In this document: positions 1 through 46,029 of the stretch, one piece after another | Layout: every line of letters begins with the position of its first letter | How positions within the stretch are numbered: position 1 is the stretch's first letter | From: an uncultured Gammaproteobacteria bacterium | GTDB taxonomy: Bacteria; Pseudomonadota; Gammaproteobacteria; Pseudomonadales; Azotimanducaceae | DNA: 46,029 nt | Reading direction: 5' to 3' | Assembly (NCBI GenBank): GCA_913051785.1 | Contig: CAJXCK010000006.1 | Coordinates: forward strand, 1-46,029 | The notes under the pieces: generated by a model | The model's input: the letters and a program-made list of their open reading frames with translations, nothing else | Told to the model about the DNA's origin: nothing | Database searches by the model: none | Made by a program: the position numbers and the translations under genes

Positions 1-131
1 GCCTCACTTCTCACAGCCAGATGTTCTTCTACTTGCGACCCATAATTAACGGGCATAGCCCATCCGCCAAAATCAACTATCTTGGCGCCTAAAGCTAAGT
101 GCTCTTCATATAGCGGTGTGCGTTTTTGCAT
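1..131 (-). CDS. gcvT: Aminomethyltransferase GcvT (glycine cleavage T protein), N-terminal part, runs off the window
   Basis: Only the first 43 codons are present, too short for an ordinary ORF call. From the ATG at 131 they read [17 protein letters not shown], then an [16 protein letters not shown] segment and [10 protein letters not shown]. This is the typical GcvT N-terminus (TPLYEQH..., DF.GW.MP..YGSQ..EH.AVR). GcvT transfers the aminomethyl carbon of glycine to tetrahydrofolate in the glycine cleavage system. A GAGGT ribosome site lies about 7 nt before the ATG. The gene follows the ubiH-like gene with a 30-nt gap on the same strand, the same neighbourhood as in E. coli, where ubiI precedes gcvTHP. 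The identification rests on a short but very characteristic stretch. Confidence 0.93.
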
Positions 132-161
132 GTGTGACCTCTATGTCAGGGCTGACTTACA

Positions 162-1331
162 TCATAAACCAGAGGCGTAGGCGACCATCAGCTTTTTTAG
201 CATAGCGCTAGAGTTTATCGCGCTCAAAACGCTCTTCTTGCACATTACGGGAATAAAACTCTTAGCTCTATACCCTTGCCTGATTGCCGACATCAAGTTT
301 ATAGCACTTAATGATTTAAGCCTTCTAGCATTGAAATAGTTCCTGATCTCACTTCGACTTGGCTGCCGATCAGATTTCATCAAATCAGCTAGAGATCGCA
401 CATCCTCAATACCTAAATTGACGCCTTGACCGGCCAACGGGTGGACTGCTCTGAGAGCATCCCCAACCAAAAATACTCGCTGCATCGGCATCGGACTATC
501 CGCCAATCGCTGAAATATCGGGAAAGAAATCCGCATACCCACCTTCTCTATCACTCCCAATTTGTCACCGGACAAGATTTGAAGCTCCTTTATAAAATCT
601 TCTTCACTCGCAGCCAATCTCTTTTCAAGCAACTCAAGAGGTTGGGACCAGACAACTGAACAGATTTGTTTATCCTTGCTTGGCAGAAAGGCAATCGGGC
701 CGTCAGCCGTAAATTTTTGCCAAGCGGTTGATTCATGATCACCTTTAAATTGAATTACCGTTGCAAGCGCTGCATCCCCTACTGACCAAACTCTAGTTCG
801 AACTTTAAGCGCTGATTTCACAGAGGAGGCGGCACCATCCGCTGCAACCATAAATCTGGCTGAAATTTCTCTCGAACCAAATTGGACTCTCACACCACTG
901 CTTGTAAGGTCTATTGCCTCAATTTCACCAAAAAGTAACTCTACGTTCTTGAGAGACTCGACTTTTCTCCATATTGCCTCCTGAAGCGGCGTAACTTCAA
1001 AGACCCAGCCTAATTGGTCTCTGCCCGCGTCCTCGCCTTCGAAACGCAGAACCTCTGTGCCTGATTCCTCCCAGATAACCATCGAGGTGAATTCGCCTGC
1101 ATGTCCGAGCGGTAAATCAACATGTCGGGCAAGTAACTCATGTGAGGCATGTGAAATAGAAACATTGCGTATGTATGTGTTTAGGTCAAAAGGACCTTTT
1201 TTGGGCGAATATTTTTCAATGAAAACAACCGAAAACCCCAATCGAGACAACTCTAAAACGGCTGTTAGTCCGACTATGCCGCCACCAACAACCAGACAAT
1301 CAAATTCAAAATCCTCCAAATGTGACTCCAA
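162..1331 (-). CDS. ubiH: FAD-dependent ubiquinone-biosynthesis hydroxylase (UbiH/UbiI/UbiF family)
   Basis: This 389-residue aromatic-ring flavoprotein monooxygenase should hydroxylate a polyprenyl-phenol intermediate of ubiquinone synthesis. The N-terminal Rossmann motif is VVGGGIVGLTA (about residues 14-24). The C-terminal FAD/ribose motif GDALRAVHPLAGQGVNLG is intact. Length is normal for the family (about 390-400). The start is a TTG at 1331 with AAGGA 5 nt upstream; no in-frame ATG or GTG precedes the FAD motif. E. coli carries ubiH and ubiI in tandem plus pepP here; this locus has one hydroxylase, directly between ygfB and gcvT. It could therefore be orthologous to UbiI rather than UbiH, or have broader ring specificity. 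Family assignment is firm; the exact ring position is not. Confidence 0.9.
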   Translation of the reverse strand: MESHLEDFEFDCLVVGGGIVGLTAVLELSRLGFSVVFIEKYSPKKGPFDLNTYIRNVSISHASHELLARHVDLPLGHAGEFTSMVIWEESGTEVLRFEGEDAGRDQLGWVFEVTPLQEAIWRKVESLKNVELLFGEIEAIDLTSSGVRVQFGSREISARFMVAADGAASSVKSALKVRTRVWSVGDAALATVIQFKGDHESTAWQKFTADGPIAFLPSKDKQICSVVWSQPLELLEKRLAASEEDFIKELQILSGDKLGVIEKVGMRISFPIFQRLADSPMPMQRVFLVGDALRAVHPLAGQGVNLGIEDVRSLADLMKSDRQPSRSEIRNYFNARRLKSLSAINLMSAIRQGYRAKSFIPVMCKKSVLSAINSSAMLKKLMVAYASGL

Positions 1332-1403
1332 GATTCCTTAAAGGTAACAACACGACAACAACAGAGTCCGATATAGATAATTCATGACACCTCAGCGTTT
1401 CCG

Positions 1404-1919
1404 TCAGGATTTTTCAATCATCAAATCATACATCCATAGCACAGTAACTCGGACGTATTCAAAGATTTCCGTGTAGGAATCCTCCTCCACAGAGCCAGGA
1501 ACATCTTCTGCCTCCATCGCAGTCAGAGCAGCAAAGTCCTTTATTATTTCTTGTATGTCTGGCGCGAGTTCGCTCCTTTCCTCGCTGCAACCTAGGGCAA
1601 ACCCAGCCAAAAAACTACTGCACCATTGTGCAAGGCTCTCCGAGAGTTTGTTGAGATCATCCGCACTTGTTAGGTGTGGTAAAAAGCTTAAGTCTGGATC
1701 CTGTAATTCTTCAATGATCTTTTTAACGAAATTCCCAAGCTCATAATCGTTGATTTCTGCATCCTCACCTTGAAGTGCCTTGAATTCCTCTTTGGGAAAA
1801 TCACTATCTCGTGAGATGCCTCCACCGACGATCGTCCCAATAGCAGATCCATGCAACTCATCTATAAATAGATAGGGAGTCACTCTCGATGCTAGATCTG
1901 TAACCTCGATTATCTCCAA
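1404..1919 (-). CDS. ygfB: YgfB/UPF0149 family protein
   Basis: A 171-residue acidic protein of the YgfB (UPF0149) family. Family hallmarks are ELHGSAIGTIVGGG near residues 21-34 (E. coli EMHGLISGMICGG), WCSSFLAGFALG near 98-109, and EIFEYVRVTVLWMYD at the C-terminus, matching the E. coli EIIEYVR segment. The biochemical role is poorly defined; in Pseudomonas aeruginosa YgfB has been linked to control of ampDh3 and beta-lactam resistance. It lies upstream of the ubi hydroxylase on the same strand with a 72-nt gap, as in E. coli except that pepP is missing. The start is a TTG at 1919 with GAGAGGA close upstream. The start codon is less certain than the family. Confidence 0.9.
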   Translation of the reverse strand: MEIIEVTDLASRVTPYLFIDELHGSAIGTIVGGGISRDSDFPKEEFKALQGEDAEINDYELGNFVKKIIEELQDPDLSFLPHLTSADDLNKLSESLAQWCSSFLAGFALGCSEERSELAPDIQEIIKDFAALTAMEAEDVPGSVEEDSYTEIFEYVRVTVLWMYDLMIEKS

Positions 1920-1987
1920 TTTCCTCTCTAGCTCGGCTGCGGCAAGAACCTATGTTATAACAATCACCTTGTAGCTAAACTAGGCGG

Positions 1988-2200
1988 GTGAAAAAAATTA
2001 CAGACCAGATTGAACGACTCGATGAACTAGAAAAGATCGTAGACGAATTGATTGAGCTCAATCGAGAGGTGGTCGCAGAAAATCAAGTGCTGCGCGAAAA
2101 GCAAAAGAAGCTAATATCAGATAATTCTGCTCTGGAAAGGAAAACAGAGGAGGCTAGAAGCAGAGTCAGTGCGGTTATCGCAAGACTTCACAAACACTAA
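1988..2200 (+). CDS. Small coiled-coil protein upstream of zapA (TIGR02449/ZapB-like)
   Basis: A 70-residue, strongly heptad-patterned coiled coil (DQIERLDELEKIVDELIELN..., VAENQVLREKQKKLI...). It starts at a GTG at 1988, after a GGCGGG-like ribosome site. Small coiled-coil proteins of the TIGR02449 type are commonly encoded immediately before zapA in gammaproteobacteria and are often annotated as ZapB-like or as a cell-division coiled-coil factor. Position and predicted structure support that here. It is divergent from ygfB across a 68-nt gap and reads into zapA 28 nt later. Role in Z-ring organisation is inferred from context only. Confidence 0.8.
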   Translation: MKKITDQIERLDELEKIVDELIELNREVVAENQVLREKQKKLISDNSALERKTEEARSRVSAVIARLHKH

Positions 2201-2228
2201 TTTTTGGCAAAACTTGGCTAGAAAAAGC

Positions 2229-2549
2229 ATGGGTAACGAGATAAAAACTCAAACAATGGCCGTGAAAATCATGGATAAGGAATATCATGTGTCATGTCCG
2301 GTGGGAGAAGAAGACGCCTTGAAACAGTCTGCCAGGAAGCTCAGCAACCATATGAAAAAAATCAGTGAAGGAGGGCGCGTCGTAGGATTAGATCGAATTG
2401 CTGTCATGGCGGCCCTAAATATTAGTGGCGAAATGATCGCGGCCGAGGAGGCCAATTCCACCCACCGTAAAAACGTCGATAAAAGATTACAATCAATTAA
2501 AAAGAGCGTGGTCGAAGCGATGGTTGACGGAAAACAGTTCAAACTCTGA
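2229..2549 (+). CDS. zapA: Cell division protein ZapA
   Basis: A 106-residue ZapA-family protein that would bind FtsZ and promote Z-ring bundling. The N-terminal domain shows TMAVKIMDKEYHVSCPVGEEDALKQSARKL, like E. coli ZapA (QIFGRSLRVNCP...ALNQAADDL). The middle DRIAVMAALNISGEMI matches the RLAVMAALNISHEL helix, and a C-terminal coiled coil follows. I chose the ATG at 2229. An upstream GTG at 2169 would overlap the preceding gene and add non-family residues; the ATG at 2256 is an alternative. No strong Shine-Dalgarno is visible. It lies between the ZapB-like gene and 6S RNA, the usual gammaproteobacterial order. Confidence 0.9.
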   Translation: MGNEIKTQTMAVKIMDKEYHVSCPVGEEDALKQSARKLSNHMKKISEGGRVVGLDRIAVMAALNISGEMIAAEEANSTHRKNVDKRLQSIKKSVVEAMVDGKQFKL

Positions 2550-2616
2550 TCCTAGTCCGTCGGTGCCGAGAGGCTTAGACTAGTCAAAAAGGATAGAGAT
2601 CTTGTCAGACTGTCTT

Positions 2617-2622
2617 TATAGT
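2617..2622 (+). promoter_or_regulatory. Candidate -10 box of the 6S RNA promoter
   Basis: TATAGT sits about 7 nt before the expected 5' end of 6S RNA (about 2625-2629). No good -35 box lies at 16-18 nt; the nearest TTGTCA (2602-2607) is too close to this box. An overlapping TATATT at 2622-2627 would have a 14-nt spacer from it. Weak call based on position and the -10 match. Confidence 0.35.
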
Positions 2623-2627
2623 ATATT

Positions 2628-2806
2628 TACTCCTGGAGTGTTAGCCAGTGGTCTAGTCCTTGAGCCGTTATATAAACGACAGGGGATCAAAGACTCTTTC
2701 TGTGTGCTTACCCAACATTTATTGGGCCGCCTTCGAAAGGGTTACGGTCTCCGCCTTGAACCGAAACGGTTCAGGGTAAACCAACAGCGGCATATCCGGG
2801 AGTCCT
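2628..2806 (+). ncRNA. ssrS: 6S RNA
   Basis: The region between zapA and ygfA holds the conserved ends of 6S RNA. The 5' part, ACTCCTGGAGTGTTAGCCAG followed by TCTAGTCCTTGAGCC, parallels the E. coli CTCTGAGATGTTCGC...CCAGTCCCCTGAGCC. The 3' part has CCTTGAACC...GGTTCAGGGT and ends in GCGGCATATCCGGGAGTCC, like E. coli GCGGCATCTCGGAGATTCC. The terminal ACTCC (about 2629-2633) pairs with GGAGT (2799-2803), and a T-run follows at 2806-2811. 6S RNA mimics an open promoter and sequesters sigma-70 RNA polymerase in stationary phase. Location immediately before ygfA is the classical one. Exact ends are approximate. Confidence 0.92.
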
Positions 2807-2812
2807 TTTTTG

Positions 2813-3418
2813 ATGCTACTTGCTGAGATTAAAAAGAAGCAAGAAGAGCTGAGAGATTCCTATCGGCAAAAGCGAATATCGATCCCTTCGGATGATCGAG
2901 CAATACTGCACCAAGAGATCACCCGTATCCTTTTAAAAAGTGTGATAATAAAGAAATGCAAGACTGTGGCGGCCTACCTAAACCTGCCTTCCGAAGTTAA
3001 TTTGTCAGAATTCATACGTAAAGCGCAAGAGCGTGGGCAAAGCGTATGCGTCCCGGTGGCGGATAAAACGAAAAGAGTTATGGAATTTAGAGATCTACCT
3101 GTTGACTTCGAGCGTCAAAAAAATCAAACCAGAGAAGAACTAATGCTGTTAACCCAAAAAAAAAGGGAGTTGAAAGAGCTCGAATGCGCACTAATTCCTC
3201 TTTTGGTGTTCGATTCTCGTGGGAATCGGATCGGTATGGGAAGGGGCTACTACGATAAATTCTTCAGGAACCCAAAAACAAGACCTCTATTGATAGGAAT
3301 AGCCTATGAGCTGCAAAAAGCTGAGAAAATCATCCCTCAAAAATGGGACGTGAGAATGGATATGATTGCCACCGAACATGGGCTTCGCAGAAAAATTGGT
3401 GCAGACGATGTCAGTTAG
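2813..3418 (+). CDS. ygfA: 5-formyltetrahydrofolate cyclo-ligase
   Basis: A 201-residue protein with the 5-FCL signature GMGRGYYDKFF near residue 143 and the LIPLLVFDSRGNRIG segment just before it. It converts 5-formyl-THF to 5,10-methenyl-THF using ATP. The start is the ATG at 2813, preceded in frame by a TTG. Its ribosome site GGGAG overlaps the last paired bases of 6S RNA, so it is probably co-transcribed with or processed from the 6S transcript, as known for E. coli ssrS-ygfA. The 3' end overlaps the start of def by 11 bp. Folate one-carbon function fits the nearby gcvT. Confidence 0.94.
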   Translation: MLLAEIKKKQEELRDSYRQKRISIPSDDRAILHQEITRILLKSVIIKKCKTVAAYLNLPSEVNLSEFIRKAQERGQSVCVPVADKTKRVMEFRDLPVDFERQKNQTREELMLLTQKKRELKELECALIPLLVFDSRGNRIGMGRGYYDKFFRNPKTRPLLIGIAYELQKAEKIIPQKWDVRMDMIATEHGLRRKIGADDVS

Positions 3419-3944
3419 GAAAATCATAAAAATGGGCCATCCAACTCTTCGACAAAAAGCGAAACCCTTGCAAAAGAGAGATTTAACGAAAGTCCGTTTC
3501 AAGAACCTCTTATCTGACATGGTCGATACTTTGAGAGATTACGGGGGAGTGGGCCTGGCAGCGCCACAAATCAATGAGGGTATTCGGGTTGTGATTATTG
3601 AAATTCGTGATGCCAATCTAAGGTATGGGGTTCAGGAATTGTTTCCGCTGACCGTTTTCGTAAATCCAGAAATTGAACTTATCGACTCACAAACAGAAGG
3701 GTTTTGGGAAGGTTGCCTATCAATTCCTGGAATGAGAGGTTACGTTGAGCGTCCACAGAATATCTCCGTCTCTTATATCAATGAACTCGGCGAGGGCGAC
3801 ACTTTGGAGTTGCACGGATTTCCCGCGACAGTTTTGCAGCATGAACTCGATCACCTGGATGGCGTTCTTTATGTCGATAGAATGAAAGACCTGCGCTCTT
3901 TGAGTTTTGAAGATGAGTGGGCGAGATATTTAAAGAAGAATTAG
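3408..3944 (+). CDS. def: Peptide deformylase
   Basis: A 178-residue peptide deformylase that removes N-formyl groups from nascent proteins. All three metal and active-site motifs are present: GVGLAAPQ (47-54), EGCLS (101-105) and HELDH (145-149). I chose the ATG at 3408, giving the usual N-terminus MSVRKIIKMGHPTLR; it overlaps ygfA by 11 bp, implying coupling. The sequence (TVFVNPEIE..., GMRGYVERP..., LELHGFPATVLQ) looks like the Def paralogue group that is often separate from the fmt-linked enzyme, so a second def may exist elsewhere. That point is inference. Confidence 0.95.
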   Translation: MSVRKIIKMGHPTLRQKAKPLQKRDLTKVRFKNLLSDMVDTLRDYGGVGLAAPQINEGIRVVIIEIRDANLRYGVQELFPLTVFVNPEIELIDSQTEGFWEGCLSIPGMRGYVERPQNISVSYINELGEGDTLELHGFPATVLQHELDHLDGVLYVDRMKDLRSLSFEDEWARYLKKN

Positions 3945-3951
3945 ATCCTCT

Positions 3952-4422
3952 CAGAAATACCTTGTAGCCCTCATTTAGAGTCTCTTCCCAGAAACAATAA
4001 CCCATTTTCATTAGATGCTCTCACAGATTATTTATGGATTTTCCCTGAACAGCAAAGCCGACCAGAACAGGATCCCATGCGGCACCATGATGTCGATAGT
4101 GAAACAAAATTCTACCCCACTCGGTTCCAATGTTATTCAGAAACTTCAGGAGAGCTCCTTTTCTCTCGGGAAACTTGAAACGAAAAACCGCCTCGGATAT
4201 CAGAGTTTTTGGTTTTCCGCCAACCATATGCCTCAAATGAACATTCGCTACTTCGTTTTCTGTGAGATCAGTAATTGAGTGGCCTTTTATCTTTTCTTCA
4301 CGTTTTAGACTGACCCGGATACCCAGCTTCTTACTAGGCTTGGGCGCAAAAGTGGTTGTCGTTTCTATAGCCAAGTCGTACACCCTTGAAGCCAGCATTT
4401 TCTTGACATACGCTTCGAACAC
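3952..4422 (-). pseudogene. ilvA: Threonine dehydratase (ilvA) remnant with internal deletion and nonsense codon
   Basis: From a GTG at 4422 (GAGGA upstream) the frame reads FEAYVKKMLASRVYDLAIET, then LGIRVSLKREE near residues 33-43. This is the N-terminus of biosynthetic threonine dehydratase. Immediately afterwards (junction about 4293) it continues HSITDLTENEVANVHLRHMV, then FRFKFPERKGALLKFLNNIG and GRILFHYRHHG, which is the C-terminal ACT-like regulatory domain. Roughly 350 codons holding the whole PLP domain, including the SxKxRG lysine motif, are missing. A TGA at 4023-4021 interrupts the frame; the same frame then resumes as EHLMKMGYCFWEETLNEGYK and ends with VFL, the normal IlvA tail. 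Divergent rpiA-ilvA is the standard Pseudomonas arrangement, supporting orthology. It cannot be a working deaminase. Confidence 0.88.
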
Positions 4423-4475
4423 AAATACTTCCTCAATTTTTTTCCTCAAGAAGCATAGCCAAGCGACGCGGTAAA

Positions 4476-5150
4476 ATGTCAGACAGCGTAAAAGAAAATC
4501 AAAAAAAAAGGGCCGCAAATGCGGCAATGGAAACGATCTTGCCTCACCTTTCCCCAAACACAGTCCTAGGCATCGGAACTGGGTCTACCACCGACTACTT
4601 CATCGATGAGTTAAAAAATTGGAAGCATCTTTTTGATGCCGCCGTCGCATCGAGCAACAGGTCATCTGATCTTCTCACCAGTTACGATATTAAGGTCATC
4701 AACTTAAATGCGGCCCCGTTAATAGACTTTTATATCGACGGCGCAGACGAGATAAATCCAGATCGTGTTCTCATTAAAGGTGGCGGAGGAGCGCTAACAA
4801 GAGAGAAAATAGTGGCCGCAGCTTCAGAACAATTTATCTGCATCGCTGACGATAGCAAACGAGTCGGGAGGTTAGGGAGCTTTCCTCTCCCCGTAGAGGT
4901 TCTCCCGATGTCACGAAGTCTGGTTGCCCGAAATTTGATCGAACTTGGTGGAAGACCCATATGGCGAGAGGCTTTCGAAACTGACAACGGAAACTGGATC
5001 TTGGACGTTCATGACCTGTTTATTGAGGACCCTCGGGAAATAGAATCAAAAATAAACGACATACCAGGAGTTGTTGCAAACGGTATCTTTGCTCAACAAA
5101 GAGCCGATTTAGTCATTCTAGGATCCAATGATGGGGTGACGAAATTCTAA
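4476..5150 (+). CDS. rpiA: Ribose-5-phosphate isomerase A
   Basis: A 224-residue RpiA that interconverts ribose 5-phosphate and ribulose 5-phosphate in the pentose phosphate pathway. Signatures are LGIGTGSTTDYFID (residues 31-44), DGADEI (88-93), KGGGGALTREK (100-110, containing the catalytic region) and NGNWILDV near 171. Length matches E. coli RpiA (219). It is divergent from the ilvA remnant and converges on the FAD dehydrogenase gene with a 4-bp overlap of stop codons. It would work with the transketolase encoded about 3.6 kb away. Confidence 0.96.
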   Translation: MSDSVKENQKKRAANAAMETILPHLSPNTVLGIGTGSTTDYFIDELKNWKHLFDAAVASSNRSSDLLTSYDIKVINLNAAPLIDFYIDGADEINPDRVLIKGGGGALTREKIVAAASEQFICIADDSKRVGRLGSFPLPVEVLPMSRSLVARNLIELGGRPIWREAFETDNGNWILDVHDLFIEDPREIESKINDIPGVVANGIFAQQRADLVILGSNDGVTKF

Positions 5151-6541
5151 TCCGTACCGACCCCAGCAGGTATTAATTTATCCGCATTCAAAATCTGATG
5201 CGGATCAAATATGCTCTTTATACTTCGCATAATGCGTATTTCCTCGTCACTTCTAGTGAAAGAAAGGAAGTCCTTTTTCAAAAGTCCAACGCCATGTTCG
5301 GCTGAGATGCTTCCCCTTTTATTCGAAACCAGATCAAATATTCTGGGACTCATCTCGTGACCAAGTTCAAAAAATTTTTCTATGGATAGCTTTTCTGGCC
5401 TCAAAATATTTAGATGAAGATTCCCATCACCAATGTGGCCATACCAACAAACCTCGAAATCCGGGTAGCTGTTGGCGACATAAGTATCTACCTCCTCCAG
5501 AAATTCCGGAACATCCTCTATGCGAACTGAGAGGTCATTCTTATAGGGGGTATAAGAGGCAATGCTCTCCGAAATCCCCTCTCGCAGTTGCCACAGCTTC
5601 CTAGATTGATTCTCCGTTTGGCTCAACACTGCATCTTGTACCCAAGCCGCTTTTTCACAAACCTCAAAAGCTTTTTCAGCTTCTTCAACCTGCAAAGCAT
5701 CAAACTCCAAAAGAGCATAAAAAGGCGAGCGCTTGTCAAATGGCGCTTTCAACTCTCTGTGATCAAGAACTTTAGACAAAGCTAAATCGGAGAAGAATTC
5801 AAATGCCGATAACGGCAATCTTTGGCTGAATTCCTTTAAGACTTTAATTAGGTCTTTGGAGTGCTCAGCAGCCAGCACCATTACAATTTGAGGTGGGGGC
5901 GGGCTCGTTAGCCTAATATCAACCTCCACAATCAGTCCCAGGGTCCCCTCGGAGCCTATCATGAGATGACGAAAATCATATCCAGTCGCATTCTTTACAA
6001 GACCGAAATTACAGTCCAACAAATGCCCTGTACCGGTTACGACCTTCAAGCCAGCCACCCAATCTCTCGTGAGACCATACCGAATTACTTTTATACCTCC
6101 CGCGTTAGTGGCGACGTTGCCTCCGATTTGACTTGAGCCGGCTGACGCGAAATCAACTGGATAAAAAAAGCCCTGCTCTTTCGCGAACGTCTGTAAGTCG
6201 GCGGTTATTAGACCAGGCTCACAAGTCACGATCTTGTCCGAGGCGTTAAATGACTTTATCGCGTTCATGCGATCGAAGGAGACTACTATCTCTCCATTGG
6301 ATGCTACAGCGCCTCCACTTAGACCCGTTCTTCCTCCACTAGGAACCAACTGGACATTTTCTCTGATAGCGAAAGAGATTATTTCTTTAACTTGTTCAAT
6401 AGTTTCAGGGAATACAATCGCGCTGGGATTGATTTCAAAACCATTAGTCCAATCTTTGCCCCATATTTGCAACCTCTCACTATCAGTATAAATCTGTTTA
6501 GAGGTGAAATTTTTGCCTATCGAATCGAGTTCAAAATTCAT
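5147..6541 (-). CDS. FAD-linked D-2-hydroxyacid dehydrogenase, probably D-2-hydroxyglutarate dehydrogenase
   Basis: A 464-residue flavoprotein of the GlcD/DLD (VAO-type) family. The N-terminal FAD-binding domain carries PSGGRTGLSGGAV (about 68-80) and GGNVATNAGGIKVIRYG (about 135-151). The C-terminal FAD-oxidase domain carries HIGDGNLHLN (about 370) and AEHGVGLLKKDF (about 415), which hold metal and substrate ligands. The best family match is bacterial D-2-hydroxyglutarate dehydrogenase, which clears the 2-HG made by SerA; D-lactate dehydrogenase and GlcD are alternatives. It is the last gene of a minus-strand run, 6 nt after the hydrolase gene, and starts at an ATG. Its electron acceptor is not visible from sequence. 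Confidence 0.88.
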   Translation of the reverse strand: MNFELDSIGKNFTSKQIYTDSERLQIWGKDWTNGFEINPSAIVFPETIEQVKEIISFAIRENVQLVPSGGRTGLSGGAVASNGEIVVSFDRMNAIKSFNASDKIVTCEPGLITADLQTFAKEQGFFYPVDFASAGSSQIGGNVATNAGGIKVIRYGLTRDWVAGLKVVTGTGHLLDCNFGLVKNATGYDFRHLMIGSEGTLGLIVEVDIRLTSPPPPQIVMVLAAEHSKDLIKVLKEFSQRLPLSAFEFFSDLALSKVLDHRELKAPFDKRSPFYALLEFDALQVEEAEKAFEVCEKAAWVQDAVLSQTENQSRKLWQLREGISESIASYTPYKNDLSVRIEDVPEFLEEVDTYVANSYPDFEVCWYGHIGDGNLHLNILRPEKLSIEKFFELGHEMSPRIFDLVSNKRGSISAEHGVGLLKKDFLSFTRSDEEIRIMRSIKSIFDPHQILNADKLIPAGVGTD

Positions 6542-6547
6542 AATTTT

Positions 6548-7540
6548 CTAGTGCCGCCATTCACAAGTAATCTCTAACCAATCCCACATTTGTTGCCGAA
6601 TCGGCTCCGTTTCGTTTACTAAGTGGTGTTTGGCTTTCGGAATTTCCAGTAACCTTATCGAGCGACAAAAATGCTTTAACACCCCCAAATTGTGACGAGA
6701 ACTTACCGTTTTGTCCTTTAAACCCTGAACAATAATCAATTTTTCAAAAACAATGCGCCTTTTCTCAAATCGTTCAAACCAATTGACCATAGCCTGTACC
6801 CAATTGACTGGTAGTACTCTGGCCTGGAGCGGATCGTTCAATAGTAAGTCAAGAAATTCTTGATTTGGCCCCCTTCTCTCGAATTTCCTCGGCCGCCTCT
6901 TAACGAAATGCTTTATCAAACTAAAATAAAATCTCAGCCAACTCCAGCCATACGGTCTGACTAGTGGCGCTAAAAGAATAAGGTCACCCTCCAATTTCTC
7001 TGATCCGGAAGCGAAGTACTCTAGGAGGACTGAACATCCCATACTTTGACCAATCCAGTGCCTGATTCTTTGGTTTTCGTTTTTTTCGAGCTGCTCCACT
7101 AAACAAGCGAGAACTTGTACATATTGGTCGAAATCTTGAATTTCAGCGCGACTACCGGTTGATAGCCCATGGCCAATCTGATCAAAAATAGCGACATTCA
7201 AACCACGCGACAGAAGTTGCTCAATCAAATGTCCATAGAGCCCCGCATGATCATAGTAGCCATGACTGATCAAAATACATTCTCTTTTTTCTATCGAGTC
7301 CGAGTCCTGCGGTTCGAAGAATTGTAGGAAGACAGATTCCTCGGCTACACGCAATATCCTTGCTCGATAATTCGTTACCTTAAAGTCGAGGCCATAATAT
7401 TCCCTGTACTCGGCTAAAAGATCACCTTCCACCACCGTGAAAATATCCCCCGCCTTACAAGTATCTTTGAGTAGAGCACTCAACGCTTTATCGTTGAAAC
7501 TCACCTTTCCTCTCGGGAAAGTCGCGCCGCGGGGTATCAT
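6548..7540 (-). CDS. Alpha/beta hydrolase, serine aminopeptidase S33 / monoacylglycerol-lipase type
   Basis: A 330-residue alpha/beta hydrolase. Visible are the HGYYDHAGLY oxyanion/HG loop near 94, the nucleophile elbow GQSMG (Ser about 166), the acid in GLKDKT (Asp about 276) and the base in KAKHHL (His about 305). FDQIGHGLSTGSR follows the HG loop as in lysophospholipases and monoglyceride lipases (Hydrolase_4). No signal peptide is apparent, so it is probably cytoplasmic or membrane-associated; a basic stretch KRRPRKFERRG lies in the lid region. The ATG at 7540 overlaps the pgk stop as TGATG, implying translational coupling; a GTG one codon earlier is possible. The substrate is unknown. 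Confidence 0.85.
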   Translation of the reverse strand: MIPRGATFPRGKVSFNDKALSALLKDTCKAGDIFTVVEGDLLAEYREYYGLDFKVTNYRARILRVAEESVFLQFFEPQDSDSIEKRECILISHGYYDHAGLYGHLIEQLLSRGLNVAIFDQIGHGLSTGSRAEIQDFDQYVQVLACLVEQLEKNENQRIRHWIGQSMGCSVLLEYFASGSEKLEGDLILLAPLVRPYGWSWLRFYFSLIKHFVKRRPRKFERRGPNQEFLDLLLNDPLQARVLPVNWVQAMVNWFERFEKRRIVFEKLIIVQGLKDKTVSSRHNLGVLKHFCRSIRLLEIPKAKHHLVNETEPIRQQMWDWLEITCEWRH

Positions 7541-8727
7541 CACATTCGAGCTGCTCTTCTCTCTAGTATCTCAACGCCAGGCAACTTCTTACCCTCTATC
7601 ATTTCCAGGAAAGCTCCTCCGCCCGTAGAGATATAGGAAATATCCGACGCTACTCCATACTTCTCTAAAGCGGCTATAGTATCTCCTCCACCAGCCAGCG
7701 AGAAAGCTGGTGATTCAGCGACGGCTTCTGCCAAAACACGAGTGCCCTCACCAAACTGATCGTATTCAAAAACCCCAATCGGTCCGTTCCACAGGATGGT
7801 CTTAGCCTCATTTACGACTTTAGCCCACTCTCGAGCAGTGACAGGACCAATGTCGAGAATCATCTCGTTAACATCGACCTCATCAACTCCTTTCACTACC
7901 CCTTTAGCTTGCTGAGACAGCTCGGTAGATACAATCACATCCCGAGGCAAGGGCACATCAACAGTTTTTGAAAGAGCGCGTGCAACGTCGACCAACTCAG
8001 GTTCATATAGTGACCTGCCAAGCTTGAAGTCGGAAGCCGCTAAGAAGGTATTTAGTATTCCTCCGCCCACTAAAATCCTGCTAGAAATTTGTGATAACGA
8101 GTTTAAAACGTCTAGCTTAGTGGAAGTTTTAGAGCCTCCAACAATTGAGACCATGGGCGCTTGCGGAGATTCCATTGCTCCCGATATGGCTAGAAGCTCT
8201 TTCTCTAGCAAGAGACCTGCACAAGCTGTATCAGAGAGCTCAGCAACTCCAAAGGTTGATGCATGCTCGCGATGGGCAGAGCCAAAAGCGTCCATTATAA
8301 AAATATCGCCTTTCGAACTGAGCCTTTCGGCAAGCTCTTTGGCGTTGTCAGTCTCACCAGAAAAGAGCCGCACATTTTCGAGCAAGGCTATTCCTGTTTC
8401 TTCCACTGATTCATCTAGATTTCGCAGCAGAGGTACATCCCTCCCAAGCAGCTCGCCAAGCCTTTTCGCAACCGGCGCTAGGGAGAAGTCGGCACTCAGG
8501 TCGCCCGGTTTGGGCCTCCCCAAATGAGAAATAACGAGAACTGAGCTTGCCAGTTTGGCAACCAACTCTAGCGTGGGCAAAGAGGCAATAATCCTTGCCT
8601 CGCTTGTGATAACTCCATCGGTTATCGGCACATTTAAATCGCACCTGACAATTACTTTTTTGCCCCTGAAAAAATTTTGCGGCAGTTTGGAAAGAGTTAG
8701 AACTTTGATATCGTAACTCCAAAGCAA
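7540..8727 (-). CDS. pgk: Phosphoglycerate kinase
   Basis: A 395-codon frame matching phosphoglycerate kinase throughout: VIVRCDLNVP near residue 25, SHLGRPK, LLENVRLFSGE, FVMDAFGSAHR-like IMDAFGSAHREHAST, SIVGGSKTSTK, ILWNGPIGVFE and the C-terminal AGGGDTIAALE...STGGGAFLE. It catalyses the reversible 1,3-bisphosphoglycerate/3-phosphoglycerate step. The only standard upstream start is a TTG at 8727 with no clear ribosome site. The best site, TGGAG, lies 7 nt before an in-frame ATC at 8709, which would give an IKVLTLSKL start closer to E. coli Pgk. It lies 22 nt after tkt on the same strand; the epd or gap gene often found between them is absent. Confidence 0.96.
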   Translation of the reverse strand: MLWSYDIKVLTLSKLPQNFFRGKKVIVRCDLNVPITDGVITSEARIIASLPTLELVAKLASSVLVISHLGRPKPGDLSADFSLAPVAKRLGELLGRDVPLLRNLDESVEETGIALLENVRLFSGETDNAKELAERLSSKGDIFIMDAFGSAHREHASTFGVAELSDTACAGLLLEKELLAISGAMESPQAPMVSIVGGSKTSTKLDVLNSLSQISSRILVGGGILNTFLAASDFKLGRSLYEPELVDVARALSKTVDVPLPRDVIVSTELSQQAKGVVKGVDEVDVNEMILDIGPVTAREWAKVVNEAKTILWNGPIGVFEYDQFGEGTRVLAEAVAESPAFSLAGGGDTIAALEKYGVASDISYISTGGGAFLEMIEGKKLPGVEILERRAARM

Positions 8728-8749
8728 AAGTAAGAATTATCTAAAATCA

Positions 8750-10729
8750 TTAGGCTTCAAGCATATTTCGCATCGTGGAGGCTACATTTTCCTCGTTAAG
8801 ACCAAAGACCTCCATCACCGTGCTTCCAGGAGCCGATTTGCCATAGGTGTCCACGCCAATAACTGCACCTTCAAGCCCGACAAACTTTCTCCAATAGTCT
8901 GGATGAGCCGCTTCAACTGCTAACCTAACTCGAATCTCGCTGGGTAAGATAGATTCTCGGTATGAGCTGTCTTGCTCAAGGAAAATATCTACACAAGGCA
9001 TAGATACCACCCTCACTGCAAAGCCCTCGCGGTTAAGAACATCTGCTGCTTGCATTGCGAGACTTACTTCTGAGCCAGTCGCCATAATTATGCCCTGAAG
9101 ATCATTTTCTGGTTCTTTCAAGACGTACGCGCCTTTCGAGATCTCGCTAAAGGTTTCCTCGTTTCTAGATTGCAAATGAGTCGTCTGCCTAGATAGTACA
9201 AGGGCAGTGGGCTTATCATGTGAGCTGATTGCCGCCTTCCAAGCAAAAGCTGTTTCGACTCCATCACAAGGCCTCCAAGTGGACAGGTTTGGGGTCGTTC
9301 GAAGATTTGTAAGTTGTTCCACAGGCTGGTGCGTCGGCCCATCCTCTCCCACCGCTATCGAGTCATGCGTATAAACAAAGATATTGGGCAATCGCATCAA
9401 ACTCGCCAGACGTACGGCGTTTCTGGCATATTCCATGAACACCAAAAAAGTACCCGAAAAGGTGCGAAAACCTCCATGAAGGATCATTCCGTTAGTGATC
9501 GAGGTCATGGCGAACTCGCGAACCCCATAGTTTAAATAACGTGATGGTCCGGCACCTTCCCAGCTCGTCAGATTTGACCCGGTAAGATCTGCAGATCCAC
9601 CAAAGACCTCAGGCAAAAGATCTACTAACTTCGCTATGCATTTTTCCGAGGACTTTCTGGTCGCCATGTTCTGGCCCGAAGATTGTTCCACCCGCGCAAG
9701 CTCATCCAACTCAACAAACCATTCCAGCGGAAGCTCCCCCTCTAAACGCCGAGATAACTCAACTGACCTAGCCTCATTTGTTTTTTTGTAGGCCGCTATT
9801 TTCTGATCCCACTCAGCATGGACTCGCGCTCCCCTCTCAGTTTGATCCCAAGCTTTAGCGATCTCGTCGGGTATTCGCCATTCGGGGAAATCCCAACCGA
9901 GATTCTCTCTCACGAGCGAAACCTCCTCGGTTCCTAATGCTGAGCCGTGGCTCGACTCGGAACCTTCCTTATTTGGGGAGCCAAAGCCTATTTTCGTACG
10001 ACAACACACCAGAGTAGGTTTCCCGCATTCAGATACAGCTGTACTCAGGGCATTCTCGATACTCTCCGAATCGTGCCCATCTACGTTCTCAATTACTCTC
10101 CAGCCGTACGCTCTAAAACGTCCTGCAACATCCTCCGTGAACCAACCTGATATGTCACCGTCGATAGAGATTCCGTTCTGATCATAAACACAGATTAACT
10201 TCTCCAGACCTAAAGTTCCTGCCAGTGAGGCAGCTTCATGAGAAACCCCCTCCATTAGGCACCCGTCACCGACGACTACCCAAGTTCTATGATCGATAAC
10301 TTCTGAATCCGCCATATTGAAATCTTGCGCGAGCAGTTTTTCTGCGAGAGCCATGCCTACTGACATAGCAAATCCTTGTCCAAGGGGGCCTGTTGTTGTT
10401 TCAACGCCCGGACAATCGCCATACTCGGGATGTCCGGCAGTTGGTGACCCTAACTGGCGGAAATTCTTAAGATCTTCAACGCTCAAATCATATCCTGAAA
10501 GATGAAGAACACTGTATAGAACCATTGATGCGTGCCCGTTAGAGAGAACAAAGCGGTCTCTATCAGGCCAATTCGGATCTGCGGGGTCATGCTTCAAAAA
10601 ATGCCGCCAAAGCACTTCCATGATATCGGCCATACCCATTGGAGCACCGGGGTGCCCGTTCCCCGCCCGTTGAACGGCGTCCATCGACAGTACACGAATT
10701 GCGTTAGCTAGCATTCTACTTTCAACCAT
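8750..10729 (-). CDS. tktA: Transketolase
   Basis: A 659-residue transketolase (E. coli TktA 663). The N-terminal ThDP domain has RAGNGHPGAPMGMADI, SNGHASM, TTTGPLGQG, GDGCLMEG near 155 and DQNGISIDG. The central Pyr domain has FGGSADLTGSN, YGVREFAM and THDSIAVGEDGPTHQPVEQ. The C-terminal domain ends with GVDTYGKSAPGSTVMEVFG. It transfers two-carbon ketol units in the pentose phosphate pathway and pairs functionally with rpiA nearby. It is the first gene of the minus-strand run tkt-pgk-hydrolase-dehydrogenase. The start ATG at 10729 follows a short out-of-frame upstream ATG. It is divergent from metK over 186 bp. Confidence 0.97.
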   Translation of the reverse strand: MVESRMLANAIRVLSMDAVQRAGNGHPGAPMGMADIMEVLWRHFLKHDPADPNWPDRDRFVLSNGHASMVLYSVLHLSGYDLSVEDLKNFRQLGSPTAGHPEYGDCPGVETTTGPLGQGFAMSVGMALAEKLLAQDFNMADSEVIDHRTWVVVGDGCLMEGVSHEAASLAGTLGLEKLICVYDQNGISIDGDISGWFTEDVAGRFRAYGWRVIENVDGHDSESIENALSTAVSECGKPTLVCCRTKIGFGSPNKEGSESSHGSALGTEEVSLVRENLGWDFPEWRIPDEIAKAWDQTERGARVHAEWDQKIAAYKKTNEARSVELSRRLEGELPLEWFVELDELARVEQSSGQNMATRKSSEKCIAKLVDLLPEVFGGSADLTGSNLTSWEGAGPSRYLNYGVREFAMTSITNGMILHGGFRTFSGTFLVFMEYARNAVRLASLMRLPNIFVYTHDSIAVGEDGPTHQPVEQLTNLRTTPNLSTWRPCDGVETAFAWKAAISSHDKPTALVLSRQTTHLQSRNEETFSEISKGAYVLKEPENDLQGIIMATGSEVSLAMQAADVLNREGFAVRVVSMPCVDIFLEQDSSYRESILPSEIRVRLAVEAAHPDYWRKFVGLEGAVIGVDTYGKSAPGSTVMEVFGLNEENVASTMRNMLEA

Positions 10730-10829
10730 TCATATTCCAGAAAAATAAAACCCAGATAGTCGAGCTTTAATGACAAAGAAGCAAACCCAGCCTTGAGATA
10801 TTTCTCGTGAAGAGCTCGCCTCAATAGGA

Positions 10830-10835
10830 TATGAT
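10830..10835 (+). promoter_or_regulatory. Candidate -10 box in the tkt/metK divergent intergenic region
   Basis: The 186-bp gap 10730-10915 must hold divergent promoters for tkt and metK. TATGAT at 10830-10835 is the best -10 match on the metK strand; the element 17 nt upstream (GTGAAG) is a poor -35. I found no recognisable SAM or SAH riboswitch fold by eye. The metK ribosome site GGGAGG (about 10903-10908) is strong. Confidence 0.25.
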
Positions 10836-10915
10836 CCCCTCCCTCTAAACATTCCAGCTGCAAAATTTTCTTTAATACTGCACTTACATGCTAACAACGA
10901 GCCGGGAGGTATCTA

Positions 10916-12070
10916 ATGTCAAAGAAAGTCTTCACTTCTGAATCCGTCTCGGAGGGCCACCCCGACAAAGTTGCGGATCAAGTCTCTGACGCGATAGTAG
11001 ATGCATTAATAGCTGAAGATCCTAACTCCCGCGTAGCCTGCGAAACGCTAATCAAGACGGGGATGGTCGTGGTCGCAGGAGAGATCCGGACTGCAGCCAA
11101 TCCGGACATCGAGGAAATAGTTCGGGGTACAATTGCGGATATTGGCTACGACGATATGGATATCGGATTTGACGCGTCTTCTTGCACTTTCATCAATGCA
11201 CTTGGCCAGCAATCCACTGACATCGCTATGGGTGTCGACGAATCAGACGACCATGAACAAGGCGCAGGAGATCAGGGGCTCATGTTCGGTTATGCATCAA
11301 ATGAGACTGATTCGTTAATGCCAGCACCAATAGATTACTCACATAGGCTTGTAAAAAAACAGGCCGACGCGCGAAGGAGCTCATTGCCATTCTTGCGCCC
11401 AGATGCCAAAAGCCAGTTAACGTTTTCGTATGACTCGGACGGAAACCCCACCGCGATAGAGGCCATTGTTCTCTCAACACAGCATAACCCGGAAATATCA
11501 CAAGCAGATTTAAAAGAGGCCGTGATGGAGGAAATTATTAAACCGGTCATTCCAGACAACTGGATGAACAAAGATACTAACGTTTTTATCAACCCAACAG
11601 GACAATTCATTATTGGCGGCCCCGTTGGCGACTGTGGCCTCACTGGAAGAAAAATAATTGTTGATACGTATGGTGGAATGGCCAGACATGGTGGAGGAGC
11701 CTTTTCCGGCAAAGACCCCTCAAAAGTGGACAGGTCAGCGGCATACGCAGGCAGGTATGTAGCCAAAAACATCGTTTCGGCAGGTCTTGCAGATAAATGT
11801 GAATTGCAAGTCAGCTACGCAATAGGGGTCGCTGAACCCACCTCCATCAGTCTTGAGACCTTCGGCACCGGCAAAATAGCTGATGAAAAAATAATCGATT
11901 TAATCCGAGAGCACTTCGATCTCAGACCAAAAGGGCTGATAGCGATGCTCGAGCTTAAGAAGCCCATATACAAGAAAACAGCCGCTTATGGCCACTTTGG
12001 GAGAATCGAAGACGAGTTCTCTTGGGAAAGAACCGATAAGAAAGAGGTCTTGGCTTCTGCACTGCCGTAA
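10916..12070 (+). CDS. metK: S-adenosylmethionine synthetase
   Basis: A 384-residue MetK (E. coli 384). Motifs in order are [21 protein letters not shown] at the N-terminus, [10 protein letters not shown] near 119-128 (ATP-binding), and the phosphate-binding glycine-rich [19 protein letters not shown] near 257-275. It makes S-adenosylmethionine from methionine and ATP. A GGGAGG ribosome site precedes the ATG. It is divergent from tkt and 58 nt before rsmE, a SAM-dependent enzyme, an arrangement common in gammaproteobacteria. Methionine itself would be supplied by the metX-metW pathway encoded about 6 kb downstream. Confidence 0.97.
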
Positions 12071-12128
12071 ATCAAGGAACCTTTCCAAAAGTATTGGTAA
12101 CTGGCTGTTCTAGAGACCGCAAAAAGCA

Positions 12129-12854
12129 ATGCCACAGCTCTTTTTCGTGCCCAATCTGGACGACCAAGTAGATCATTGCGATTTGGACCAAGAGCGCTCC
12201 CACTACATGTGCCGAGTCATGAGACTGGAAACAGGGGCAAAAATTATGGCCTTCGACGGGGCTGGAAAGATTTTCTCCACAACGATCAAAAGCGCTCATC
12301 CTAGACAGGCAAAGTTAAGTGTGGACGCGCTTTTGAGTTCGGAAGAGAGAAACAAAAACGAAATTGCCATCGGCCTCTCTCTCATCAAGGGTGGAGCCAT
12401 GGATCGAGCAATAGCGCAAGCCACCGAATTGGGAGCGCAAAGAATCATACTTCTCCAAAGCGATCGTTCGAATGTTTCTCTAAAAAAGGAGCGAATGGAT
12501 AAAAAAATCGAGCATTTAAAAAAAGTCGCCATATCCAGTTGCGAGCAGTCGGGAAGATCAATTGTCCCCGAAATATCCCGGCCACATTCTGTGCCCGAAA
12601 TAATCGAAGTAACGAAGCAGTATTTTTCCTGGCGAGCTTTCCTTGACCCAAAGGGCACTCCATTTCCGAACCAGATAGCACTACAACGGCGTCTCGTCAT
12701 AATCGGTCCAGAGGGTGGTTTCTCGAAACAAGAGTCTAACGCACTATCCGTAGCCGGAATTAAAGGGTTTCGTTTAGGGCCAAGAACCTTTCGAGCAGAG
12801 AATATGCCCGCAGTATCGCTTACCGCTTTACAACAGGCTTCGGGTTGGGTGTAA
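12129..12854 (+). CDS. rsmE: 16S rRNA m3U1498 methyltransferase RsmE
   Basis: A 241-residue SPOUT-class methyltransferase. The N-terminal PUA-like part includes RSHYMCRVMRLETG. The knotted C-terminal domain has LIKGGAMDRAIAQATELGA, SCEQSGRS, IIGPEGGFSKQE and LGPRTFRAENMPAVSLTALQ. The last motif is usually LGPR.LRTETA, so FRAENMP is a variant in the SAM-binding knot. It methylates U1498 of 16S rRNA. It starts at an ATG and probably shares transcription with metK. It ends 10 nt before the convergent unknown gene. Confidence 0.94.
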   Translation: MPQLFFVPNLDDQVDHCDLDQERSHYMCRVMRLETGAKIMAFDGAGKIFSTTIKSAHPRQAKLSVDALLSSEERNKNEIAIGLSLIKGGAMDRAIAQATELGAQRIILLQSDRSNVSLKKERMDKKIEHLKKVAISSCEQSGRSIVPEISRPHSVPEIIEVTKQYFSWRAFLDPKGTPFPNQIALQRRLVIIGPEGGFSKQESNALSVAGIKGFRLGPRTFRAENMPAVSLTALQQASGWV

Positions 12855-12864
12855 GAAAGAAACT

Positions 12865-13590
12865 CTATGAATCAAAATTACCGGAGGCTTGAATGTCAGC
12901 TTCATCTATCAATAATCGACTTTCTTCTTTCTCAGACGGAGTCCAGCGGTCAAATACATATCTACTCACTAATAGGTCACAACTAGATCTGACAAGTTTC
13001 TCGCTCTTAAAAGTCCAAGAGACATTACCTTCTACAATCCGGTCCAGTAAGTTTAAGTTTGACCATGCTAGCTCCATCAAGACCTGGTCGTTAGAGTCTC
13101 GACCATAGTTCATGAGTTCACGTAACTCTGAGCAGAGGCTCTGCCAGACATGATCCCCAAAAACTTCAGGTCTTCGAAAATTCGACATCCTATAGATATT
13201 CGCGCAATGTACTTCCGAATCGCCGGAAGACGTTATTTCAGACAAAGGTTTTGGTTCGAGGCGCTCCGGCTTATACGATGGAAAACTACTAATTTTTTTA
13301 AATGCAAATAAATTGCGTCGCAAGTCTGGTAAAGCGCTCGATACTTTGCTCCATTTACTGATATTTATCTCCTGGATAGTTAGAGCCCCGCTCTCACAAA
13401 CCTCACGAAGCTCACCAGAAAACAACGGCTCACTTAACTCAGCAGCATTTGCAAGTCTTAAGCCATACTCCATACAATTAGAGATCGCTTCTGTTGCTTC
13501 GGATCGACTTGTCCCGCTGAGCAACTCGAGTAAGTTGCTTTCAAAGAAACTGATGATTTTTCGCAAGATAAAATGGTCATTCGGAGACAT
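12865..13590 (-). CDS. Hypothetical protein between rsmE and gshB
   Basis: An open frame of 241 codons from an ATG at 13590 (MSPNDHFILRKIISFFESNL); it can be extended to 13653, but the extra 21 residues look like translated upstream DNA. I do not recognise the family. The sequence is soluble-looking, rich in Ser, Glu and Leu, with a leucine-rich amphipathic N-terminus (FFESNLLELLSGTSRSEATEA) and helical C-terminus (ELAWSNLNLLDRIVEG..., DRWTPSEKEESRLLIDEAD). There is no signal peptide and no transmembrane segment if the 13590 start is right. It is convergent with rsmE and divergent from gshB. Two cysteines near the middle show no metal-site pattern. It is probably a real gene: the frame is long and no better ORF lies opposite. 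Confidence 0.65.
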   Translation of the reverse strand: MSPNDHFILRKIISFFESNLLELLSGTSRSEATEAISNCMEYGLRLANAAELSEPLFSGELREVCESGALTIQEINISKWSKVSSALPDLRRNLFAFKKISSFPSYKPERLEPKPLSEITSSGDSEVHCANIYRMSNFRRPEVFGDHVWQSLCSELRELMNYGRDSNDQVLMELAWSNLNLLDRIVEGNVSWTFKSEKLVRSSCDLLVSRYVFDRWTPSEKEESRLLIDEADIQASGNFDS

Positions 13591-13695
13591 ACTAAAAAGG
13601 CATCTTCTATTGAAGCAGAACGAAACATATAGCAGATACCCAACGAGTAGCAAACTAAAACAATTACTTACTAAACCTAAAGAAATATTGAACTA

Positions 13696-14673
13696 GTGAT
13701 GACAAAAATTGCCTTTCTGATGGATCCATTATCTTCCCTGAATACAAAAAAAGACTCGACGTTAGCCATGATTGACGCCGCCCAGAAAAGAGGGCTAGAG
13801 GTTTTCTATTTAGAGCAGAGAGATATTTTCTTGAGCGGTTACAAAGCAATGGGGGCTTTTAGGACCCTGAAAGTCGATTCCCAGCTTTTAAAAAAAGGGT
13901 ATGCAACAAATCCGGAAAATTCTTGGTACAGCCTTGGAAACAGAATCTTCATGGAGCTTGCCGAGATGAATATTGTGATGCTTCGCAAAGATCCCCCTTT
14001 CAACATGAACTATATCTACACCACCTATCTCTTAGAGAGAGCTGAAGCTTCAGGTGCCTTAGTGGTAAATCGCCCAGCATCAGTTAGGGATTGCAATGAA
14101 AAGCTTTTCGCGACAAGTTTTCCTCAATGTTGCCCGCCGCTTATCGTGTCGAGTGAGAAGAGCCGCTTATTAGATTTTTACAAAGCTGAAGGCAGCGTTG
14201 TTTTCAAAAAGCTTGATGGAATGGGAGGAGATTCAGTTTTCCGAGTCACGGAAAATGACCCAAATGCTAATGTGATCATAGAGACGCTCACACAAAAAGG
14301 TGCCGAGCCAATCATGGCCCAAAAGTTTTTGCCGGAGATTGCCGATGGTGACAAAAGAATACTCATGCTTGATGGCCAACCGATACCTTACGCGCTCGCG
14401 AGGATACCTTCTGAGGGTGAAGCCAGAGGAAACTTAGCAGCTGGAGGAACAGCCGAGGCACGACCGCTAACCCAGCGTGACAAATGGATAAGTGAACAAG
14501 TTGGGCCAGAGTTAAAACGCCGAGGCCTGACGTTCGTTGGCATCGACGTTATAGGCGACTATCTGACAGAAATAAATGTCACTTGCCCAACTTGTATTCG
14601 AGAGTTGGATGAGCAAGTAGGACTCAATATTAGCGATGATGTAATAGAAGCTTGCGTATCCCAACTGAAATGA
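13696..14673 (+). CDS. gshB: Glutathione synthetase
   Basis: A 325-codon ATP-grasp glutathione synthetase that joins gamma-glutamylcysteine and glycine. It follows the E. coli enzyme closely: FLMDPLSSLNTKKDSTLAM at the N-terminus, MLRKDPPFNMNYIYTTYLLERAE, VNRPASVRDCNEKLFAT, KKLDGMGGDSVFRV (ATP-grasp loop), RILMLDGQPIPYALARIP, RGNLAAGGTAE and the C-terminal EINVTCPTCIRELD. The start is GTG at 13696 or, more likely, the adjacent ATG at 13699. It is the first gene of a gshB-tonB-yqgE-ruvX run as in Pseudomonas. Confidence 0.97.
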   Translation: MMTKIAFLMDPLSSLNTKKDSTLAMIDAAQKRGLEVFYLEQRDIFLSGYKAMGAFRTLKVDSQLLKKGYATNPENSWYSLGNRIFMELAEMNIVMLRKDPPFNMNYIYTTYLLERAEASGALVVNRPASVRDCNEKLFATSFPQCCPPLIVSSEKSRLLDFYKAEGSVVFKKLDGMGGDSVFRVTENDPNANVIIETLTQKGAEPIMAQKFLPEIADGDKRILMLDGQPIPYALARIPSEGEARGNLAAGGTAEARPLTQRDKWISEQVGPELKRRGLTFVGIDVIGDYLTEINVTCPTCIRELDEQVGLNISDDVIEACVSQLK

Positions 14674-14710
14674 TGCCCAGCGAAAATTGATGATCGCTTC
14701 TATTTGAAAA

Positions 14711-15400
14711 ATGACCTCTATCGACAACTCCACTAATAGGCTTCTGATCTGTTTAATTATTGCGGGGTCCCTTCATTTCCTGGTTCTTTTAGGAATCTCG
14801 ATTTCACCTACCTCTGTCAGCAACAGCACCGTCGAGCTAATAATCAAATGGGCTCCTGATAGAGTCAAAGAACAAGGTGAAAAAGTTGCCGACACCCAAA
14901 TTGCGGTCGAAAGCATGCCAAAAAACACTGCAGATTCCGTCGAAGACGATGAAAAGAGCTCGCCGAAAGCACGACAAAAAAAAACCAATAACTTCCTTGA
15001 AGGCGAAGATCTCGCAAAAAGAGTCGCAAGGAGCTTTCAACAATCATCTAGCGAAAAAAATAACCAAAGGGTCAACGAACAACTTCTCTTAGTACTGAAC
15101 AGTTATTTGACCAGTTGGGATAGAAAATGCGAACGATTAGGCAGATCAAACTTTGGTTCGAATCAGCCTACCGGTGTATTAACTATTGAGCTGACTTTGC
15201 TGAGCGATGGCCGGCTTAAACAGGCGCAAGTTGTGGACTCTTCTAGAGTAGTGAAACTAGACACACATGCCTTGAAAACAATAGAGCGCGCCGCTCCTCA
15301 CATTCCCTTCCCTCCAGAGATGCGAAAAAACTACTCCGAGCTAACATTCCAAAGGACCTGGCAATATGGCAGCTACGGGACTAGGATAACTCCAGGCTAA
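14711..15400 (+). CDS. tonB: TonB-family energy transducer
   Basis: A 229-residue TonB-like protein. One N-terminal transmembrane segment (LLICLIIAGSLHFLVLLGIS, about residues 11-30) is followed by a charged Lys/Glu/Ser linker (about 50-125) and a C-terminal TonB domain (about 145-225: GVLTIELTLLSDGRLKQAQV, then DTHALKTIERAAPHIPFPPE). It would couple the proton-motive force to outer-membrane receptors. The linker lacks the Pro-rich repeats of E. coli TonB, so periplasmic reach may differ. Its place between gshB and yqgE matches the Pseudomonas tonB paralogue at this locus. No exbB or exbD is nearby. The TAA stop overlaps the yqgE ATG by one base. Confidence 0.85.
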   Translation: MTSIDNSTNRLLICLIIAGSLHFLVLLGISISPTSVSNSTVELIIKWAPDRVKEQGEKVADTQIAVESMPKNTADSVEDDEKSSPKARQKKTNNFLEGEDLAKRVARSFQQSSSEKNNQRVNEQLLLVLNSYLTSWDRKCERLGRSNFGSNQPTGVLTIELTLLSDGRLKQAQVVDSSRVVKLDTHALKTIERAAPHIPFPPEMRKNYSELTFQRTWQYGSYGTRITPG

Positions 15401-15957
15401 TGAGCGAACTCGACTTATCAGATAATTTCTTGATCGCGGCACCTAGTATGGCCGGGGATTACTTTGAGGGAGCGTTGATCTATCTCGCGGAACACACAAG
15501 CGAGGGCGCCGCAGGCATTGTTGTGAATAAACCAGCTCCGCAATCAGTATGGGAAACGGTTAGCCTATTCGGCCTTAAAGGTCACGAATCATGGATTGAG
15601 TCACAAGTCCTTTTGGGCGGACCAGTCAGCTCTGATTATTGTTTCATCCTACGGTCGCTAACAGACGACGAGCGTGGCGAAGATAAAGCCACCTCGAGAT
15701 TAATCTTGGAATCTAACGCAGGTTTGCTTCAAAAGTTGGCCGAGGAGGTCTGTCAGGCTGACACCCTGGTTTCCTTCGGCTATTGTGGTTGGTCTTCAGG
15801 GCAACTTGAAAGCGAAGTTGCGCAAGGCTGTTGGCTAAACTGCGAGGCTGAGTCCGAGATCTTATTTCGGACAAAGCACCAGGATAGAATGGTACTTGCC
15901 CTTGAATGCCTTGGTATATCTGATCATGGTTTAATTGCTCGACCTGGCCTCGCGTGA
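15400..15957 (+). CDS. yqgE: YqgE/AlgH family protein (UPF0301)
   Basis: A 185-residue YqgE/AlgH protein: LSDNFLIAAPSMAGDYFEGALIYLAEHTSEGAAGIVVNKP near the N-terminus, LLGGPVSSDYCFILRS and LVSFGYCGWSSGQLESEV are the family signatures. The molecular function is not established; AlgH was implicated in alginate regulation in Pseudomonas. It overlaps tonB by one base and ruvX by four (GTGA), so it belongs to a coupled operon. Gene pair yqgE-ruvX is widely conserved. Confidence 0.93.
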   Translation: MSELDLSDNFLIAAPSMAGDYFEGALIYLAEHTSEGAAGIVVNKPAPQSVWETVSLFGLKGHESWIESQVLLGGPVSSDYCFILRSLTDDERGEDKATSRLILESNAGLLQKLAEEVCQADTLVSFGYCGWSSGQLESEVAQGCWLNCEAESEILFRTKHQDRMVLALECLGISDHGLIARPGLA

Positions 15958-16436
15958 ACACCCCAATCAAGGCATCAAATACCGATCGACAAGAAAATGG
16001 ATACGTTGTCGCCATTGATTTTGGACTAAAATACCTTGGCATCGCCGCCAGTAGCCGACTTATTCCACGACCATTTGGAATAACAACCTTAATAGCTCAG
16101 TCGGGTAAGCTAAAAGACTGGTCAAAACTCGAGGAGATCTTAGCCGAGTACAAGCCCCATACAATCTTGGTGGGACTTCCTCTAAATATGGATGGCAGCG
16201 AGTCTGAAATGTCTGAAAGGGCCAAAGCGTTTGGGGAAAGTCTTTGTTCACGCACCTCGATTCCGGTGCAATTCGTTGACGAACGATTGAGTTCGTGGGA
16301 GGTCAGAAAGATGAACCAGGAGAACTCGAAAAACAAACAAAAAAAGACATCTAAAATTCACGAAGAGTCGGCTTGTCTTATAGCTCAAACCTGGGTGAGC
16401 GATATAGAGATTTCTACAGAGCAACCTAATGGGTGA
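15954..16436 (+). CDS. ruvX: RuvX/YqgF family nuclease-fold protein with altered third acidic residue
   Basis: A 160-residue YqgF/RuvX protein (RNase H fold), associated with pre-16S rRNA 5'-end maturation and Holliday-junction resolution. Present are AIDFGLKYLGIA (first catalytic Asp, about residue 22), VGLPLNMDGSES and VDERLSSWEV (second acidic site). The third site, normally VDxxAA in a C-terminal helix (E. coli KVDSASAVIIL), here reads KIHEESACLIAQTW, so the Asp is replaced by His with Glu beside it. The start is GTG at 15954, overlapping yqgE by 4 bp; it overlaps yggS by 8 bp. Activity may be changed or use the neighbouring Glu. Confidence 0.88.
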   Translation: MNTPIKASNTDRQENGYVVAIDFGLKYLGIAASSRLIPRPFGITTLIAQSGKLKDWSKLEEILAEYKPHTILVGLPLNMDGSESEMSERAKAFGESLCSRTSIPVQFVDERLSSWEVRKMNQENSKNKQKKTSKIHEESACLIAQTWVSDIEISTEQPNG

Positions 16437-17136
16437 ACGGGATAGCCTGGAAACCCGAATTAAGCTAGTTAAAGAACGGGTCAACGCTGCGTGCAAAATT
16501 AATGGAAGATTACCCAACTCGGTAACACTTCTTGCGGTATCAAAGACAAAGCCGATAGAAATGTTGCGCGAAGCAGAGAGACTTGGCCTTAAGCAGTTCG
16601 GAGAAAACTACGCAGAAGAGGCTAAAGAAAAAATACAGCAAAGACCAGTTCTAAAGAGCGAGTGGCATTTTATTGGACGAATCCAATCGAACAAGACAAG
16701 GTCCATTGCGCAGCATTTCGCCTGGATTCATACCGTCGATAGAATAAAAGTAGCCAGGCGCCTCGCCTCACATTGTCCTGAAGAAAAGACTCTCCAAATC
16801 CTCCTTCAAGTTAACGTTGATTCTGATGAAAACAAGGGAGGGATAGAGGAAAACAAACTAGATGAACTAATAAAATTCGTGTTAAGCGAGCCAAATCTGA
16901 ATCTTAGAGGATTGATGACCATACTGTCGAAGGGGACTGATCCTCAAAAAGGTTACTCAAAACTGAGGGATTTATTTAATCATCTTAAGGAAATCTACGC
17001 GAATGAGTTCCACGCTTGGGACACCTTATCCATGGGGATGAGCAAAGACCTGGAAGTAGCTGTAAACTGCGGCGCGACAATAGTGAGAGTTGGAACAGAC
17101 ATATTCGGGTCTCGAACGAATGGCAAGGGGTTCTAA
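16429..17136 (+). CDS. yggS: YggS family pyridoxal-phosphate homeostasis protein
   Basis: A 235-residue PLP-binding protein of the YggS/PROSC family. The PLP lysine is in LLAVSKTKP (about residue 39). QFGENYAEEAKEK, WHFIGRIQSNKTR, HTVDR, VNVDSDENKGG, RGLMTI and LSMGMSKDLEVAVNCGATIVRVGTDIFG are all family signatures. It acts in vitamin B6 and amino-acid/keto-acid homeostasis rather than as a known enzyme. The yggS-proC-yggT order is strongly conserved. It overlaps ruvX by 8 bp and precedes proC by one base. Confidence 0.95.
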   Translation: MGERDSLETRIKLVKERVNAACKINGRLPNSVTLLAVSKTKPIEMLREAERLGLKQFGENYAEEAKEKIQQRPVLKSEWHFIGRIQSNKTRSIAQHFAWIHTVDRIKVARRLASHCPEEKTLQILLQVNVDSDENKGGIEENKLDELIKFVLSEPNLNLRGLMTILSKGTDPQKGYSKLRDLFNHLKEIYANEFHAWDTLSMGMSKDLEVAVNCGATIVRVGTDIFGSRTNGKGF

Positions 17137-17137
17137 G

Positions 17138-17950
17138 ATGACGAAAGTGAGCTTTATTGGGGCTGGCAACATGGCATACAGCATAATTCGAGGCCTTCTT
17201 GACTCACCGAGGAAAAGGTTCGTTATAACGACCTATGATCCGGACGAGACTAAAAGGGAGGATCTAGAGGCTAGAGGGGTCTCCTGGGCGAAGACCAATC
17301 AGGAGGCGATAAAGAAAAGTGATGCAGTGATACTTGCAGTAAAACCTCAGTTAGCTGCTCCAGTTCTACAAAAACTCGAAATAGACTCATCTCAGCTATT
17401 AATATCTATTGCCGCCGGCGTAAGCGTATCGAGCTTGACGGCATGGACCAATCCAAATCAGTGTATTGTTAGGTGCATGCCCAATACACCGGCTTTGTTG
17501 CGGAAAGGGATCACAGGTTTATTCTCTAGAGATAACTTAAGCGAACTTCAGAAGGACTTGGCAACGGAGTTGATGAGTTCTGTTGGAGAAACCTCTTGGG
17601 TTACTGAGGAGTCAGAAATAGACAGCATCACTGCGCTATCTGGAAGCGGACCTGCCTATTTTTTTTTCTTGATGGAGCAAATGGTAGAGGCTGGATTGGA
17701 ACTTGGTCTCAGCGAGGAATTGAGTGAAAATCTTGCAAAAGCAACAGCTGTGGGTGCTGCGGAAATGGCGTTGGCCAGCTCAGCGCCCTTAACGGAGCTC
17801 AGGCAAAACGTCACTTCACCTGGTGGCACCACTGAGGCGGCAATAAATTATATGGAAAGGAAAGAAGTGTCGATTTCGATAAAAAAAGCCATTTTTGAGG
17901 CTAAACAAAAAGCCGTAGATTTATCTCGAGAATTCGGTAAAACCCAATGA
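17138..17950 (+). CDS. proC: Pyrroline-5-carboxylate reductase
   Basis: A 270-residue ProC that makes proline from pyrroline-5-carboxylate with NAD(P)H. The N-terminal Rossmann motif is FIGAGNMAYSIIRGLL; later come VRCMPNTPALLRKGITG, LSGSGPAYFFFLMEQM and the C-terminal VTSPGGTTEAAINYME. I chose the ATG at 17138, which gives the usual MTKVSFIGAGNM start; the longer reading frame overlaps yggS. The stop overlaps the yggT start as ATGA. No proA or proB is in the window. Confidence 0.96.
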   Translation: MTKVSFIGAGNMAYSIIRGLLDSPRKRFVITTYDPDETKREDLEARGVSWAKTNQEAIKKSDAVILAVKPQLAAPVLQKLEIDSSQLLISIAAGVSVSSLTAWTNPNQCIVRCMPNTPALLRKGITGLFSRDNLSELQKDLATELMSSVGETSWVTEESEIDSITALSGSGPAYFFFLMEQMVEAGLELGLSEELSENLAKATAVGAAEMALASSAPLTELRQNVTSPGGTTEAAINYMERKEVSISIKKAIFEAKQKAVDLSREFGKTQ

Positions 17951-18483
17951 ACCCTACAATTTACGCTTTAGTAGAGCTTCTCTTTAGATTAGTAACTCTC
18001 CTGTTCTTGCTGCGCTTTCTTCTGCAAGCGGTTTCCGCTGACCGTCACAACCCCATCGTCGAGGCGGTCGTCAAAGCTAGCGACCCATTAGCTTCGCCAC
18101 TTCGCAAGATAATTCCGGGAACAGGACGGTGGGATTTGCCGTCCCTCCTTTTGGCGTGGCTTTCCGGAGCTATTTTTATTTATCTCAGCACGGGCGGGGG
18201 TGCTCCCCTTGGTTCATCCATTTTGTTCGGAGCTATCCATGGAGCCTACGTACTTACTCAATTCTATTGGTGGTCGATATTGATTGTTGTAGTGGTGAGT
18301 TTTATCAATCAAGGCTCTTTTCATCCCATTGTTGATCTTCTAGAACTGTTGCTGGAGCCAATAATAGAGCCCATCAGGAGAGTTCTTCCCACCATGGGGC
18401 CTCTCGATTTTTCACCAATGGTTGCACTTATTTTACTATCTCTTTTGCAAGAGACTCTGCGGACGCTATCAAGAAGCGTATGA
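17947..18483 (+). CDS. yggT: YggT family membrane protein
   Basis: A 178-residue integral membrane protein with two YGGT repeats. Each has a hydrophobic helix, then a conserved polar loop, then a second helix: LLFLLRFLLQAVSADRHNP...SDPLASPLRKIIPG (about 16-60) and VVVVSFINQGSFHP...LEPIIEPIRRVLPTMGPLDFSP (about 115-160). About four membrane spans are expected in the inner membrane. Function is not established; it is linked to osmotic or K+ stress in some bacteria. It is coupled to proC upstream and overlaps metX by 4 bp downstream. Confidence 0.92.
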   Translation: MNPTIYALVELLFRLVTLLFLLRFLLQAVSADRHNPIVEAVVKASDPLASPLRKIIPGTGRWDLPSLLLAWLSGAIFIYLSTGGGAPLGSSILFGAIHGAYVLTQFYWWSILIVVVVSFINQGSFHPIVDLLELLLEPIIEPIRRVLPTMGPLDFSPMVALILLSLLQETLRTLSRSV

Positions 18484-19640
18484 CCCGACCAAATAAGGCC
18501 AGCGTTGGTTTAGTCCAGCCAGAGGTATTCTCCTATTACGAAAGTTTTGAACTTTGTTCTGGCGAAAAACTGCCTTCCTTTGAGATGGTTTATGAAACTT
18601 ACGGCACGTTAAATGATAAGAAAGATAACGCGATCTTAATCTGTCATGCGTTGTCGGGTGATCACCATGCCGCTGGTTATCATTCTGAACTTGACCAAAA
18701 ACCCGGCTGGTGGGAAAACTGTATTGGGCCAAATAAACCAATAGACACGAATAAATTCTTTGTCGTTAGTTCAAATAATCTTGGAGGCTGCGGAGGCAGC
18801 ACTGGTCCTACTAGCCCGAACCCAAACTCACAAAAGCCCTATGGTTCTGACTTTCCGACCATACTGGTAAAAGACTGGGTCAAGTCACAAAAATTGCTCG
18901 CCGAAGAACTAGAAATTTCGCGATGGTTGGCAGTTATAGGAGGCAGTCTTGGGGGCATGCAAGCAATGCAATGGGCCATAGATTACCCCGAGCAAGTTAA
19001 TCATGCGGTTGTTATTGCGTCCGCCGCAAAACTTACTGCCCAAAACATAGCTTTCAATGAACTAGCTCGTGAAGCTATAACGAGCGACCCTAATTTTCGA
19101 TCAGGCGACTACCTTGAATCTCATACCCAACCTAACAAGGGCCTCATGCTCGCAAGGATGATTGGGCACGTGACTTACTTATCAGATGATGGCATGGATA
19201 CACGTTTTGGCAGGGATATCACGTCATCTGATTCAGCGGAGGCAGGTGGCGCTAAATTCGAGGTAGAAAACTATCTTCATCACCAAGGAACTTCCTTCAC
19301 GCGCCGATTTGATGCCAACACCTATATTCTTATGACGAAAGCATTGGACTACTTTGATCCAGCTAAAGATACAAATAATAATCTTTCAGAGGCTTTCAGA
19401 AATGCTAAGTCTAAATTCTTATTAATCTCATTCACGTCAGATTGGCGATTCCCAGTGGCTAGGTCTAGAGAAATAACCGACGCTCTTATACACGCAGACA
19501 AGGATGTCTCCCACATCATCGTTGAGACGGATAAAGGTCATGATTCTTTTCTGCTTCCGATTGATAGATACACCAAAGCTCTGTCAGCGTTCCTGAATCA
19601 GGCTCATGTCACTGTGCCAAAAGACTTGTCGGTCCTCTAA
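18480..19640 (+). CDS. metX: Homoserine O-acyltransferase MetX, probably succinyl-specific
   Basis: A 386-residue alpha/beta-hydrolase-fold homoserine acyltransferase for methionine synthesis. Motifs are ICHALSGDHHAAGYH, KPGWWENCIGP, SNNLGGCGGSTGP, the nucleophile elbow GGSLGGMQAMQW (Ser about 159), and the C-terminal triad residues in SFTSDWRF and DKGHDSFLLP. It aligns closely with the Pseudomonas aeruginosa enzyme, which belongs to the MetX group shown to use succinyl-CoA, and it is followed by metW, the usual partner of that group. Substrate preference (succinyl versus acetyl) is therefore an inference. It overlaps yggT by 4 bp and metW by 1 bp. Confidence 0.95.
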   Translation: MTRPNKASVGLVQPEVFSYYESFELCSGEKLPSFEMVYETYGTLNDKKDNAILICHALSGDHHAAGYHSELDQKPGWWENCIGPNKPIDTNKFFVVSSNNLGGCGGSTGPTSPNPNSQKPYGSDFPTILVKDWVKSQKLLAEELEISRWLAVIGGSLGGMQAMQWAIDYPEQVNHAVVIASAAKLTAQNIAFNELAREAITSDPNFRSGDYLESHTQPNKGLMLARMIGHVTYLSDDGMDTRFGRDITSSDSAEAGGAKFEVENYLHHQGTSFTRRFDANTYILMTKALDYFDPAKDTNNNLSEAFRNAKSKFLLISFTSDWRFPVARSREITDALIHADKDVSHIIVETDKGHDSFLLPIDRYTKALSAFLNQAHVTVPKDLSVL

Positions 19641-20230
19641 TGAGAGTAGACCTTGAAATCGTCGGACAGTTAATAAAGCCCAAAAGCAGAATCTTGGATC
19701 TCGGTTGCGGCGAAGGCGATTTACTTCACTTTGCAAAAATGAAAAAGCAGGCTACTGGCTTTGGTTTGGACAACGATCCAAACAACATACAAACCTGCCT
19801 AGAAAAAGGAGTCAACGTCATCGAGCAGGACCTAGATAGCGGCCTAACGAATTTTGATGACAACTCTTTTGACCTCGTGATAATGACAGAGACGCTGCAA
19901 GCTGTGAGTAAACCTGAACAGCTCATGAAGGAGATGTTAAGAGTTGGCAAAGAGTGCATCGTTACGATTCCAAACTTTGGTCAAATATTTTGTCGTTTGA
20001 ACTTATTTTTCTCTGGGAAGATGCCTGTAGCTAAGCACCTCCCGCATAACTGGTATGACACTCCTAACATTCATCTTTGCACTCTCAACGATTTCGAAGA
20101 ACTTTGCCGGAAACTGGAAGTCAAAATACTGACAAGAAATTTATTCGATCAGTATTTTCAACCCAACAAATTCCTAACAATTGCGCCTAACCTTTTTTGT
20201 TCTCACGCCTATTACCATCTGAAGAGATGA
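19640..20230 (+). CDS. metW: MetW, methionine biosynthesis methyltransferase-fold protein
   Basis: A 196-residue MetW protein with a class I methyltransferase fold: SRILDLGCGEGDLLHF (SAM loop, about residues 14-29), GFGLDNDPNNI, FDLVIMTETLQAVSKPEQ and the MetW-typical KMPVAKHLPHNWYDTPNIHLCTL. MetW is required with MetX for homoserine acylation in several proteobacteria; the partner role, rather than methyl transfer, is the better supported view. The ATG overlaps the metX stop (TAATG) and its own stop overlaps the rdgB ATG, so expression is tightly coupled. Confidence 0.95.
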   Translation: MRVDLEIVGQLIKPKSRILDLGCGEGDLLHFAKMKKQATGFGLDNDPNNIQTCLEKGVNVIEQDLDSGLTNFDDNSFDLVIMTETLQAVSKPEQLMKEMLRVGKECIVTIPNFGQIFCRLNLFFSGKMPVAKHLPHNWYDTPNIHLCTLNDFEELCRKLEVKILTRNLFDQYFQPNKFLTIAPNLFCSHAYYHLKR

Positions 20231-20826
20231 AACTCATATTTGCATCAAAAAATTCAGGAAAGACTAGAGAGCTATCACGAGCCCTCGAGGGCACGGAGTT
20301 CAGTGTAGAGAGCTTAATAGGTCAGAAGATTGAGGCCGCACCAGAAACAGGTTCTTCGTTCCTGGAAAATGCATTAATCAAATGTAAATCAGTCGCAGAA
20401 ATTACGGGCATGCCAACGGTAGCAGACGATAGCGGCCTTGTTGTTCCAGCTTTGAACGGCAGGCCTGGTATTTATTCGGCCCGATACTCTGGGTCGGGAG
20501 CAACTGATGAGGAAAATATCCAAAAACTCACTCGAGAAATGATGCCGATTTCTGACCGAAGGGCCTATTTCTTTTGTTGTATAGTTTTCATGGTCTCTCC
20601 AGATGACCCCTTTCCTATCTTTGCGCAAGGCCTATGGAAAGGAGAAATTCTGAACACACCAGCGGGTTCAAGTGGCTTCGGCTACGACCCCATCTTTTAT
20701 TTGCCGGATTATGGTAAGACTGCAGCAGAGCTCCCTTTAGAGCTAAAAACTTCAATCAGTCACAGAGCACTCGCAATCAAAGACTTTTTATCTATTTATC
20801 TAAAACATGAAGAAAACCTCTGTTAA
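20227..20826 (+). CDS. rdgB: Non-canonical purine NTP pyrophosphatase (dITP/XTP)
   Basis: A 199-residue RdgB/HAM1 enzyme that removes dITP, dXTP and ITP from nucleotide pools. The N-terminus LIFASKNSGKTRELSRAL gives the substrate-binding T/SxNxxK motif; ADDSGLVVPALNGRPGIYSARYSG and SGFGYDPIFYLPDYGKTAAELP are signatures. SHRALAIKDF closes the active site. I chose the ATG at 20227, which overlaps the metW stop as ATGA; a longer frame from 20197 adds non-family residues. It overlaps hemW by 20 bp. Confidence 0.96.
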   Translation: MKLIFASKNSGKTRELSRALEGTEFSVESLIGQKIEAAPETGSSFLENALIKCKSVAEITGMPTVADDSGLVVPALNGRPGIYSARYSGSGATDEENIQKLTREMMPISDRRAYFFCCIVFMVSPDDPFPIFAQGLWKGEILNTPAGSSGFGYDPIFYLPDYGKTAAELPLELKTSISHRALAIKDFLSIYLKHEENLC

Positions 20827-21928
20827 TTCAACCGCTTTATATATTCATTATCCCTGGTGCCTCAAAAAGTGCCCTTACTGCGATTTTAATTCTCACGAGG
20901 GCGGGAAGGAAAATGATCAGGAAGCTTTCTTACAGGCTCTGCTCGAGGATTTTTTCGGGCAAGGCCTTAAGGAGAGAGAATTTGCGTCTATTTTCATTGG
21001 AGGTGGAACGCCAAGCCTTTTCCCACCAAAGCTAATTTCGAGACTGCTTTCAAACGTAAAGACAAATGTTGATACAGAAATCACGATTGAGGTCAATCCT
21101 GGATCAAGTGAGCATTTTTCCTTTGCGGAATTAAGAAATGCTGGAATTAACAGAGTCTCAATCGGAGCGCAGAGCTTTGATGATGCGACATTAAAAACCA
21201 TCGGACGAATACACACCGGAGGAGAGATAATAAAGTGCTATCAGCAAGCACGTTCCAGCAGGATCAAAAATATCAATCTCGACCTAATGTGGGGAATGCC
21301 GGGACAGACCGCCTCTCAGGCTATTCAAGACTTAAAGACTGCAGTCAAATTAAAACCTGACCACATTTCTTGGTACCAACTGACTATAGAGCCAAATACC
21401 ATTTTTGCATCATCTAAACCTCCTCTTCCCGATGAGGATACCCAATGCTCAATCGAGACCGGCGGATCTCGGATGCTTAAAAAGTCTGGTTACGAGAGAT
21501 ATGAGGTATCTGCTTTTTCAAGAGAAGGGAAAGCGTGCAGACACAACCAAAATTATTGGAAGTTTGGAGACTATTTCGGTGTAGGCCCCGGGGCCCACGG
21601 AAAGCTCACAAAATTTGAGGAGTCAGGAGTAAGAATCTTCCGAACAAACAAATTGAAACGGCCTGCCTCGTACATTAAGAACCCTACCCATACCTTTATA
21701 AAGGAAGTATCGGCCGCCGAATCTGTACCCGAGTTTTTAATGAATGCATTGCGCCTGGAGGACGGTGTAGATTGGCGGGCTTTTGAAAAGAGAACCGGTC
21801 TTCTCTTTGAAGACATACAAGGTGAATGGAAAAAACTATCTGATAGGGGCTTGGTAGAGCCTGGACGATGCAAGACAACAGAATTAGGCTTCAGGTATCT
21901 TGACTCGATCCTTCAGGCTTTCGTCTGA
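20807..21928 (+). CDS. hemW: Heme chaperone HemW (HemN-like radical SAM protein)
   Basis: A 373-residue radical SAM protein. The 4Fe-4S motif is CLKKCPYC (Cys 18, 22, 25); the CxxxCxxC spacing without the extra HemN N-terminal domain, plus HNQNYWKFGDYFGVGPGAHGKL, marks HemW rather than coproporphyrinogen dehydrogenase HemN. FIGGGTPSLF, IGAQSFDDATLKTIGRIH and WGMPGQT are typical. HemW binds heme and inserts it into respiratory proteins. It is the last gene of the plus-strand run and overlaps the convergent trmB by 16 bp. Confidence 0.94.
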   Translation: MKKTSVNSTALYIHYPWCLKKCPYCDFNSHEGGKENDQEAFLQALLEDFFGQGLKEREFASIFIGGGTPSLFPPKLISRLLSNVKTNVDTEITIEVNPGSSEHFSFAELRNAGINRVSIGAQSFDDATLKTIGRIHTGGEIIKCYQQARSSRIKNINLDLMWGMPGQTASQAIQDLKTAVKLKPDHISWYQLTIEPNTIFASSKPPLPDEDTQCSIETGGSRMLKKSGYERYEVSAFSREGKACRHNQNYWKFGDYFGVGPGAHGKLTKFEESGVRIFRTNKLKRPASYIKNPTHTFIKEVSAAESVPEFLMNALRLEDGVDWRAFEKRTGLLFEDIQGEWKKLSDRGLVEPGRCKTTELGFRYLDSILQAFV

Positions 21929-22605
21929 GTTTTAAGCTCCCTTATTTTTTTGTATGCGAGATGCCAAATCCTATGTCCAAGACGGATGCCTCTCGCCTCA
22001 AATTTCGTTTCTCCAGAGTAATCAACTCTCTCTTCTTCCATCAAGCAATGACTTTTGGGACCAATTTCTTTTGAAACAAAAGCACTGGAACAAGCCATAA
22101 TTGAACTAATTTCCAACGCGTAGTGCTCCCAGTCCGTAGCAATCGTAAGAGAAGCGCCCGCAGCCATTTTCCTCGATAACTCGTGAACAAATTCGGTATT
22201 CAATAAGCGCCTCTTAGCATGTTTTTTCTTTGGCCAAGGATCCGGAAAAAAAATTCTAACCTCGTCGATACCCTCTGCGACAATATCACTCAAGACTATC
22301 TGAATTGGCTGGTCTATAAAGCTAAGGTTGCTAAGGCCTAATTTATCCGCTTTCGATAGCATAGCGCCGACACCTGGTTTGTAGAGCTCCACACCAATGA
22401 GATGCCAAGTGTCGGGGACAGAGCGGGCCCACTCAATGAACTGCTCTCCCATCCCAAAGCCTATCTCCAAACCAAAAGGCCGCTTCAAACTCGATAGTTG
22501 CCTGAGATCGGCCCTATATTTCGAATACAAATTTTTGTAAGCACATTTTTGCGCTTTAGTGAATCGACCGTTTCTTCGAATGTAATTAAATTCTTCTATT
22601 TTCAA
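21913..22605 (-). CDS. trmB: tRNA (guanine-N7)-methyltransferase
   Basis: A 230-residue TrmB that forms m7G46 in tRNA variable loops. GLEIGFGMGEQFIEWA is the SAM-binding motif, and IFFPDPWPKKKHAKRRL is the highly specific TrmB signature. IRRNGRFTKAQ at the N-terminus is also typical. The start is a TTG at 22605 with GGGAG about 12 nt upstream; no earlier ATG is available before the family N-terminus. It follows the DUF423 gene by 18 nt on the minus strand and overlaps hemW at its 3' end. Confidence 0.95.
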   Translation of the reverse strand: MKIEEFNYIRRNGRFTKAQKCAYKNLYSKYRADLRQLSSLKRPFGLEIGFGMGEQFIEWARSVPDTWHLIGVELYKPGVGAMLSKADKLGLSNLSFIDQPIQIVLSDIVAEGIDEVRIFFPDPWPKKKHAKRRLLNTEFVHELSRKMAAGASLTIATDWEHYALEISSIMACSSAFVSKEIGPKSHCLMEEERVDYSGETKFEARGIRLGHRIWHLAYKKIRELKTQTKA

Positions 22606-22623
22606 TGGCTTTGTGGCTCCCTT

Positions 22624-23007
22624 CTAGCGAGATAAATTTTCTCTATTTAACAGGAGGGACAAGATCAGAAAAAACCATCCGAAAAGAATGCAGAGTCCAC
22701 CTATAGGAGTAAGAGGCCCCCAAAGCGAATTTTTCGTTAAGACCAATAGATAGATACTACCGCTGAATAAAGCGGTACCAGCAATATAAGAGGCAATCAT
22801 GGCGATCGAGATCCTACTTACCGTGGTGAAAATAAGGGGGGTCACTAGTAACACTAGCGCGTGCCATATTTGATAATCTACTGCGGTTGTCCATGCCGCT
22901 CTTTCCGAGGGAGTCAAAATCAAGTGATGGGCCCCTATCGCTCCCATTCCGGCTCCCAAAAACCCAAATACCCCTCCGAACAGAACTGCTATATGGCGGG
23001 CGTTCAA
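22624..23007 (-). CDS. DUF423 small membrane protein (YgdD-like)
   Basis: A 127-residue membrane protein with about four hydrophobic helices. The N-terminus (IAVLFGGVFGFLGAGMGAIGAHHL) and the central YQIWHALVLLVTPLIF are the DUF423/YgdD signatures (G.GAFGAH..., YQ..HALALL), and TPIGGLCILFGWFFL closes it. Function is unknown. The TTG start at 23007 overlaps the rpoH stop as TTGA, so it is translationally coupled to rpoH and would share its promoter, including the CIRCE operator. That link to heat stress is notable but may be incidental. Confidence 0.88.
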   Translation of the reverse strand: MNARHIAVLFGGVFGFLGAGMGAIGAHHLILTPSERAAWTTAVDYQIWHALVLLVTPLIFTTVSRISIAMIASYIAGTALFSGSIYLLVLTKNSLWGPLTPIGGLCILFGWFFLILSLLLNRENLSR

Positions 23008-23867
23008 ATCTCTTCTTGCGCGACCAAAGTCCTCATCTTATTGATCGCGGCCAGCTCCAACTGCCTTATTCTCTCTGCCGAAACACCATATTCATCGGCC
23101 AATTCATGAAGAGTTGCCTTTGTATCGGAAAGCCAACGACGCTGAATAATATCTCTGCCTCTGTCGTCCAGCGTAGCCAGACCGTTCGATAGCTGCTCCG
23201 CGTGGCGCCTTTTTACATCTCTAGACTCGACGAGGTCCGCAGGATTCGGCGCATCGGAAGCCAAATAGTACGCTGGCGCAGAAGACTCCCCGTCATCTTC
23301 AGATTCAGGACTACCGTCGAACGCTAAATCGCTCGCACTCAGTCTGCCTTCCATCCTCGAAACTTCTTCCGAACTAACCCCCAAATCGTTGGCTATAGCA
23401 AGGGTTTCTTGCGGATCTAACCAGTTAAAGTTTTTTTTCGCGCTCCTCAAATTAAAAAACAGCTTCCGCTGCGCCTTAGTGGTCGCTACTTTGACGATTC
23501 TCCAGTTTTTCAGGATATATTCATGTATCTCGGCTTTGATCCAATGTGCCGCAAATGAGATTAACCTAACACCAAAAGAAGGGTCGAATCTTTTCACGGC
23601 TTTCATTAATCCAACATTTCCTTCTTGAACCAGATCCTCATAAGGAAGGCCATATCCTTTATAAGAGCGTGCCAGGTAAGCCACAAACCTTAAATGGCCA
23701 AAGACTAGCTTTCTCGCCGCATCAAGGTCTCCCTCCTCGGTGAATTTGATCGCGAGCGCACGCTCTTCTCCGGCTGACAGAATGGGAAACTGACCCAAAA
23801 TACGCAAATAGGACTCTATATCTAAACCGGGCGAGAGAGCCGGCAACTTCATGACGTCGGAATTCAT
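23004..23867 (-). CDS. rpoH: RNA polymerase heat-shock sigma factor RpoH (sigma-32)
   Basis: A 287-residue sigma-70-family factor. Region 1.2/2.1 has LGQFPILSAGEERALA; region 2 has LVFGHLRFVAYLARSYKGYGLPYEDLVQEGNVGLMKAVKRFDPSFGVRLISFAAHWIKAEIHEYI. The RpoH box QRKLFFNLRS confirms the sigma-32 group over sigma-70 or RpoS. Region 4 has RDIIQRRWLSDTKATLHELADEYGVSAERIRQLE. It directs heat-shock transcription. The start is the ATG at 23867 with GGAAG about 8 nt upstream. A perfect CIRCE operator lies 31 nt upstream. Gene order rpoH-ftsX-ftsE-ftsY is the classical one. Confidence 0.97.
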   Translation of the reverse strand: MNSDVMKLPALSPGLDIESYLRILGQFPILSAGEERALAIKFTEEGDLDAARKLVFGHLRFVAYLARSYKGYGLPYEDLVQEGNVGLMKAVKRFDPSFGVRLISFAAHWIKAEIHEYILKNWRIVKVATTKAQRKLFFNLRSAKKNFNWLDPQETLAIANDLGVSSEEVSRMEGRLSASDLAFDGSPESEDDGESSAPAYYLASDAPNPADLVESRDVKRRHAEQLSNGLATLDDRGRDIIQRRWLSDTKATLHELADEYGVSAERIRQLELAAINKMRTLVAQEEI

Positions 23868-23898
23868 CTGCTACTTCCAGTAACACTTTTGCGTGATA

Positions 23899-23925
23899 TT
23901 AGCACTCTTTACATCAGAGTGCTAA
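23899..23925 (-). promoter_or_regulatory. CIRCE operator (HrcA-binding inverted repeat) upstream of rpoH
   Basis: The element is TTAGCACTC, a 9-nt spacer, then GAGTGCTAA: both 9-bp arms are identical to the CIRCE consensus and the spacing is exactly nine. It lies in the 65-bp ftsX-rpoH gap, 31 nt before the rpoH ATG and 7 nt after the ftsX stop. No T-run follows in either direction, so it is not a rho-independent terminator. A TAATAT that could serve as -10 overlaps the rpoH-proximal arm (about 23897-23902). CIRCE is bound by the repressor HrcA, usually at groESL or dnaK. No hrcA gene is in the window. Confidence 0.93.
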
Positions 23926-23932
23926 TCAAAGT

Positions 23933-24916
23933 TTAGCTTACAAGCTCGTCCAAATTAATCAGTTCTCGACTAGCCGCTAACGTCGCACCGATAATTCCCA
24001 GGAACACACAACATAAGATAAGGACAGAACTGAAAAATAAATCGAACCCGACAATTAAGCCTTCTTGGCCGTAAGATAAATCCAAAGAGGAAAGGCTGGG
24101 CTCAATGATGCTTAACACCAAGGCCAGAATGAATAGCGCCATGAGACCGCCCCCGATTCCGAAAATAGCTCCCAGATAAATAAATGGCCGTCTCACTTGT
24201 CTTTTTGTAGCTCCCAAAAAATGAAAAACTTTTAGTTCTTCTAACTGACCCTGAATCGCAAAACTAATTGATATCGAGGTTACCAAAACTGAGGCAAGCC
24301 CAAATAAAAATGAGCTCAAAAGCCAGAACTTTTCAATCAGCGACTGCAAGGCTGCCAACCGCTCCAACCATTCATATTGCATGACCACTGAATCAACCCT
24401 GGGAAACTCTTCTATTTCAGATCTCAAAGTAATTAGGCGGCGCTCGTTGTAGCCGGCCGGCAATTCGACCAACATAATGGCTGGCAACACTGTATGGTCA
24501 ATACCCTCCAAGAGGTTGGGCTCTCTTGTTTGGTCCGAGATTGTTGACAAAAGGTCTTCAAAGGACTTCTCGCTTGACCTTACTTCTTTCACTTCTAATT
24601 CGGGATTTTGCGTTATCCAATCTTGCAGACTAATTATTTCGGATTCGGTTGTTCCAGTTTGAAAGTAAATTGCTAACCCTCCTGTTAGGCCGACCAATCC
24701 TTCAGCCTTCTCAGTATTCAAATGAGCGAGGTATAGCCCGGCCGGAAATGAAACCGTAAGCCCAAGGATAAACCAAGTCAGAAAACTGCTAGATAGCTCC
24801 AAGCTCATATTCTTCGATACTTCACTGGCAACACGAATGTGATCTCTAAGCCAATAGACTAGACGCCGGCGCCATTTTGGGGCGACGAATAGATCCCTAT
24901 CCAAATCCTCTTTCAA
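23933..24916 (-). CDS. ftsX: Cell division protein FtsX
   Basis: A 327-residue FtsX, the membrane subunit of FtsEX that signals to cell-wall amidase activators. A basic cytoplasmic N-terminus (VAPKWRRRLVYWLRDH) precedes the first membrane span (SFLTWFILGLTVSFPAGLYL, about 44-63). A periplasmic domain follows (about 70-195), then three more spans: FWLLSSFLFGLASVLVTSIS, FGIGGGLMALFILALVLS and SSVLILCCVFLGIIGATLA. KVFHFLGATKRQVRRPF is the conserved cytoplasmic loop. The start is a TTG at 24916; the first in-frame ATG would remove part of the N-terminus. It follows ftsE by 23 nt. Confidence 0.95.
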   Translation of the reverse strand: MKEDLDRDLFVAPKWRRRLVYWLRDHIRVASEVSKNMSLELSSSFLTWFILGLTVSFPAGLYLAHLNTEKAEGLVGLTGGLAIYFQTGTTESEIISLQDWITQNPELEVKEVRSSEKSFEDLLSTISDQTREPNLLEGIDHTVLPAIMLVELPAGYNERRLITLRSEIEEFPRVDSVVMQYEWLERLAALQSLIEKFWLLSSFLFGLASVLVTSISISFAIQGQLEELKVFHFLGATKRQVRRPFIYLGAIFGIGGGLMALFILALVLSIIEPSLSSLDLSYGQEGLIVGFDLFFSSVLILCCVFLGIIGATLAASRELINLDELVS

Positions 24917-24939
24917 CAGGAAACCCTCAGGGACGAATT

Positions 24940-25620
24940 TTACGATTCATCATTTATTACTGCTCGACCCTGATTTAGGCTTACCTCCCGCCCTTTGTAT
25001 GCTGCTACCAAATTAATATCGTGGCTAGCGACAACCACTGCCGCACCCGTGGCCGAGTACTCGCTCAGCAAACCAAAAACCGTCCTCGACAGGGCCGGAT
25101 CTAAATTACCTGTTGGTTCATCTGCGATTAGAATAATTGGACGCCTCACTATAGACCGCGCTAATCCGACTCTTTGTTGTTCTCCAATGGAGAGCTGATA
25201 GGGAAAAAGATTCTCCCGCCCAGCCAAATGCACACGCGATAAAGCGCCTCGAACTCTTTTCTCAACCTGACTTAATTTCTCTCCGTCTATTAACAAAGGC
25301 AGCGCCACATTCTCAAAAATTGTTCTTCGAAAGATTAAGTTTGGGTTTTGAAAAACGACCCCCACATTCCGTCGATACATCGGCAACTCGGCAATGGTGA
25401 GCTTTCCAACATCCCGATCGGCTGCTATCACTTTCCCGCGGGAAGCCTTATCCGCACCGAAAATCAATCTCAGTAAAGTGGTTTTCCCCGCCCCAGAGTG
25501 CCCAGTAACATAGGTAATGGTGCCTTCATGAAATTCTGCGCTAATCTCGGATAGCGCTTCCTGTCCACTGCCAAACTTTTTTGAGACTCTGACCAGAGAT
25601 ATCAGGGGCGTCTGTGGCAT
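24940..25620 (-). CDS. ftsE: Cell division ATP-binding protein FtsE
   Basis: A 226-residue ABC ATPase, partner of FtsX. Walker A is GHSGAGKTT (about 39-47), the Q-loop is VVFQNPNLI, Walker B is ILIADEPTGNLDP, and the H-loop is VVVASHDINL. The signature reads LSIGEQQRV instead of the usual LSGGEQQRV, a conservative but uncommon change in the C-loop. The ATG start at 25620 abuts the ftsY stop with no gap. Together ftsY-ftsE-ftsX form one unit. Confidence 0.95.
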   Translation of the reverse strand: MPQTPLISLVRVSKKFGSGQEALSEISAEFHEGTITYVTGHSGAGKTTLLRLIFGADKASRGKVIAADRDVGKLTIAELPMYRRNVGVVFQNPNLIFRRTIFENVALPLLIDGEKLSQVEKRVRGALSRVHLAGRENLFPYQLSIGEQQRVGLARSIVRRPIILIADEPTGNLDPALSRTVFGLLSEYSATGAAVVVASHDINLVAAYKGREVSLNQGRAVINDES

Positions 25621-26577
25621 CTAAAAATCGTCCCAAGGTAAAAGAGCCTCAACATATTCGAGGGGATTAAAATCCACTAGATCCTCTTTCGATTCGCCCA
25701 CCCCAACGAAGAAAATTGGCAACCTCACATCCAGTTCACTTTCTATCGAAAAGATCACTCCGCCTCGCGCACCTCCATCTAGCTTAGTTACTGCCAGCCC
25801 AGTCAAACCCAAGGCCCTATCAAACTCTGCAACCTGAGAAATCGCATTCTGTCCTGCAGAGCCGTCGATCACCAATACGATATCGTGAGGACCTCCCTGA
25901 GCCAGCTTGCCAGTAACCTTTTTTACTTTTTTCAATTCGTCCATGAGTTGAGAGTTGGCTTGTAGGCGCCCAGCTGTATCGACGAGGAGAAGATCAATCT
26001 CCGCAGATTGGGCCTTTTGTATCGCATCGTAAATGACAGAGGCACTATCGGAGGATCCAGCAGCGGAGACAATCTGGGCCCCAGATCTCTCTGCCCATTC
26101 GCTCAACTGATCAGCGGCCGCTGCTCTGAAAGTATCACCTGCCGCTAATAAAATTGATTTTCCTTTTACCGAGTATCTCTCCGCTAATTTTCCTATCGTC
26201 GTCGTTTTACCAGCCCCATTTACTCCGACAAAAAAGACTATATGCGGAGCGCTCGAGCCTATCTCCATTTCCGAGTGAAAGGAGGAGAGTTTTTCTACCA
26301 TAATGCGCTTTAGTTCAGGTAACAATATTTTTGGCTCCGAGAGACTGGTGCGAGGAAGTTTGTCGACTAAACTTCCGAGCATATCGTTGACAGTCTTCGG
26401 TCCTATATCAACTGACAGAAGCGCACTCTCAAGATCCTTAAAAAAATCTCCCTCTATTTTTTTAGGTCCCAAGAAAAGATCAGCAAACAAAGAAGAAAGC
26501 TTTTTCCTGGAGCTTCCAAGACCACGCTTAAGTTTGCCAGCTGACTTACCATTGGTCTTTACGGAGGGAGTTGCCAT
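25621..26577 (-). CDS. ftsY: Signal recognition particle receptor FtsY
   Basis: A 318-residue SRP-receptor GTPase. The N domain runs from about residue 15 to 105; the G domain carries GVNGAGKTTTIGKLA (G1, about 119-133), DTFRAAAADQL, DTAGRL and TKLDGGARGGV. It has only a short Lys/Ser-rich leader instead of the long acidic A domain of E. coli FtsY, as in many compact proteobacteria. It delivers SRP-bound ribosomes to SecYEG at the inner membrane. It is first in ftsY-ftsE-ftsX and divergent from rsmD. Confidence 0.96.
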   Translation of the reverse strand: MATPSVKTNGKSAGKLKRGLGSSRKKLSSLFADLFLGPKKIEGDFFKDLESALLSVDIGPKTVNDMLGSLVDKLPRTSLSEPKILLPELKRIMVEKLSSFHSEMEIGSSAPHIVFFVGVNGAGKTTTIGKLAERYSVKGKSILLAAGDTFRAAAADQLSEWAERSGAQIVSAAGSSDSASVIYDAIQKAQSAEIDLLLVDTAGRLQANSQLMDELKKVKKVTGKLAQGGPHDIVLVIDGSAGQNAISQVAEFDRALGLTGLAVTKLDGGARGGVIFSIESELDVRLPIFFVGVGESKEDLVDFNPLEYVEALLPWDDF

Positions 26578-26685
26578 TTGATTAGCCTAATATAACTGTG
26601 AATGACTCGTTTTGACTGCATTCAAAACACGCATCTATTATTGTCTTGTCGCGGAAGAATACGCAATGGAAATGAAGGCCCATAC

Positions 26686-27276
26686 ATGAGAACAAAAAGG
26701 GGAGACAACCCGAGGGGACGTGTTCGATTAATAAGCGGTAGGTGGGGAGGAAGGATACTCTATTTCCCTTCCATTGACGGGCTGAGGCCGACGCTCGCAA
26801 GTCAGCGAGAGACACTATTCAACTGGTTACGGCCAGTTATTGCGAACAGCAGATGCCTCGATTTGTTTGCTGGGTCAGGCGCTCTGGGCTTCGAGGCCGC
26901 CTCGGGCGGCGCAGATTCTGTCATATTGGTAGAAAAATCAAAAAAAGCCTACCTATCCCTCTTATCTAACGCAGAACTTTTGAATGCAGAAAACTGTCGG
27001 ATTGTGAACGCGACTGCACAATCTTTTCTTGAGAGATATCCAGATCAGTTTGATATCTTCTTCTTAGATCCCCCATTCTCCAACCCAGAGATACTAGAAA
27101 AAACAGTATCCCTTATTGGAGAGAGGTTGTCGGAAGGACAACTTATTTATCTAGAGGGGAGCGATATAAAGTTCCTGAAAGAGTTGTGTCAAAAGCACTA
27201 TTTGAACGTCTACAAGGAAAGCAGCAGCGGCCAGAGGGCTGGAATACTTGCTGAAAAACAAAGACAAATGCCGTGA
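26686..27276 (+). CDS. rsmD: 16S rRNA m2G966 methyltransferase RsmD
   Basis: A 196-residue class I methyltransferase: RLISGRWGGRILYFPSIDGLRPT at the N-terminus, RETLFNWL, CLDLFAGSGALGFEAASGGA (SAM loop) and the catalytic FFLDPPF motif (NPPY-type). It methylates G966 of 16S rRNA. I chose the ATG at 26686 with AAGG upstream, giving the basic MRTKRGDNPRGR start; a longer frame from 26602 adds 28 non-family residues. It is divergent from ftsY and followed by coaD after 54 nt, the standard order. Confidence 0.93.
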   Translation: MRTKRGDNPRGRVRLISGRWGGRILYFPSIDGLRPTLASQRETLFNWLRPVIANSRCLDLFAGSGALGFEAASGGADSVILVEKSKKAYLSLLSNAELLNAENCRIVNATAQSFLERYPDQFDIFFLDPPFSNPEILEKTVSLIGERLSEGQLIYLEGSDIKFLKELCQKHYLNVYKESSSGQRAGILAEKQRQMP

Positions 27277-27330
27277 ACTTGCGGTGAGGCCAACCGAAAT
27301 ATATGATCCAAAAAAACAAGCCGAATCATC

Positions 27331-27813
27331 ATGACTTCAAGAACAGTAGTGTATCCCGGATCGTTCAATCCTATAACCAACGGGCATACCGACCTCGTTG
27401 AGCGCGCTCTCAAGTTATTTGACAAAGTCATTTTAGCGATAGGGACGTCTGCGCAAAAGGACCCCAAAACAGACCTGGCTGACCGCATAGCTCTTTGCAA
27501 GACAGTTCTTTCCGAACACGGAGCAAGGGTAGAGGTAGAGGGCTTCAATACTTTACTAGTAGACTATGCCAAGTCGAAGGGCACTCCCTTTGTCCTCAGA
27601 GGCCTGAGGACGGTTACAGACTTCGATTATGAATTTCAGATGGCTGAGATGAATACCTCTCTAGACCCCAACATAGAGTATGTCTTCCTTCCAACTTCAA
27701 AGGAATGCTCTTTCATTTCCTCCACATTAGTGAGAGAAATAGCCGCTCTTGGGGGGGATATATCACAGTTCGTGCATCCTGCCGTTGCTAGCACTTTGGC
27801 TCACACCTACTGA
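27331..27813 (+). CDS. coaD: Phosphopantetheine adenylyltransferase
   Basis: A 160-residue CoaD (E. coli 159). The nucleotidyltransferase motif YPGSFNPITNGHTDLVERA holds the TxGH-type site (here TNGH), and LRGLRTVTDFDYEFQMAEMN plus FLPTSKECSFISSTLVREIAALGGD complete the active site. It makes dephospho-CoA from 4'-phosphopantetheine. It pairs functionally with coaBC about 1.4 kb away. It ends 1 nt before the convergent mutM stop. Confidence 0.97.
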   Translation: MTSRTVVYPGSFNPITNGHTDLVERALKLFDKVILAIGTSAQKDPKTDLADRIALCKTVLSEHGARVEVEGFNTLLVDYAKSKGTPFVLRGLRTVTDFDYEFQMAEMNTSLDPNIEYVFLPTSKECSFISSTLVREIAALGGDISQFVHPAVASTLAHTY

Positions 27814-27814
27814 G

Positions 27815-28636
27815 TTAAGACCAACCGGACCTCACTTGACAGGACGCACAAAAGACAGTGGATCTTTGAGAAAGAATAATTTTCTTCAAGGTACCCCCAC
27901 AAACCCGACAAGGTTTCCCTTCCCGACCATATGCATTTAGGCTCTGGATAAAATAACCTGGTTTCCCGCCCGCACCGACGTAATCCCGCAATGTTGTTCC
28001 TCCAAGCTCTATAGCCGCTTCAAGTATTCTCTTTGTCTCCAAAACGAGATTCCCATAAGCTTTTCTGCTGACGTTACCTGCCCGCACAGTAGGCCTTACC
28101 CGCGCCGCAAAGAGTGCCTCGGTGGCATAAATGTTTCCCACACCTACGACGACAGAGCTATCCATCAAAAAACTTTTAACACTCAATCGCTTTCTTCTAG
28201 ATCGACGAAAAAGATACTCTTCAGAGAAATCTTCTCCAAGCGGTTCGGGACCTAATTTCTTTAGAAGCCAGTGGGTTTCAGGAACCCCGCTATGAAAGTG
28301 GACACTCCCAAATCTCCTAGGGTCGTTAAGTCTCAACCTCAGATCACTAAAAACAAGGTCCAAATGATCGTGTTGGGACGCAGCGATGGATCCTCGAACC
28401 AACCTTAGGCTCCCAGACATTCCCAAGTGTATGATCAGAGAGCCCGAATCCATTTCAAGAAGTAGATATTTTCCCCTTCTTTCAACTTCGTTGACCCTCT
28501 GACCTTTGATGGTATCAGGCAACTCTACGGGCCATCTAAGCCACTTTTGCCTCACAAAGAAATCAGTGAGCGTTTTACCCTTTATGTGAGGCTCAATGCC
28601 GGCCCTGGTCGTTTCAACCTCTGGGAGTTCCGGCAC
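27815..28636 (-). CDS. mutM: Formamidopyrimidine-DNA glycosylase
   Basis: A 273-residue MutM/Fpg that excises 8-oxoguanine and Fapy lesions. After the initiator (GTG at 28636) the catalytic PELPEVETT is intact, with Pro2 as nucleophile and Glu3. RRGKYLLLEM carries the catalytic Lys, LNDPRRFG and GVGNIYATEALF are the helix-two-turn-helix region, and the C-terminal zinc finger is CRVCGGT...CASCQ. It follows rpmG by 6 nt on the minus strand, so oxidative repair is co-transcribed with ribosomal proteins, as in E. coli rpmBG-mutM. Confidence 0.97.
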   Translation of the reverse strand: MPELPEVETTRAGIEPHIKGKTLTDFFVRQKWLRWPVELPDTIKGQRVNEVERRGKYLLLEMDSGSLIIHLGMSGSLRLVRGSIAASQHDHLDLVFSDLRLRLNDPRRFGSVHFHSGVPETHWLLKKLGPEPLGEDFSEEYLFRRSRRKRLSVKSFLMDSSVVVGVGNIYATEALFAARVRPTVRAGNVSRKAYGNLVLETKRILEAAIELGGTTLRDYVGAGGKPGYFIQSLNAYGREGKPCRVCGGTLKKIILSQRSTVFCASCQVRSGWS

Positions 28637-28642
28637 GAGATC

Positions 28643-28798
28643 TTATTTAATTTTTCCTTCCGTATACATAACATGCCTGCGAACTACCGGGTCAAACTTT
28701 TTAATCTCCATCTTATCTGGCATGTTCTTCTTATTTTTATCTGTGGTGTAGTAGTGGCCAGTTCCAGCACTTGATACCAACTTTATTTTTTCTCTCAT
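28643..28798 (-). CDS. rpmG: 50S ribosomal protein L33 (cysteine-free form)
   Basis: A short gene of 51 codons: [40 protein letters not shown] and a [11 protein letters not shown] tail. It matches E. coli L33 ([18 protein letters not shown]...[19 protein letters not shown]). No CxxC pairs are present, so it is the zinc-independent type. It lies between rpmB (48 nt upstream) and mutM on the minus strand. The ATG is at 28798 with GGAAAG upstream. Confidence 0.97.
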
Positions 28799-28846
28799 AA
28801 TACTTTCCTTCTGAACTCGGATGAAAATCCTGCTATACCCAAGGCT

Positions 28847-29083
28847 TTATACTTTTTGTCCCGCTGCTCTAATTTCTTTCAGAACCTCATCGATACCCTT
28901 TTTGTCGATTATTTTCATGCCTTTAGAGGAAACCCGTAACCTTACGTACCTGTTTTCCGAGTCTACCCAGAAACGGTGGAAACGTAGATTTGGCATAAAC
29001 CTGCGTTTATTTTTGTTTTGAGCATGACTGACATTATTTCCAGCCATCGGCCTTTTACCTGTAACCTGACAAACTCTTGACAT
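28847..29083 (-). CDS. rpmB: 50S ribosomal protein L28
   Basis: A 78-residue L28: [40 protein letters not shown] and the C-terminal [17 protein letters not shown] align almost without gaps to E. coli L28. The ATG at 29083 is chosen over an in-frame start three codons upstream because it fits the family and has GAGG about 8 nt before it. It is first in rpmB-rpmG-mutM and divergent from coaBC. Confidence 0.98.
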
Positions 29084-29110
29084 TTTAGACACCTCGCTTC
29101 TGGGCGAGAG

Positions 29111-29139
29111 TTTATACCAAAGCGTTCCTGTCTGAGCAA
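29111..29139 (-). promoter_or_regulatory. Candidate sigma-70 promoter for rpmB-rpmG-mutM
   Basis: Read on the minus strand, TTGCTC (29139-29134) and TATAAA (29116-29111) are separated by exactly 17 nt. The -10 matches five of six consensus bases. The expected start is about 20 nt before the rpmB ATG. Visual call only. Confidence 0.5.
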
Positions 29140-29230
29140 CCAGAGTAAAGTTTTTTAAATTTTTAGTTCAATAACTCCAAAAACCCTTCTAAGCTTTGCG
29201 CCCTGTTTTAACACTAGGACCAACGCAACT

Positions 29231-30475
29231 ATGCGAAAGATACCTGAAGTGAAAAACCGAAAAATTATATTGGGTATTTCGGCGGGAATAGCTGCTTACA
29301 AAACACCAGATCTCGTGCGTAACCTGGTGAAATTGGGCGCCGAAGTCCAAGTAGTCATGACCAATAACGCTCACCACTTTGTGAGCGCAGAGGCCTTGCA
29401 GGCTGTGTCGGGCAGAAAAGTGAGAGACTCCCTTTGGGACCCAGACGCCGAAAATGCCATGGGCCATATAGAGCTTTCTAGGTGGGCAGACGAAATTCTC
29501 ATAGCGCCAGCTACCGCAAACTGCATTGGCAGCCTCGCGGCAGGAATGGCGAATGATCTTCTTTCCACCCTCTGTCTTGCAACCAAATCTCCAATTTTCG
29601 TATGTCCAGCTATGAACCATGTAATGCTATCTCATCCCTCGACTCAGAGAAATCTGAAGACTCTGAGCACTATGGGTTATCAGATAATTCCCCCAAGCAC
29701 CGGTGAGCAAGCGTGTGGCGAATATGGCCCCGGTCGCTTGCCAGAGCCTCAGCAGATTTTTGCCGAAATTTTTTCAAGCGGATCAGCTAAGTTAAACGAT
29801 TTCAACGTTACCGTTACAGCTGGTCCAACTAGAGAGGCATTAGACCCAGTCAGGTATATTTCTAACAATAGTTCAGGAAAACAAGGCATGGCCGTAGCGG
29901 AAGCCTCTTTGGCGCTAGGAGCTAATGTCACGCTGATTGCGGGTCCCGGTGTGGCTCCATCCAAGGAAGAAATCAAAAGGATAGACGTCTACAGTGCCGA
30001 GGAAATGTTAGGCGAGGTCATGGGAGAAATGCCAAAAACGGATCTATTTATTAGCGTGGCAGCAGTGGCCGACTACAAGGCCAAAACAATCTCTCCGAAT
30101 AAAATAAAGAAGCGAGACTTGCCCAAATCTTCGCCGATGATTGAGCTAGAAGAAACTCCAGACATAATAAGGCACGTGGCTAGTATGAAAAAAAGACCTT
30201 TGGTTATCGGTTTTGCTGCGGAAACAAATAACGCCGTACAAAATGCGAAAATCAAGCTAGAAGATAAGAATCTTGATGCAATTATCGTTAATGACGTATC
30301 TAGAGACGATATAGGTTTCGAAAGCACTGAAAACGAGGTTACTTTTGTCTCTAAAACACAGGAGAGAACGATTGCCAAAACGGACAAAAATAGCTTGTCT
30401 CGCGAGCTCATAGATATCATTTATTTGGAATTCAAGGCGCGTCTCGAGAAAAGACAAAGAGCAAGGCTAGGGTGA
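29231..30475 (+). CDS. coaBC: Bifunctional phosphopantothenoylcysteine decarboxylase / phosphopantothenate-cysteine ligase
   Basis: A 414-residue CoaBC (Dfp). The N-terminal flavin CoaC domain has LGISAGIAAYKTPDLVR, the catalytic His in AMGHIELSRW, PATANCIGSLAAGMANDLL, CPAMNHVM and the active-site Cys in GEQACGEYGPGRLPEP. The CoaB domain has VTAGPTREALDPVRYISNNSSGKQG, VAAVADYKA and KIKKRDLP. It carries out two CoA steps before CoaD. In E. coli and Pseudomonas dut normally follows; here argB starts 7 nt later, so dut is not at this site. Confidence 0.97.
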   Translation: MRKIPEVKNRKIILGISAGIAAYKTPDLVRNLVKLGAEVQVVMTNNAHHFVSAEALQAVSGRKVRDSLWDPDAENAMGHIELSRWADEILIAPATANCIGSLAAGMANDLLSTLCLATKSPIFVCPAMNHVMLSHPSTQRNLKTLSTMGYQIIPPSTGEQACGEYGPGRLPEPQQIFAEIFSSGSAKLNDFNVTVTAGPTREALDPVRYISNNSSGKQGMAVAEASLALGANVTLIAGPGVAPSKEEIKRIDVYSAEEMLGEVMGEMPKTDLFISVAAVADYKAKTISPNKIKKRDLPKSSPMIELEETPDIIRHVASMKKRPLVIGFAAETNNAVQNAKIKLEDKNLDAIIVNDVSRDDIGFESTENEVTFVSKTQERTIAKTDKNSLSRELIDIIYLEFKARLEKRQRARLG

Positions 30476-30482
30476 GTTAACT

Positions 30483-31403
30483 ATGCGCAGAAAAACCGTT
30501 TCTAAAAACCCCGGGGGGGAAATGGTCACTGAACCTTCTCCGATCGTAGCAAAAGTTCTGACTGAGGCACTTCCGTACATACGGACGTTCCAAAGGAAAA
30601 CTATGGTTGTTAAATACGGTGGTAACGCAATGACTGAAGAACACCTAAAGAATTCATTTGCCAGCGATATTGCCCTTTTAAAGCTGATTGGTATTAACCC
30701 AATCGTTGTTCATGGCGGAGGACCTCAAATCAGTAAAATGCTTAGTGAGCTAAAGATTGATTCAGAATTTGTGGATGGTAACCGAGTGACAGATTCAAAG
30801 ACGATGGCAGTCGTAGAGATGGTGCTTGGCGGGCAAGTCAACAAAGAGATTGTATCCCTCATTAATAGGTATGGCGGAAAAGCCATTGGTCTTACTGGCA
30901 AGGACGGAAATCTTCTGTTGGCGAAGAAAGCGTTATTCAAAAATGCCTCTGGTGAAAGAACGAATGAGCCCCTAGATTTGGGTCAAGTCGGAGAGATAAC
31001 TCAGGTCCAGACTCAGGTTCTGACATCTTTGATAGAGTCAAATTTTATCCCGGTCGTCGCACCGATCGCGATTGGCGAAGACGGTTCCTCCTATAACGTT
31101 AATGCCGACACGGCCGCCGCAAAAATCGCGGAATTCCTAAACGCCAGCAAACTAATTCTTCTAACTAATGTAAGAGGAATACTCGATTCAAATGGAGAAA
31201 CAATTAAAAAGATTGATAAAAAAGAGGCATCTCGGTTGATAAATTCTGAAGTTATCAATGAAGGAATGATCCCAAAAGTAAGAGGAGCGCTTGAGGCAAT
31301 AGAAGCGGGTGTCGATAGTGTGCAGATAATTGATGGAAGTGAGCAACATGCGCTCCTCTTAGAATTGTTTACAGACGACGGAATCGGTTCGCAGCTAACT
31401 TGA
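30483..31403 (+). CDS. argB: Acetylglutamate kinase
   Basis: A 306-residue ArgB that phosphorylates N-acetylglutamate in arginine synthesis. VVKYGGNAM (phosphate loop), VVHGGGPQISKML, MVLGGQVNKEIVSLINRYGGKAIGLTGKDG, NVNADTAAAKIAEFL and GMIPKVRGALEAIEAGVDSVQIIDG are signatures, matching the Pseudomonas enzyme. The ATG at 30483 has GGGTGAG upstream; an ATG at 30522 is an alternative that would shorten a family-variable leader. It lies 7 nt after coaBC and 1 nt before slmA. algC, the usual neighbour in Pseudomonas, is absent here. Confidence 0.96.
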   Translation: MRRKTVSKNPGGEMVTEPSPIVAKVLTEALPYIRTFQRKTMVVKYGGNAMTEEHLKNSFASDIALLKLIGINPIVVHGGGPQISKMLSELKIDSEFVDGNRVTDSKTMAVVEMVLGGQVNKEIVSLINRYGGKAIGLTGKDGNLLLAKKALFKNASGERTNEPLDLGQVGEITQVQTQVLTSLIESNFIPVVAPIAIGEDGSSYNVNADTAAAKIAEFLNASKLILLTNVRGILDSNGETIKKIDKKEASRLINSEVINEGMIPKVRGALEAIEAGVDSVQIIDGSEQHALLLELFTDDGIGSQLT

Positions 31404-31404
31404 A

Positions 31405-32034
31405 ATGCCCAAACGGAACCGGAAAAAAGAGATTCTAAATGCTCTTTTGAAGATACTTGCCTCCGCACGCAGCAGCCAGGTGTCTACAGCCCAACTAGCT
31501 TCGGAGATTGGGATATCGGAGGCAGCCCTCTATCGTCATTTTCCAAGCAAAAGCAAGATATATGACTCTATGCTTCGCCAAGAAGAAGAGAACTTACTAC
31601 AAGAGATTACGAAAGGTATTGCAGACAAAATACATAGAGATGTACCTGAACGTTGTCACCACATAATACTTATTTTTTTTGAATACCTAGAAGCGAATCC
31701 TGGCTTGGCCAATCTATTGGTATGTAATGATTTGAATAGAGGCAACGAGAAAATTGGCCGGAGAGCCCATAGGATATTCAGACGGCTCGAAGGCGTGTTA
31801 AAAGAACATTATCTCGATAAGAGGCTTGAAATCTCGAATCAACCACAGAGCTCAGCCAACGTAAAAATCGAGTTTCTAATCAGGATGATCAAAGGTTACC
31901 TGGTAGAGTTTGTAGACTCCAATTTCAAGTCAAAACTCTCTGAGAGACTATCTATGGATTGGTTCTTGATTGAGAAGATTATCATAGAGGACCGCGTGAC
32001 AAAGGAAGATTCTCGTAAATTTCAGGAACAATAG
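31405..32034 (+). CDS. slmA: Nucleoid occlusion factor SlmA (TetR family)
   Basis: A 209-residue TetR-family protein. The N-terminal [15 protein letters not shown] and the helix-turn-helix [30 protein letters not shown] match E. coli SlmA ([27 protein letters not shown]). The ligand domain includes [10 protein letters not shown] (E. coli ERNPGLTRIL). SlmA binds chromosome sites and blocks FtsZ assembly over the nucleoid. The slot before convergent pyrE is the conserved slmA site. It overlaps pyrE by 13 bp at their 3' ends. Confidence 0.92.
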   Translation: [209 protein letters not shown]

Positions 32035-32666
32035 ACGGCCTGATAATCCCTGATTTTCTCGGCAAAACGACTTCTTTCCGGATCTTTTTCTAAATAGTTC
32101 GCTACGTCGTTTATGGAACAGATTGAGGTGATATTTATTCCTTCTCCCTTCTCAAGCAGTTGCCTAGCAGTTTGTTTGTTTTCATCAATTTCATCCCTAT
32201 TCAGCGCCACTAGAGCGCCAACAACCTCAGCCCCGCTGGACTTCAATAGATCTATACTTTCTTTCAGCGCTTTCCCAGAAGTCAGAACGTCATCGATAAT
32301 AAGTACTTTTCGTCGAATATCTGATCCGACTATGTTGCCTCCTTCACCATGGTTTTTCACCTCTTTTCTGTTAAACGCAAAGCTGGCATCAGATCCCATC
32401 ATTCCCAGGGCCATGCTGGTGGCTACAGCAATCGGAATACCTTTGTAGGCTGGACCAAAAAGCACATCCGCTCTAATACTATTTTCTACTATGGTTTGCG
32501 CGTAGGCTTCACCGAGAACACGCAAAGACTCTCCAGAACTGATATTGCCTAAATTAAAAAAGTAGGGGCTTTTCCTACCCGAATTAAGCTCGAAGTCACC
32601 GAAAAGCAGAACCTCACTTTCTATCAAAAATTCTACAAATCTGTCTCTCGAGAATTTGATACTCAC
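32022..32666 (-). CDS. pyrE: Orotate phosphoribosyltransferase
   Basis: A 214-residue PyrE (E. coli 213). [14 protein letters not shown]-like [50 protein letters not shown] and the PRPP-binding [14 protein letters not shown] are the signatures. It makes orotidine 5'-monophosphate. The GTG start at 32666 overlaps the rph stop as GTGA, so it is coupled to rph. In E. coli pyrE is controlled by an attenuator in this junction; no room for one is present here. Confidence 0.97.
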
Positions 32667-33373
32667 TCCACCAACTCACCAAGAATTGTCCGCTGTGCAG
32701 AAAGGATATTTTCTATGCCCTTCTCTGCCCGAGCAATCATTTGCGAGAACTCAGCCGCTGTAAAAGCTTTCTTTTCTCCCGTTCCTTGAATCTCAATGAA
32801 GCCATGATTTTCCAGGAAAACAAAATTCATATCTGTATCAGCGCCGGAGTCCTCTAAATAATCGAGGTCTAAGAGAATCTCACCGTCTATCATTCCAACA
32901 CTCACGGAAGCGATTAGATCAATACTCTTGTCTAACTTCTCTATATAGCTTAAAGCATCGCATATCGCGATAGCGCCGCCTGAAATCGATGCCGTTCTGG
33001 TTCCCCCGTCAGCCTGGATAACATCACAATCGACCTTGATCGTTCTTTCACCAAGCTTTTCCATATCGACCATAGCTCGCAAGGACCTGCCAATAAGACG
33101 TTGGATTTCTATAGACCGACCGTTTTGCTTGCCCCGAACTGCTTCTCGATCATTTCTAGTATTCGTCGACGCTGGTAACATTCCGTATTCAGCGGTAACC
33201 CACCCCCGTTTACTTCCCTTGAGAAACCTTGGCACTCCCTCCTCTACAACCGCGGTGCAAATCACTTTCGTATCACCAAATTCAGCCAAAACCGAGCCTG
33301 CTGCATGGCGAGTGTAATGGCGTGTAAACGAAACACTTCTCATCTGGTCCGCCGGTCTATCATTATTTCTCAC
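32663..33373 (-). CDS. rph: Ribonuclease PH
   Basis: A 236-residue RNase PH, a phosphorolytic 3' exonuclease that trims t[80 protein letters not shown] and [15 protein letters not shown] are family motifs. The reading frame is intact. It starts at a GTG at 33373 and is divergent from yicC. The rph-pyrE pair is as in E. coli. Confidence 0.97.
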
Positions 33374-33507
33374 AGAACCTGCCTCCTACATCCATAGTTT
33401 GCTTATCCGGTAAAACCGATTTCAATCTGAATTCATCTTTCTCGAAACATCGGCGTGTATCTCGTATTATGTCGTTTTTAAACCTGAAGCTATCCGAAAT
33501 TTCCATC

Positions 33508-34374
33508 ATGAGCAAAATCTCGAGCATGACATCATATGCGGTTTGTTCGCAGAAAGGAGAAGATTCCACGTTAACGTGGGAAATTAAGTCCGTTAATTCT
33601 CGCTTTCTTGACATTCAAATAAGGTTGCCGGTAAGAGATTTAGGCCTAGAACAGCAATTAAAAAAAATAATCCAAGCAAAGACGCAAAGAGGCAAAATTG
33701 AAGCGAGCTTGAAGGTCGTGAGTAACTCTTCTAAGACCAAGGCCGACACTAAAGAGCTCACAAAACTTAATCGTCTTATGGAGGAAGTAAGAAAAAGAAT
33801 ACCTGAAACCAGAGCACTGACCTTTGGTGAAATATCAGAGTGGCTGAGGGATCACCGCTCTTACGAAGAAAAAAGTTATCCTTTCGGGAAGAAGTCTGTC
33901 ATATCCATTTTTCGTCAGACGCTAGAGAGCTTTATTGGTGGGCGGGCATCGGAAGGAGTGGCCTTAGAAGTTGCTGTGATAAAGCGGCTGAACTCTATAG
34001 AAGAATTACTTTTGGCACAACGCAACGATCTAGACAGGCTCAAGGTAAAACAAAGACAAGATCTGCAAAAAAGGATTAATCTTCTGGGTTCTAAAATTGA
34101 CGAAGACAGAACATTACAAGAGCTCGCGATACTAGCTCAAAAGAGTGATATTCATGAAGAGCTAGATAGGCTTGAGGCTCATACAAAGGACTGCAAGAAA
34201 CTAATGCTCTCGCAAGGGCCTCATGGCAAAAGAATTGACTTTATTGCGCAAGAGCTCAACCGAGAAGCGAATACATTGGGGGCCAAATCGACAGACATTC
34301 AGTCCTCGAGGAGAGCTCTTGATTTAAAGATACTTATCGAACAGATCCGTGAACAAACTCAAAACATAGAATGA
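33508..34374 (+). CDS. yicC: YicC family endoribonuclease
   Basis: A 288-residue YicC protein: ISSMTSYAVCSQKG at the N-terminus, WEIKSVNSRFLDIQIRLP, KTQRGKIEASLKV, and at the C-terminus DIHEELDRLEAHTKDCKKLM, GKRIDFIAQELNREANTLGAKS. This C-terminal HxEEIxRLxSH-like segment is the family catalytic signature. YicC has been reported as an endoribonuclease acting on small RNA. The ATG at 33508 matches the family start; a frame from 33469 adds 13 residues. It overlaps gmk by 4 bp (ATGA). Confidence 0.94.
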   Translation: MSKISSMTSYAVCSQKGEDSTLTWEIKSVNSRFLDIQIRLPVRDLGLEQQLKKIIQAKTQRGKIEASLKVVSNSSKTKADTKELTKLNRLMEEVRKRIPETRALTFGEISEWLRDHRSYEEKSYPFGKKSVISIFRQTLESFIGGRASEGVALEVAVIKRLNSIEELLLAQRNDLDRLKVKQRQDLQKRINLLGSKIDEDRTLQELAILAQKSDIHEELDRLEAHTKDCKKLMLSQGPHGKRIDFIAQELNREANTLGAKSTDIQSSRRALDLKILIEQIREQTQNIE

Positions 34375-34934
34375 AAAGGGGCAATATCTTCATTTTATCA
34401 GCACCCTCTGGTGCAGGAAAGTCGAGCGTACTTTCATCCCTTATCGAAATGGAGAAAAACATAACTACTTCCGTGAGTCATACCACGCGAGAGCCAAGAG
34501 GGAACGAAAAAAATGGTCTTGATTACTACTTTGTTTCGAAATCTCGCTTCCTGGAAATGGCGAAAGATGGAGAGTTTCTAGAGTTTGCGGAAGTCTTTGG
34601 AAACCTCTACGGGACATCAAAAAAAGCGATAGCTGAAAAACAAGAAAAGGGCTTGGACGTAATACTTGAAATAGATTGGCAGGGAGCCAATCAACTGATG
34701 GCGCTTGATTCTGATATTACAAGCATTTTTCTGCTCCCCCCGTCGCTATCCGACCTTGAGGCAAGGCTTATTAAAAGAGGCCAAGACTCTCAGGAATCTA
34801 TAAATCGAAGGCTAGCTCAAGCTGAAGATGATATGCGACAGTCTGCAAACTATCAGCATACCCTCACCAATAACATTTTGGAGGAGACCAGGGATCAGTT
34901 ATTTTCGATCATAAAAAATCGATCTGAAACATAG
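34371..34934 (+). CDS. gmk: Guanylate kinase
   Basis: A 187-residue guanylate kinase, slightly shorter than E. coli Gmk (207). FILSAPSGAGKSSVLSSL is the P-loop, SHTTREPRGNEKNGLDYYFVS binds GMP, and GNLYGTSKKAI, LEIDWQGANQL and FLLPPS follow. It phosphorylates GMP to GDP. The yicC-gmk-rpoZ-spoT order links it functionally to the stringent-response gene downstream. It starts in an ATGA overlap with yicC. A 123-nt gap follows before rpoZ. Confidence 0.97.
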   Translation: MKRGNIFILSAPSGAGKSSVLSSLIEMEKNITTSVSHTTREPRGNEKNGLDYYFVSKSRFLEMAKDGEFLEFAEVFGNLYGTSKKAIAEKQEKGLDVILEIDWQGANQLMALDSDITSIFLLPPSLSDLEARLIKRGQDSQESINRRLAQAEDDMRQSANYQHTLTNNILEETRDQLFSIIKNRSET

Positions 34935-34997
34935 AGCAGAAAGTCCTGCGAGCTAGCTTGCGCGGATATAGATTCTTGCACGGAATGCCTTGGGAAG

Positions 34998-35026
34998 TTG
35001 TGCTCGTAAAGCTACATAGGTAGTAT
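34998..35026 (+). promoter_or_regulatory. Candidate promoter for rpoZ-spoT
   Basis: TTGTGC (34998-35003) and TAGTAT (35021-35026) are 17 nt apart in the gmk-rpoZ gap, about 30 nt upstream of the rpoZ ATG. The -10 matches four and the -35 three consensus positions. Weak visual call. Confidence 0.35.
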
Positions 35027-35057
35027 GTTCAGCCTTCTGATCTTGGAATAGATTGCT

Positions 35058-35372
35058 ATGGCGAGAGTTACTGTTGAAGATTGTCTCGAAAACGTTGAGA
35101 ACCGTTTCGAATTAGTGATGCTGGCTAGCAGACGAGCTAGAAGCCTCAGGAAATATTATGTTGATCCTCTCGTTCCTGAAGAAAATGACAAGCACACCGT
35201 TATCGCTCTTAGAGAGATAGCGCAGGGTCTTGTAGACAATAATTATCTAGACAAGCTTGAGATATCTGAGGAAGAAGACATCGGCTCAGAGGAGGAGATC
35301 GAGTTGAATTTCAATTTCCTAAAGAGCAATATCGAGGAAATACCCGCCACGGATGAGAGCTCTGCCCCCTAA
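35058..35372 (+). CDS. rpoZ: RNA polymerase omega subunit
   Basis: A 104-residue omega subunit. [30 protein letters not shown] is the defining N-terminus and [16 protein letters not shown] is the second conserved region. It stabilises beta-prime and forms part of a ppGpp-binding site, consistent with its position beside spoT. The C-terminus is acidic ([14 protein letters not shown]). It overlaps spoT by 20 bp. Confidence 0.97.
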
Positions 35373-37551
35373 TCTAGAAACAGACTCCTACTTTCTAACT
35401 CAACTTGCCAACGACGCTAGGAGCCAAGGTAACGACGATCCAACAAACCTTGACTCCCTCGTTGATTGCTTAGATTACCTTCCCCCCAAAGAACGTCAGA
35501 AAGTCTCAAGAGCCTACAAATATGCGGCCTACTCTCACGCGGGCCAAACGCGTCGTACCGGCCACGCTTATATTACACATCCCACAGCAGTCGCCAAAAC
35601 ACTTGCGGGCATGAGAATGGATAGTGAGGCTATTTCGGCTGCCCTATTGCACGACGTTATTGAGGATTCTGAAGCGAACAAGATGATCCTTTCTAAAAAG
35701 TTTGGCAATTCAGTGGCAGGCCTAGTTGATGGTGTGTCGAAATTAACCAAAATTTCGAAGTCGAGGGATGAGGCTCAGGCTGAAAATTTTCAGAAGATGG
35801 CTTTGGCAATGGCCAAAGACATTCGCGTTATTCTAGTGAAAATGGCTGACAGGCTTCACAATATGCGGACTATTGGAGTTATGTCTTCGGACCAGAGGAG
35901 AAGAATCGCCCGAGAAACTCTTGAATTCTATGCGCCAATAGCTGACCGCTTAGGAATGTATTCAATGAGAATCGAACTAGAGGAACTCGGCTTCAAAGCG
36001 CTTTATCCTTTCCGAGCGGACAGAATTGAGCGGGCCGTTAAATCCGCGAGGGGGAATCGCAAAGAACTCGTGCACGAAATCAGAGACAGCATCTCAGCGG
36101 CTCTAAATCGAGAAGGCATAAGCGCGGAAGTGTTGAGTAGAGAAAAAAACACCTACTCTATCTATAAAAAAATGCGCTCCCAACATAAGTCATTCAACGA
36201 GATCATGGATATGTTCGGTTTTCGGTTAATAGTGGACCACGCCGATAACTGCTATCGCGCGCTGGGTGTTGTCCATAATCTCTATAAACCGGTTGTAACC
36301 AGATTTAAGGATTACGTAGCAATACCTAAGGTGAACGGATATCAGTCGTTACATACTAGCCTTTTTGGAATGCATGGCGTGCCTATCGAAGTTCAGATTC
36401 GGACTAAGCAAATGCATGCAGTGGCGGAAAATGGCATAGCCGGCCACTGGTTATATAAAAATGATGGGGAATTTGAGCAAAATCAACAACGAGCCAGGCA
36501 ATGGGCTCAGAGCCTTTTGGATCTGCAAAAGAAGGCGGGAAACCCCTTAGAGTTTATTGATAGTCTCAAGGTCGATCTGTTTCCCGATGAGGTTTACGTT
36601 TTCACGCCTGAGGGAAAAATCTTAGAGCTCCCGACTGGATCGAGCGCTGTTGACTTCGCATACAATGTTCACACTGATATCGGAAATTCATGTGTAAGCT
36701 GTAAAATTGACGGGGCTCTCGCGCCTCTTTCCCAGCAGCTGGAGAGCGGCCAGGTAGTCGAAATTGTAAGGGGCGAAACTTCTAAGCCCAATCCTGACTG
36801 GTTAACTTTCGTGGTTACGTCCAGAGCTCGTTCAGCTATCCGCCACGAGTTGAAAAACCAGCACAACGAAGAAGCGATAAGCCTTGGTAGGATCCTGTTG
36901 AACCGCGCTCTCGGCAACGCGAATACTAGCATCAGCAATCTTGACTTCAGAAGACTACGAAAAGTTTTTAAAGAAATGGGCGTAAGGCGATTAGACGAGC
37001 TACTTGAGGCCATTGGTAACGGTAATTTGCTAGCCTATGTCGCTGCCCAAAAATTACTTGCTGCGGATAGTCCCAACTATGAAGCTGTAGAGGTCGAGGG
37101 AGGAGGTCCAGTGGCTATACAAGGCGGTGAGGGCCTAGTTATAAACTACGGGAAATGTTGCGGCCCCGTGCCAGGCGATCACATCGTAGGTCATATGACG
37201 CCTGGGAAAGGTTTTGTAGTACATATTGAGACCTGCCCCAATTTAGGGGAAATAAGACGTAGGGCGGCTCATGAGTTAATTCCCGCGCGCTGGACAATCA
37301 CGACAGCGGGAGAATTTAGGACAAATTTGAAAGTCAATGTGTTGAGAAGGAAAGGAATCCTAGCGGAAATCGCTTCAGAAATTACAGGAACGGAAACAGG
37401 AATAGATAACATTGGCGTAGAGGAGCGCAATTCTGAAGTAAGCACACTCGTAATGAGCTTATTCGTAAGAGACCGCTCCCATCTAGCTAAACTAATGCGA
37501 CACCTCAGGAGATCTCCTTTTGTATTGAATCTGGCGCGGTCAGGAAACTAG
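35353..37551 (+). CDS. spoT: Bifunctional (p)ppGpp synthetase/hydrolase SpoT
   Basis: A 732-residue RSH protein. The N-terminal HD hydrolase domain keeps [28 protein letters not shown] and [11 protein letters not shown], so it should be active. The synthetase domain has [42 protein letters not shown] and [24 protein letters not shown]. Then come TGS ([28 protein letters not shown], about 415-445) and, after KCCGPVPGD, the C-terminal ACT domain. It sets ppGpp in nutrient stress. The ATG at 35353 overlaps rpoZ by 20 bp. The rpoZ-spoT-ridA-recG order is classical. Confidence 0.97.
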
Positions 37552-37567
37552 GAAGCGAGACTATCAA

Positions 37568-37954
37568 ATGAAGAAAGAAATCATAAAAACAGACAAAGCC
37601 CCAGCAGCGATTGGGACTTACTCTCAAGCCATTAAAGTAAAAGCCGACATGCTAACCTTTGTATCAGGGCAAATCCCCATAGATCCGTCCAGCGGCGAAT
37701 TGATCGGGACGAACTTCGGTGAACAGGCTCATCAGGCTTTTATCAATCTTAGGGCTATCATCGAAGAGTCAGGGTCGCGCATGTCTAATTGTGTCAAAAT
37801 TAACGCCTATCTGATAGACCTGGAGAACTTCGCTGAGTTTAACGTTGTGATGGCCCATTACTTTGCGGAACCTTTCCCAGCTCGGGCGGCAGTTGGTGTA
37901 AGCTCCCTGCCCAAGAATTCTCTAGTCGAAATAGAAGCGGTAGTGGCGAGCTAG
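37568..37954 (+). CDS. ridA: RidA family enamine/imine deaminase
   Basis: A 128-residue RidA (YjgF) protein: IGTYSQAIKVKADMLTFVSGQIPIDPSSGEL at the N-terminus, VKINAYLIDLENFAEFN, and FPARAAVGVSSLPKNSLVEIEAVV with the conserved substrate-binding Arg. RidA hydrolyses 2-aminoacrylate and related enamines released by PLP enzymes such as IlvA. It is interesting that ilvA is a remnant in this window while ridA is intact; other PLP enzymes (serine or cysteine enzymes) could supply substrates. It lies 16 nt after spoT. Confidence 0.96.
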   Translation: MKKEIIKTDKAPAAIGTYSQAIKVKADMLTFVSGQIPIDPSSGELIGTNFGEQAHQAFINLRAIIEESGSRMSNCVKINAYLIDLENFAEFNVVMAHYFAEPFPARAAVGVSSLPKNSLVEIEAVVAS

Positions 37955-38027
37955 CCCGCCGTACCGGACATCTTCGAGCACACCGATAACAAATTACAAA
38001 AAGACACAAATCGACTCTTTAGGATCC

Positions 38028-40010
38028 TTGAATCAATTAAAAGGCGTCGGCCCAAAATTTTGCCAAACAATTTCCAAGCTGGGCATAAAAAGGGTAATCG
38101 ACTTACTTCTTTTCAGGCCCATTCGTTATGAAGATCGAACTGACTTAAAAGAAATCATCGACCTAAAGTTGAACGAGCAGGCTCTAGTTCAGGGAAAAAT
38201 TGTCAGAGCGCGGGTTGTCTACGGCAAAAAACGCAGTCTTGAGGTGACGGTTCGAGATCAATCGGGAGAATTAATCATCAAACTGTTCAATTTTTCCAAA
38301 TATCAGCAGGAGAGCTTTTCACCCGATTTATACCTATCTGCCTTTGGCCGAGCAATTATGGTGGGCAAGAGACTTATGTTCATTCACCCTATATATTCTT
38401 TCTCAAAGGCCAGACCAGAGAGACCTGAACAACGACTGACTCCTATTTACCGTTTAACCAAGGGTATAAACCAATCTAGAATAGCTAGATTAGTGCGAAC
38501 GACCTTGAAAGAGAACGTCTCCAATATTGATCCGGATCTGCTTAAGAAAGTCCAAAAAATTCACTCTCCTCAAACGATCGATAAAGCCGAGGAAGCTCGC
38601 TCCGGCATAGCTTTTCAGGAGTTATGCGCCTTTTATATTTCTATAGCCAGACAGAGAGAGCTCTCTGCCAATGAGAAATCAGTTCGCATAAAAAGGTATG
38701 TGGAAATGGAAGACAAGATGATGGCCGAATTGCCATTCATTCTGACAAGTGACCAAACGCGTTGTATTCAAGAAATTTTCAGAGATCTTAAAGAACCGAA
38801 ACCTATGAGCCGACTACTCCAAGGTGATGTCGGCTCAGGGAAGACATTGGTATCAGCGTTAATCGCGCTGTCTTTCGCGAAGGCTAACTCACAAGTCGCC
38901 GTTATGGCGCCGACTGAAATTTTGGCTCAACAACACTACACCAATTTTTCCAGTTGGTTCGAGCCACTGGGAATCGAGGTCGCCTGCCTGTCGAGCCAAA
39001 CTCCAAATAAAAAGGCGCTGGAGATCAAAAAAGCTCTACTGGAAAGTCGCATCGATGTTCTGATAGGAACGCATGCTTTAATTCAGGAGAGCGTCGAATT
39101 TTCGACTCTGGGACTGGTTATTATCGATGAGCAGCATAAATTTGGTGTTCATCAACGAGCTCGTCTGCTAAGCAAAGGCCTATACCCCCACCAGTTAGTT
39201 ATGACCGCAACACCAATTCCAAGAACCCTGCTCATGACGTGGTATCAAGGTATTGACGTCTCGACCATCAAAAGCGTTCCTTCCGGGCGCAAGCCTATCA
39301 GAACTCATACCGTCTCTCTCGAGAACCGAACTCGCTTGATTGAAGAAATAAAAAAAGCTGTTAATCAAGAAAACCAGGTCTATTGGGTGTGTCCTTTGAT
39401 AGAGAATAACGACGGCCTCGATGCTATCGCTACACACGAGCTAATGGATGAGCTTACGACGAAACTGAGGCACTGCACTCTTGCCGAATTAAATGGAAAA
39501 ATGAGTAGTCACGAAAAAAACCAGGTCATGCTCGACTTTAAGCAGGGCAATATAGATGTTTTGATTTGCACCACTATTATCGAAGTCGGAGTCGATGTCC
39601 CCAATGCCTCGAATATAGTGATAGAGAATTCTGAAAGATTCGGACTCGCTCAGTTGCACCAATTACGAGGAAGAGTGGGTCGCGGCACCAAGCCAAGTCG
39701 GTGTTTTCTAACTTTTAAACCTGGATTAAACGACATAGCTAGGAGACGACTCAATGCCATGAGAGAGAGCCAAGATGGGTTTAAACTAGCGGAGCAAGAT
39801 CTGGAACTGAGGGGACCAGGAGAACTGACAGGTACGAGGCAGTCTGGTGAACTTAATTTCCGAGTAGCAGATCTGGACAATGACTTTAGTCTGGTGCCGA
39901 AAGCTATCGAGAAAGCCAAATATTTACTTTCTGAACAGGAGAAATATGGAGATGAGATCAACACTTTGCTTCAAGTATGGCTACCCAAACCCTCGTCCAG
40001 CTTTTCGTAA
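38028..40010 (+). CDS. recG: ATP-dependent DNA helicase RecG
   Basis: A 660-residue RecG (E. coli 693) that remodels stalled forks and Holliday junctions. The N-terminal wedge region includes LKGVGPKFCQTISKLGIKRVIDLLLFRPIRYEDRT. Helicase motifs are LLQGDVGSGKTLV (I), MAPTEILAQQH (Ia), IIDEQHKFGV (II), MTATPIPRTL (III), and LHQLRGRVGRG (VI), followed by GPGELTGTRQSG. The start is a TTG at 38028 with AGGA 4 nt before it; it gives a slightly short N-terminus and no in-frame ATG lies upstream. It ends 8 nt before the convergent symporter gene. Confidence 0.96.
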   Translation: MNQLKGVGPKFCQTISKLGIKRVIDLLLFRPIRYEDRTDLKEIIDLKLNEQALVQGKIVRARVVYGKKRSLEVTVRDQSGELIIKLFNFSKYQQESFSPDLYLSAFGRAIMVGKRLMFIHPIYSFSKARPERPEQRLTPIYRLTKGINQSRIARLVRTTLKENVSNIDPDLLKKVQKIHSPQTIDKAEEARSGIAFQELCAFYISIARQRELSANEKSVRIKRYVEMEDKMMAELPFILTSDQTRCIQEIFRDLKEPKPMSRLLQGDVGSGKTLVSALIALSFAKANSQVAVMAPTEILAQQHYTNFSSWFEPLGIEVACLSSQTPNKKALEIKKALLESRIDVLIGTHALIQESVEFSTLGLVIIDEQHKFGVHQRARLLSKGLYPHQLVMTATPIPRTLLMTWYQGIDVSTIKSVPSGRKPIRTHTVSLENRTRLIEEIKKAVNQENQVYWVCPLIENNDGLDAIATHELMDELTTKLRHCTLAELNGKMSSHEKNQVMLDFKQGNIDVLICTTIIEVGVDVPNASNIVIENSERFGLAQLHQLRGRVGRGTKPSRCFLTFKPGLNDIARRRLNAMRESQDGFKLAEQDLELRGPGELTGTRQSGELNFRVADLDNDFSLVPKAIEKAKYLLSEQEKYGDEINTLLQVWLPKPSSSFS

Positions 40011-40018
40011 TCTTTTCG

Positions 40019-41287
40019 TCAAGCGTTCGCCTTTGCATCTCTGAAAATTTCTCGGTCAAGCTGATCTTCCGAAGAGGCAACGATCGTGGCGACGGCTCCA
40101 TCACCCGTAACGTTGACGGCCGTTCGAAGCATATCCAGCAATCGATCTACACCAATAATCAACCCTATCCCTTCCACCGGTAGACCAACCTGATCCAATA
40201 CCAACGTCAGCGTAATTAAACCAACTCCGGGCACGGCTGCCGTACCGATCGAAGCTAATGTGGCCGTCAGAACAACCATCAAATAGGAGTCCAGCCCTAA
40301 TTGAAGGCCATAAAACTGAGCAATAAATACAGTTGCAACGCCTTGCATAATTGCAGTTCCGTCCATATTTATCGTTGCCCCTAAGGGAATTGCAAAAGAC
40401 GCAACATCGTTTTTGACACCAAGACGTTGTTCTACCGTGCGCAATGTGACCGGTAAAGTTGCTCCACTTGAAGACGTTGAGAACGCTACAAGTATCGGCT
40501 CCCTCATTTTCTTAAAAAAAGAAAGAGGACTGAGGCCTGTAATGGCCTTTAGGAGAAGCGGATAAACGAGCATCCCATGTAATAGGAGCGCGACGGCAAC
40601 GGTGCAGAAATAAATGAGCACCTTTGAAATTTCTCCCAGCCCGAGAGTTGCTCCTAATTTCGCCATCAGAAAAAAGACCCCGTAAGGTGTGAGTTGAATG
40701 ATCATAGTTATCAGCCGCATAAGCACCTGATTCGTGTCTACAAAAAAATCGCTAATTTTTTGTCCACTCTGGCCCGCTCCCGATAACGCCAATCCCAAAA
40801 ATAAAGCGAAGACAATTACTTGAAGCATTTGGCCATTCGCCATAGCGGCAATAGGGTTTGAGGGAAATATATTCAGTAACGTATCCTTCACGCTCGGCGC
40901 CTCTTTAACCTGATACGGATCGAACTGCACCTTCGCTTCGGAGTTCCCACCAGAGTCCAAGCCGGGATCGACGATCAACGCGAAAGCGAGTGCGAGAGAC
41001 ACCGCCAAAGCAGTTGTAATTAGATACAAACTGATTGTCTTACCTCCCAGAGGTCCCGCCCTGCCGGTGACCCCAAGATTAGCGGCCCCGCAAACCAGCG
41101 ACACAAAAACCAGCGGGACGACCATCATTTTCAGAAGCGTAACAAAGATCCTACCTCCCGAGTCAATCAACCCATTCACGACATAATCCTGAATAAATTG
41201 GGACTCATTTAATCCGGTTAGCTGCAAGATGGCGCCCAGACTGACTCCAACGGCCATCGCAATCAGTATCTTTTTAGTTAGTTCCAA
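40019..41287 (-). CDS. Dicarboxylate/amino acid:cation symporter (DAACS/GltP family)
   Basis: A 422-residue inner-membrane transporter with about eight spans. LLKMMVVPLVFVSLV is the early conserved segment; the Ser-rich re-entrant loop reads AFSTSSSGATLPVT, followed by ATINMDGTAIMQG (NMDGT motif), AAVPGVGLI and DRLLDMLRTAVNVTGD. These are the substrate- and Na+-binding elements of GltP/GltPh. Substrates could be glutamate, aspartate, serine or C4-dicarboxylates; the sequence alone does not decide. The start is a TTG at 41287 with GAAGGA just before. It is monocistronic, convergent with recG. Confidence 0.93.
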   Translation of the reverse strand: MELTKKILIAMAVGVSLGAILQLTGLNESQFIQDYVVNGLIDSGGRIFVTLLKMMVVPLVFVSLVCGAANLGVTGRAGPLGGKTISLYLITTALAVSLALAFALIVDPGLDSGGNSEAKVQFDPYQVKEAPSVKDTLLNIFPSNPIAAMANGQMLQVIVFALFLGLALSGAGQSGQKISDFFVDTNQVLMRLITMIIQLTPYGVFFLMAKLGATLGLGEISKVLIYFCTVAVALLLHGMLVYPLLLKAITGLSPLSFFKKMREPILVAFSTSSSGATLPVTLRTVEQRLGVKNDVASFAIPLGATINMDGTAIMQGVATVFIAQFYGLQLGLDSYLMVVLTATLASIGTAAVPGVGLITLTLVLDQVGLPVEGIGLIIGVDRLLDMLRTAVNVTGDGAVATIVASSEDQLDREIFRDAKANA

Positions 41288-41601
41288 AATCCTTCTCCGG
41301 CGAAGCTCAGTGTCTAATAATTTACCAACATAATGCTCAATCCTACCTCCCTACGCCATACCAGGAAAAAATAAACTTGAGCGATCCGTCACGAAAAGCC
41401 TAGTTGATTCAGACTAGACGCCTTTGTCTAACAATGAGCGATAACCTAATTTCTATGAAAGCGTCCTCAAGGGATCAACAATAAAATAACTTCGAATAAA
41501 GAGAGTAACGGTCGGCGACCGTAAAAAAATTCCATTTTTCAGGACGGTGGATCCAGCCTTAATCGACCAGTAAAATGTACTTTTGAGTGAACTGATCTCG
41601 T
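41288..41601 (+). other. 314-bp intergenic region between the symporter and ubiA
   Basis: No coding potential was recognised; the chorismate lyase gene ubiC, which often precedes ubiA, is not here. It must hold divergent promoters. On the plus strand TTGATT (41404-41409) and TCTAAC (41427-41432) are 17 nt apart, a weak promoter candidate. A perfect inverted repeat ACGGTC-GGC-GACCGT lies at 41508-41522, followed by seven As on the plus strand; without a T-run it is not a rho-independent terminator. It could be an operator or a leader hairpin for ubiA. Confidence 0.4.
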
Positions 41602-42450
41602 ATGAAGGCATATCTCATACTCATGCGTTTGGACAAGCCGGTCGGAACTCTTCTACTGCTCTGGCCGACTTTGACGGCCCTATTCATGGCCAGCCAGGGG
41701 AGACCAACGATCGAACTAATGATCATATTTACCCTGGGGACTATCCTGATGAGATCTGCGGGCTGCGTCATAAATGATATAGCCGATAGAGAATTTGATA
41801 GGCACGTCGAGCGAACCAAGAATAGGCCCTTGACGACAGGTCAAATCAAATTAAGGAACGCTCAAGTTTTATTTCTAGGATTGGTGTCGTGTGCAGCATG
41901 CTTACTATTCTTTCTTAAACCATTTACACAAAAACTCGCCGTCATTGGTTTACTCCTCGCCATTATGTATCCATTCGCAAAGAGGTATACGCACTTGCCG
42001 CAAGTGGTTCTGGGCGCGGCGTTTAGCTGGGGTATAGTCATGGCTTGGGCAGAGGCAAACGGGACTCTCAAAAGCGACGCACTATTGATGTTTATCTCCT
42101 CTTTGCTTTGGATCGTCGCTTACGATACTCAGTACGCGATGGTAGATAGAAATGACGACTTGAAAATTGGCATTAAAAGTACTGCTATTCTCTTTGGCAA
42201 GTGGGACCGGGGCATTATTGTGCTACTGCAAGCCTGTACACTGTTTATCCTCTGCTTGCTCGGATTGAAATTGGGGTATAAAAATTTCTATTGGATATCT
42301 ATCGCTGCGGCCGCCGGACTTTTTATTTTTCAAGCCAACCTCATAAAAGCGAGAGTTAGAGACAATTGCCTCCTAGCTTTCAAGAATAATGTTTGGGTGG
42401 GTGCGTCAATATTCCTTGGTGCCATGCTTGAATCTTTCAATGTCACCTAA
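41602..42450 (+). CDS. ubiA: 4-hydroxybenzoate octaprenyltransferase
   Basis: A 282-residue polytopic UbiA prenyltransferase with about eight or nine helices. The two Asp-rich metal/diphosphate motifs are intact: GCVINDIADREFDRHVERTKNRPL (about 54-77) and AYDTQYAMVDRNDDLKIGIKST (about 173-194). RLDKPVGTLLLLWPT at the N-terminus is typical. It attaches the polyprenyl tail to 4-hydroxybenzoate in ubiquinone synthesis, the same pathway as the hydroxylase at the start of the window. The ATG at 41602 has only a weak ribosome site. TRAP genes follow after 9 nt. Confidence 0.96.
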   Translation: MKAYLILMRLDKPVGTLLLLWPTLTALFMASQGRPTIELMIIFTLGTILMRSAGCVINDIADREFDRHVERTKNRPLTTGQIKLRNAQVLFLGLVSCAACLLFFLKPFTQKLAVIGLLLAIMYPFAKRYTHLPQVVLGAAFSWGIVMAWAEANGTLKSDALLMFISSLLWIVAYDTQYAMVDRNDDLKIGIKSTAILFGKWDRGIIVLLQACTLFILCLLGLKLGYKNFYWISIAAAAGLFIFQANLIKARVRDNCLLAFKNNVWVGASIFLGAMLESFNVT

Positions 42451-42459
42451 GCAATAATC

Positions 42460-42954
42460 ATGCGCACCACAGAGCAATTTGACGATAGATCAATGAAATG
42501 GTTAGTCCCCTTCAGATGGTTAGCAATCGTAATGGTCGGACTGACACTCTCCGTCGTTCTCTTACGATATCTGTTCTCTAGTAGCACGATTTTCTTACAA
42601 GAATTGATCACTTACGCTCACGCTCTTTTTTTTCTGCTCGGAATACCCCTTGGAATCTTGAGAGACGACCACGTCAGGGTAGATTTGGTCTATTCCAGAT
42701 TGTCGGAAAGGAAGCAATCGATTGTCAATTTGCTCGGGCACATCCTTTTCCTGTTACCTCTGTCCGCCTTAATGCTTTTCTGGTCGACACCTTATGCTAT
42801 TTCCAGCTGGCAAATTTTTGAGGGTTCTAATGAGGTGGGGGGGGTGCCTGCGATCTTCCTTCTCAAGAGTCTTTTGCCGATTACAGCATTGTTGATTGCT
42901 TTGATCGGGCTCAGCAAAAGCTATCAGTTGCTAAAGACACTAAGACAGAGCTAG
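42460..42954 (+). CDS. dctQ: TRAP transporter small membrane subunit (DctQ family)
   Basis: A 164-residue membrane protein with four predicted spans (about 17-38, 51-69, 91-112 and 131-152). The family pattern LQELITYAHALFFLLGIPLGILRDDHVRVDL fits DctQ (QE...Y...F.LG......HV.VD). It forms the membrane complex with DctM and is fed by a periplasmic binding protein. It starts 9 nt after ubiA and ends 5 nt before dctM. Confidence 0.88.
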   Translation: MRTTEQFDDRSMKWLVPFRWLAIVMVGLTLSVVLLRYLFSSSTIFLQELITYAHALFFLLGIPLGILRDDHVRVDLVYSRLSERKQSIVNLLGHILFLLPLSALMLFWSTPYAISSWQIFEGSNEVGGVPAIFLLKSLLPITALLIALIGLSKSYQLLKTLRQS

Positions 42955-42959
42955 CACGA

Positions 42960-44327
42960 ATGGCCGAATTTTTACCTGCTCTGCTCATCCTATTTACTTT
43001 CGCAGCACTGCTGGCCGGCTATCCCGTCGCCCTAACACTAGGAGGCGCTTCATTAATCTTCGCTTTTTTTGGGATCGCGATTGGTGCGTTCAATCCTAAC
43101 GATTTTGGATTTCTTCCGGGTCGCCTGTTTGGAATCGTAACTAACCAAACTCTTATCGCTGTTCCTCTTTTCGTTTTCATGGGTGTGCTTCTCGAAAAAA
43201 CAGAAATCGCTAAAGAGTTATTGACTAACCTGTCTCGTTTGTTCGGAGCTACGCCAGGTGGACTAGCACTCACCGTCATTCTCGTAGGAGCTTTAATGGC
43301 AGCTAGTACAGGCATCGTAGGTGCTACCGTCGTCACCCTAGGAATGATTGCTCTTCCAGTAATGATCGATAAACGTTACGACCCCAAAGTTTCCGCTGGC
43401 ACCATTGCGGCAACCGGCACCTTGGGGCAACTCGTTCCTCCCTCCATCTCGCTTGTGCTACTGGGAGATGTCTTGTCCAATGCATATCAACAGGCACAAC
43501 TGAACATGGGTATCTTTGCCCCAAAATCTGTTTCTGTTGGAGATCTGTTTGCGGGAGCCATCGTACCCGGTGCAATTTTAGTGAGTTTGTACGCCCTTTA
43601 TATTTCAATTTTTTCAGCAATTTACCCGACCAGAATGCCTCGCATTCAGCAAGAAAACGCCGTTGATATTCGGGCTACGATTACCTCACTAATTCCTCCA
43701 ATAGCTCTAATCTTTTCGGTCCTGGGATCGATCATTATTGGCCTAGCGACACCTACCGAGGCGGCTGGAGTTGGGGCCGTTGGAGCGATGATTTTAGCGG
43801 GGCTCAAGAGAAAATTGGCCATAGAGACCTTGAGCGACACGTGCCACCAAACTATCTCCACAACAGCGATGGTTTTTTTTATCTTAATTGGCGCTTCGGT
43901 TTTTTCATTAGTCTTCAGAAGCTTTGGCGGAGAGGAGATGGTTCAGAACGTCTTCGCGTCTTTTCCCGGAGGCCTTTGGGGAGCGCTAGCAATAGTCATG
44001 CTTGTAATTTTCCTCTTGGGCTTCATTCTGGATTTTATCGAAATCACATTCGTCGTTGTCCCTATTGTCGGGCCAGTGCTAATGGCAATGGGAGCAGATC
44101 CCATTTGGCTGGGAATACTCATCGCTGTCAATCTGCAAACATCTTTTCTTACGCCTCCATTTGGTTTTGCTTTATTCTATCTTCGAGGCGTCGCTCCAAA
44201 TTCCATTAAAACTCAAGATATTTATAAAGGCGCAGTTCCATTCATTGCGATCCAAGTAATTTTGTTGGCTATGATTCTGCGCTGGCCCGCCTTAAGCACC
44301 TGGTTGCCTAATAACCTCTACGGTTAG
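42960..44327 (+). CDS. dctM: TRAP transporter large permease (DctM family)
   Basis: A 455-residue DctM with about 12 membrane spans. Signatures are LAGYPVALTLGGASLIFAF near the N-terminus, TNQTLIAVPLFVFMGVLLEKT, GALMAASTGIVGATVVTLGMIALP, AATGTLGQLVPPSISLVLLGD and, at the end, NLQTSFLTPPFGFALFYLRGVAP. It moves the substrate with Na+. Its 3' end converges on the enoyl-CoA hydratase gene with 7 nt between stops. The binding protein lies on the other strand beyond that gene, which is unusual for a dctPQM set. Confidence 0.94.
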   Translation: MAEFLPALLILFTFAALLAGYPVALTLGGASLIFAFFGIAIGAFNPNDFGFLPGRLFGIVTNQTLIAVPLFVFMGVLLEKTEIAKELLTNLSRLFGATPGGLALTVILVGALMAASTGIVGATVVTLGMIALPVMIDKRYDPKVSAGTIAATGTLGQLVPPSISLVLLGDVLSNAYQQAQLNMGIFAPKSVSVGDLFAGAIVPGAILVSLYALYISIFSAIYPTRMPRIQQENAVDIRATITSLIPPIALIFSVLGSIIIGLATPTEAAGVGAVGAMILAGLKRKLAIETLSDTCHQTISTTAMVFFILIGASVFSLVFRSFGGEEMVQNVFASFPGGLWGALAIVMLVIFLLGFILDFIEITFVVVPIVGPVLMAMGADPIWLGILIAVNLQTSFLTPPFGFALFYLRGVAPNSIKTQDIYKGAVPFIAIQVILLAMILRWPALSTWLPNNLYG

Positions 44328-44334
44328 CTTTCAT

Positions 44335-45153
44335 CTATTCTTTCCAGCGAGGTATGCGTTTCTCAACTAATGCTCTTACGCCCTCTCGAAAGTCCTCGTC
44401 CTTCATCATCGATTCTAGGAGCTCTTCCGAATTTTCAACTGAACGCGCCACAGTATCATGCTGGTCCCTATATATTTGCCATCTAGTCTGACGAAGCGAA
44501 TCAGGCGAAATGTTCTTTACGAGCTCTCGCGCGTATTTCTCAGTCTCGTGTAAAAGTTTTTCCGAAGAAAAAATCTGGTTTACGAAACCAATCTTTTCAG
44601 CCTCCTCGGACATGAAGACTCTGCTGGTTAGCAGCAAGTCATTAGCCCGACCTAGGCCGACAAGTCGCGGCAAGATCCAAGAGAGGCCGTACTCGGCAGG
44701 TAGATTTAATTTGCCATGTGCGGTCGTTAACTTTGCCATTGGGACCGAAAATCTTACGTCGGCAAAAGCAGCCAAGGCCAAGCCAACACCAGCAGCAGCT
44801 CCGTTTATCGCCGCAATGATCGGTTTGTCCAGGCCATAATGATATGCGAAGGTTGCATCGAATCTTTCGTCAATTCCATAGCCAGGCACCGATATATCAC
44901 CCGATACACCGCTATCATAGGATCCTCTCGCGCTATGGCCTTGAAGCGCTTGAGAGTCACCTCCGACGCAGAAACTATCCCCTTCACCGGAAACAACAAT
45001 AGCACCGACAGTCCGATCCTTATTGGCCTTATCCAATAAAAATCGATACTCGGTGTGCATCCTCCCGGTCCAAGCATTTCGTCGGTGTGGCCGAGCCAGA
45101 AAAATAACTGCTACTGCACCGCGAATATCGTAGCGAGTTGCTTTTAGCTCCAT
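44335..45153 (-). CDS. Enoyl-CoA hydratase/isomerase (crotonase family)
   Basis: A 272-residue crotonase-fold protein. The oxyanion-hole segments are SFCVGGDSQALQG (about 61-73) and AAINGAAAGVGLALAAFADVRFS (about 115-137). LPAEYGLSWILPRLVGLGRANDLLLTSR follows with a Glu at the usual active-site region. Substrate is unknown; crotonases include hydratases, isomerases and dehalogenases. The ATG at 45153 abuts the dctP stop with no gap, so it is co-expressed with the TRAP binding protein. That suggests the imported compound, or a product of it, is metabolised as a CoA thioester; this is inference. Confidence 0.9.
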   Translation of the reverse strand: MELKATRYDIRGAVAVIFLARPHRRNAWTGRMHTEYRFLLDKANKDRTVGAIVVSGEGDSFCVGGDSQALQGHSARGSYDSGVSGDISVPGYGIDERFDATFAYHYGLDKPIIAAINGAAAGVGLALAAFADVRFSVPMAKLTTAHGKLNLPAEYGLSWILPRLVGLGRANDLLLTSRVFMSEEAEKIGFVNQIFSSEKLLHETEKYARELVKNISPDSLRQTRWQIYRDQHDTVARSVENSEELLESMMKDEDFREGVRALVEKRIPRWKE

Positions 45154-46029
45154 CTAGTTCTTTGCTGTGTCAGTCCGGGCTTTAAGAAATGCTTGTTCAC
45201 TGATCCGATGATAGTTCTTTACGCTCTCGAGAAATTCCATATAAGAGGAATAAATCTTGCGAGAAAGGTCGTTTTCTTGCATCGACTCTCTCACTAACTC
45301 TTTGGATATTTCTCTGAGTTTGTAAATGACATCCTCGGGAAACGCCCGAAGCTCAACGCCATGCTCCTCAATTAGTATGTTTAAAGCAGCATTATTTTTC
45401 GCAGTAAATTCACTCAGCATATCCTCGTTAATTGCTCGGGTAGCAACAGCTATCATTTCTTGCAGGTCGGCAGGAAGGCTTTCCCAAGCGTCCTTATTGA
45501 TCAGGGTCTCAAGCGTCGAACCCGGTTCGTGCCATCCCGGGTAATAATAATATTTTGCCACGGAGTGTATTGACTGAGCCAAATCATTATAAGGACCTAC
45601 CAACTCTGTCGCGTCTATTACGCCAGTTTGAAGGGCGGTATAAACTTCGGCTATAGGCAATTGCTGAGGCGATCCGCCCGCACGCGCCAGAACCTCACCA
45701 CCGAGGCCTGGTATACGCATCTTCAACCCTTGCAAATCATCGACTGAAAGGATCTCTTTGTTAAACCATCCACCCATTTGAACACCAGAATTTCCTGTTG
45801 TGAACGGCACGATATCAAAAGGCTCGTATAGTTCTCTCCAAAGCTCTAACCCGCCGCCATAGTGAAGCCATCCATTCATCTCCTGTGCCGTCATTCCAAA
45901 TGGCACGGTAGCAAACATCTGTGCAGCTGGTATTTTTCCCCTCCAATAATAGGCGGCACCATGTCCCATCTCTGCTGTTCCTTGCGAAACCGCATCGAAA
46001 ACTTCCATTCCACCAACAAGCTCTCCCGC
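45154..46029 (-). CDS. dctP: TRAP transporter solute-binding protein (DctP/TakP-like), 5' end beyond the window
   Basis: The frame is open to the window edge; about 291 codons remain, with no signal peptide visible because the N-terminus is outside. GELVGGMEVFDAVSQGTAEM, GAAYYWRGKIPAAQMFATVPFG, QMGGWFNKEI, LKMRIPGLGGEVLARAGGSPQQLP, GVIDATELVGPYND and YYYYPGWHEPG match the Rhodobacter TakP group, which binds 2-oxo acids. The conserved Arg in KMRI is the carboxylate-binding residue in this family. It would deliver a monocarboxylate or 2-oxo acid to DctQM. Partner genes dctQM lie convergently on the plus strand. Confidence 0.92.
   Translation of the reverse strand, partial: AGELVGGMEVFDAVSQGTAEMGHGAAYYWRGKIPAAQMFATVPFGMTAQEMNGWLHYGGGLELWRELYEPFDIVPFTTGNSGVQMGGWFNKEILSVDDLQGLKMRIPGLGGEVLARAGGSPQQLPIAEVYTALQTGVIDATELVGPYNDLAQSIHSVAKYYYYPGWHEPGSTLETLINKDAWESLPADLQEMIAVATRAINEDMLSEFTAKNNAALNILIEEHGVELRAFPEDVIYKLREISKELVRESMQENDLSRKIYSSYMEFLESVKNYHRISEQAFLKARTDTAKN

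Follow-up and report, generated by a model that had tools for sequence, protein, structure and literature searches.

The rpoH gene of this uncultured gammaproteobacterium, which encodes sigma-32, is preceded by a perfect CIRCE operator. Quite probably, this operator serves the repressor HrcA in the control of rpoH. Bound HrcA would cover the core promoter of the gene, because the right arm of CIRCE is also part of a putative extended -10 element (TGCTAAtat). The site, an hrcA gene in the same genome, the conservation of the site among relatives, its co-occurrence with hrcA and the promoter-like constraints around it were observed directly. HrcA binding, repression and promoter use at rpoH are read from these sequence patterns. 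The window, i.e., the whole stretch of 46,029 nucleotides that was analysed, holds the following genes around the operator.

23004..23867, minus strand: rpoH, sigma-32, 287 aa (NCBIfam TIGR02392 rpoH_proteo, 373.7 bits, cut-off 323.1)
22624..23007, minus strand: DUF423 gene, overlapping the end of rpoH (PF04241, 81.9 bits)
23933..24916, minus strand: ftsX, upstream neighbour (best match FtsX, 175.6 bits, below the model cut-off of 255)
23899..23925, no strand assigned: CIRCE operator TTAGCACTC-N9-GAGTGCTAA, an exact pattern match that is kept upstream of rpoH

The operator is housed in the 65-bp gap between the ftsX stop codon and the rpoH ATG (23868-23932), and ftsX ends 7 bp from it. FtsX and FtsE are the top NCBIfam matches of their genes, yet both scores lie below the cut-offs. 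The initial annotation had described a perfect CIRCE at 23899-23925, 31 nt ahead of the rpoH ATG (23867-23865), and the pattern search agreed exactly. The operator sequence expected of an HrcA/CIRCE regulon member is present with 0 mismatches and occurs once in the window, where shuffling gave a mean chance expectation of 0.03 at up to 3 mismatches.

The genome from which the window comes (2.37 Mb, 134 contigs, 93.45% complete) contains two CIRCE-like sites with up to 3 mismatches, one upstream of rpoH (0 mismatches) and one upstream of groES (1 mismatch), the latter being the single further site yielded by the genome-wide search that had been proposed. The reversed pattern gave 0 matches in the whole genome at the same threshold, and the same scan found no CIRCE upstream of hrcA. 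A missing hrcA gene had been named beforehand as fatal to the proposal; the genome does encode hrcA, with one match (PF01628, E 3.1e-59; TIGR00331, 300.4 bits, cut-off 197.2) situated in an hrcA-grpE cluster. Putative control of the DUF423 gene by CIRCE has the gene overlap as its basis. A scan with the generally known sigma-32 consensus gave at best 9 of 13 positions upstream of rpoH or hrcA in this genome, which is unconvincing; upstream of groES, 10 of 13 positions matched, with CTTGATA. Since the best matches ahead of hrcA and rpoH are unconvincing, a negative feedback in which sigma-32 drives hrcA is unsupported.

In unstressed cells, HrcA on CIRCE would keep RNA polymerase away from the rpoH start and so limit rpoH transcription. 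When GroEL becomes occupied under heat or by misfolded protein, HrcA would be left without folding help and would leave CIRCE. The titration of HrcA by GroEL as the trigger is known from other bacteria. This would release rpoH and groESL together, no further CIRCE genes having been found in the genome, and the sigma-32 thus formed would then add its own regulon. Direct repression of rpoH by HrcA, as the initial annotation had suggested, is favoured by the presence of hrcA, the conserved arms and the co-occurrence with hrcA. A result given for Xylella counts against the repression reading, namely that hrcA and rpoH both rose under nitrogen starvation (PMC11764788).

Conservation was studied in 121 genomes of the window's family that were at least 85% complete, the own genome included. 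A match to rpoH was present in 117 of the 121 genomes, and likewise for hrcA. Upstream DNA of 150 rpoH copies (117 first copies and 33 second copies among the matches listed) was drawn from 30 loci and 120 stretches. Copies with at least 120 nt of upstream DNA were considered evaluable, i.e., 115 first and 32 second copies; two first copies (G086, where a perfect site is present, and G106) and one second copy (G118) were left out for short upstream DNA. CIRCE was found with up to 4 mismatches in 90 of the 115 evaluable first copies, spanning 31 of 35 genera, and with up to 2 mismatches in 79. Against these 115 regions, the reversed consensus always had at least 5 mismatches. The arms are therefore kept among relatives, the loss of which would have spoken against the initial annotation, and the site precedes rpoH orthologues beyond the family as well, in 35 of 40 hrcA-positive named loci (from the best 80 of at least 592). 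Its distance to the rpoH start varies among genomes from 15 to more than 200 nt.

Among evaluable family genomes, CIRCE was present in 88 of 111 with hrcA and in two of the four without an hrcA match (G024, G067). The site is missing from 25 of the 115 first copies, yet hrcA is present in 23 of the genomes concerned. In genus g33, six of seven first copies are without CIRCE despite hrcA being found, so the link between CIRCE and rpoH can be lost. Many family genomes have two rpoH genes. CIRCE was found in 24 of the 32 first copies there and, among the matches listed, in none of the 32 evaluable second copies (e.g., L222, L225 and L233). Such genomes possibly have one sigma-32 under HrcA control and another that is free of it.

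Some variation of the operator was also noted. The one-sided variant TTAGCAGTC-N9-GAGTGCTAA is frequent at rpoH and groES alike, which suggests that HrcA may tolerate a C to G change at position 7 of one arm. In genus g8, some groES upstream regions (L015, L020, L025, L027, L028, L031, L032) carry a second CIRCE-like repeat, full or degenerate, just upstream of the first.

Co-occurrence with hrcA was followed in named genomes, mostly of beta- and gammaproteobacteria, by taking the best 80 of at least 592 rpoH loci. Upstream DNA was available for 79 of these loci, and hrcA was searched in all 80 genomes. Among these best 80 loci, CIRCE with up to 3 mismatches stood upstream of rpoH in 35 of 40 hrcA-positive genomes versus 1 of 39 hrcA-negative ones (34 of 38 versus 1 of 39 once the apparent family members L034 and L036 are removed). 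The single hrcA-negative exception is a metagenome-assembled genome (L052). Five hrcA-positive loci failed the cut (L036, L053, L060, L099, L108); degenerate repeats are kept in L036, in L053 (Xanthomonas) and in L099, which lies near L053 in the rpoH tree. Within this sample of the best 80 loci, CIRCE-bearing lineages include Alcanivorax, Haliea, Parahaliea, Woeseiaceae, Methylocaldum, Nitrosomonas, Trinickia, Pandoraea, Sulfuritalea, Dyella and Luteimonas, and Pseudomonas, Halomonas, Enterobacterales and Vibrio have neither hrcA nor the site. On the rpoH tree, which is poorly supported, hrcA changes 8 times and CIRCE 7 times, with 2 independent pairs on supported branches. No significance is claimed for the co-occurrence, because the rows share descent and the independent supported pairs number only 2. 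In Pseudoalteromonas luteoviolacea (L083), a divergent hrcA match (E 1.2e-11) accompanies a perfect CIRCE before rpoH, and its tree neighbours are hrcA-less. Here, hrcA and CIRCE were possibly gained together.

The bases that CIRCE appears to share with the rpoH promoter are the following.

23896..23904, minus strand: putative extended -10 (pattern TGCTAnnnT), reading TGC-TAATAT, to which the right CIRCE arm and the 3 bases after it contribute
23920..23925, minus strand: TTAGCA, a candidate -35-like hexamer read from sequence; it is weak (4 of 6 positions match TTGACA), belongs to the left arm and is spaced 18 bp from the -10

The window retains the operator together with TGCTAATAT, and its -10 TAATAT and -35 TTAGCA are weak consensus matches. 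A generic promoter scan of the window did not list the embedded promoter, because its 8 of 12 matches, by count, fall under the cut-off of 9. A promoter-like constraint is seen at the base +3 past the right arm. T occupies this place in 122 of 126 rpoH sites, namely 87 of 90 in the family and 35 of 36 in other lineages. The other-lineage set admitted up to 5 mismatches and excluded L034, L036 and the chance-like L043. As a control, 22 groES sites were taken from the first 30 loci listed, an uneven sample mostly from three genera; T was found at +3 in nine of them. The rpoH and groES sites differ in this respect with a Fisher p of 6e-10, a value to be read with the non-independence of the rows in mind. 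At family rpoH sites, T at +3 is invariant in 30 of 31 genera, all three misses belonging to genus g8. The same genus contributes six of the nine T's in the groES set, its flank there resembling the rpoH flank. The TGn-TAnnnT pattern is thus constrained at rpoH beyond what the operator requires, and the right arm reading into TGCTAnnnT may be regarded as an extended -10. In genera g2, g9, g15, g22, g24 and g25, the bases past the -10-like T often form a C-rich stretch resembling CGCAGCCC. This stretch lies near the predicted transcription start and stands in place of a second dyad found elsewhere in the family (see below).

In many relatives, the operator also touches a putative sigma-E promoter. 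According to the literature, RpoE motifs consist of a -35 GGAACTT and a -10 TCAAA (PMC4890791), and the E. coli rpoH promoter P3 is RpoE-dependent (PMC8103513). At CIRCE, the sigma-E -10 place (T8, C9, A12) spans the junction between left arm and spacer. A occupies position 12 in 27 of 36 other-lineage sites, 43 of 90 family sites and 12 of 22 groES sites (from the first 30 loci listed). GAAC was counted where it begins 13-19 nt ahead of CIRCE. The family has it at this sigma-E -35 place in 34 of 90 sites, the other lineages in 27 of 36 and groES in 1 of 22, compared with 3 of 90, 2 of 36 and 1 of 22, respectively, at a control place (groES again from the first 30 loci listed).

A composite query, GGAAC-N10..14-TTAGCACTC-N9-GAGTGCTA, was run on 370 genomes across the class with no rpoH query involved. 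It matched in 67 of the 370 genomes and 47 of 274 genera, once each, and a control pattern gave 0 matches in the same 370 genomes. Thirty of the 67 loci were opened. In all 30, an rpoH gene 53-62% identical to that of the window follows on the same strand after 21-307 nt, and T stands at +3. The gap between GGAAC and CIRCE, for which 10-14 nt were allowed, was 11 nt in 23 of the opened loci, 12 nt in five and 10 nt in two. In RpoE-bearing relatives, the operator often also overlaps a putative sigma-E promoter, GGAACTT-N16-TCnnA. Given this overlap, HrcA would gate the relay from sigma-E to sigma-32 there.

The window itself differs from these relatives. One element corresponds to their sigma-E promoter.

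23914..23918, minus strand: TCTGA at the place of the sigma-E -10 in relatives; no matching -35 and no RpoE found

At the sigma-E -35 place, the window carries GTAAGCT and not GGAACTT, so that the P3-like spacing is not found, and the genome (93.45% complete) gave no TIGR02939 match for RpoE. TCTGA is probably a relic of a sigma-E -10, because there is no matching -35 and no RpoE was found in the genome. At E ≤ 1e-40, 22 of the 121 family genomes gave no TIGR02939 match for RpoE, the own genome (G000) among them; two of the 22 (G124 and G132) were assigned by elimination. Within the window's genus g1, as sampled, RpoE is present in two of eight genomes (G103, G115), both with GAAC, and the other six have neither. 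In G021, GAAC lies two bases outside the sigma-E -35 place. Across the family, GAAC occurs at 31 of 73 sites in genomes with rpoE and 3 of 17 without (p 0.09, not significant). As this association is weak, a loss of the sigma-E branch in the window's lineage is suggested but not proven.

The repeat could also be understood as a hairpin in the rpoH leader RNA that acts in mRNA stability, attenuation or as a thermometer rather than as a DNA operator, an alternative that the initial annotation had raised. Its position between ftsX and rpoH, where it could be transcribed by read-through from ftsX, and the perfect pairing of the window repeat are compatible with this. Arm pairing across the 90 family sites (810 cells) tells against it: 52 cells are broken, 43 are G-U and six are compensated, and 41 of the 90 sites hold a broken arm pair. 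The commonest change in the family, C to G at position 7 of one arm, places G opposite G (23 sites). The 36 other-lineage sites (324 cells) have few breaks, which would suit a hairpin; with five broken, 12 G-U and three compensated cells, they say little either way. Compensatory arm changes of the kind expected from an RNA hairpin are therefore not evident in either set. Moreover, the letters themselves are conserved across genera, beyond mere pairing, the sites track hrcA in the named genomes (best 80 of at least 592 rpoH loci), and an Rfam scan of 23600-24100 gave no match at the gathering score. The predicted transcription starts fall inside or after CIRCE, and the rpoH mRNA would therefore lack at least one of the arms. 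A hairpin as the main reading of CIRCE was rejected on the uncompensated breaks and the missing Rfam match, and we hold it to be very improbable.

A separate structure may nevertheless be present in the leader.

23869..23886, minus strand: imperfect dyad GTGTTACT-GGA-AGTAGCA (within 23868-23890), containing the Shine-Dalgarno sequence GGAAG at 23874-23878

The window leader folds with a predicted -5.2 kcal/mol, and the dyad is possibly a hairpin at the 5' end of the rpoH mRNA. A dyad of the form GTTAC(C/T)-N3-(G/A)GTA lies 12-24 nt past CIRCE in 32 of 116 family first rpoH copies. It holds the Shine-Dalgarno sequence when near the start codon, and it is kept in genomes with the start codon 51-183 nt off (G126, G021, G044, G060, G094, G111). 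The predicted openness of the window's Shine-Dalgarno sequence is scarcely altered between 15 and 45 °C (0.35 to 0.41); the shift is larger in a few relatives, e.g., G066. Similar palindromes precede HlyD-type and LysR genes. In five family genomes (L264, L266, L267, L269, L271), GTGTTACTTTTGGTAGCA-like palindromes stand upstream of HlyD-type membrane-fusion genes, where they are probably the operator of an efflux regulator. The rpoH dyad may be a second operator, a 5' stabiliser or a thermometer.

Another possibility is that CIRCE is real but of minor importance, HrcA binding there while rpoH is governed mainly by mRNA structure, DnaK and proteolysis, as in E. coli. Sigma-32 is usually controlled post-transcriptionally, and the dyad after CIRCE in 32 of 116 family first copies, which in the window contains the Shine-Dalgarno sequence, agrees with such control. 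CIRCE is also dispensable, as it has been lost from 25 of 115 first copies. A minor site would, however, hardly be expected to persist over 31 of 35 genera with its placement fixed relative to promoter elements, and this explanation appears unlikely. The nearby end of ftsX, merely 7 bp from the site, and a terminator scan of 23850-24080 that found none would also allow CIRCE to control mainly another transcript, for instance as a roadblock to read-through from ftsEX. Against this, the distance between CIRCE and rpoH varies from 15 to more than 200 nt, yet T at +3 and the GGAAC spacing are fixed to CIRCE, which indicates initiation at CIRCE. The roadblock is thus considered extremely improbable, and repression of rpoH by HrcA through an operator embedded in its promoter is the preferred reading.

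Two designs of bacterial heat shock are commonly distinguished, one with a repressor (HrcA/CIRCE) and one with a sigma factor (sigma-32). According to the present results, both designs may form one circuit in much of the beta- and gammaproteobacteria, with the repressor acting on the sigma factor's own promoter, and in many lineages the sigma-E relay may pass through the same HrcA-held promoter. A wider proposal, for and against which we see the balance as even, is that a three-way fusion represents the old sigma-32 wiring of these groups. There, CIRCE would share its bases with both a sigma-E promoter and a housekeeping extended -10, and HrcA would gate both envelope-stress and basal rpoH transcription. 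E. coli and Pseudomonas, which are without HrcA, would then be stripped-down descendants, and the window's lineage, with HrcA retained and RpoE lost, would be a second simplification. If there is one joint circuit, the best-studied E. coli and Pseudomonas would be poor guides to the ancestral wiring.

The CIRCE-rpoH arrangement is not unusual; it is widespread in HrcA-bearing beta- and gammaproteobacteria. In Bacillus-type class I heat shock, HrcA/CIRCE controls the groESL and dnaK operons. The system described here has the same repressor family and operator, and the own genome likewise has CIRCE before groES; the difference lies in the target, which is the gene of a positive heat-shock regulator. 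CIRCE before rpoH is a known type of site, because a perfect CIRCE was already predicted at -51 of Geobacter sulfurreducens rpoH (Rodionov et al. 2004, PMC545781, Table 8). The likeness is close, with the same perfect operator, the same gene and hrcA present. In what that paper tabulates, the rpoH site is given for one species of those studied, and CIRCE also precedes hrcA-grpE-dnaK-dnaJ, whereas none was found before hrcA in the own genome. Its account of the site describes no overlap with promoter elements; here, the site occurs in beta- and gammaproteobacteria with a putative embedded -10. CIRCE before rpoH was met solely in PMC545781 among the sources consulted, and an earlier description in beta- or gammaproteobacteria is possible (Permina and Gelfand 2003). 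The wide distribution and the two-promoter fusion were not found described in these sources. E. coli, included in the control set, gave no HrcA match in a profile search. As in E. coli rpoH P3 (PMC8103513) and for RpoE at Vibrio rpoH (PMC4890791), many site-bearing relatives carry a GGAACTT -35. In contrast to these promoters, the relatives' -10 region lies inside CIRCE, and the window has no such -35, nor was RpoE found in its genome.
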